Below are positions 1-31,467 of a stretch of DNA of 31,467 bases, piece by piece (positions within the stretch are counted from its first letter, which is position 1; each line of letters begins with the position of its first letter). Under the pieces are notes generated by a model, which searched no databases, was not told the origin of the DNA, and was given only the letters and a program-made list of their open reading frames with translations. Made by a program: the position numbers and the translations under genes. The DNA is from a virus. The stretch lies in IMG/VR virus record IMGVR_UViG_3300042860_002330, positions 1 through 31,467 of that record. One strand, given 5' to 3'.

Positions 1-409
1 CACCAACAGCACTAGCACCGGAAAAGGACACGAAATCATTTGCCGCCGCCCCGTGGTTGGTTACGTTCACAGTGACAGTAGGAGAGCCATTAACAGTAGT
101 GAAAGGATTGGATTGAACTATCGTTGCTCTTATCGGCGTAATGTCATTAAGCGTCCCGCCACGCTCAATGTAGAATTTCAAATGCGTTCCAACACCAAGA
201 AAGTAATTATTCTGCAAGTCAGTAAAAGGGGTTAGGCTTCGGCAAATACCAAGAAACGGCAATGATGTGGCCTTCTGCCAGCCGCCAATCTTTTCAGCGG
301 CGCCCGACCTAAACCTTACCTTATCAGCATCCGTCCATGAACCGGAAGAAGAATAACGTGATCCGTCATGCTGTATTCCTGGGGAGAATGTGAGTTTCTT
401 TAATGGCAT
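1..409 (-). CDS. Phage tail nozzle-like structural protein, N-terminal part (runs off left edge)
   Basis: An open frame starts at ATG 409 and stays open to base 1, so at least 136 N-terminal residues are present and the C-terminus is missing. It begins MPLKKLTFSPGI and has a DADKVRFRSG...EKIGGW block around residues 27-44. I recognise this opening from large (500-700 residue) tail/stabilisation proteins of marine and soil podoviruses, which belong to the nozzle or P22 gp10-like group; that assignment is from family memory. It lies one base downstream of the collar-fibre gene, in the same transcription direction. A functionally similar but distinct protein is encoded at 28144-29685, so the window may carry two nozzle-type genes. 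The local sequence is AT-richer than the genome average. Confidence 0.75.
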   Translation of the reverse strand, partial: MPLKKLTFSPGIQHDGSRYSSSGSWTDADKVRFRSGAAEKIGGWQKATSLPFLGICRSLTPFTDLQNNYFLGVGTHLKFYIERGGTLNDITPIRATIVQSNPFTTVNGSPTVTVNVTNHGAAANDFVSFSGASAVG

Positions 410-410
410 G

Positions 411-1499
411 TTAGGTCTTGATGATGAAGTTGGATGCCAAGTAGGGAGGAGTTAATGTGTGGGTGTGCGCCCCGTCAGAACTGATAGTGTGGTTGTGGCC
501 TGTCCCGCCACCAGTATTGTTGATGGTGATGCCCGTGCCCTGTGTGTTTGTTATGCCATCATTGTCAATGCTGTACAGACTTGGGTTAGTTCCTCTATCA
601 GAGTCAGCTCCGGTGCGAAGTGGAACATTGCCGTGAGCGTGTCCTGGGTCATTGATGCTATGGCTGTGCGCTGGAATCTGCGCTTCAGTAAGTGTCGTCG
701 AACCAGTAGCACCCGTATGATTGTGCGATCCAGCAGATGAAGTGGTTGTTGCCCCACCCGTTGAACCGCGCGTGTATGTCCCGTCAACACCAACACTAAA
801 CTTCCCGCGCCGGTCAGGTAGATTAAAGGTGGTTGAACCATCCCCCGCCCCGTAAGCCGTGCCTAGAACCGCAAACAGGGCAGCATAAACAGTTCGGCTA
901 ATAGCAGCGCCGTCACAAAGCAACCACCCTGTAGGGGCAGCAGAACCGGCGTATTCAAGCATAGCGCCGGTTGGCATAACTATACCACCACCTTGGGTTA
1001 GAGAGCCACCAACAGCCACATCTCCACTAGCAGTGACATTACCCGCAACACTAAGCGCGCCAGTAACAGACGCATTCCCATTAGTCGCATTAACCGGCAC
1101 GGAAGCTAAAACCACATCAGTTGCATCACAATAAACTTGCTGCGTGAACCCGTTAGCAACCGTCACGCCAGAACCAGCGGCAGTCTTGACAACCACAGAA
1201 AACCCACCAGTGGTAGAATTGCGAATAGTATAAACCTTATCCACAGAAGGCACGATCACATTGCAGTTAGCCGATAGCGTCCCGGTCAGGTTAATCACCG
1301 CATTACGGGCCTGATCCGCCACACCACTACCAGTAGTCAGGGTATAGCTAGTACCTGAAATGGCTACATTTTCCACCCCAGCGATAGCCTGTTCTAACAA
1401 CGTGCCAAGGTTGTAATTGGTGGTGTTATTCCAATTAGCGGCCTGCTCACCAGCCCCAATCAATTCCAATCGCAAAGACGTTGAATAAATTGAAGGCAT
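411..1499 (-). CDS. Tail fibre / receptor-binding protein with phage tail collar domain
   Basis: 362 residues. The N-terminal 170 residues are Ser/Thr/Gly-rich beta-structure (attachment and shaft). A phage tail collar domain follows at about residues 177-240, with the typical PTGWLLCDG, GTAYGAGDGSTTFNLPDRRG pattern split over residues 189-232. The C-terminal 120 residues hold spaced His pairs (HNH, HSH, HAH, HTH) and end in LTPPYLASNFIIKT, the usual terminus of collar-type short fibres, where His pairs bind metal ions along the trimer axis in known homologues. Likely role: host recognition at the tail tip. An AAGGG ribosome-binding site precedes ATG 1499. The gene is AT-rich compared with the replication genes, a common trait of exchanged adsorption genes. 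Confidence 0.88.
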   Translation of the reverse strand: MPSIYSTSLRLELIGAGEQAANWNNTTNYNLGTLLEQAIAGVENVAISGTSYTLTTGSGVADQARNAVINLTGTLSANCNVIVPSVDKVYTIRNSTTGGFSVVVKTAAGSGVTVANGFTQQVYCDATDVVLASVPVNATNGNASVTGALSVAGNVTASGDVAVGGSLTQGGGIVMPTGAMLEYAGSAAPTGWLLCDGAAISRTVYAALFAVLGTAYGAGDGSTTFNLPDRRGKFSVGVDGTYTRGSTGGATTTSSAGSHNHTGATGSTTLTEAQIPAHSHSINDPGHAHGNVPLRTGADSDRGTNPSLYSIDNDGITNTQGTGITINNTGGGTGHNHTISSDGAHTHTLTPPYLASNFIIKT

Positions 1500-1500
1500 G

Positions 1501-1935
1501 TCAGTACACCCTTATAATCGCCGTTTGATCGGTAGCAGTAGGAAACCGAATTTCAAACGTATTGTTGAGAGCCGTCCTAGTAATCCCAAAATCCAACACA
1601 ACGCAGGCTGGATTGGTATAGGTATGAACAGGGGTTGAATTGTAGATCAATGCGCCACGAGCAGCTATTGTAGCGCCCGTCCAAGACACATTAGAGAACG
1701 TCACAATCCCACTAGCACCAAACTCCACCGGACTAGATTGGGTCAAAGTCAAACCGCCAGCGGTATAACCAATCCCCACAACCTCCCCCGCCGTGGTATA
1801 GGCCGTGGTGTTTGAGTTAAGGTTAGCGGCCTCAGTGTATAGGGCTATCTTAAAGACATTCTCCCCCACACGGAAGTCATGCGCTCCTTCCAAAAGCTGC
1901 TTTTTGAATGACGTGCAATATGCTGAGTTTATCAT
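1501..1935 (-). CDS. Conserved phage structural protein of unknown role (144 aa)
   Basis: 144 residues, mostly predicted beta strands with many Thr, Ala, Val and Asn and few charges. It has an N-terminal helix (SFKKQLLEGAHDF) and a stretch of alternating small and aromatic residues (FSNVSWTGATIAARGALIYN). Short proteins of this look sit next to fibre and adaptor genes in many marine phages; the fold suggests a decoration or tail-tip accessory protein, but I cannot assign a function. It starts one base after the adaptor-like gene stops and ends one base before the collar-fibre start, so the three are translated as a block. Its base composition is AT-rich like its neighbours. Confidence 0.65.
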   Translation of the reverse strand: MINSAYCTSFKKQLLEGAHDFRVGENVFKIALYTEAANLNSNTTAYTTAGEVVGIGYTAGGLTLTQSSPVEFGASGIVTFSNVSWTGATIAARGALIYNSTPVHTYTNPACVVLDFGITRTALNNTFEIRFPTATDQTAIIRVY

Positions 1936-1936
1936 A

Positions 1937-2569
1937 TCATGTCACCTGAAGGCGCGGAGCATCAACACGGAAGTTGTCTTTCTTATTAAGACCTTCGCCA
2001 AGATTCTTCAACCTAGCCAATACTTCATTATAGCGCGTGGTATAAAGAGCAATCAAGTCAGCATCGCCCTTCATGTAAGTATAGGCTTCGATCAAAGCAC
2101 CATAGAACAATACACTCTCAGCATTTTCACCAAGCCAGCTAGTATTGGTAGTGACAATGCTTTCAGGCTCATAGAAATAATACATTTCAATACTATAAGC
2201 AGACCCAGGAGTAGGGGCAAATGCCAGCTTATCCTCGTCAATTACAGCATAAACCCTTGGAATCCCACGATAACTAACAACCGGGAAAGCCTCATTTAGA
2301 TAGCCAGCTTCCTTTTCCAGAAGGTAATTATAGGACCCACCCGTGATAACCGCCACAGCATAAGCAGAAAGGAAATCACTTGGAACGGTAAAATACTTGT
2401 CATTCGCAGTTAGCGTGAAAGTTTGAACCTTCCTTAGCGCCGGTATTTGGACGGCCTTGTAAATCCTGTCCTCGGCCAAGTTCACAAAGTCAGGAATAGC
2501 GGCAACAAACTCAGTAGAATAATTCTGAGTATAGTCTTGCAACATCTGTGAGAGGGCTGCGTAATTCAT
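1937..2569 (-). CDS. Head-tail adaptor-like protein (SU10/gp4-like), first of two in the window
   Basis: 210 residues. It opens with an amphipathic helix (YAALSQMLQDYTQNYSTEF) and then FVNLAEDRIYKAVQIPALRK, a helix pair typical of phage adaptor proteins that dock on the portal ring in podoviruses. The middle is beta-rich (VPSDFLSAYAVAV, YEPESIV) and the C-terminus is helical (ALIEAYTYMKGDADLIALYTTRY). In this fold the helical bundle rings the portal and the beta part faces the nozzle. A second adaptor-type gene lies at 29682-30614, so two versions coexist unless one is a remnant or the ends come from different genomes. The gene is clearly AT-rich. The assignment rests on pattern memory, not a search. 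Confidence 0.68.
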   Translation of the reverse strand: MNYAALSQMLQDYTQNYSTEFVAAIPDFVNLAEDRIYKAVQIPALRKVQTFTLTANDKYFTVPSDFLSAYAVAVITGGSYNYLLEKEAGYLNEAFPVVSYRGIPRVYAVIDEDKLAFAPTPGSAYSIEMYYFYEPESIVTTNTSWLGENAESVLFYGALIEAYTYMKGDADLIALYTTRYNEVLARLKNLGEGLNKKDNFRVDAPRLQVT

Positions 2570-2582
2570 TGCCGCTTACCTA

Positions 2583-2762
2583 TTACTGATCGCCTTGGAA
2601 CATAGTTCCTTTAGTGGCAGCGCCCGTGCCGCGAATCTTCGCGGATGGTTTCTTTGGCGGATAATCTTTTGCTGTTGTAAAACTACCAACAGACATGGAG
2701 ATACCCTTCAAACCACGGTTGTAATCTTCACCAACAACAGGGAGGGGTTGCTTCTTTTCCAT
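2583..2762 (-). CDS. Small conserved phage protein with RGTGAATKGT tail motif
   Basis: 59 residues from ATG 2762. This start is chosen over the ATG at 2780 because AAAAGGA lies about 10 bases upstream of 2762. The protein is basic and probably mostly unstructured, with Lys/Pro-rich segments (YPPKKPSAKI) and the C-terminal motif RGTGAATKGTMFQG. Very short proteins ending in this kind of RG-GAATKG sequence recur beside adaptor and tail genes in other phages; their function is not known to me. It sits between a membrane protein and the adaptor-like gene. Confidence 0.6.
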   Translation of the reverse strand: MEKKQPLPVVGEDYNRGLKGISMSVGSFTTAKDYPPKKPSAKIRGTGAATKGTMFQGDQ

Positions 2763-2776
2763 CACATCATTCCTTT

Positions 2777-3058
2777 TCAAAACGCCAATTCAATCGCCAG
2801 CGCCACAATAGCAGCCGCCAACGCAGGCCAGCCCATATCCCTGCCCGCGCGAGGTTTCCATTGCCACGGCAAAATGCGGTTGCTCCCAAAGTGTTCTTCA
2901 GACTGACGGCGCTCTCGCCCGACATAGAACCCAATGGCAAAGCCAGCGCCGATAAGCGCAGGCAAGCCAATCAAAGCGCACGGAATACCAATAGCCGCAG
3001 TCAGCGCAGCGCCAATCAAGGCATGGCTTAGGCCGGGCGTCATCCAGTTTGGTTTCAT
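2777..3058 (-). CDS. Small membrane protein, holin-like or tail-associated
   Basis: 93 residues with three hydrophobic stretches: about 10-32 (LIGAALTAAIGIPCALIGL), 34-46 (ALIGAGFAIGFYVG) and the C-terminus 77-93 (WPALAAAIVALAIELAF). Between them lies a polar segment with the FYVGRE motif followed by RRQSEEHFG. I associate a hydrophobic hairpin followed by FYxGRE with a common phage membrane protein family found near fibre genes. Holin activity is possible but unproved. The start overlaps the stop of the upstream gene as ATGA (3055-3058), showing translational coupling. There are stronger holin candidates at 20507-20917 and 21210-21503. Confidence 0.65.
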   Translation of the reverse strand: MKPNWMTPGLSHALIGAALTAAIGIPCALIGLPALIGAGFAIGFYVGRERRQSEEHFGSNRILPWQWKPRAGRDMGWPALAAAIVALAIELAF

Positions 3059-3477
3059 TCCAAACCTCCAAGGCTATCATTGCCATTGCCGCCCATCAGC
3101 GTGTCGTTGCCCGAAGGCGCCGCAACCACTTCCTGAATTACCGGCGCTTGATGCCACGGCAAGGGCAAGTTGAGCGGCTCGGCTTTCTTCTGTTCAATCT
3201 GCTGGCGCACCATATCTTCATAGGCTTGACGCTGCTCGCCCATCGCAGCATGAACCCAAGACAAAACCTGTTCTTCCGTCAGGCGCCAATATGGCGTGAA
3301 GTCGTTGGCAGGATCATAGACAAATTCTTGGGCGCCAGTCACGCTCGCCGTGATGTTCTGCTCCCGTCCCGTCACCTGCCATTCAGCGCGCACCACAATC
3401 GCCCCATTCGGACGCTGCTGGTCCACCTCGGCATTGCTCAGCGTGGCAAATAGGTTTGCGATTTTCCATTCGATCAT
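3055..3477 (-). CDS. DUF7936-like phage protein with RTX-like C-terminal repeat
   Basis: 140 residues. Residues 1-85 form a beta-rich domain (IEWKIANLF, GAIVVRAEWQVTG) followed by FTPYWRLTEEQVLSWVHAAMG. This layout, with a TPY-LTEEQV-WV helix, matches a widespread small phage domain I know as DUF7936; the name is from memory. A charged helix (residues 83-100) and a Pro-rich linker follow. Residues 122-138 read GNDTLMGGNGNDSLGG, which fits the RTX calcium-binding nonapeptide pattern GGxGxDxLx in two turns. It overlaps both neighbours by ATGA. Its place beside LamG and fibre genes suggests an adsorption or tail accessory role. Confidence 0.65.
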   Translation of the reverse strand: MIEWKIANLFATLSNAEVDQQRPNGAIVVRAEWQVTGREQNITASVTGAQEFVYDPANDFTPYWRLTEEQVLSWVHAAMGEQRQAYEDMVRQQIEQKKAEPLNLPLPWHQAPVIQEVVAAPSGNDTLMGGNGNDSLGGLE

Positions 3478-4202
3478 AGGCCGAACCTCGCTTTGTTGGC
3501 GTCAAAGTTTTGCTGGATTTCTGCTGCCGAAAGGACGCGGTTGTAGATATGACCAATCGCGATACCACCACGCAAATTCTCTCCAGAACTTGCCTCTGCT
3601 ACCGCTAAACCGAACTCCGTAGCTTGATTAACATGCTTCGTTGTGGTGGTCAGCACAGCAGCACCATTGACATAAATAATCGCGTTGTTTGATGGTGTTC
3701 CAACCGTGTTCGTGAAAGTCAAAGCGATATAGCGCCAAGAATTATCTGCGATATTGATGCCAGTAGATCGAAAAGCAGCATTACCCCAATCATAGCAGCC
3801 AAGCACATCATTGTTAGCCACCAGGGACCATGCACGATTTTTGCTTATTAGACCGACATAATTAGGTTCAGTCTGACACCGAACCCAACACGCTATGGTT
3901 CCCTCAGTAATCTGTACGGATGCATTATTTGTCCCGATGATGTAATCATTCACACCATCAAAAACAATCTGTCCGCCATCTGCCGCGCTATAGGTTGGGC
4001 CATTGGTCAGCGTCCCGTTATTCCCGTTCACGGTCAGGTCCGTCCAAGCCGTGCCGCTGCCGGGATAGGATGCGGCGTTGCCCGCGTCCAAGTGCATCAC
4101 GAGGCCGCTGGTGACGATGCCACTGCTAACCGCCGCAGCCACCGCCCGCAACCGCGTATTTAGGCGCTGTGACAATTTAACGGCCCTGGCCTGACGTGAC
4201 AT
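3474..4202 (-). CDS. LamG/concanavalin-like domain protein, probable tail appendage
   Basis: 242 residues from ATG 4202; an in-frame GTG at 4226 is the alternative. After a short basic N-terminus, a jellyroll lectin-like domain runs from about residue 33 to the end. Its markers are LVMHLDAGNAASYPGSGTAWTDL (residues split here as LVMHLDAGNAA and YPGSGTAWTDL), NGNNGTLTNGPTY, IVFDGVNDYI, WRYIALTF and IGHIYNRVLSAAEI. These are typical LamG-type sugar-binding modules used in phage tails and capsid decorations. The middle (about 3480-3980) is AT-richer than its flanks, suggesting exchange of the binding domain. It overlaps the following gene by ATGA and the preceding gene by 26 bases. Confidence 0.78.
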   Translation of the reverse strand: MSRQARAVKLSQRLNTRLRAVAAAVSSGIVTSGLVMHLDAGNAASYPGSGTAWTDLTVNGNNGTLTNGPTYSAADGGQIVFDGVNDYIIGTNNASVQITEGTIACWVRCQTEPNYVGLISKNRAWSLVANNDVLGCYDWGNAAFRSTGINIADNSWRYIALTFTNTVGTPSNNAIIYVNGAAVLTTTTKHVNQATEFGLAVAEASSGENLRGGIAIGHIYNRVLSAAEIQQNFDANKARFGL

Positions 4203-4467
4203 AAAGCGTGGTGCTGCCAGATCCACAAATGGCTGCGATCTGCGCTTGTCCGGGCGGTTTACTCAATAGTTTGGCCTGACCGGCACCAATCGGATATCCC
4301 GCTGTTGTTGCGGTGGCTCCGAAAACAATAAAGCATGGGGAAGAGCCAGTATTCTGCACTTCAATGACAGACGCCGCCGTTCCAGCCGTCGCAAAACTTG
4401 CGTTGCTGCTGGTGGTTGTTACGGAAAGCGTTAAGGTCTCGCCGGGCGAGAATGGGGCATTCAACAT
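4177..4467 (-). CDS. Small beta-rich phage protein, possible decoration/tail accessory
   Basis: 96 residues from ATG 4467. This start is chosen because AAGGA lies 9 bases upstream and it clears the terminase stop at 4479. It is almost wholly beta-type: LTLSVTTTSSNASFAT, VIEVQNTGSSPCFIVFGA, then a Pro/Gly turn (LLSKPPGQAQIAAIC) and a final strand STTLYVTSGQGR. I recognise the pattern (variable strands, PPG-x-IAAI, TLYVT-G-G end) from short phage virion accessory proteins of unknown role. It lies directly after the large terminase, where a portal gene often sits. Confidence 0.6.
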   Translation of the reverse strand: MLNAPFSPGETLTLSVTTTSSNASFATAGTAASVIEVQNTGSSPCFIVFGATATTAGYPIGAGQAKLLSKPPGQAQIAAICGSGSTTLYVTSGQGR

Positions 4468-4478
4468 GGCGGATTTCC

Positions 4479-5924
4479 TTACCAGCGCGCGGCTTGCGGC
4501 GCGGTTTTCCATAAATCGTTAAAGGTGGCGGTATTCGTGCCACCAACTGACACAATATTCCCCGGCTTTTGCACCGGCTTCTGCCGCACCCAAGGGCGGC
4601 TCATGCAAGCGTAACGGGCCTCATCCGGCGCGTGATCTTCGCCGTCACTGTCCACATCTTCCGGGCGGTCAGGATCATGCTGCAACGCCGGCAAAGTGCG
4701 GATCAGGTCGCGGCACGTGCTGAATATCAGCAAACCCGGCCCTGTTTCGTCACCGCGCAACCTAGCCCGAACTTGGTCCCACCCGCCTAGCGCGCCTTGA
4801 CGCGACACGCGGGCATTATCCGCCGGGCGGAAGAAAACCTTGGCCGAACGCGCCATGCGCTCGCCGATGCTTGGCCCGCCGTCACTGCTGAAGATGGCCG
4901 GGTCCGCCACACCGTGAAGGCCATTCTCAGGCTTAGGGTCGCCCGCCTCACGTTGCGCGATGCCCTGCGCCACTTCCTCGGCAGTCATTCGCAGGCCTTC
5001 ATTCGGCTTGCCAGTGTTGCCATACCATTCCCGATAACGCACCAGCGCACCGCGCGGGATGTCGGCCAATTCGCCGTCTGACACGGCCCACCAGCCCACC
5101 GAGAAGGGCCTAGCGCTGCCCCAGTCCAAAGACCGGAACCGGAACCAATGCTCGGGCAGTTCGCGCGGCGCGATGACGTGCCGGCCCATGTCAAACTCGG
5201 GGAAGAACGCCCCGGCGATGACAGACCAATCGCCTTCTAGCCAAGCCCGGACCAATTCAGGGGCACCGCTCGCCCGCAGCCGCGCCACATAATCCGCGCC
5301 CAAGTGCCGGTTATCGCCAACCCGCGACGGGATATAGACCCGCTCCAGGCCGCTCACATCGTCCTTCATAACCCGCCAGCCCATCGGCTCAGGGTCAATA
5401 TAGCGCGCCCTTACCCATTGATGCCCAGGCCCGCCCGGGTTGCCCGTCAAGCGTATGCGGCACGGGACGCCAGAACCGGACCGCAACGTGGCAAACAGTT
5501 TCAAGATCGGCGCCGGGCTGGGGAAATTGCCAGCCTCCTCGACATAAACCCGCGTGTAACTGTGACCCTGATAGCTTTCGGCGTCCGCGTCGCGCTCAAG
5601 ATAGGCGAAAGTCAGTCTTGCCCCGCCTGGCATCACGCACCGCATTGGAACGCTGGTGAATTGCGCGCCGAGCGGTGTAAATAGCGCCCGCGCCCGCTCG
5701 AATGTCTCCTGCAATTCCGTCCGCGTGCGGCGGACCATCAGGCCGATGGCCTGCTTGCTATATCGGTCAGCATGAACGGCCCATTCGCCCAACATGCCAT
5801 CAGTCTTGCCGCCGCCGCGCGCCCCGCCAAAGAAAACCTCAAAGACCGGGCAGGTCAAAAGCGCCGTTTGCGGGCCTGCCTGGGGGCGCCAGACTATGCT
5901 TGGGGCTGATGCTGTTTCGCCCAT
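4479..5924 (-). CDS. terL: Terminase large subunit (DNA packaging ATPase/nuclease)
   Basis: 481 residues. The N-terminal ATPase has Walker A GGARGGGKT at residues 33-41, Walker B with catalytic Glu in VYVEEA at 126-131, and a coupling motif LTGNPGG at 159-165. The C-terminal RNase H-like nuclease shows its acidic residues in SLDWGS (D267), GVADPAIF (D341) and APDEARY (D434). It powers genome translocation into the prohead and cuts the concatemer. It overlaps the putative small terminase by 31 bases. Unlike many phages, no portal gene follows; the downstream genes are small accessory and fibre genes. Base composition is high G+C, like the replication genes. Confidence 0.95.
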   Translation of the reverse strand: MGETASAPSIVWRPQAGPQTALLTCPVFEVFFGGARGGGKTDGMLGEWAVHADRYSKQAIGLMVRRTRTELQETFERARALFTPLGAQFTSVPMRCVMPGGARLTFAYLERDADAESYQGHSYTRVYVEEAGNFPSPAPILKLFATLRSGSGVPCRIRLTGNPGGPGHQWVRARYIDPEPMGWRVMKDDVSGLERVYIPSRVGDNRHLGADYVARLRASGAPELVRAWLEGDWSVIAGAFFPEFDMGRHVIAPRELPEHWFRFRSLDWGSARPFSVGWWAVSDGELADIPRGALVRYREWYGNTGKPNEGLRMTAEEVAQGIAQREAGDPKPENGLHGVADPAIFSSDGGPSIGERMARSAKVFFRPADNARVSRQGALGGWDQVRARLRGDETGPGLLIFSTCRDLIRTLPALQHDPDRPEDVDSDGEDHAPDEARYACMSRPWVRQKPVQKPGNIVSVGGTNTATFNDLWKTAPQAARW

Positions 5925-6316
5925 GCTTCGGCGTCCTCTGCCTCTGCCGGCGCCATGATGACGTAGCCAAGGCGCTCGCCATTCGTGGTCACGTCCGTCC
6001 TGCTTTCAGGTGGCGCGATACGGTCCAGCAAATCCTTGGCCGCCGCGTGGCCTTGCGGGTGCGCTGTGTCCAGCGCCCGGGTGAATTGCGCGGCGAGTAT
6101 CTCTTCCTTGCGTGCGGCGATCTGCGCCTTAATCTCGGCTGCGACTTCCTTGCCGGCGGATTTGGCCTCGCCGGTCGGCTGTTGCTCGCTGGTGAAAGCC
6201 TTGGCCGGGCCTGCGCCTGGCCCGTAGCCTGCGCCCTGTGCGGGCGTGCCGCTGGCCGGTCCGCCATGGCCGGGGCCGTTACCCTTTGGACGGGTCGCGC
6301 TCGTGCGACCGCCCAT
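5894..6316 (-). CDS. Putative terminase small subunit
   Basis: About 140 residues from ATG 6316. ATG 6364 in the same frame is possible but directly follows the T-run of an intrinsic terminator, so the internal start is preferred. The N-terminus is a Gly/Pro-rich, low-complexity segment; the C-terminal half is helical and charged (AEIKAQIAARKEEILAAQF and HAAAKDLLDRIAPPESR). The position immediately upstream of and overlapping terL, the size, and the pattern of a helical core followed by DRIAPPESR-x-D agree with small terminases of some alphaproteobacterial phages. No clear helix-turn-helix is visible, so the call is mainly from context. Confidence 0.6.
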   Translation of the reverse strand: MGGRTSATRPKGNGPGHGGPASGTPAQGAGYGPGAGPAKAFTSEQQPTGEAKSAGKEVAAEIKAQIAARKEEILAAQFTRALDTAHPQGHAAAKDLLDRIAPPESRTDVTTNGERLGYVIMAPAEAEDAEAWAKQHQPQA

Positions 6317-6364
6317 TAGCACTTCTTGCCGCCCTTCTTTTTCGTGCCCATCGGTTTTTTCCAT

Positions 6365-6396
6365 AAAAAAGCCCGGCAGCCTTTCCGGCTCCGGGC
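6365..6396 (-). terminator. Intrinsic terminator between early minus operon and terminase genes
   Basis: Read on the minus strand, a stem pairs GCCCGG with CCGGGC and AGCC with GGCT around a five-base loop (GGAAA), with one bulged G. Six T residues follow (6370-6365). It lies 47 bases after the stop of the DUF551-like gene and just before the terminase genes. It therefore probably separates the early minus operon from late transcription. A second, T-less hairpin (AAGCCC...GGGCTT) lies at 6425-6441. Confidence 0.85.
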
Positions 6397-6442
6397 GCAA
6401 TTGTGAGTTATATTCCCTCGCTACAAGCCCGGCGGGGGCTTG

Positions 6443-6634
6443 TCAAGGGGTTTTTGGCGCTTCGGGCAGCGGCATCCAATGGGTGGGGTCACATTCCACA
6501 CCAAAAGGATAGTAGCGCCATTTACCGCTGCCCCAAAATATCAGGCGGTATGTGAGTTCGGGTTCTTCCCATGCGAGAATAAGCCGCCCATCCTTCGGCG
6601 CGGTCTTAATCGGTTGCCATTCCATGGTTGTCAT
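6443..6634 (-). CDS. DUF551-like small phage protein
   Basis: 63 residues from ATG 6634, which overlaps the upstream stop as ATGA. It carries MEWQPIKTAPKDGR near the start and CDPTHWMPLPEAP near the end, the two hallmarks of the DUF551 family of short phage proteins (W-P-I-TAP-DG and THWMPLP-PP). Their function is unknown. A related protein lies at 7292-7531, so this is one of two paralogues in the same operon. It is the last gene before the terminator at 6365-6396. Confidence 0.75.
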   Translation of the reverse strand: MTTMEWQPIKTAPKDGRLILAWEEPELTYRLIFWGSGKWRYYPFGVECDPTHWMPLPEAPKTP

Positions 6635-6816
6635 TCCCCATCCGCCCCAAGCCAGAAGTATGTCGGGCACGGGCTAAGTTCCGACAATGGCCGCACAAAC
6701 ACCTCGCAATCCATCAAAACGAAATTGCACCGCACCTCCTCGCCTTGCCGGCTGGCCATGCGCGCGGCCTCGAAAACGATCTGTCCGCACGATTGCGCCG
6801 CCCACCATGTATTCAT
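6631..6816 (-). CDS. Hypothetical protein (61 aa)
   Basis: 61 residues from ATG 6816, which shares its A with the TGA of the preceding gene (TGATG). It contains Cys at the start (AAQSCGQ), middle (VRCNFVLMDC) and end (LSPCPTYFW), and an alpha/beta mix. I do not recognise a family. The tight overlap with both neighbours and the coding-like amino acid composition support it as real. Confidence 0.55.
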   Translation of the reverse strand: MNTWWAAQSCGQIVFEAARMASRQGEEVRCNFVLMDCEVFVRPLSELSPCPTYFWLGADGE

Positions 6817-7295
6817 CACATCCCCCAAAACTCTGCCAATCGCCGCAACCCCACCCGCACCGCGTCAGGATACTCCGGCGTCAGGTTCCAGCATATCGCC
6901 AGCTTGACCGGATCACGATATAGGTCCAGCGCCGCGTCCGCCGCGCGTAGCTGCGCCAAAAGCCACACCAGCCTATCCGATGGCCCGTTGAACGCCCCGC
7001 CGCCTGGCCCGCCGCGAATGGCAGGCTTACCCTCGGACAGTAACGCCGCCTCTTCGCTCCAAAGGCTGTATCGGTCCGCCGCCTCGTGCTGGGCATCGGT
7101 CAGGCGGCCCTCGCTCCATTCGGCGTGATACCACACCCGGACGCGGGCGCCTTTCACGGTGCGGCTGGGCTGGTCAGGATCGGCCCGGAACCCGATCTCA
7201 AGCGCGCCGTTGCGAATGCGCTGGGCAGGGCCTAGGTCGGCCTCGGGGCTTGATTGCCCGCGCGTGCGCGCGGGTTTCGGCTTCGTCATGGTCAT
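6816..7295 (-). CDS. Hypothetical phage protein (159 aa), possible DUF6456-like
   Basis: 159 residues from ATG 7295 (ATGA overlap with the preceding gene). The N-terminus is Lys/Arg/Pro-rich. The middle contains GRLTDAQHEAADRYSLWSE and the C-terminus DPVKLAICWNLTPE followed by AVRVGLRRLAEFWG. The LTxAQ-xAAxR helix and the terminal LRxGLxxLA-x-x-G helix recall the alphaproteobacterial DUF6456 family, whose function is unknown; the resemblance is weak and from memory. It belongs to the early minus operon, downstream of the helicase. Confidence 0.5.
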   Translation of the reverse strand: MTMTKPKPARTRGQSSPEADLGPAQRIRNGALEIGFRADPDQPSRTVKGARVRVWYHAEWSEGRLTDAQHEAADRYSLWSEEAALLSEGKPAIRGGPGGGAFNGPSDRLVWLLAQLRAADAALDLYRDPVKLAICWNLTPEYPDAVRVGLRRLAEFWGM

Positions 7296-7531
7296 GACTT
7301 CGGCCCTTCCCATACTGCCCAATGGGTAGGCTCCCATGATAGTTTTTCACTGCCGCATGACAGGTAAAACGACCACCAACCCACCTCTTCCGGGTCGCCA
7401 CCTAACTCCTGCACGTCTTTCTGCGTTTTGAACCAAGCCAACCTTACCAACGGCACCGTGGCTTGATCAACGTAAATCAGCACGTCCCTGCCATCGCGGG
7501 GGGCTGTCTCAATCGGCTGCCAATCAATCAT
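7292..7531 (-). CDS. DUF551-like small phage protein (second copy)
   Basis: 79 residues from ATG 7531 (ATGA overlap). It begins MIDWQPIETAPRDGRDVL and ends EPTHWAVWEGP, the same framework as the DUF551-like protein at 6443-6634 but longer in the middle, where Trp/Phe residues (VGWWSFYLSCG) sit. Function unknown. The two copies differ widely in sequence, so they represent an old duplication or independent acquisitions. Confidence 0.72.
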   Translation of the reverse strand: MIDWQPIETAPRDGRDVLIYVDQATVPLVRLAWFKTQKDVQELGGDPEEVGWWSFYLSCGSEKLSWEPTHWAVWEGPKS

Positions 7532-7740
7532 GGTTTTTCGTCCTGTTTTGGTGTCGTTGGCTGCAACCGCCCTGCAAGCCATTTAAACCGCCTCACAAGC
7601 CCCTCCAAATATTCCCGGCCCTCCTGGTCCAGCTTTGGGTGCTGCAAGCCGTCCTGGGCGGCTTTGGCGCGGCGCAGGCACTCCTCGGCAAGCGCATCAT
7701 CGGCATGGGCGCGCGCCACCTGGGCAGGGGTTAGGTCCAT
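7528..7740 (-). CDS. Hypothetical helical protein (70 aa)
   Basis: 70 residues from ATG 7740, which shares its A with the upstream TGA (TGATG). It is almost entirely helical and charged: DLTPAQVARAHADDALAEE, then RRAKAAQDGLQ, then YLEGLVRRFKWLAGRLQ, with a polar tail. No known domain recognised. It is coupled to the DUF551-like gene by ATGA. Confidence 0.55.
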   Translation of the reverse strand: MDLTPAQVARAHADDALAEECLRRAKAAQDGLQHPKLDQEGREYLEGLVRRFKWLAGRLQPTTPKQDEKP

Positions 7741-8096
7741 CAGCGCCACCGCTTGCCGTGCTGGGGTGCCCGGCGCGGGATCAGCCTGGAAGCAATCGCG
7801 CTTGTGAGGCCGGCAGGCGGTGGCCAGGGTTCACCAGCGGCTTGCCAAGCGTCGAAGGCTGTCTTGATGCTGGCTTTGGTCGGGTAATTGCGGGCGGGGT
7901 CTGGCGCTGTCTCGCAGGGGGCGGTGGGGGCGGTGGGGGCGGTGGGGGCGGTACGAGGAGGGACTTTTTCAAACCTCCCCACCTGCGCATATGCGTGCGC
8001 GCCCGTATTTGTGAAAGGTTGGGAAAACTCCCCATCGCATCGCCCCCTCCGCCCCCCTTTAAGGTCAAACAGGTCAAGCTGGGATTTCAAATTCAT
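7740..8096 (-). CDS. Hypothetical protein with Thr-Ala-Pro tandem repeat (118 aa)
   Basis: 118 residues; ATG 8096 overlaps the helicase stop by 23 bases. The N-terminus (MNLKSQLDLFDLKGG) resembles a short beta-clamp-type or peptide-docking motif (QLDLF), which is an inference. A low-complexity linker of four TAP units is encoded by a 9-bp tandem repeat. The C-terminal part contains KASIKTAFDAWQAAGEPWPPPAG and a basic tail. Unknown function, but placed directly after the replicative helicase. Confidence 0.5.
   Translation of the reverse strand: MNLKSQLDLFDLKGGRRGRCDGEFSQPFTNTGAHAYAQVGRFEKVPPRTAPTAPTAPTAPCETAPDPARNYPTKASIKTAFDAWQAAGEPWPPPAGLTSAIASRLIPRRAPQHGKRWR
7917..7951 (+). repeat. 9-bp tandem repeat forming four G5 runs (G-quadruplex candidate)
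   Basis: The plus strand holds four runs of five G (7917-7921, 7926-7930, 7935-7939, 7944-7948), each separated by CGGT. This matches the canonical G-quadruplex pattern with four-base loops. It encodes the Thr-Ala-Pro repeats of the gene on the minus strand, so the G-rich strand is the template strand of that gene. Confidence 0.85.
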
Positions 8097-9546
8097 CTTC
8101 GATCTCCTTCAGTTTGATGCCGCCTACCCAATCCTGCCCCCGCACGCGGCGACGGAATAAGCCCTTGCGGCGATTGATATTTTCGGCAAATTCTTGGTTG
8201 CTTGGGGCGTGTTCCCCGTTGGCTTTGGTCCAATTTCGGAAATCAGCGTAAAGGGCGCCAGGCCGCGCGCTGAAGGCTGCGTCAAGGGTGCAGCGCTCGC
8301 TAATCCACCTGCCGAAAGCGTCTTGAAGGTCAAAATACTCGGCTGTTTTTGCCGCAATGGCGGGCGCGGTGCCAAGGCGCTGCTGCTGCCACGCAAGGCA
8401 ACCCTCGATCATCCATTGCAGGATGGCCGGATATTCTGCCTCTAGCCGGGTCTTTAGGGTGTGGTCTGGCTGCGCCGGCTCATTGTCGAAAGGGACAATA
8501 CGCAACCGGCGCTCCATGGCCTTGCTGCGGCCCTTAAGGCGTGGCGCGTGGTTGCCGACGAACATCAGCTTGTATTGCGGCCAGTATTCGAAGGGGCGTC
8601 CGAACGGCTGGCGCGCGGAGACTGGCGCCTCGTTGCCGGTCAATTCCTTAATCTGGCTTTCTGCCCATGCGTGGCCTGCCTCTGTCTCTGACGCGGTGAC
8701 AAGGCGACTTCCAGCCATGCGGGCGCGGTAGTATTCCACGTTCATGCGGCTATCTGCCGTGAAGGCCCCCATGGGCGCCGCTACGGCATAACCGCCTAGG
8801 ATCGTGGTGACTGTGGTGACAAACACGCCCTTGCCGTTGCCGCCGCTGCCGTACAGGAAGGCGAGCATTTCCTCTGTCACGTCGCCGGTCAGGAAATACC
8901 CGCAAAGGCGCTGGAGGAAAGCAATGGTTTCCGGGTCGTTGGCTGTCGCTTCGATTAGGAAGCTGCGCCATAGTACCGGATCGGATGAAGGCGCGGCAGG
9001 GGCTATAAGCGTGTTTCGGCTGATGTATTCGCCGGGCTTGGCATCGCGTTTCTTGCCGGTTTTCAGGTCTACCACGCCACCCGGCACGCCAAGAAGCCAA
9101 GGGTCAGCATCCCACACCCCTTGATGCACTGCGATGCGCGTGTCTGACTGTGCAAACGCTAGGACGTTGCGCGTGAACGCCAGCTTGCCCATAGCCTTGC
9201 GCTCGCCCTCAGATATGCCAGGCGTGGCTTGAAGGTCGCGCAAGAATTGCCGGGCGCGGTCATTGGCCTCGCCTATCCCGTCAACCGTCCACTTGCCCTT
9301 GCTGAAAAGAAACCATTGGTTAGCGGTATGGTCCCAAACCATCTTGCCTTCCTGCTTTGCCGCAAAGGCAAGGGCGGCTTGTTCCTCCGAAAAGGACATG
9401 ATACCGGCTTCAGACTTGGCAGACTTGGCGGCGGCACGTTGCTGGCGTGCCGAGCCTGTGAGCGCGCGGTTCCAGTCGTCGGGGTCATAGTCTGACACGT
9501 CTAGCGTCCGGTTCGACTGCTTCAAGAATGCGGCGGGCGGCTTCAT
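8074..9546 (-). CDS. D5-like SF3 helicase (phage/plasmid primase C-terminal type)
   Basis: 490 residues. A D5_N-type domain spans about residues 60-210 (QGVWDADPWLLGVPGGVVDLKTG split around 142-164). The SF3 ATPase has Walker A GSGGNGKG at 233-240, an acidic B-type motif ASETEAG at 285-291, and a sensor segment LMFVGNHAP at 327-335, followed by AMERRLRIVPF. It probably unwinds the phage origin. The archaeo-eukaryotic primase domain often fused to such proteins is missing. The start is uncertain: ATG 9546 overlaps the previous gene by 62 bases, with GTG 9498 and ATG 9399 as in-frame alternatives. Confidence 0.9.
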   Translation of the reverse strand: MKPPAAFLKQSNRTLDVSDYDPDDWNRALTGSARQQRAAAKSAKSEAGIMSFSEEQAALAFAAKQEGKMVWDHTANQWFLFSKGKWTVDGIGEANDRARQFLRDLQATPGISEGERKAMGKLAFTRNVLAFAQSDTRIAVHQGVWDADPWLLGVPGGVVDLKTGKKRDAKPGEYISRNTLIAPAAPSSDPVLWRSFLIEATANDPETIAFLQRLCGYFLTGDVTEEMLAFLYGSGGNGKGVFVTTVTTILGGYAVAAPMGAFTADSRMNVEYYRARMAGSRLVTASETEAGHAWAESQIKELTGNEAPVSARQPFGRPFEYWPQYKLMFVGNHAPRLKGRSKAMERRLRIVPFDNEPAQPDHTLKTRLEAEYPAILQWMIEGCLAWQQQRLGTAPAIAAKTAEYFDLQDAFGRWISERCTLDAAFSARPGALYADFRNWTKANGEHAPSNQEFAENINRRKGLFRRRVRGQDWVGGIKLKEIEDEFEIPA

Positions 9547-9901
9547 TCTCCGACATCTCCCAAGTGTAGCTTGCTAGGCTGATGATGCTGCGCCCTTTGG
9601 CGCCGTCCGTTTTCCAATCACATGAAACAGTGCAGAACCAGACGGCAGGCGTTTTTCGACTGCGAATCAACAAAAGGACTGGCCAATCCGCACGATCTGC
9701 GCGCGTGTCTAAACTCTCGCTCAATATGGCGTATTCATACCAAAGCGGCGTTCCAATGCGCGGCGCCTGAAATATCGCGCGCTTGTATCCCATCGCGGCC
9801 AATGCCATAGCCAAACTATCGCGCGACATGCGCGCGTATTCATTGGCGATCTCTGCCGCAGTTGGCGCGGGAAGCGGATCATAGATTGACCGGCGCTTCA
9901 T
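9485..9901 (-). CDS. Hypothetical protein (138 aa) upstream of helicase
   Basis: 138 residues; ATG 9901 overlaps the preceding gene's stop (ATGA). An N-terminal helix (TAAEIANEYARMSRD) is followed by an alpha/beta region with several Trp residues (PLWYEYAILSE, WPVLLLIRSRK, AVWFCTVSCDWK) and a C-terminal helix (NEAARRILEAVE). I do not recognise a family. Its place directly before a primase-less helicase makes a replication-accessory role plausible, but no polymerase or primase motif is visible. Confidence 0.55.
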   Translation of the reverse strand: MKRRSIYDPLPAPTAAEIANEYARMSRDSLAMALAAMGYKRAIFQAPRIGTPLWYEYAILSESLDTRADRADWPVLLLIRSRKTPAVWFCTVSCDWKTDGAKGRSIISLASYTWEMSENEAARRILEAVEPDARRVRL

Positions 9902-10068
9902 GTCTTGCCTTGTTTGTGCGTCTCAAAATGCGCCTCGCGCTCCGCATCCTCTACCGGATCAGGCACGCGCTCGGCAAGATTGCGGGCGAAGCGCTGGTAA
10001 AAGGCAAGGCGCTGTTCTAGGGTGGACGGGATGGGTTCAAGCCCGGCAAGGGTGGCGCTACGCTGCAT
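9898..10068 (-). CDS. Hypothetical small helical protein (56 aa)
   Basis: 56 residues from ATG 10068, which overlaps the upstream stop by 11 bases; an upstream TTG in frame at 10092 is less likely. It contains a charged helix (LEQRLAFYQRFARNLAER) and ends EDAEREAHFETHKQGKT. No family recognised. It is coupled to the next gene by ATGA. Confidence 0.5.
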   Translation of the reverse strand: MQRSATLAGLEPIPSTLEQRLAFYQRFARNLAERVPDPVEDAEREAHFETHKQGKT

Positions 10069-10690
10069 GGCGGCGCTCCGCTGTCCGGGCAATCGAAAGC
10101 AATAAATCCCGAAACTCGGGCGGTGATGCCGCCCGTGCCGACTTCTTTTTTTGTCCGCCCAAGCTTCCGGTAATGCCGCACCGACGCGCTTTTTTATAAC
10201 CGTGGCGCTCTAACATAATTGGGCACAACCGCTGCTCAGCGGCGCCCCAACGAAGCGAAGGAAGACTTGTTCCATTGGCGTAAAGCCAAGTCGCCTTTTG
10301 GCCCGGATGACCGTAATGGCCCTGCTCAACATAGCAACCCCACCCGCCAAACCAGTCAGCGACACACCATCCGCCAGTGTGAGGGGGAGCAATTAACCCA
10401 AAATGGCGCCAAGCGTTGCTGTATGCCGGATGTTCAATCACGCCACCCCATCTACGTGTCGCCATAAGGGCTGCCTCAAAACAACCGCCGTCATCACCAA
10501 GCCGGTACAGATTTTTATTCGGCTTGCGCGGTGACCCAAACCACATACGCCCCCACCGCTCGCACGGCGGATGCGCGACAACCGGCCAAGGCCCCGCGTA
10601 TTGCCGCGCGTCGCGCGCTTGGTCCCAAGGATCAACGCCCGGAAGGCCGTAATATGCGCCGCCTGGTTCGACATAAAGCGCAGCTATCAT
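10058..10690 (-). CDS. Conserved phage protein with PPC motif, possibly methyltransferase-like
   Basis: 210 residues from ATG 10690 (ATGA overlap). It reads IAALYVEPGGAYYGLPGVDPWD at the start, then VVAHPPCERWGRMWFG, GGVIEHPAYSNAW, YVEQGHYGHPGQKATWLY, and ends TPPEFR-like (SPPEFRDLLLSIAR). The same framework occurs in uncharacterised proteins of many phages. The PPC motif, the IEHP segment and the PEFRDLL tail recall cytosine DNA methyltransferases, but the usual glycine-rich SAM-binding motif is not clear, so a DNA-modification role is only a guess. It sits between a VRR nuclease and helicase genes. Confidence 0.6.
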   Translation of the reverse strand: MIAALYVEPGGAYYGLPGVDPWDQARDARQYAGPWPVVAHPPCERWGRMWFGSPRKPNKNLYRLGDDGGCFEAALMATRRWGGVIEHPAYSNAWRHFGLIAPPHTGGWCVADWFGGWGCYVEQGHYGHPGQKATWLYANGTSLPSLRWGAAEQRLCPIMLERHGYKKARRCGITGSLGGQKKKSARAASPPEFRDLLLSIARTAERRHAA

Positions 10691-11031
10691 CTCACCGGCC
10701 ATCCCCATTCTTGCAACATCAGCACCGCGTCATCCTGCGACCGCACCACCGCCACATCATGCCCCATACGGCGCAGCATGGCGAGGCAGTCGTCTTGCGC
10801 GGCGCTGGTGCGGCCTTTCTCGGCCTTTACTTCAAGGAACGCGATGCGCTTGTCCGGCCCTACCAGCGTCAAGTCAGGCCATCCGGTGATCATGCCTTCT
10901 GCCTTGAGCATCCTGCCGCCGATCACGCTGCGCTTGCCCGCATTGGGCGAATGATGGCACACCACGCCAGACAGGGCCAGGCGGCGCTTAATGGCGATCT
11001 GAATGGCACGCTCTGGCGCGGCGCGGGTCAT
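10687..11031 (-). CDS. VRR-NUC family nuclease
   Basis: 114 residues; starts at ATG 11031 (ATGA overlap with preceding gene). The N-terminal helix (PERAIQIAIKRRLAL) leads to GWPDLTLVG (D53) and IAFLEVKAEKG (E67, K69), followed by SAAQDDCLAMLRRMG. This D...ExK arrangement, then Q and a helix, is the VRR-NUC/PD-(D/E)XK core. Stand-alone phage members are thought to act as structure-specific nucleases or resolvases during recombination and packaging. It lies near the helicase, fitting DNA metabolism. Confidence 0.88.
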   Translation of the reverse strand: MTRAAPERAIQIAIKRRLALSGVVCHHSPNAGKRSVIGGRMLKAEGMITGWPDLTLVGPDKRIAFLEVKAEKGRTSAAQDDCLAMLRRMGHDVAVVRSQDDAVLMLQEWGWPVR

Positions 11032-11201
11032 GGTTCATCCCTCACATGCTTATAGCTTTCGCCGTTGCGGATGCTCCAAATCACTTTCTGGGTCACGCCG
11101 TAATGTTGCGCCAGCACCGGCCCCGGTATTGGATTGACGCGAATTTCCCGCACATCATCATCGGATAGCTTGCGGGCGCGTTGTGGCAAGGCGCGGGTCA
11201 T
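11028..11201 (-). CDS. Small helix-turn-helix protein (57 aa)
   Basis: 57 residues, with ATGA overlaps at both ends. The pattern KLSDDDVREIRVNP, then VLAQHYGVTQKVIWSIRNG, then SYKHV is the layout of short phage HTH proteins: a DDVREIR helix, a recognition pair L-xx-YGV-xxx-VI-xIR-G, and a Y/W-x-HV end. It probably binds DNA, perhaps as an accessory regulator or the DNA-binding partner of the adjacent nuclease. Confidence 0.7.
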   Translation of the reverse strand: MTRALPQRARKLSDDDVREIRVNPIPGPVLAQHYGVTQKVIWSIRNGESYKHVRDEP

Positions 11202-11338
11202 TGCGGCGTTGCCTGCAAATATGCGACCATCTTTTCAGCCTTTTCCAGCCGATCCAACAGCTTCAGCATATCCGCCTTCGCCACCATAACCACGGCAGGC
11301 CCGGCTTCCACCAGCGCGCGGTATTCGTCGTTGTTCAT
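11198..11338 (-). CDS. Hypothetical small helical protein (46 aa)
   Basis: 46 residues from ATG 11338, which overlaps the stop of the preceding 41-residue gene. It starts MNNDEYRALVEAGPAV and continues as a coiled-coil-like helix (KLLDRLEKAEKMVAYLQ). No family recognised. The overlap with both neighbours and the heptad spacing of Leu support it as a real gene. Confidence 0.5.
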   Translation of the reverse strand: MNNDEYRALVEAGPAVVMVAKADMLKLLDRLEKAEKMVAYLQATPQ

Positions 11339-11460
11339 AACCCAATCACTCCTGCAACGTATTCGACGGACAGAATCACGCCGACGAAAATGGCGAAAAC
11401 CGCCAATCCAAAAAGCGCAAAGCCAAATAGAACCTTGACGCTGTTTAAGGCGGCGCTCAT
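11335..11460 (-). CDS. Very small single-span membrane protein (41 aa)
   Basis: 41 residues. ATG 11460 overlaps the preceding stop (ATGA), and its own stop overlaps the next start. After a short polar N-terminus (MSAALNSVK) it is nearly all hydrophobic (VLFGFALFGLAVFAIFVGV, then ILSVEYVAGVIGL), enough for one or two membrane passes. Function unknown. Confidence 0.55.
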   Translation of the reverse strand: MSAALNSVKVLFGFALFGLAVFAIFVGVILSVEYVAGVIGL

Positions 11461-11627
11461 TTCTTCGCCTCCACCGTGCAAACAATATCCTTGATCATCA
11501 GCGCCGGATGCAGCCCCGCCCGAACATACGCCTGCGCCGTCACGCAGCTACGATGCGCTTGATAGCCCGGCTCGCAAGCGGTGCCGTCACTGGCGCAGAT
11601 AAGGAAGGTCAGGACGATCAGGGTCAT
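11457..11627 (-). CDS. Small predicted exported protein with four cysteines (56 aa)
   Basis: 56 residues; ATG 11627 overlaps the methyltransferase stop (ATGA). The hydrophobic start MTLIVLTFLICAS looks like a signal peptide or membrane anchor. The rest is polar with Cys at 11, 18, 28 and 50, which could form disulfides outside the cytoplasm. No lipobox is evident. No family recognised. Confidence 0.5.
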   Translation of the reverse strand: MTLIVLTFLICASDGTACEPGYQAHRSCVTAQAYVRAGLHPALMIKDIVCTVEAKK

Positions 11628-12259
11628 GGCGGCGCATCCCGGAACATATCGCCTTGGCGCTGCGCTTGTTCGATGCGGCGGCAGGCTATGTCGAAGTAGC
11701 GCGGCTCGATCTCAATCCCGACGAAGGGATGGCGCATCTGCATTGCCGCCACGCCGGTTGAACCGCTACCCATGTAGGGATCAAGGATCACGCCGCCGGG
11801 CGGGACCTTGGCCTGTTCAATGCACCAGCGCATGAGGGCAACGGGCTTTTCGGTCGGGTGCCCGTGTTCAACGCGCCCAACATTTCCATCCCAACACTTG
11901 GCTGGGCGGTCCAAATTTGTCCAAGCCATTTCAAAATCCGCCATGGTTGGTACCGCATTGATCTTGCGCCACATAAACCAGCAACGGTTTGGAGTAAGCG
12001 CGAAATATTGCCCCCCCCAAAGGACAACGCGCGCGGACATGCCGCACAATTCGGCTAAAAATGTTTGATGCGGCGGCTCTTGGTCCCATGCAAGCATATC
12101 CGCGCGAGTAGCCGTAGCGCCCCAAGTCCCGCCCTTCATCTTGTCGCCCAACCCATACGGCGGATCAGTAATCACCGCCGCTGGCCGCTCCAGCCCCGGC
12201 GCAATCTCCCGGCAGTCGCCAAGATACAGCGTTGCCAGGCCAATGACTTCTTTACGCAT
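11624..12259 (-). CDS. DNA methyltransferase (N6-adenine/N4-cytosine, beta-type order)
   Basis: 211 residues from ATG 12259, which shares its A with the GcrA stop codon (TGATG). Catalytic motif IV is DPPY at residues 32-35. The SAM-binding motif comes late, as LDPYMGSGSTGVA at 159-171, followed by VGIEIEPRYFDIA at 180-192, and HPTEKPVALM at 134-143 precedes it. Motif IV before motif I is the beta-class order also used by CcrM. The compact size and lack of a partner nuclease mark it as an orphan phage methylase that could protect phage DNA or change host methylation. Its target site cannot be read from sequence. Confidence 0.92.
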   Translation of the reverse strand: MRKEVIGLATLYLGDCREIAPGLERPAAVITDPPYGLGDKMKGGTWGATATRADMLAWDQEPPHQTFLAELCGMSARVVLWGGQYFALTPNRCWFMWRKINAVPTMADFEMAWTNLDRPAKCWDGNVGRVEHGHPTEKPVALMRWCIEQAKVPPGGVILDPYMGSGSTGVAAMQMRHPFVGIEIEPRYFDIACRRIEQAQRQGDMFRDAPP

Positions 12260-12885
12260 CACCCGCGCGCCCAAATCACGCCGCGATTTTTCAGCCAGGT
12301 CGCAGGCGGTGGATTCGTCGCGCTCTTGGCAGGCGGCGCCGCGTAAATCAAAGCAAAATGTTCCGGGCAATAAGGCGATTTCAGCCCGCGCGCATTGGCC
12401 CGCACTGGTTCATTGCAGGTGCGGTCGCCAATCGGATGGCAGCACTTTTTCCCCAAAAAGACCCGAGGCGGCGGCGTTTCCGCAACCGCCTCGGGCAAGT
12501 TTTCAACCCGAGGGGAGGCGCTCGGGCGCTCAACGGCGGAGGAAACGCCGGAGATGATAGCGGCACGAGACCGCGATGGGGAAGCCGCCCGCGCTTCGAA
12601 GACGGGAAGTTCTTGCGGATTGCGGGCGGCAGGCCGGGACACCATGCCCCGGCTTTTCGGTGACGCGATATTGGCTGGCGCTTCACGCGCCGGCAATCTC
12701 AAGCGCCGCGCCTTGCCAATAACCGCGTTTTTGCTGATACCCATCCGGCGCCCGATTTCCGCCGTGGATGCGCCCGTCGCCCATTCAGCGCGTAGCGTGG
12801 CTACATCGCTTTCATTCCAATCGCGGTTCTCAAAAGCGCGCCGCCCCGTGCCGCGCTCGTGATTCATCGGCGCAAGATATCTCAT
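12259..12885 (-). CDS. GcrA-like cell-cycle regulator
   Basis: 208 residues from ATG 12885 (ATGA overlap; an upstream TTG is unlikely). The N-terminal DNA-binding part (about 22-66) reads DWNESDVATLRAEWATGAS, then AEIGRRMG-SKNAVIGKARRL, the GcrA pattern. A long Pro/Ala/Ser-rich linker follows. The C-terminal domain has CCHPIGDRTC near residue 148 and SPYCPEHFALIY near residue 170, matching the GcrA C-terminal C-x-PIGD...YC-xx-H-xx-xY signature that contacts sigma factor. In Caulobacter, GcrA binds sigma-70 and activates genes with methylated GANTC. The gene is translationally coupled to a DNA methyltransferase. Confidence 0.88.
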   Translation of the reverse strand: MRYLAPMNHERGTGRRAFENRDWNESDVATLRAEWATGASTAEIGRRMGISKNAVIGKARRLRLPAREAPANIASPKSRGMVSRPAARNPQELPVFEARAASPSRSRAAIISGVSSAVERPSASPRVENLPEAVAETPPPRVFLGKKCCHPIGDRTCNEPVRANARGLKSPYCPEHFALIYAAPPAKSATNPPPATWLKNRGVIWARG

Positions 12886-13154
12886 TGGCGCCACCAAGAC
12901 GGCCTACGGTCAATGCCACCGACTGTTTTATCGTCAAGCAGCGCATTTTTTTTAATGGCGTCAGACGTCATTTTTTTTGAATGCGCTTTAGCCGTCACAT
13001 AGAAAATTTGATTGATTTCTGAAGGCGGAGCGCGCTTCACGCCAATCAAATTGATGCGGTCGCCAAGGCTTTCAAAAGCCTTGCTAACCGTGAATAGCCT
13101 CTCGCCAATGAACCAAAACACGCGCGCAACGGCGCGGGATAGCTTGGCTTTCAT
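12882..13154 (-). CDS. Hypothetical basic protein (90 aa) next to repressor
   Basis: 90 residues; ATG 13154 overlaps the repressor stop (ATGA), so it is translated with it. It is strongly basic, with a hydrophobic/aromatic N-terminal helix (VARVFWFIGERLFTVSKAFESL) and a Lys-rich middle (TAKAHSKKMTSDAIKKN). No recognised domain. Its position as second gene of the repressor transcript suggests a regulatory partner, but this is inference. Confidence 0.5.
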   Translation of the reverse strand: MKAKLSRAVARVFWFIGERLFTVSKAFESLGDRINLIGVKRAPPSEINQIFYVTAKAHSKKMTSDAIKKNALLDDKTVGGIDRRPSWWRQ

Positions 13155-13357
13155 TTACTTGGCCTCCATTCCAAGATAGCGCCAATTTGTTCCGCGCTCC
13201 ACTTCCTGCGGCGCATCATAGCGCGCAACGTAGCATGATACCGATACGGCACTCCTTGCGCCCGCCATTTTTTTACGGCGCCAGGCGTTGAACCAACAGC
13301 CTGCGCCAGCTTTGCCGGTCCACCAAAGAAGGCGACCATATGTTCGGTGTCTTTCAT
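13151..13357 (-). CDS. Small Cro/YdaS-like HTH regulator, probable switch repressor
   Basis: 68 residues. A single helix-turn-helix is visible: MVAFFGGPAKLAQAVGSTPG, then AVKKWRAQGVPYRYHATLRA. The layout L-x-F-GG-xKLA-x-A-G, then V-x-x-W-x-x-x-GVP-x-x-x-x, is the Cro-like/YdaS (carph-isopro) pattern. There is no protease-type C-terminal domain, so it resembles Cro more than CI. It is the first gene of the minus operon, and its ATG begins about seven bases after a TAGGGT -10 box, predicting a leaderless transcript. It faces the three A6TAT operator-like sites at 13376-13424. Confidence 0.8.
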   Translation of the reverse strand: MKDTEHMVAFFGGPAKLAQAVGSTPGAVKKWRAQGVPYRYHATLRAMMRRRKWSAEQIGAILEWRPSK

Positions 13358-13363
13358 GTGCCT

Positions 13364-13393
13364 ACCCTACGCCAGAAAAAATATCCGCGTCAA
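13364..13393 (-). promoter_or_regulatory. Promoter for the repressor operon (leftward)
   Basis: On the minus strand, TTGACG (13393-13388), an 18-base spacer containing ATATTTTTT, and TAGGGT (13369-13364). The usual distance from -10 to start puts +1 at 13357, the A of the repressor ATG, so the transcript would have no leader. The element mirrors the rightward promoter at 13407-13435. Confidence 0.7.
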
Positions 13394-13424
13394 GGGAAAA
13401 AATATCTTGACGGAAATATTTTTT
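13376..13424. promoter_or_regulatory. Three A6TAT operator-like sites in the divergent switch
   Basis: AAAAAATAT occurs at 13376-13384 and 13397-13405 in direct orientation and as ATATTTTTT at 13416-13424. The first and third lie in the -35/-10 spacers of the leftward and rightward promoters; the second is near the centre. The spacing is about two helical turns (21 and 19 bases). The arrangement suggests cooperative repressor binding, comparable in logic to a three-site lambda-type operator, although each site is AT-rich and could also bend DNA. Confidence 0.65.
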
Positions 13425-13435
13425 AGGCATAGGGT
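13407..13435 (+). promoter_or_regulatory. Promoter for the rightward early operon
   Basis: TTGACG (13407-13412), a 17-base spacer containing ATATTTTTT, and TAGGGT (13430-13435). Predicted start is 13442, giving a 28-base leader with an AGAGG ribosome-binding site (13456-13460) nine bases before ATG 13470. It is nearly identical, in mirror image, to the repressor promoter. Confidence 0.7.
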
Positions 13436-13469
13436 TAGCACATCGCAACCCGAACAGAGGCACCAAGCC

Positions 13470-13841
13470 ATGCTCAATCTTCTCCCCACGCAACCGCCCG
13501 AAGCGCCAGCCAAGCACGAAGCGCTTGTGACGCTGGCCAAGTTTCGCGCCGATCTGGAGCGCTGCCCCGATGACAAGCATGGCAACTGGCACGATGCCGC
13601 GACTATGGCTTGGTCCGCGATGCTGCAAATTGAGCGCATGGTGGCGCAGCTTCTTGACATCAGCGCCGCCGCGCCAAGCCAAGACGCTTCCGAGGCGATT
13701 GATCACGCGATTGATGTGTTGGTTGAAAGCGCCGGCACCGTGACCGCCGAAGCTGAACGCCGCGCCGAAGATGACGCCGTGAATGGCACCTTCTATCGCG
13801 CGATTGATAATTGGAACATGCGCCGGGGGGCCGCCCAATGA
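13470..13841 (+). CDS. Hypothetical early protein (123 aa), first gene of rightward operon
   Basis: 123 residues from ATG 13470, chosen because AGAGG lies nine bases upstream and longer frames would extend into the promoter. It is helical and acidic, with DLERCPDDKHGNWHDAATMA, then MLQIERMVAQLLDIS and a second charged helix ending in RAIDNWNMRRG. No family recognised. As the first product of the operon it could be an early regulator or host-takeover protein. It overlaps the pentapeptide gene by ATGA. Confidence 0.65.
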   Translation: MLNLLPTQPPEAPAKHEALVTLAKFRADLERCPDDKHGNWHDAATMAWSAMLQIERMVAQLLDISAAAPSQDASEAIDHAIDVLVESAGTVTAEAERRAEDDAVNGTFYRAIDNWNMRRGAAQ

Positions 13842-14623
13842 CGCAGGAACAAATTGCCGTTGTGTTGGCGGATCATCTTAAGTGGTTGCGCAATGAAGGC
13901 GGCCAGCGCGCCGATTTGCGGAGCGCCTATTTGCAGGGCGCCGATTTGCAGCGCGCCGATTTGCAGCGCGCCGATTTGCAGGGCGCCTATTTGCAGGGCG
14001 CCTATTTGCAGGGCGCCGATTTGCAGGGCGCCTATTTGCAGGGCGCCTATTTGCAGGGCGCCGATTTGCGGAGCGCCTATTTGCAGGGCGCCGATTTGCG
14101 GAGCGCCTATTTGCAGGGCGCCGATTTGCAGCGCGCCGATTTGCAGCGCGCCGATTTGCAGGGCGCCTATTTGCAGGGCGCCTATTTGCAGGGCGCCGAT
14201 TTGCAGCGCGCCGATTTGCAGGGCGCCTATTTGCAGGGCGCCTATTTGCAGGGCGCCTATTTGCAGCGCGCCTATTTGCAGCGCGCCGATTTGCAGGGCG
14301 CCGATTTGCAGGGCGCCTATTTGCAGGGCGCCTATTTGCAGGGCGCCGATTTGCAGGGCGCCTATTTGCAGGGCGCCAAAATCAACAACGGCAAAACCGC
14401 CATCGGTGTTCTGCGCCGTGCCACACGCTCGGATGGCTATGAGTTTTTCTTGTGGCATTGCGAGGACGGCTTTTACATTAAAGCCGGGTGCCGGTTTTTT
14501 ACGCTGGAAGAAGGCCGCAAGCACTGGAAAGCCACCCGCGCCGGGACGCCGCTTGGCGATGAAACGCAAGACATTCTGGCGATGTTCGCCAAAGCCATTA
14601 AACGCGTGGGGGTTAAGCCATGA
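13838..14623 (+). CDS. Pentapeptide-repeat protein with near-identical repeat array
   Basis: 261 residues from ATG 13838. Residues 1-24 form an N-terminal cap (MTQEQIAVVLADHLKWL). Residues 25-179 are 31 uninterrupted A(D/Y)L(Q/R)x pentapeptides, predicted to fold as a right-handed quadrilateral beta-helix of nearly eight coils. The C-terminal 80 residues form a separate domain with DGYEFFLWHCEDGFYIKAG, then CRFFTLEEGRKHW, GTPLGDET and a final helix; I have seen this domain follow pentapeptide repeats in other phage proteins. Some pentapeptide proteins (Qnr, MfpA) mimic DNA and bind gyrase; whether this one does is unknown. Unusually, the repeats vary at only a few bases. Confidence 0.9.
   Translation: MTQEQIAVVLADHLKWLRNEGGQRADLRSAYLQGADLQRADLQRADLQGAYLQGAYLQGADLQGAYLQGAYLQGADLRSAYLQGADLRSAYLQGADLQRADLQRADLQGAYLQGAYLQGADLQRADLQGAYLQGAYLQGAYLQRAYLQRADLQGADLQGAYLQGAYLQGADLQGAYLQGAKINNGKTAIGVLRRATRSDGYEFFLWHCEDGFYIKAGCRFFTLEEGRKHWKATRAGTPLGDETQDILAMFAKAIKRVGVKP
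13910..14374 (+). repeat. 31-unit 15-bp tandem repeat inside the pentapeptide gene
   Basis: Units follow GCC(G/T)ATTTGCAGGGC with few variants: GAT or TAT (Asp/Tyr), CAGGGC or CAGCGC (Gln-Gly/Gln-Arg), and CGGAGC (Arg-Ser). A stretch of over 100 bases starting at 13910 recurs from 14090 at a constant offset of 180 bases, showing a block duplication of 12 units. Many junctions create GGCGCC. The lack of stop codons in the unit opens long meaningless frames in other phases and on the other strand. Confidence 0.95.
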
Positions 14624-14745
14624 CCAAATTCGACCAAATTATGACAACGCTAGTTGCCGTTGTTTTTCTCGCTACATGCTTTGGGTTTATCGTTTGGGCC
14701 GGCGTGTTGCTTATGCTTTGGTTGCAAAGGCTGATGCTGTCATGA
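14620..14745 (+). CDS. Very small membrane protein (41 aa)
   Basis: 41 residues; ATG 14620 overlaps the pentapeptide stop (ATGA). After MTKFDQIM it is one hydrophobic span (TLVAVVFLATCFGFIVWAGV, then LLMLWLQRLMLS). Its stop overlaps the next gene's start. Function unknown; single-span early proteins often target host membrane enzymes. Confidence 0.6.
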   Translation: MTKFDQIMTTLVAVVFLATCFGFIVWAGVLLMLWLQRLMLS

Positions 14746-14909
14746 ACCACGAGCGAATTATATGGTGGATCGTGCTTGGCCCGCTTTGCGCGCTGCTGAT
14801 CCTGACGATTACGATTGGCGCTGGCCCGGTCAACGCCGCGTTTGAGCAGCTGTTCCAAGGCATCGCCTGGGTCGTGGCGGTTTGGCTCGTGCTGCTGGGG
14901 GTGGCGTGA
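14742..14909 (+). CDS. Very small two-span membrane protein (55 aa)
   Basis: 55 residues; ATG 14742 overlaps the preceding stop and its TGA shares a base with the next ATG. Two hydrophobic segments are visible, about residues 7-27 (IWWIVLGPLCALLILTITIG) and 39-54 (FQGIAWVVAVWLVLLGV), joined by a short polar loop. The hairpin shape is compatible with a small holin or superinfection-exclusion protein, but no family is recognised. Confidence 0.58.
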   Translation: MNHERIIWWIVLGPLCALLILTITIGAGPVNAAFEQLFQGIAWVVAVWLVLLGVA

Positions 14910-15154
14910 TGAACGCCCTCCAGATTGCCACCGTTGCCGGGCTTCATGCGCGCTGCGTGCTGAATGCCCGCGACCTTGAGGCATCGGCGGATCGCCATGA
15001 CCGTGCCGATCCTGACCGCGCGTCACAAGCGCGCGATGACGCCGCGCAATGCCGGGCGGAAGCGTCCGCATTGGCCGCGCTGCTGACAGCGGCGGGCGCG
15101 CAAGTGCTGATTCCCGAACCGGGGCAGCTTTCTTTGTTTGGAGATGGGCAATGA
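14909..15154 (+). CDS. Hypothetical helical protein (81 aa)
   Basis: 81 residues from ATG 14909. It is Ala/Arg/Asp-rich and helical (LHARCVLNARDLEASADRHD, then SQARDDAAQCRAEASALAAL) and ends in EPGQLSLFGDGQ. The QLSLF segment resembles a beta-clamp binding peptide (QLxLF), which would link it to host DNA polymerase III; this is inference from a short motif. It overlaps the next gene by ATGA. Confidence 0.55.
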   Translation: MNALQIATVAGLHARCVLNARDLEASADRHDRADPDRASQARDDAAQCRAEASALAALLTAAGAQVLIPEPGQLSLFGDGQ

Positions 15155-15375
15155 GCATCACAATTCCGACAGTTGAATGGCAGAACATTAGGCCCGGCCT
15201 AATTGTGCTGACAAATACTGGCTATCGCGTTGAGACAGAAATAATGTGCGGCTGTGAATGGTTTGTGCTGACGCACCATGGGCGGCACGTGTTACGAGAC
15301 GCAAGCTTTGAAAGCATTAAGTATTCTGCCAAAAAAGATATTGAGCAACGTCATTTAATGGGGCTTGAACCATGA
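15151..15375 (+). CDS. Hypothetical protein (74 aa)
   Basis: 74 residues from ATG 15151 (ATGA overlap). It reads as a small beta-barrel-like fold: TVEWQNIRPGLIVLTNTGYR, then EIMCGCEWFVLTHHGRHVLRD, and a charged tail with HLMGLEP. No family recognised. It is in the middle of the tightly overlapping early operon. Confidence 0.5.
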   Translation: MSITIPTVEWQNIRPGLIVLTNTGYRVETEIMCGCEWFVLTHHGRHVLRDASFESIKYSAKKDIEQRHLMGLEP

Positions 15376-15713
15376 CCGCCGATGAAAATGCGTTGCAATT
15401 ACGCGAAGTTATGCGCGGAAACGCCAAATTGGTGAGATTGGTAGAAATTCTTCTTGAAAACGACCCCGACGACATGGCGGCAGATGCCGTCACCGTTTTG
15501 GATGTGTGGCGCAAGGAAGCCCGCGAAGTTTTGGACGCGCAGGCGGCGTGGGCGCGTTGGCGCCGTATAATGGACGCCGCGCCTGACATGTTGGCTCTTT
15601 TAAGCGACCTTACAACCGCGTGGGATGCCTCGTGGCTTGGCGACGGTGGCCACCACGCCATGATCCGGCGCGCTTACGCCATAATTGCCCGCGTGGAAGG
15701 AAATCCAGCATGA
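15372..15713 (+). CDS. Hypothetical helical protein (113 aa)
   Basis: 113 residues from ATG 15372 (ATGA overlap). It is helical, with LREVMRGNAKLVRLVEILLE, then DVWRKEAREVLDAQAAWARW and MLALLSDLTTAWD. No recognised family. Both this gene and the next begin MTADE, which may reflect a small duplication of the start region. It precedes the recombination trio. Confidence 0.5.
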   Translation: MTADENALQLREVMRGNAKLVRLVEILLENDPDDMAADAVTVLDVWRKEAREVLDAQAAWARWRRIMDAAPDMLALLSDLTTAWDASWLGDGGHHAMIRRAYAIIARVEGNPA

Positions 15714-16258
15714 CCGCCGATGAAATCGCCGCAACCTTGCGCGAATTTGTGCGCGCCGTGCAAGTGCCCGCCACCATGCCGGACTATGACGCGCATCCAA
15801 TGCGCCTGGCGCTGATCAACGCCAAGGTGGCGACTAGCAAGGCCGCACAAGCCAATAGCTTTGACGCCACCTTTACCGGGACGCTGGATGCGATTGTTGC
15901 GCTGGAGGATGCCGAGACAGAAGCCAAGCGCGCCGTCACATACTGGACGCGCATCCAGGCGGAATTGACACGCGGCGCGGCACAAGCCCGCGAAGCCTTG
16001 CGCGCCGGTCTGGCAGGCTGCGGCGACCCCGGCGCGGCGGTAACGGAAAGCAAACACCACCGCGCCACGTTGCGCGCGAATGGCGCTCGATCGGCGGAAA
16101 TCACCGATGAAAAGGCGCTGCCTGATGATTGCTGGCGCATGAAGCGCGAACCCGACAAGGCGCTGATCAAGGCGCGGCTTAACCGTGGCGATGACATCCC
16201 CGGCGCCGTGCTGGTGCAAACGCCGCCCTCTCTTGTTGTAACCTCAAAGGAAAAATGA
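15710..16258 (+). CDS. Gp157-family phage protein
   Basis: 182 residues from ATG 15710, with GGAAGGA eight bases upstream. The N-terminal two thirds are helical (LEDAETEAKRAVTYWTRIQA, then EALRAGLAGCG). The C-terminal part has the Gp157 signature: TDEKALPDDCWRMKREPDKA, then LIKARLNRGDDIPGAVL. Gp157-type proteins accompany annealing and recombination genes in many siphovirus-like phages, where a role in DNA recombination is suspected but unproved. Here it precedes a Sak4-like ATPase by one base, supporting a shared function. Confidence 0.8.
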   Translation: MTADEIAATLREFVRAVQVPATMPDYDAHPMRLALINAKVATSKAAQANSFDATFTGTLDAIVALEDAETEAKRAVTYWTRIQAELTRGAAQAREALRAGLAGCGDPGAAVTESKHHRATLRANGARSAEITDEKALPDDCWRMKREPDKALIKARLNRGDDIPGAVLVQTPPSLVVTSKEK

Positions 16259-16259
16259 A

Positions 16260-17240
16260 ATGGCACTGCAAATCCGCAAAGCACAAAGGCGCAAGGCAAA
16301 ACTACGCCTAGCGCTTATCGGCCCGTCAGGGTCCGGTAAAACCATGTCTGCGCTCAAGCTGGCGTTTGGCATTGGCGGCAAGGTCGGCATTATTGATACC
16401 GAAAACGGTTCCGCTGATCTTTACGCTAGCCTTGGCGATTATGACGTGATCACGCTGGAGAAGCCCTACACCGTCAACAAATACCGTGAAGCTATCACGG
16501 CGTTTGAGAATGGCGGATACGATACGATTATCGTTGACAGCCTATCCCACGCATGGGCTGGCGCCGGCGGCTTGCTGGATAAGCAAGGCCAGATTGCCAA
16601 TCGCCCCGGCACCAATTCCTACGCCGCCTGGCGCGAGGTGACGCCGGATCATAACGCCCTTGTGGAAGCGCTGCTTTCCAGCCGGTGCCACATTATCGTG
16701 ACCATGCGCGTCAAGACGGAATACGTGCTGGAGACCAATGAACGCGGGAAGCAAGTGCCGCGCAAGGTCGGGCTGGCGCCTGTGCAGCGTGACGGCGTGG
16801 AATACGAATTTACCGTGGTAATGGATATTGACATTGACCACAAGGCGGCGGCTTCCAAAGATCGCACCACGCTATTTGATGGCTGGCGCGACACCATTAC
16901 GGAAGGCACGGGGCGGCAATTGCTGCAATGGCTGGAAAGCGGTGCGGATGCGCCCGCACCCGCCCCAGCGCCCGCCTCAAAGCCTGCTGAGTCGTCTTTG
17001 CTGCTGATTGATCCCGACGCCATGGAATGCGCCTTCACAAGCATTGAAATGTGGCTTGATGCGGCAAGGCGCGCGTTTGTAAGGCTTGCGGGTGATCCCG
17101 TCGCATTGCGCGCCTGGGCCGATGCGAACGCCGGCGCCTTTGCTGCCGTGGCGGAACGCTACCCCGACACGGTTGCGAAAATTGGCGCGGCCATCACGGA
17201 TCGTTTGGAAAAAACTCTTGAACAGGAAATGGCAGAATGA
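16260..17240 (+). CDS. Sak4-like RecA-fold ATPase (phage recombination)
   Basis: 326 residues. Walker A is GPSGSGKT at residues 21-28, followed by GGKVGIIDTENGSADLY, and Walker B is DTIIVDS at 88-94. The rest of the ATPase core includes HIIVTMRVKTEYVLE and RDGVEYEFTVVMDID. A Pro/Ala linker follows at about residue 230 and then an acidic helical C-terminal region. The family (AAA_24/Sak4) comprises phage RecA-core proteins that promote single-strand annealing with a phage SSB. Here an SSB-like gene overlaps its stop codon, as expected for that pair. Confidence 0.82.
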   Translation: MALQIRKAQRRKAKLRLALIGPSGSGKTMSALKLAFGIGGKVGIIDTENGSADLYASLGDYDVITLEKPYTVNKYREAITAFENGGYDTIIVDSLSHAWAGAGGLLDKQGQIANRPGTNSYAAWREVTPDHNALVEALLSSRCHIIVTMRVKTEYVLETNERGKQVPRKVGLAPVQRDGVEYEFTVVMDIDIDHKAAASKDRTTLFDGWRDTITEGTGRQLLQWLESGADAPAPAPAPASKPAESSLLLIDPDAMECAFTSIEMWLDAARRAFVRLAGDPVALRAWADANAGAFAAVAERYPDTVAKIGAAITDRLEKTLEQEMAE

Positions 17241-17488
17241 GCGGATACGATAACACGAACAAGGGCATTCTCGGGCGCAATGACCGGAAAACCTTGGACA
17301 CGCACCCGGATTTTTCCGGCTCCATCAATGTGGAGGGCCGCGAGTATTGGCTGTCAGGCTGGGTAAAGGAACGCAAGGACGGTTCCGGGCGGTTCTTTAG
17401 CTTGTCAGTCAAGCCGAAAGATGGCGCCAGCGCACCAGCCGCGCCGCGCCAGGCGCCGGCTGATCTTGATGATGAAATCCCGTTTTAA
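17237..17488 (+). CDS. Small SSB-like protein with acidic DDEIPF tail
   Basis: 83 residues; ATG 17237 overlaps the Sak4 stop (ATGA). It reads NTNKGILGRNDRKTLDTHPD, then FSGSINVEGREYWLSGWVKE, and SGRFFSLSVKPK, a widespread phage small-protein pattern. A Pro/Ala linker leads to a C-terminal DLDDEIPF, the acidic tip typical of SSB proteins that recruit recombination partners. It probably supplies the single-strand binding partner for Sak4. A true OB-fold should be tested. Confidence 0.78.
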   Translation: MSGYDNTNKGILGRNDRKTLDTHPDFSGSINVEGREYWLSGWVKERKDGSGRFFSLSVKPKDGASAPAAPRQAPADLDDEIPF

Positions 17489-17515
17489 CCAAAACACCCG
17501 AAAGGAAACACACCT

Positions 17516-17737
17516 ATGAGCAAACGCTCCACCGACCGCACTTTTAACGGCCTACGCCATGCGATGTAAGATGAAATTGACGCATTGAGGAATGGCAATG
17601 GCGATCTTGAACGCATCCGCGCGCTTCAGCAACTGGCCGGACGCATCAACGATACGGTTCACGCGGAAGCGAAAGCCCGGAAGTTGCTGGGGACTGAAAT
17701 CAGCGAAACCGCTAATTTGCGAACGCTGCTGTCGTGA
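17516..17737 (+). pseudogene. Broken small helical phage gene (in-frame TAA at codon 18)
   Basis: ATG 17516 has an AAAGGA site about ten bases upstream. Codons 1-17 read MSKRSTDRTFNGLRHAM, then TAA (17567-17569), and the same frame continues for 55 codons as DEIDALRNGNGDLERIRALQ, then LAGRINDTVHAEAKARKLL, to TGA at 17737. The two parts together look like a known small phage protein type (GLR-A-DEIDALR-G, then A-KLA-xI-xTV). No in-frame ATG follows the TAA, so restart is unlikely. The final TGA overlaps the next gene's GTG. TAA ends other genes here (for example at 17488), so recoding is not expected; a point mutation or a base-call error are both possible. Confidence 0.72.
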
Positions 17738-18369
17738 TCGTGCAGAAATACCATCACATGCATGTCGGCACGCACGAGTATGCCGACATGCTGGAGTGGC
17801 TGGCGGCCCGTTCATGGCTGCCAGTTTCAATAGACGCCATCAAAGCCGATCATGATGCTAATGCGAAAAACGGCTGCATGTTCCTGCCGTATCCAACAGA
17901 GACTTGGGTGCGCGATGATGATCGTATGGCGGCTTCTTCTGTGAAAAACCATGGGTTTTGGGTAACCGATGACCGATTGATAGCTTCTGGCTGGAATATG
18001 GTTCATCTTTATGACCTAAAAACGGTCATGCAATTTATTCGCGATGTTGCGGGCTTGCGTTGCCGTGGATGTCAACAAGTATATTCATGGCCCAAAGAGA
18101 ATTGGCGTTCCGTTTTGGAGTGCTTTCCAACTGAATATGACCCAGAAACGGACGCGATTTGCGCTTTGTGTGCAAGAGCCGCCGACGATGTGGCTATGAA
18201 ACGTCCCCGCGCCATTGAGCGAGCCGTAAAAATGCCTTGGATAATTCAGAATGCGCGGGAAGCGGTGCGAGATATTCGCACGTTGCCGCGCAAGCGTTTG
18301 CCCGCATTGGTGCGGAACAGATTGACCGTGATTGAGCTTTTACTCGGCATTGAGGAACCATCCCCATGA
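17734..18369 (+). CDS. Hypothetical protein with Cys-pair (zinc-ribbon-like) segment (211 aa)
   Basis: 211 residues from GTG 17734, overlapping the stop of the broken gene (GTGA). Residues 1-100 form an alpha/beta region (HVGTHEYADMLEWLAARSWL, ETWVRDDDRMAASSV). Around residues 109-148 two Cys pairs occur, CRGC and CALC, separated by about 33 residues, which could hold zinc. The C-terminus is Arg-rich and helical. No family recognised. Confidence 0.6.
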   Translation: MIVQKYHHMHVGTHEYADMLEWLAARSWLPVSIDAIKADHDANAKNGCMFLPYPTETWVRDDDRMAASSVKNHGFWVTDDRLIASGWNMVHLYDLKTVMQFIRDVAGLRCRGCQQVYSWPKENWRSVLECFPTEYDPETDAICALCARAADDVAMKRPRAIERAVKMPWIIQNAREAVRDIRTLPRKRLPALVRNRLTVIELLLGIEEPSP

Positions 18370-18497
18370 CCGGCGGCATATATCCCGGCCCTGGCCCTGA
18401 TCGGCAATACACGCCGATCAGGCGCAGCGAGGCGCTGGCAATCTTGGCAATCTGCGGCGCTATTCTGGCGCTGGCGATTTTGGGAGCGGTGTTGTGA
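18366..18497 (+). CDS. Very small membrane protein (43 aa)
   Basis: 43 residues; ATG 18366 overlaps the preceding stop (ATGA), and its TGA overlaps the next GTG. A Pro/Gly-rich start (TGGIYPGPGPDRQY) is followed by one hydrophobic span (ALAILAICGAILALAILGAV). The positively charged RR before the span suggests an N-in orientation. Function unknown. Confidence 0.55.
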   Translation: MTGGIYPGPGPDRQYTPIRRSEALAILAICGAILALAILGAVL

Positions 18498-19108
18498 CCA
18501 TCACCACGGAAGAAGCGGAAGAATGTGCGCGGGGTCAGGATGCGATCAAAGAAGCTTCAAAGTTTCCTGGTTACCGATCAATAGCCGAGAGATGTGCCGC
18601 AACACTTCGATCCCTTGCCGCCGAGCGTGATGCGTTGCGTCAAGAGCGTGATGCGGCGCAGCTTGGCCGGGATATAGTGATTGAAAACAATTTGGCTTTG
18701 CGGAAAGACTTAGAGGGGGAGCGTGATGCGTTGCGGGCTGAGATCGCCCGGTTGTTAGGCCCGCCTATAGACAAAGCAGAGCGAAAGAAAAACCTCGTGG
18801 CGGCAGGGGTGTCGGAAAAAACTGCTGATGAAATGCTGAGAAGCCCCGTGTATGACAGGCATTCGCGGTGGGAGGCAATAGTGGACCCATTAGAGGCCGA
18901 GAACGCGCGGCTGCGGGAGGCGCTGCGTGCATTTATTTACACAGGGAACGTCGTGCAGGGCTATCGGGTGGGGCAAAACCCACCACCCCCTACAACCAGT
19001 GAAGAAGAAGCGTGGGCGCATTATGGAGGGAGCGAGTTTCATTATCAGCAATGGCTCCAATGGCGAGCTGTTCAGATAGGCCGAGAATTGTTGGGAGAAA
19101 AGAAATGA
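18494..19108 (+). CDS. Coiled-coil hypothetical protein (204 aa)
   Basis: 204 residues from GTG 18494 (GTGA overlap). Residues 35-85 contain repeated ERDALRQERDAAQ-like and GERDALRAEIARL-like heptads, a coiled coil. The middle has a helical AGVSEKTADEMLRSP segment and a second coil (EAENARLREAL). The C-terminal third, with SEEEAWAHYGGSEFHYQQWL, may be a small globular part. Phage early proteins with such ERDALRAE coils are common and uncharacterised. Confidence 0.6.
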   Translation: MTITTEEAEECARGQDAIKEASKFPGYRSIAERCAATLRSLAAERDALRQERDAAQLGRDIVIENNLALRKDLEGERDALRAEIARLLGPPIDKAERKKNLVAAGVSEKTADEMLRSPVYDRHSRWEAIVDPLEAENARLREALRAFIYTGNVVQGYRVGQNPPPPTTSEEEAWAHYGGSEFHYQQWLQWRAVQIGRELLGEKK

Positions 19109-19518
19109 GCGAAACAATGATACACCCTGAAACAGGGGCCATCCTGCGCCGTCGCAAGCGCACGGAAACTATTACCTATCAAGGTCAAAGCCGCACCGTG
19201 GAAGTTGAGGGCTGGTTTCCTGACAATGATGGTGACGGGATTCTTGTTGGTGCGGATAGCAAGCCGCTGGATGACGCGCTTGCTGAAATGAAATGCGGAT
19301 GGCCCGGCGAGCCTGGGGTGCCGCCAAAGTCGGAATACCGGGGTTGGCATTGGCTTTATTTATACAACGGCATCCCATGCCCCGCATATTGGGATGGTTA
19401 CTGGCTAGTGAATGGAAGCCGCATTCAAGCGGAAGACCTGAATCCTCAAATTAAGTATTGGGGGGAATGCCTCCCGCCCGCCGCCATCCGCGCGCTGAAA
19501 GGGGAAGGCAATGAGTGA
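19105..19518 (+). CDS. Hypothetical protein with MqsA-like N-terminal strand pattern (137 aa)
   Basis: 137 residues from ATG 19105 (ATGA overlap). The opening MIHPETGAILRRRKRTETIT, then YQGQSRTVEVEGWFPDNDGD, resembles phage proteins related to the YgiT/MqsA antitoxin N-terminus, although the zinc Cys residues are absent. The second half is Trp/Tyr-rich (YRGWHWLYLYNGIPCPAYWD, YWGECLPPAA). No toxin gene is adjacent. The relation is tentative. Confidence 0.5.
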   Translation: MSETMIHPETGAILRRRKRTETITYQGQSRTVEVEGWFPDNDGDGILVGADSKPLDDALAEMKCGWPGEPGVPPKSEYRGWHWLYLYNGIPCPAYWDGYWLVNGSRIQAEDLNPQIKYWGECLPPAAIRALKGEGNE

Positions 19519-19705
19519 CCTTGTTTTCTTGCTGCTGATTGCTTTCGCAGCGGCGCCACTTTACGGGGTTTTTGTTGACGCTTTCGACGAATATGAGGGA
19601 GACGGCTGGAAAGACGTAGCAAGGGCATTACCCGTCTTGGCAGCGCATTACTGCTTTTTAGGCGCTGTCGGCGGCTTACTTTTTTGGAGGCAAACCAATG
19701 ACTGA
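19511..19705 (+). CDS. Small two-span membrane protein (64 aa)
   Basis: 64 residues, overlapping the previous gene by eight bases and the next by eight. The hydrophobic N-terminus (LVFLLLIAFAAAPLYGVFV) is followed by an acidic loop (DAFDEYEGDGWKD) and a second span (VLAAHYCFLGAVGGLLFW). No family recognised. It could be an envelope-targeted early protein. Confidence 0.58.
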   Translation: MSDLVFLLLIAFAAAPLYGVFVDAFDEYEGDGWKDVARALPVLAAHYCFLGAVGGLLFWRQTND

Positions 19706-20036
19706 CTTTATTCCTTGGATTGCATCCGTCGCCATCGGATGCGCGCTTGGCGGTGTATTCATTATCGCCAAGCAGGCAATTTGCGACATCATCCCACAAT
19801 CAGAACCAGCCATAAAGCCTGCCGCTGTATCAGATCAATGGCGAATTGTGTCGGAGGGTGTCTTGGCGCTGGACGGGACTGGCTATGAAATCAGGCTTGA
19901 AAATGTTGCGGCCATTGCAGCCTTCCGCATCTATCATAACGGTCGTTCTATTGAATGGGAATTGAGGTTAGAGAAAGCCAAGCAATCAGCCCTTCGCCAC
20001 ATGAGGGAAATGATTGAGATGGGAATCGAGCCATGA
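19698..20036 (+). CDS. Membrane-anchored hypothetical protein (112 aa)
   Basis: 112 residues from ATG 19698. One N-terminal span (FIPWIASVAIGCALGGVFII) precedes a soluble part with beta strands (QWRIVSEGVLALDGTGYEIR, FRIYHNGRSIEWELRL) and a final charged helix (LRHMREMIEMG). It is the last gene of the plus operon and stops 15 bases before the end of the convergent endolysin gene. No family recognised, and no intrinsic terminator was seen in the gap. Confidence 0.58.
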   Translation: MTDFIPWIASVAIGCALGGVFIIAKQAICDIIPQSEPAIKPAAVSDQWRIVSEGVLALDGTGYEIRLENVAAIAAFRIYHNGRSIEWELRLEKAKQSALRHMREMIEMGIEP

Positions 20037-20051
20037 CTAACCGCGCCGCGC

Positions 20052-20510
20052 CTATGCCGGATAGACCGCCGCCGGCAATTCAAAGTGCGGCCCGTCAAGG
20101 AACGGCTTGCGCTTCATCGCGCGCCGCTCCGCGACATAGGCATCCTGCGCCTGTTTTGCGCGGCCCTGGGGCCAGTCTTGGACAGTCCGCGCCCATGCGC
20201 CGCCCCATATCAACGGAACGCCTTCCTTGCGCGCCGCATCGGCTACGGCGTCGGCAAGCGGAAAGTAGTATTTCCAGTCAAAGGTAGGCTGCCCATCCAC
20301 AAGCGGCAGAAGGTCCACCGCGTGTCCGGTCAAGTGCCGGCTGTTCATCGTCTGCGAGGCACCTTTGGCGACAAGCTGGCGCTGGCGTTCCACCGTTCGC
20401 AAGCCTTCCTCCACCCGGAACGTCGCCCCGCCTTCCGCCGCGCGCCGCACCACCCGCACCAGGTCAGGATGCACGCCAGCCAGGCGCAATTCACACCGGG
20501 CGGAGATCAC
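20052..20510 (-). CDS. Endolysin, M15-family peptidase
   Basis: 152 residues. The zinc-binding motif SRHLTGHAVDL (H59, D66) and a later GPHFEL (H142) match M15 peptidoglycan peptidases (SxHxxGxAxD plus distal His). Upstream, EGLRTVERQRQLVAKG is the usual helix before the metal site. It should cut the peptide stems of peptidoglycan at the end of infection. There is no signal peptide, so it depends on a holin; the 3TM holin-like gene overlaps its start (ATGA). It is the last gene of the late minus operon. Confidence 0.92.
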   Translation of the reverse strand: MISARCELRLAGVHPDLVRVVRRAAEGGATFRVEEGLRTVERQRQLVAKGASQTMNSRHLTGHAVDLLPLVDGQPTFDWKYYFPLADAVADAARKEGVPLIWGGAWARTVQDWPQGRAKQAQDAYVAERRAMKRKPFLDGPHFELPAAVYPA

Positions 20511-20917
20511 CGCGCCACCCCGCGCAGCTTCTCGAACGTCCGCAAGCCGCCGATGCCCAGCATGGCCAAAACAAGCTCAAACAGATGATCAAACTGGATG
20601 GCCGGCAACTCGGCCTTGACGCCCAGCACCATCAGCGCCCAAGACGCGACCGGCGCGACCACGAAAGCCCAGGCCAAACCGGCGGCACATACCCAGCCGA
20701 TAGACGGACGCCACCCGGCGACAAACACGCTGGAATGCGCGGCCTCGACCTTGTTCACTTCCACCTGCGCCAACGCGGCTTGATTGGCAGCCGTCACAAG
20801 TTGCGCCTCAAGCTGATTGCGCGCCTTTTCGGCCTCTGCCTTGTCAGGGATCAGCCGGTCAATAAGCGTGCCCAGCGCGGGCAGGAGCGCCGGAACAAGT
20901 GCCAGTAATGGTGCCAT
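20507..20917 (-). CDS. Holin, 3TM gene-transfer-agent type
   Basis: 136 residues. A first hydrophobic segment (LLALVPALLPALGTLIDRL) is followed by a charged coiled region (KAEAEKARNQLEAQLVTAA) and then AGWRPSIGWVCAAGLAWAF, VVAPVASWALMVLG and FELVLAMLGIGGLRTFEKL. This order, with GWRPxIGW and the final LGIGGLRTxEKxKG, is the GTA-type 3TM holin signature known from alphaproteobacterial gene transfer agents and phages. It would release the endolysin through the inner membrane. It overlaps the endolysin start. Confidence 0.88.
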   Translation of the reverse strand: MAPLLALVPALLPALGTLIDRLIPDKAEAEKARNQLEAQLVTAANQAALAQVEVNKVEAAHSSVFVAGWRPSIGWVCAAGLAWAFVVAPVASWALMVLGVKAELPAIQFDHLFELVLAMLGIGGLRTFEKLRGVAR

Positions 20918-20929
20918 GGGGTCAATCCT

Positions 20930-21217
20930 TCACTTTCCAACCTTCGGAAACGGCCCGCCCTGGATCATAAAGCCTTCCAGCGTGGCCATGATCGGCCTTT
21001 CAGCCTCGGTCAATTCTTCCGGGCGCTTAGACAACATGGCCCGAAGCATGTTGCCCTGCTCACGCATGGTTGGCGCCATCGGCCCGGCTTGTTGCATCAC
21101 CGGATACCGCTCGCCGCGCATGTCCGGCGTGCCCATCAGGATACGCGCCAGCATTTCGCAATCCTCATTGCTCATAGGATTGCGCGTTTTCAGCGCGGCG
21201 GCCATGGGGTCATTCAT
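20930..21217 (-). CDS. Hypothetical Met-rich protein in lysis cassette (95 aa)
   Basis: 95 residues from ATG 21217. It is unusually rich in Met (over ten), with NDPMAAALKTRNPMSNEDCE, then LARILMGTPDMRGERYPVM and LSKRPEELTEAERPIMATL. Helical and soluble; no family recognised. It lies between the LydA-like membrane protein and the 3TM holin, so it may tune lysis, but this is only from context. Confidence 0.5.
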   Translation of the reverse strand: MNDPMAAALKTRNPMSNEDCEMLARILMGTPDMRGERYPVMQQAGPMAPTMREQGNMLRAMLSKRPEELTEAERPIMATLEGFMIQGGPFPKVGK

Positions 21218-21503
21218 CGCCAGCACGCTTTTTCAGCCAATTGACGATGAATTGCATCATAACCGCGCTGCCAATGTGCCCAGCTATGGAAGCGCAGGCT
21301 GCAATCGCCAGGGGATGCGTCCAGCCTGCCATGATTGCAATGCCGCCGCCAATCAATCCGCATGAAATGGCGCTTGGCGTTTCCAGCGCCACCAGCTTCC
21401 AATTCAAGCGTCGGCGCTCGTTCTTTAATTCGCGCCCAAGCGCTGCAATCCACCCTGACACGGCTGCCAAGACCACCCCCGTAAAAAATTCTTCCTTGGT
21501 CAT
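21210..21503 (-). CDS. LydA-like holin or holin-family membrane protein
   Basis: 97 residues from ATG 21503 (ATGA overlap). After MTKEEFF a hydrophobic helix runs (TGVVLAAVSGWIAALGREL), then a basic loop (KNERRRLNWK), then two more hydrophobic helices (SAISCGLIGGGIAIMAGW, AIAACASIAGHIGSAVMM) and a terminal basic NWLKKRAGDE. This resembles the LydA holin family (superfamily III). With a 3TM holin two genes away, one of the two may act as antiholin. Confidence 0.65.
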   Translation of the reverse strand: MTKEEFFTGVVLAAVSGWIAALGRELKNERRRLNWKLVALETPSAISCGLIGGGIAIMAGWTHPLAIAACASIAGHIGSAVMMQFIVNWLKKRAGDE

Positions 21504-21715
21504 CGGAACGGCCAAAACGGCAGGAGCTTAATGGCCAAAACAGTAAGAGCGCTGGTTATGGTGCCGGCCAAAACAATGACAAGCCATCCGCCTTTGCCGC
21601 GCTCGACCAAAGCCAAAAGCGATTGCATGTCCGTTGCTAAGGCGGAAACCTGAGTGCGGAGGATTGCAACTTCAGCCTCAAGCTTTCCAAAATCGCGGGG
21701 ATCAATCGGCGCCAT
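21500..21715 (-). CDS. XhlA-like coiled-coil plus one membrane span (71 aa)
   Basis: 71 residues. An N-terminal coiled coil (FGKLEAEVAILRTQVSALAT, then DMQSLLALVERG) is followed by a single span (WLVIVLAGTITSALTVLAI) and KLLPFWPFR. This layout fits hemolysin XhlA-type or holin-accessory proteins. Four bases separate it from the tail-fibre stop, and it overlaps the LydA-like gene, placing it in the lysis cassette. Confidence 0.6.
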   Translation of the reverse strand: MAPIDPRDFGKLEAEVAILRTQVSALATDMQSLLALVERGKGGWLVIVLAGTITSALTVLAIKLLPFWPFR

Positions 21716-21718
21716 GTG

Positions 21719-22891
21719 TTAAAACTCCCACTTCAACTGAATCGCACCCGCGTCAAAGACAGGCGTGCCACTGTTCGTCGTCAACCTTAACTGCGTAAGC
21801 CCCCCGCCCAAATCCACAAAACCTGAGCAATGGGTTCGATACCTATCCGCGTTCACCGCCATCATTCCAATGTAGGAACATAACCACAAATTTCCTGACT
21901 GGTTTTCAAAGGTCATTATTCCAGTATGCGTGTCCACGATTGATCCATTTGAGATACCAAAGGCGCCGGTGCCGACCGAGGTAACACCCCCTACGCCCGG
22001 CGCGTCGTAGGAAAACATGCAATCATAACCACTGCTGACAATGCCGCCGCTTGTCCCCAGGCGCACTGCTAAATGCGACGTTCCATTTGTGCTAACTTGC
22101 TTCAAAAGCAATTTGACGCGCCGCACCCCAGCCGGGATGCTGCCAAAATCATATTGAACTTGGGTGCCTGCACTTGTCGCCTGTTCCGTCCCGCGATTGA
22201 TGCCAAGCGAAAGTGCAGCAGCGGAATTGCCAAGCGGGATTTCTTCAATCGCACCGCTGCCCGCCGTCACACGCCCCAACACTTGCGCGGTCGTTATGTT
22301 TTGAATTTTTGCAAACGTCACCGCGCCGTCAGCAATTTTTGCTGTGGTAACGCTTAGATCTTCAAAAGGGGCAGGATCAATCAACCGGAACCGCGTTCCG
22401 TCATGCACCACCGTCACCATAGCGCTTGCCGGCAGGTCGCCCGCGCCAAGCGCCGTCGTGCCATCGCCCTTGTTCACCGCCACCGCGCCAAGGCTGTTCA
22501 CGTTCAGCGTGACCGCGCTGGTATTGGCCGCCGCGCCGGTTTGAAACCGAAACGCTTGGCCCGCCGCGTATGCCGCCAATGGCGGGTTCAAGCTGATGGT
22601 CGCGGCATTGGCCGTGCCGCCTGCCGTGCCGCCCCATAGGAAGGCGCCGTTTTGGGTCTGCCCAAGCGCGGCATAATCCGTGCGGGCTGTCCCGTCCGCA
22701 ACGCCCGTATGCCGAAAATTGCCCATCGGCATATTGCCTGTTGGCGTAGTTTGGCCGTCCCGCGCGATTGACGCGGTAAGGGCCTGTGCCATGTCGTTAA
22801 GGTCCGAATTGACGGACGTTGCCAGGATAGTCGTGCCGGGGACGTAATCCGATTGGGGGCGCGTGTAAGTACCTGATCCATTGCGGGGCAT
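21719..22891 (-). CDS. Tail fibre protein with MPRNGSGTY N-terminus
   Basis: 390 residues from ATG 22891, chosen because GGAG lies ten bases upstream and because homologues begin MPRNGSGTYT. The start is a common phage tail-attachment segment, followed by NSDLNDMAQALTASIARDGQ and TTPTGNMPMGNFRHTGVADG. Then come beta-rich shaft repeats (NAATISLNPPLAAY, TSAVTLNVNSLGAVAVNKG) and a helical SVTTAKIADGAVTFAKIQ linker. The C-terminal 140 residues, probably the receptor-binding part, have Gly-rich beta strands without recognised signature. It is in the late operon, before the lysis genes. Confidence 0.82.
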   Translation of the reverse strand: MPRNGSGTYTRPQSDYVPGTTILATSVNSDLNDMAQALTASIARDGQTTPTGNMPMGNFRHTGVADGTARTDYAALGQTQNGAFLWGGTAGGTANAATISLNPPLAAYAAGQAFRFQTGAAANTSAVTLNVNSLGAVAVNKGDGTTALGAGDLPASAMVTVVHDGTRFRLIDPAPFEDLSVTTAKIADGAVTFAKIQNITTAQVLGRVTAGSGAIEEIPLGNSAAALSLGINRGTEQATSAGTQVQYDFGSIPAGVRRVKLLLKQVSTNGTSHLAVRLGTSGGIVSSGYDCMFSYDAPGVGGVTSVGTGAFGISNGSIVDTHTGIMTFENQSGNLWLCSYIGMMAVNADRYRTHCSGFVDLGGGLTQLRLTTNSGTPVFDAGAIQLKWEF

Positions 22892-22905
22892 GGGCGGGTT
22901 TCTCC

Positions 22906-22934
22906 ATGACAAAAGAAGCGCAACCTGATAGGGT
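22906..22934 (+). promoter_or_regulatory. Promoter of the opposing membrane-protein gene
   Basis: ATGACA (22906-22911, five of six bases of TTGACA), a 17-base spacer and TAGGGT (22929-22934). The predicted start, seven bases after the -10 box, is 22941, exactly the A of the ATG. The -10 hexamer and the spacing equal those of the repressor promoter, but no A6TAT operator word is present, so it may be independent of the switch. Confidence 0.6.
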
Positions 22935-22940
22935 GCGGGG

Positions 22941-23192
22941 ATGGATTATGCTTGGCGATTGGTCGAATTAGCCGCATGGGGTTTTGGCGCCGGAATTGGC
23001 ATGGGCGCCACCATGGGGGGAATTTTTTTGGTTTTTGGCGTTATTGCGGCAAAAGTCGCGGAACTCCGGGAACGTCAGCTTGCCCGCCGACAATCCCAGC
23101 GTCTCGCAAAAGCGCTTGACCAAGCGAAGCAGCGAGGCGGTTTCGCGCTCCTTCGGAAATGCCGCGCTGCAAAAGAGCCGCGGCCATTCTAG
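22941..23192 (+). CDS. Membrane protein encoded against the late operon, possible moron
   Basis: 83 residues on the plus strand. Residues 1-33 are hydrophobic and Gly-rich (LVELAAWGFGAGIGMGATMG, then GIFLVFGVIAAKV), followed by a highly basic tail (LRERQLARRQSQRLAKALDQ). The first 100 bases lie in the gap between the fibre start and the 693-residue virion gene; the rest overlaps the 3' end of that gene in antisense. Its own promoter and a leaderless start are predicted. Such lone genes facing late operons are often morons expressed in lysogens, for example for superinfection exclusion. It could also be a chance frame, though the hydrophobic N-terminus and promoter argue against that. Confidence 0.5.
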   Translation: MDYAWRLVELAAWGFGAGIGMGATMGGIFLVFGVIAAKVAELRERQLARRQSQRLAKALDQAKQRGGFALLRKCRAAKEPRPF

Positions 23193-25122
23193 ACCGCTCA
23201 TTTGACGGCGTGGTGAACAACATGCGCGCATAATCTGCCGCGTTTCGTTCTAACGCGCTTGCGCTGCGGGCGCGGCTTGCTTGCTCTTGCACGCGCTGCG
23301 CCGCGTAATCCGCGCCGCCAAAACGATAAGCGCGTGTGATGTCTCCCACGTTAAAGCCTTCGCTTGGGTCGCGCCCGATGATGCTACCAATGACCGGCCC
23401 GCGCGGTGGCGTTGCCAAATCCTCACGGCGCGCCGTTAAAGGCATGGTTGGGCTGCCGCCTTGCGGATTTATGGCGCGATTGGTTTGCGCCATTGCCAAT
23501 TCTTGATCCATCATCTGCGAAAATCGCGTGTAATCTTCCGGCTTATCAAAGATTGCCCGCATGCGCTCACGCATAAACTCAGTGCCGAACATCTGGCGCA
23601 GCCGCGTAGCCTCTGCATTGTCAGGCGCTGAATTGATCCGGTCAATCAACCCGCGCGCCACGCCAAGCCGGAAAAACTCGCGTTCACTTTCTGACATGCC
23701 GCGCAAATCGGCGGCGGTCATTTCAAAATCTTCCGGTTTCATCATGGCTAAGCGCCGGCCATCGCGCGCCGCGTTGATAAGCGCCGTGTCACCCGCATAA
23801 GCTGCGCGGGCTTTGGCAAAATCCGGGTTTAATTCATCAGCGCGATCCAAAAGCGCCCGCCGCAAGCCAGAAATCTCTCGACTTTTTGACGTTGCCGCGC
23901 CTGTTGACGTGCGGGATGCTTCTTCCAAAGCATCCAATCCGCGCTTGGCCGCATCAATCAATTGTGTCGGGATTGGACCATCGCCAAGCACAATCTGCCC
24001 TCGGTCATTGATGCTCATTCCAAAGGCAGACGGATCAAATGGGCGATCTTGAATTAGCGCGTCACGGCGCAGGCTTTCCATGCCCTCAAAAATGCCTTTT
24101 TGCACGTCTTTATCAGAAAGAAACCGAGAAAGACGGGGATCATTCGGCATCATGCGCTCATAAGCTCGGGCGTAATTTTCCTGACCGGCTTCGCGGCGCG
24201 ATTTAACCACTTTGGCAAGCGTGTCAGTGTAATTGTCCGCGTTTACCACTTCGCGCACCGTGCTACGCAGCCGATCAGCTTGCGCCGCACCACCGCGCTC
24301 AGTCAGCAATGCGCCAGCCATGCGCTGCCCCTCGCCAGGCATCCGCGCAATCGCTGATCCTGCCTGCCGGACATTTTCGCCGGCCAAATCCACCAAGCCA
24401 AGCGGCGCTTCACCAGCCGCAGTTGATCGGCGCAACAACTCTTCCGGCGAAATCGCATCGCGCTCTAAATCGCGCAAAAAAAGCCGTTGCGCGGGCGCTG
24501 TCCTATCTGATGTGCCCGTCAAGCGTCCAGCAAGCCCGCCTAGCGACGTGGCGCCAGCCAAAGTAGGCGGAATAGCCGCACCAAGCGCACCACCTACTAC
24601 GGCGCCCTCAGCGGCATTGAGCGAACGCGGCACAAGCCCGCCTTGACCTTCGCCAAAGCCTGCCGCCGCCCCAAAAGCCGCGCCTGTGCCAGCGCCCCGC
24701 GCAACGGCGCCAAGCATAGAACTGGCGCCACTTGCCAAGCGCACCGGCAATGCCGCACCGCCAACCATCTGACCGGCAAGTGACAAGCCCGGATTGCGCG
24801 CATCAAATTCTGCATCGCCGCGCCGTTCTTCCGCCAAGGCTTGCTCATAGTTGCCGTAGAGATTGGGTGTCATGCCGCCAATGCTGCCAGACCTTGCAGA
24901 CGCGGCAATTTCATCGGCAAAATTCATGGTTACGCCGCGCGCCAGCGTGCGGACTGCCTTATCGGCAATGTCCAATCCAGTGCGGCCCAAGCCTGTCAAA
25001 ACTTCGCCGGTCGTCACCGGCCCACGGCGCGGCTCAGTAACGCGAAATTCTGCCCAAGGATCATTTGCGGGCGGCGGTTCTGCACTGACGCGGAAATCTG
25101 CCCAAGGATCAACGCCGCTCAT
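23041..25122 (-). CDS. Large internal virion / DNA-ejection-type protein (693 aa)
   Basis: 693 residues. The N-terminus carries two copies of a DPWA(D/E)FRV motif (residues 5-12 and 21-28), a feature I know from ejection proteins of podovirus-like phages. Residues about 110-205 are Gly/Ala-rich and hydrophobic (GAVARGAGTGAAFGAAAGFG, GAVVGGALGAAIPPTLAG) and could insert into the host membrane. The rest is helical and charged, with no enzyme motif seen. It probably forms part of the channel through which DNA enters the cell. It overlaps the transglycosylase gene stop by ATGA. Confidence 0.72.
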   Translation of the reverse strand: MSGVDPWADFRVSAEPPPANDPWAEFRVTEPRRGPVTTGEVLTGLGRTGLDIADKAVRTLARGVTMNFADEIAASARSGSIGGMTPNLYGNYEQALAEERRGDAEFDARNPGLSLAGQMVGGAALPVRLASGASSMLGAVARGAGTGAAFGAAAGFGEGQGGLVPRSLNAAEGAVVGGALGAAIPPTLAGATSLGGLAGRLTGTSDRTAPAQRLFLRDLERDAISPEELLRRSTAAGEAPLGLVDLAGENVRQAGSAIARMPGEGQRMAGALLTERGGAAQADRLRSTVREVVNADNYTDTLAKVVKSRREAGQENYARAYERMMPNDPRLSRFLSDKDVQKGIFEGMESLRRDALIQDRPFDPSAFGMSINDRGQIVLGDGPIPTQLIDAAKRGLDALEEASRTSTGAATSKSREISGLRRALLDRADELNPDFAKARAAYAGDTALINAARDGRRLAMMKPEDFEMTAADLRGMSESEREFFRLGVARGLIDRINSAPDNAEATRLRQMFGTEFMRERMRAIFDKPEDYTRFSQMMDQELAMAQTNRAINPQGGSPTMPLTARREDLATPPRGPVIGSIIGRDPSEGFNVGDITRAYRFGGADYAAQRVQEQASRARSASALERNAADYARMLFTTPSNERSRMAAALLQRGISEGARNRLAASLGQALLRDAGIVGGQADVPGVPRLLPQ

Positions 25123-26867
25123 GGGACACGCCCTTGCGTGCCATCCGGTAAAATGATCGGCGTGCCGCTAGGCAATCGGCGAGCTTCATCTGGGGAACCT
25201 ACCCTCACCGGCTGCCCTGCCCTAGGTTCGGCTGCGCCAGGGCGTGGCGCTGCTGTATCGGAAACCGCAATGGCATCGTTCAACATCTGGCGCTCTTCTT
25301 CGTTGAAAATAGGTCCGAGATTGTCAAGCTTATCCATAATGTCAGGCGCGCCCGCGTTACGGCGCCAGATATTAGCCTCTTCAATGCGCCGCCGCGCCAA
25401 GCGTCGGCCCATATCCAGAAGCTGCAAGTTGCCCTCGCGGGTTTTGCCCAATTGCGGCACGGCGCGAAGGAACATCCGCATTTCAAAATCAGACGTTGCA
25501 CCGCTGCCAGGCGCACGCTGCAAGACGGCAAGTTGCGTTGTGATGCTGTCCAGAACTTCAGCCTCAGAAGAACCTTCGACCTTAAACCCAAGGGAAGATG
25601 CAAGCTGACCAAAAATTGGCAAAAATTGCGCTGCGGTGCCTTCTGTCGGCAAACGCTTAATTGCAGCCTCGCCACGGTCAAACAAACTAATCAGGCCGCG
25701 CGCTTGTGTCGCAGCCTCATTTTGCGCTTTGAGCGTGTCAGTATCCGCCCGCAAAAGCGCCGTTTCGCTTGCCGGAAGATTAACGTTCGTTTGCGGTGGC
25801 GCGCCAAGGCGCTCTAGGCGCTGTTGCGCGAAGCGTTGCGCTTGCGGCGATCCCGGCGCTATGCCTGCCTGATTAAGCAATCGCTCAAATTCGTCAGGCT
25901 GCCGTTGCGCGGAAGTGAACAACGTGCGGGCGTATTGCGACACTTGCGGATCAGGATCAGACATTGCAGCCATAATGCCACGCATTGAGAAATTTTGGCC
26001 GCCGATTGTCACAGTGTCACCTGATCCACGCCTTGCAAGTTGCGTGGTGGCAGGCGCTTGCTGGCTCATGCTAGGCGCTTGAGGCGCAGGCGCTTGCGCC
26101 ATTTGTGCGGGGTTTAGCGCGGCAGGCGTGGCCAAATCTTGCGGCATAAAACGCATCACGTTTTGAACGTAATTCGGATCACCGCCGCCGTTGTAATTCC
26201 GAAGCGCGGCGGTCAAGGTTTGCGGATCGTTGAAATCCGCATTGGCACCTGCACGCCCGCGCAAATACCGCGCACCAAAACGGATGTTTGCGCCGGGGTC
26301 GTTTAACGTTTCTGGATCAACGCCTGCCATGCCAAAACCCGGCTGCCGCGCCGTTGAAGGCATGATCTGCATTACGCCAATCTCGCCAGCCCTGCCGCGC
26401 GCTTGTGGGTTGAAATTGCTTTCTTGACGGGCTTGAGCAACCAATACCGGCACCGGAATGCCCGTCTCAGCCGATGCCGCTTCAAAATGCTGCATTAAAT
26501 CAGGCGGCGGCATGGGCGCAGCGCTTACACGCGCAGGCGCGGCGGCAGGCGTTACCATCGCGCCTTCTGACTGCGCTGGCATTTCAACAGGCGCGGCAGG
26601 CGTTTCGGCAGGTTCAGAAGGACCGGCCAGCATTTGCGCCATAGATTGCCTGCGAACGTCTTCTTGGCGCTTCAACAATTGATCAATCCGCCGGTTTTCA
26701 AGGCCGGCCATAACCCCGCCGATCAGCGCCGTGCCCATCTGCGCTAGGCCGCCCGCATGGCCGCCGACGTTGCGCGGCTTTATGCTATCGGCAAGCAATT
26801 GATCGGAAAGCCGCCCACGGCGCAGCGCCATGGCAAGCGCGGGATTGGATGCGTAGGATTCAGACAT
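25119..26867 (-). CDS. Virion-associated lytic transglycosylase (SLT domain)
   Basis: 582 residues. A helical N-terminus (to about 80) and Pro/Ala linker precede an SLT domain at about 126-240: IPVPVLVAQARQESNFNP with catalytic Glu 149, GEIGVMQIMPSTA at 161-173, and LTAALRNYNGG at 218-228. The remaining 340 residues are helical with Gln/Ala-rich linkers (PAPQAPSMSQQAPATTQ) and a charged end. In podoviruses such a protein enters the cell with the DNA and opens peptidoglycan locally. It lies between two other internal virion candidates, as expected. Confidence 0.9.
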   Translation of the reverse strand: MSESYASNPALAMALRRGRLSDQLLADSIKPRNVGGHAGGLAQMGTALIGGVMAGLENRRIDQLLKRQEDVRRQSMAQMLAGPSEPAETPAAPVEMPAQSEGAMVTPAAAPARVSAAPMPPPDLMQHFEAASAETGIPVPVLVAQARQESNFNPQARGRAGEIGVMQIMPSTARQPGFGMAGVDPETLNDPGANIRFGARYLRGRAGANADFNDPQTLTAALRNYNGGGDPNYVQNVMRFMPQDLATPAALNPAQMAQAPAPQAPSMSQQAPATTQLARRGSGDTVTIGGQNFSMRGIMAAMSDPDPQVSQYARTLFTSAQRQPDEFERLLNQAGIAPGSPQAQRFAQQRLERLGAPPQTNVNLPASETALLRADTDTLKAQNEAATQARGLISLFDRGEAAIKRLPTEGTAAQFLPIFGQLASSLGFKVEGSSEAEVLDSITTQLAVLQRAPGSGATSDFEMRMFLRAVPQLGKTREGNLQLLDMGRRLARRRIEEANIWRRNAGAPDIMDKLDNLGPIFNEEERQMLNDAIAVSDTAAPRPGAAEPRAGQPVRVGSPDEARRLPSGTPIILPDGTQGRVP

Positions 26868-26870
26868 GGA

Positions 26871-27716
26871 TTAATTCCTTGCCGCTGGCTGACCAGGCGC
26901 TGGCTGGCGCCCCATACCGCCATAGGTTGCGTATTGCGCCCCACCGCCAAGCGCCGCCGACCCAAGGCTATACATGCCGGCCAATTGCGTCTGATAGCTT
27001 TGGTTCCGCGCGTTAAACGCGTTGTTCAAAGACGCCTGCCGCATCGCCTCAGCCTGCATGTAGTCAGTCGGCGCCACGCTGGTTTGCGGCGTGTTCACAA
27101 AGCTAGGCGCCTGCACTTGTTGGCCGGTCAGCAGCGCCGCCGCCTCGTTCAAAGGACTGGCGCGCTCGGTCAGGATTTCGTTGATTGCCTGCCCGCGCCC
27201 TTGCAGCAACAATTGGTTAAAGGCGTCATTCTCGGCCTCGCCAATGCCGCGCATTGCCACGTCATAGGCTTGCGTGCCAGGCATCAAGCCCTGTTGACGC
27301 AGGCGCGTGTCCATAGCGTTGCGTCGTTCCGTCAAAATAGGATTAAGCCGCCGGCTGCCCAATTCCATCAGGCGGCCTTCGACGGCTTCGTTGCTCAAAT
27401 TCAGCGGCGTCGCAAGCCTATCCCGCACGGACTGAAGCTGCTGCACCCCAGCTTGCCCGTAGATGTCTTGCGCCTGCCGCGACAGGTCCAAGGCGCGTTG
27501 TTCTTCCGGCGCCAAGGATTGCACCGCCTCAAAGCGCGGCGTGCCGTCCGCCCATGTGCCGATCTGGTTGAATTGCAAACTGCCGTAAGGGTCGCGCTGG
27601 TTGATTGCGTTCAAGCCAAATTGCGTGATGGCCGTTTCGCGGTTTGCCTTTGCAGCCGCCGCCGTTGTCGCAGCCGGATCAGGCGCGGCAGGCGCGCTTG
27701 GTGCTTTCTTGCCCAT
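26871..27716 (-). CDS. Internal virion-type structural protein (281 aa)
   Basis: 281 residues from ATG 27716, with AAGGA eight bases upstream; a TTG six bases further is less likely. It starts MGKKAPSAPAAPDPAATTAA and then has QFGLNAINQRDPYGSLQFNQ, a segment I associate with podovirus internal virion or tail-linked proteins. The middle is helical (EEQRALDLSRQAQDIYGQAG, RRNAMDTRLRQQGLMPGTQA). The C-terminus is Gly-rich. Its role is probably structural, in the ejection apparatus, given the neighbouring transglycosylase. Confidence 0.7.
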   Translation of the reverse strand: MGKKAPSAPAAPDPAATTAAAAKANRETAITQFGLNAINQRDPYGSLQFNQIGTWADGTPRFEAVQSLAPEEQRALDLSRQAQDIYGQAGVQQLQSVRDRLATPLNLSNEAVEGRLMELGSRRLNPILTERRNAMDTRLRQQGLMPGTQAYDVAMRGIGEAENDAFNQLLLQGRGQAINEILTERASPLNEAAALLTGQQVQAPSFVNTPQTSVAPTDYMQAEAMRQASLNNAFNARNQSYQTQLAGMYSLGSAALGGGAQYATYGGMGRQPAPGQPAARN

Positions 27717-27718
27717 TC

Positions 27719-28147
27719 TCAATTCCTTTTGGCAAATAGCCGTTCAAAATCGCGGCGCATGAAACTCATCACTGCGCCATGCACGCGCGGCGAAAACCAA
27801 TCGCGCAAGGTGCCTTCCTGCTTAAACCCGACACCACGCAAAAAGCGCAGCGTGCGGGTCGCGTCATGCGGCACCATGGCCGTCACCCGGCGCAATTCGC
27901 ACTGCATCAAGGGATAATGCAACAAGGCCCGGATCACCCCGCGCTGCGCCCAGCGTGGCGTCACCGCAGCGATGCTCATTTCGCAATTGCCTTCAGTAAA
28001 GCCGGAATACACCGCGCCCGCCACCAAAGCCGCGCCGTCATGCACGCCAATGGCGTAGCCATCGCCGACAATGCCTGACGCGTGCGGGATGCGCGCAAAA
28101 ACCCATTCAGCAATTGCGCGATCCTCACCAAACACAAGCTGCATCAT
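27719..28147 (-). CDS. GNAT-family acetyltransferase within the virion gene block
   Basis: 142 residues; ATG 28147 overlaps the nozzle-like gene stop (ATGA). The GNAT core is visible: GYAIGVHDGAALVAGAVYSG (strands 2-3), MSIAAVTPRWAQRGVIRALL (strand 4 and the acetyl-CoA loop, residues about 57-76), and RVTAMVPHDATRTLRFLRGV (strand 5 and the following helix). GNAT proteins occur between tail genes in a number of podovirus-like phages; their substrates are unknown and could be host or virion proteins or modified bases. Confidence 0.8.
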   Translation of the reverse strand: MMQLVFGEDRAIAEWVFARIPHASGIVGDGYAIGVHDGAALVAGAVYSGFTEGNCEMSIAAVTPRWAQRGVIRALLHYPLMQCELRRVTAMVPHDATRTLRFLRGVGFKQEGTLRDWFSPRVHGAVMSFMRRDFERLFAKRN

Positions 28148-29685
28148 AGCCCCAGGGCTTGCGCCGGCTCAAACACGATATCAAAGGCGGAAAGCTGCAT
28201 GGTAAAGCCGCGCGTCTGTCCGGCCATCCGCACCGCGCCCACATAACCAATCTTGCCAAGGGAAACCCATGGCCGCAGCGTTTGCGTGCCGCCCCATGAC
28301 GAAACATCCCAAAGCGCATTATCCCAAAGCGCGGAAGTGTTGGTAAAGGACGGAACATTCTGCGCCGGCTGGTCGCCATAATCCACATCAAGCGCGATGC
28401 TGGCGTTAGGGTTATCGGTCGCCTGGATCAACGGGCGCAGCAACGTGAAGCGCTTCAGTCGGCTTGGCACTTTGAAATCAGAAAAGGCAGTTTTCAAACC
28501 CCATGCAATGTCGTTGCCATTGTCATTCGTGCCGAAATCCGCGCGATACACAATGCCGCCGGCCTGCCCGCCGAAATACAGATTGCCTTGCCACGTCACC
28601 CAACACGCCGCGTTGTGGTTGGTATAACGGCACCATGCGCCGGATAGCGTGTTCATCACATACTGGATGGCCACGGTTGTGCTGATCGGCACGTTCACAA
28701 TCACCCGATGACCCTCGGGAAACACCGTCAGGGACCAGCCGAAATTAGCGCCGTATTGCTGCACGGCTTCCGTAAATAGGCGCGTGATCTTGTCAGTGAC
28801 GGAAGTGCGCGCCACCACGCTGCGATCAAGGCCAAGCGCTTGCGTCAGGCTCACAACGCCGTCCACATTCATCAGCGCGAAATCGCCGCCGGTCTGAATG
28901 AAAAACCGCCGCCCAATCGGCGCACCAAGCAAAAACACACCCTGCAACTGAAACGTGCTGGCGTTGCTTGGGTCAGTGCCGCGATACAAGGCCAATTCGC
29001 CGCGCGTGGAAATGAAGCCGATATAGTCCTCAAGGCCTACGGCGGAGCTGTCAAAGGTCGGCGCGATAATGCCTGCAATAGTCCCGCCGTGGCGCCACAC
29101 GCCGCCCAGGTCAATCGCATTGGCGTTGCCGTGAACGGCATCTGTTGGCAGATACCAAGCCTTCGTCGTGCCTTGTTCGCCAAACCAAACGCGGCGCTTC
29201 CAAGTCGTCACGCAAAAAAGATTGGCCGCAGTCACGCCACCGGTAATGGTTTGCGTTGCCCATGCGCTGCCATCCCAAGTGCGGACGCCATCGGCGCCGT
29301 TGACCGCAATCAACCAGCTATGCGCCGCATTGGTGAAATTGACGAATTGGAAGCGGTTATTGGCCAAACTTGTGACTAGCGCCGCGCCAACCGCGCCCGC
29401 GCTGGATGCGTCAAAGATGCTGCCATTGGCCACCGCGAAAAGCTTAGGCGTTGGGCCGTTGTAATCCATCAGCGTTTCAACGGCGCCGGTCATGCCGGTC
29501 GCGTGCGATGCGTAGCCGCGCCGCACTTCCACCCAAGACCGCTCAGGGAAGATGTTGTCTAGGATAAGCGCATCACTTACCGGCATGTTCGCCACGCTAT
29601 CGCGCGCATTTAGGCCGCCAACAGGCGCCGGGAATTGCCGCGCCACACCGCGCGACACGCGGGGGATTTGCAGGCGGCGCCTCAT
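28144..29685 (-). CDS. Tail nozzle-like structural protein (513 aa)
   Basis: 513 residues; ATG 29685 overlaps the adaptor stop (ATGA). The N-terminus RGVARQFPAPVGGLNARDSV, then ALILDNIFPERSWVEVRRGY, is the P-GGLN-RD...LDN-FP...RRGY pattern of tail nozzle/stabiliser proteins in phages with T7- or P22-like tails. The rest reads as successive beta blades with Asn, Thr and Trp (NYNGPTPKLFAV-like, TAAHSWLIAVNGADG-like). It would form the tube tip below the adaptor ring. A second candidate of the same role but different family pattern lies at 1-409. Confidence 0.78.
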   Translation of the reverse strand: MRRRLQIPRVSRGVARQFPAPVGGLNARDSVANMPVSDALILDNIFPERSWVEVRRGYASHATGMTGAVETLMDYNGPTPKLFAVANGSIFDASSAGAVGAALVTSLANNRFQFVNFTNAAHSWLIAVNGADGVRTWDGSAWATQTITGGVTAANLFCVTTWKRRVWFGEQGTTKAWYLPTDAVHGNANAIDLGGVWRHGGTIAGIIAPTFDSSAVGLEDYIGFISTRGELALYRGTDPSNASTFQLQGVFLLGAPIGRRFFIQTGGDFALMNVDGVVSLTQALGLDRSVVARTSVTDKITRLFTEAVQQYGANFGWSLTVFPEGHRVIVNVPISTTVAIQYVMNTLSGAWCRYTNHNAACWVTWQGNLYFGGQAGGIVYRADFGTNDNGNDIAWGLKTAFSDFKVPSRLKRFTLLRPLIQATDNPNASIALDVDYGDQPAQNVPSFTNTSALWDNALWDVSSWGGTQTLRPWVSLGKIGYVGAVRMAGQTRGFTMQLSAFDIVFEPAQALGL

Positions 29686-30614
29686 GAACCAAACCCAGTA
29701 TCAGGCACATTACCCGGCCCGATCAGCAGTGGCCAATTTCCGCCCGCCATGTTCAGCGTCGGGCTGGCGCCATCGGTCGCCTCGGCTTGCTCTACCTGCC
29801 GCAGCCAATCGTCGCGAAAAGCGGCATATTCCATGCCCTTCGATTGCAGCCAAAGCCATTTCACGCCCATCAGCATCAGGTCATCGGCAAAAACGCATGT
29901 GTCCGCGTCCGCCGTAAAGCGGTCTTTTGGGGTGCCGTCCGCCGCCGTGGCCCAATGGGCGGACGTGTATTCGAACGACAAAACCGATGGACTATCAAGC
30001 GAAGTCGGTGGGGGCCAGATGCGGAACGTGTTGACGCCGCGCCCGACAAATCGAAACCGCCTACGCGGGCCGGTCGCCACAATGCCCGAACGCATCCACT
30101 GATCTTCCTGCGGCGACATCGGGCCAATCAATTCCCATCGCCGCGAGCGATCCCACATCGTGCGATTGATCGGCGCCAGCAAGTCCGCAGGCGTCGCATA
30201 GGTATCCTGCCCAAAGGCCAGCGTGGCGCCCGCAAGCGTGGCCGTGGCGGGCTGCGTGAGCGTGACGGTATTCGCGTCCACCACCGCCGCAAGACGGGTT
30301 GCTTGGACCAGATAATCGCCTGTGACGGCCATTTGCCCGGCCAATAGTCCCGCCGTGCTGGCAAGGCCCGTCACCGTAGCCGATCCTAGCGTCAGGTCGC
30401 CCGTCAGCGTGATTGGCGTAGTGACAGAAATTTCCCACTCGGCTTGCAGCGCAATCCATTCGCGCATTCGCAGCAACATCTCGCCGCACCGATTGGCAAG
30501 CGCGCCAATCTGCCGCGTTTGATCATCGTTTGCGCCGGCCACCGTGGCGGGAATGGAGCCAAGCCCCATTTCCGCCGCCACGGCCTGACCAAGCTGAAGC
30601 CAAGTGTAAGACAT
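29682..30614 (-). CDS. Head-tail adaptor-like protein (310 aa), second of two
   Basis: 310 residues. The N-terminal helices (SYTWLQLGQAVAAEMGLGSI, RQIGALANRCGEMLLRMREW) and the later DRSRRWELIGPMSPQEDQWM, PRRRFRFVGRGVNTFRIWPP and FEYTSAHWATAADG are typical of podovirus adaptor proteins that sit below the portal. A beta insertion (residues about 65-130, TPITLTGDLTLGSATVTGLA) is an extra domain compared with the 210-residue adaptor-like protein at 1937-2569. It is followed directly by the nozzle-like gene, the canonical order. Confidence 0.76.
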   Translation of the reverse strand: MSYTWLQLGQAVAAEMGLGSIPATVAGANDDQTRQIGALANRCGEMLLRMREWIALQAEWEISVTTPITLTGDLTLGSATVTGLASTAGLLAGQMAVTGDYLVQATRLAAVVDANTVTLTQPATATLAGATLAFGQDTYATPADLLAPINRTMWDRSRRWELIGPMSPQEDQWMRSGIVATGPRRRFRFVGRGVNTFRIWPPPTSLDSPSVLSFEYTSAHWATAADGTPKDRFTADADTCVFADDLMLMGVKWLWLQSKGMEYAAFRDDWLRQVEQAEATDGASPTLNMAGGNWPLLIGPGNVPDTGFGS

Positions 30615-30617
30615 GGC

Positions 30618-30989
30618 TTATGAGCCGTACAGCACCAGCCACTTTGTCGCGCTTACGCGGACAAAGGACGCCAGACGGGATTGCGCCACGCTGAAGGAAG
30701 CATTCGCCGCGCCTTCGTTGATACCGCCACCTGAAGGCGGAAACACCAGCGCCGTTGTGGCAGTGCTGACATAGACACTGACCGAAGTGCCAAGCGGCTG
30801 CGTAGAAGGCAACACCACCGCCGTCTGGCCTGACGCGGTTGTCACTTGGTTAATCGTGCCAGTAAGCGGCGTCGCGCCAGATTGCGCCGTGCCAACACCG
30901 GCAACAGATGCCGGAATGCTTTCGCCTACCAAATTGGCAAGCGCGGAAGGCATCCCAAGGCCCATCATATCAGAACCAAGACCGTTCAT
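30618..30989 (-). CDS. Small structural protein (123 aa), head region
   Basis: 123 residues. The start (MNGLGSDMMGLGMPSALANL) is followed by a beta-rich Gly/Thr/Ser region (INQVTTASGQTAVVLPSTQP, VSVYVSTATTALVFPPSGG) and ends RVSATKWLVLYGS. Proteins of this kind lie between capsid and adaptor genes in several phages and may be decoration or head-completion proteins. The family was not named with certainty. Four bases separate it from the next upstream gene. Confidence 0.6.
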   Translation of the reverse strand: MNGLGSDMMGLGMPSALANLVGESIPASVAGVGTAQSGATPLTGTINQVTTASGQTAVVLPSTQPLGTSVSVYVSTATTALVFPPSGGGINEGAANASFSVAQSRLASFVRVSATKWLVLYGS

Positions 30990-30993
30990 TGTA

Positions 30994-31467
30994 TCAATCC
31001 TCTTCCTGCGCCGCCCGGCGACGCTTGGGGTTAGCGGCCAATTCCGCCTTCAATTGCTCAAGGGCCGCCTTGAGCGTGGCAATTTCGTCTTTCTGCGTTT
31101 CAATCTGGCGCTGCATTTCATGCGCGCCCTTCATGTTGGACGCGGCGGCAAGGAAATTCTTGGCGCGTTCCACATGATCACGCCCGCCCATTCCAAGGCG
31201 CTTGATACCTTCTTCGCCAAGCCCAGCCAGGTGTTCAACAACGTGGATTTTCAACGCGCGAAACTGGTCGCAAATCTGCGGGTCTTGGGGAAACATCACC
31301 GCAAGCGGCGTTCCATCGGGAATTTGCGCTTGCTGATTTTCATACGCCTGCCATTGTTTCGGAAAGCGCATCTTATCCAGGTCAGTGACTTCGCGCACCA
31401 TCTGGTCGCGCTCGCCCGGCTGGATGATCTTGATGTAGTCCTTCTTCTCGTAAATTGGGCGCCCTTG
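30994..31467 (-). CDS. Phage head-region protein, C-terminal part (start beyond right edge)
   Basis: The frame is open to the right edge, giving at least 157 residues. Upstream of the internal ATG at 31401 the frame encodes GRPIYEKKDYIKIIQPGERD, a conserved opening I know from podovirus head proteins (GRP-x-Y/F-x-D-x-x-x-I-x-I-x-x-PGDR), so the gene truly starts outside the window and 31401 is not its start. Then come KMRFPKQWQAYENQQAQIPD, and a coiled coil at the C-terminus (QIETQKDEIATLKAALEQLK) ending in a basic/acidic tail. Related proteins are encoded near capsid genes, so capsid and portal probably lie to the right. Confidence 0.72.
   Translation of the reverse strand, partial: QGRPIYEKKDYIKIIQPGERDQMVREVTDLDKMRFPKQWQAYENQQAQIPDGTPLAVMFPQDPQICDQFRALKIHVVEHLAGLGEEGIKRLGMGGRDHVERAKNFLAAASNMKGAHEMQRQIETQKDEIATLKAALEQLKAELAANPKRRRAAQEED

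Follow-up and report, generated by a model that had tools for sequence, protein, structure and literature searches.

The switch of phage lambda is the textbook case of two repressors acting on shared operators; there, the starts of PR and PRM are spaced by roughly 85 bp, and CI bound at OR2 helps PRM. Cro proteins with their cognate OR sites, and a covariation of recognition helix and operator in temperate phages, were reportedly described by Hall, Lefevre and Cordes in 2005 (cited in PMC4997575). In phage PY54 the cro mRNA starts at the AUG, that is, it is leaderless (PMC4488713), and the Cro proteins of PY54 and phiKO2 bind OR3 only, their own gene being apparently not repressed (PMC4488713, PMC4997575). 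Our literature search, mostly within openly accessible papers, retrieved no account of the phage group considered here or of a PR/PL pair lacking cI.

The DNA analysed is a stretch of 31,467 nucleotides (IMG/VR record IMGVR_UViG_3300042860_002330, positions 1 to 31,467), hereafter the window. It carries a 112 bp gap (13358-13469), with a 68-aa gene on its left and a 123-aa gene on its right, which is probably a lambda-type early control region without the CI arm, where a single Cro-like repressor would damp both early operons. Two promoters placed back to back can be read from the sequence of the gap: a leftward TTGACG-N18-TAGGGT (-35 at 13388..13393 and -10 at 13364..13369, minus strand) and a rightward TTGACG-N17-TAGGGT (-35 at 13407..13412 and -10 at 13430..13435, plus strand), the latter with a conserved -35. 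Direct reading hence bore out the mirror-image, nearly identical promoters proposed in a previous sequence-only reading of this DNA. The two -35 hexamers are separated by 13 bp and the predicted starts by about 85 bp. In a pattern search the perfect TTGACG-N17-TAGGGT occurred once in the window and, when spacers of 16-18 were allowed, the window had one promoter per direction, as had each of three relatives with a length of about 39 kb, always at the gap. A generic sigma-70 scan of the window reported neither promoter, because TAGGGT matches TATAAT at 3/6 positions; the -35 and the 16-18 spacing fit sigma-70 promoters and are conserved, while the -10 is far from the consensus. A test of TTGAC-N-TAGGGT spacing in three alphaproteobacterial genomes gave too few matches, with higher counts in the controls, and lent this -10 no support. 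The two promoters also share GCACAT downstream of their -10 hexamers, an identity that is peculiar to the window genome and that its relatives do not conserve.

The two transcripts are predicted to differ at their 5' ends. The ATG of the 68-aa gene lies 6 nt beyond the leftward -10 (6-8 nt in relatives of all classes described below), and no earlier start is available to this cro-like gene because of an in-frame TAG inside the same -10; its mRNA is thus predicted to be leaderless, with a start at 13357. For the rightward mRNA, a start near 13442 and a leader of about 28 nt are predicted, the latter including a Shine-Dalgarno-like AGAGG (13456..13460, plus strand) that is retained in most relatives.

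A search with the mirrored-promoter pattern, together with a protein search, identified 27 family contigs in IMG/VR besides the window, of which 4 belong to class I (the class of the window), 20 to class II, 1 to class IIb and 2 to class III. The layout shared by these contigs supports the earlier view of divergent early promoters beside a small HTH protein. When relatives were fetched by the rightward protein, the promoter not being used, 22 loci were obtained, 20 of which carry the same upstream layout (exceptions, L022 and L033). Among these 20 promoter-unselected loci, TTGAC is present at both -35 positions in all, the rightward TAGGGT in 19 (TAGGTT in L037) and the leftward TAGGGT in 18 (CAGGGT in both contigs of class III). 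Across 16 sequences of classes II and IIb both spacers vary, unlike the hexamers and the inverted arms (see below), which are conserved; hexamers that stay fixed while spacers vary are the footprint of real promoters. Classes other than I retain TTGAC-N18/N17-(T/C)AGGGT, with a leftward spacer of 17 in class III, and the distance from ATG to promoter fits a sigma-70 promoter in every class. The -35 hexamers lie 13 bp apart in class I and 34 bp apart in the others, the difference of 21 bp corresponding to two helical turns. One relative, G003 (39.1 kb), appears complete, as both of its ends overlap one stretch of the window; the part of it that is missing from the window encodes the portal and the major head protein.

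Some other matches were set aside. L009, L011 and L015, from the first pattern scan, are A/T-rich chance matches, and L038 and L059 show the pattern outside the family context and were treated as chance. L057, a 48.6-kb phage contig, is a separate phage; it carries mirrored TTGAC-N17-TAGGGT promoters (L057:4239-4304) and, on both sides, the whole 5' leader with its Shine-Dalgarno as a near-perfect inverted copy. A fourth Cro class, with TGCA-type words, was seen in L033:1-345 and in L137:3700-3860, which resembles it; the mirrored TAGGGT pair is missing in both, and the leftward promoter of L137 (TTGACC-N17-CTATCT-N6-ATG) still looks leaderless. In GTDB genomes the mirror-promoter pattern gave 7 matches, none of them a prophage relative: L076:638-718 and L079:4772-4852 show mirrored TTGAC-N17-TAGGGT promoters preceding a pair of transposase-like orthologues, from Chelativorans and from a Rhizobiaceae MAG, and the remaining ones look like chance. 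A GTDB prophage search via the rightward protein found no relative among 38 candidates.

Exact copies of AAAAAATAT, here termed the A6TAT word, occur three times in the window, all inside 49 bp of the gap: word 1 (13376..13384, plus strand) in the leftward promoter spacer, word 2 (13397..13405, plus strand) between the -35 hexamers, and word 3 (13416..13424, minus strand) in the rightward promoter spacer. One word per spacer plus a central one, about two helical turns apart, is what had been noticed before, and the measured centre-to-centre distances of 21 and 19 bp agree with it. A second-order Markov model expects 0.26 copies of AAAAAATAT per genome, and three copies within 60 bp were found in 0/1000 simulated genomes. 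As for the conservation proposed as a check, words 1 and 2 are invariant in the 5 class I genomes (the window and 4 contigs), while word 3 drifts at its last bases among AAAAAATAT, AAAAAATCT and AAAAAATTT; the word 1 type is missing from the GC-rich spacers of the other classes. The A6TAT words overlap both promoters, yet their internal dyad symmetry is weak (in a frame of 17 bp, 3 to 5 of the 8 positions of a half-site match, 2 being expected by chance), unlike that of classical Cro operators. Word 2 could also be an UP-like element.

The 68-aa protein (13151..13357, minus strand) looks like a Cro repressor of the N15/P22 type. It passes the P22_Cro profile (PF14549) with E=7e-8 and 32.6 bits against a cut-off of 30.2, its PHROG match is a transcriptional regulator, and its only sequence match in the PDB by phmmer is N15 Cro (2hin/6on0, E=0.0069). 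The AlphaFold model, built with 13 relatives in the input, is all-alpha with five helices and a mean pLDDT of 86.5, and the top three Foldseek matches are structures of N15 Cro, free or bound to operator DNA (prob 0.97-0.99, E 0.09-0.3; best match 6on0, prob 0.99, E 0.09). The recognition helix covers about residues 25-34. A YdaS toxin/antitoxin-like regulator was considered and rejected, the YdaS_toxin profile scoring 21.1 bits, below its cut-off of 30. A second small HTH protein, an open frame of about 61-110 aa, was observed at G003:24926-25117 with matches in G001, G005, G006 and G007; in most relatives its gene is remote from the promoter region (in G003, close to those for the terminase), and it is perhaps a late regulator.

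The operator-like words had also been tied to the small HTH protein, and comparison among classes strengthened this association: words are kept with the HTH and replaced where the recognition helix differs. Class I Cro proteins are 93-99% identical, and in the alignment of the 5 class I genomes invariant columns amount to 75/83 in the intergenic region vs 174/204 in cro. Outside class I, TCATAAAA-type or A7 words are found, with GC-rich spacers. Class II Cro proteins share about half of their residues with class I, and in class II genomes A6TAT is absent, an inverted repeat TGTCAATCATAAAA...TTTTATGATTGACA extending into both -35 hexamers. In the one class IIb genome these become TCAAGCATAAAA and TTTTATGCTTGACA, with the same T to G change in both inverted arms, and alongside this change the recognition helix passes from RPNAVCN (class II) to RKHSVHM. 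In class III the arms are TCAAGAAAAAAA and the recognition helix is SEKAVYM. Between classes II, IIb and III, identity is 27-45% in the recognition helix, compared with 73-82% in the C-terminal half; the values for class II vs IIb are 45% and 82%, respectively. Considering the position of the A6TAT words, the family of the adjacent protein and the matching of word and Cro classes, we infer that these words would be bound by the Cro-like protein and that binding would repress.

Class I and class II were also compared at the DNA level. By blastn against two class II genomes (G003 and G006), the differing segment is 13259..13424, which spans the HTH half of Cro, both sets of operator-like sequences, and the rightward -35 with its spacer. 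To the right, DNA similarity resumes at precisely 13425, which lies within the rightward promoter; to the left, it recurs at 13151-13258, in the C-terminal codons of Cro. The differing block thus combines the half of Cro that reads DNA with the sequence that it would read. This block may have arisen by exchange or by linked divergence. A more ambitious proposal, which we consider possible but rather doubtful, is that these are obligately lytic phages with a swappable, Cro-only specificity cassette, in which the DNA-reading half and the operators are exchanged together on a fixed scaffold, and an entrant of the same class is repressed. If so, the Cro of a resident infection would repress both early operons of an entering same-class phage, giving an immunity-like competition between lytic phages without lysogeny.

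The genes of the two operons look like early lytic genes. Leftward, the operon includes a GcrA-like regulator (12259..12897, minus strand; Pfam GcrA, E=2.7e-15), an N6/N4 DNA methyltransferase (11624..12370, minus strand), a nuclease and a primase-helicase (D5_N, 8074..9546, minus strand; profile match). Rightward, the first gene (13470..13841, plus strand) codes for the 123-aa protein, conserved in all classes with 68-100% identity among relatives and with no Pfam, PHROG or HTH match; the operon also includes a Gp157-like gene and an AAA_24/Sak4-like recombination ATPase (16260..17240, plus strand; profile match). At 13854-14909 (plus strand) a long array of 15-base units of the GCCGATTTGCAGGGC type was observed, probably a pentapeptide-repeat protein, perhaps read in a frame other than that of the longest ORF; against G003, similarity over this array breaks into many overlapping repeat matches. 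The GcrA-like and methyltransferase genes adjoin each other just downstream of cro, and Pam5, the nearest named terminase relative, is annotated with GcrA as well.

The motif GANTC is strongly avoided, with 16 sites vs about 116 expected in the window and 13 vs 141 in G003, and avoidance was also observed in G001 and G006 (L067-L072 set); GATC shows no such depletion, and other palindromes of equal composition are depleted mildly at most. Such avoidance is in keeping with CcrM-type methylation of GANTC in the host and with a GcrA encoded by the phage. The presence of GcrA in 8/8 related contigs, together with the GANTC avoidance, points to Alphaproteobacteria as the putative host.

The probable nature of the region is shown by the temperate L022 (IMGVR_UViG_3300034018_001774), the only one among the temperate comparators that shares the flanking genes of the window. 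Like the window, it has a GcrA gene leftward, an orthologous rightward gene (81-82% identical), a leaderless cro behind an N18 promoter (TTGACG-N18-TAGGAA-N6-ATG, with the operator-like word TTACTCGTGAGGTA in the spacer) and an N17 rightward promoter (TTGCAC-N17-TAGGAA, whose spacer contains the operator-like word TTACCTATAAGGTA, a third copy, TTACCTAAAGAGTA, lying upstream). Unlike the window, its promoters are about 500 bp apart with a CI-like HTH gene between them, and an integrase lies downstream of the rightward promoter. The same plan, with cI and an integrase-like gene in a different gene set, is seen in L113, a 50-kb contig. Searches for a tyrosine integrase were negative for the window and 10 further contigs lacking cI (11/12 contigs searched, L022 having one), and those for a serine recombinase, an S24 (LexA-type CI) repressor or a ParA-type ATPase were negative in 8 contigs; the HTH_3 search gave no match in the window, the sole match above the cut-off at this spot being that of L022. 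As the window is a 31.5-kb fragment, related contigs of unrated completeness supply part of the evidence that lysogeny genes are absent. By its gene content, the phage group looks purely lytic. Either cI may have been lost here or it may have been gained in the L022 lineage.

As the same promoters flank a CI-like gene in L022, those of the window look like a PR/PL pair of the lambda type without CI. The leftward promoter would correspond to PR, serving a leaderless cro-like gene followed by GcrA, methyltransferase and replication genes, and the rightward one to PL, serving an operon with recombination genes (in L022, also the integrase). Because no cI lies between them, the promoters stand back to back over one shared cluster of three operator-like words. 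Early in infection, Cro would accumulate and occupy both spacer words, each time keeping polymerase from the promoter concerned, while Cro on word 2, between the -35 hexamers, would affect both; Cro would thereby curb its own production and reduce expression of the two early operons. The proposal draws on demonstrated features, namely promoter geometry and conservation, the match of word and Cro classes, the Cro family, and comparator phages with cI between the promoters.

The sequence-only reading had instead suggested an unusually balanced switch, in which small differences in occupancy or copy number could decide the outcome. In explicit form, this would be a bistable device in which two equally strong divergent promoters compete and occupancy chooses between two programmes. 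Near-identical promoters and a symmetric cluster of operator-like words would suit such a bistable device, and with -35 hexamers 13 bp apart two polymerases could hinder each other. We nonetheless regard it as very unlikely, and this part of the earlier proposal was not sustained. No second fate or alternative programme is visible, neither a second repressor nor an integrase being encoded alongside in the window or in the searched contigs that lack cI. Spacing between the promoters varies among classes, those of class II being 21 bp further apart, so that close competition is not conserved. Moreover, the products appear unbalanced, as a predicted leaderless and a predicted Shine-Dalgarno-led transcript would be translated differently. 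Near-identity of the promoters is also shared with L022, where they are about 500 bp apart, which argues for two copies of one operator-promoter type, as are PL and PR in lambda, and not for the tuning of a balance.

Two further explanations concern the words themselves. They might be promoter-strengthening sequences (an UP-like element and A-tract spacers) and not operators: in classes I, II and III the -35 is directly preceded by A/T tracts, and A-tracts in UP-like or spacer positions are known to raise promoter activity. However, the spacer A-tracts are missing in about 22 relatives of other classes that have the same promoters, the words change with the recognition helix of Cro, and UP elements are not expected between -35 and -10, all of which makes this explanation unlikely. 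Alternatively, Cro on word 2 might activate both promoters and repress through the spacer words at a higher level, as the centre of word 2 lies about 41-44 bp upstream of both predicted starts and the weak -10 hexamers would benefit. Against this, class II has no third word at the position of word 2, and no Cro protein is known to be a well-established activator of the CI/OR2 kind; activation by Cro seems to us highly improbable. Joint repression of both early operons by the Cro-like protein is thus the reading that we retain.

On this reading, the window would represent a natural lambda-like version without cI, in which the equivalents of PR and PL are apparently controlled by one Cro-like protein acting at a single operator cluster. 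At least three classes of operator and recognition helix on one promoter scaffold provide a ready series for the study of repressor-operator co-change, and the phage group poses the question of the use of Cro alone, without a lysogenic option.

Like lambda OR/OL, the window has divergent promoters next to a Cro gene, operator-like words inside the spacers and three such sites at intervals of about 20 bp, and its predicted start-to-start distance of about 85 bp is near the PR-PRM spacing. Unlike lambda, it lacks cI and has an early operon of the PL kind, instead of PRM, as the divergent partner; both promoters share one cluster, and the Cro mRNA is predicted to be leaderless. The all-alpha Cro is of N15 type, as in the immB regions of N15, PY54 and phiKO2; those phages carry cI/cB, which the window does not, and, unlike in PY54 and phiKO2, the same word is found in both promoters. 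Words and recognition-helix residues change together here, as they reportedly do in the temperate phages of Hall, Lefevre and Cordes, with the difference that the present classes, at least three in number, form a natural set on a nearly constant promoter scaffold and without cI.
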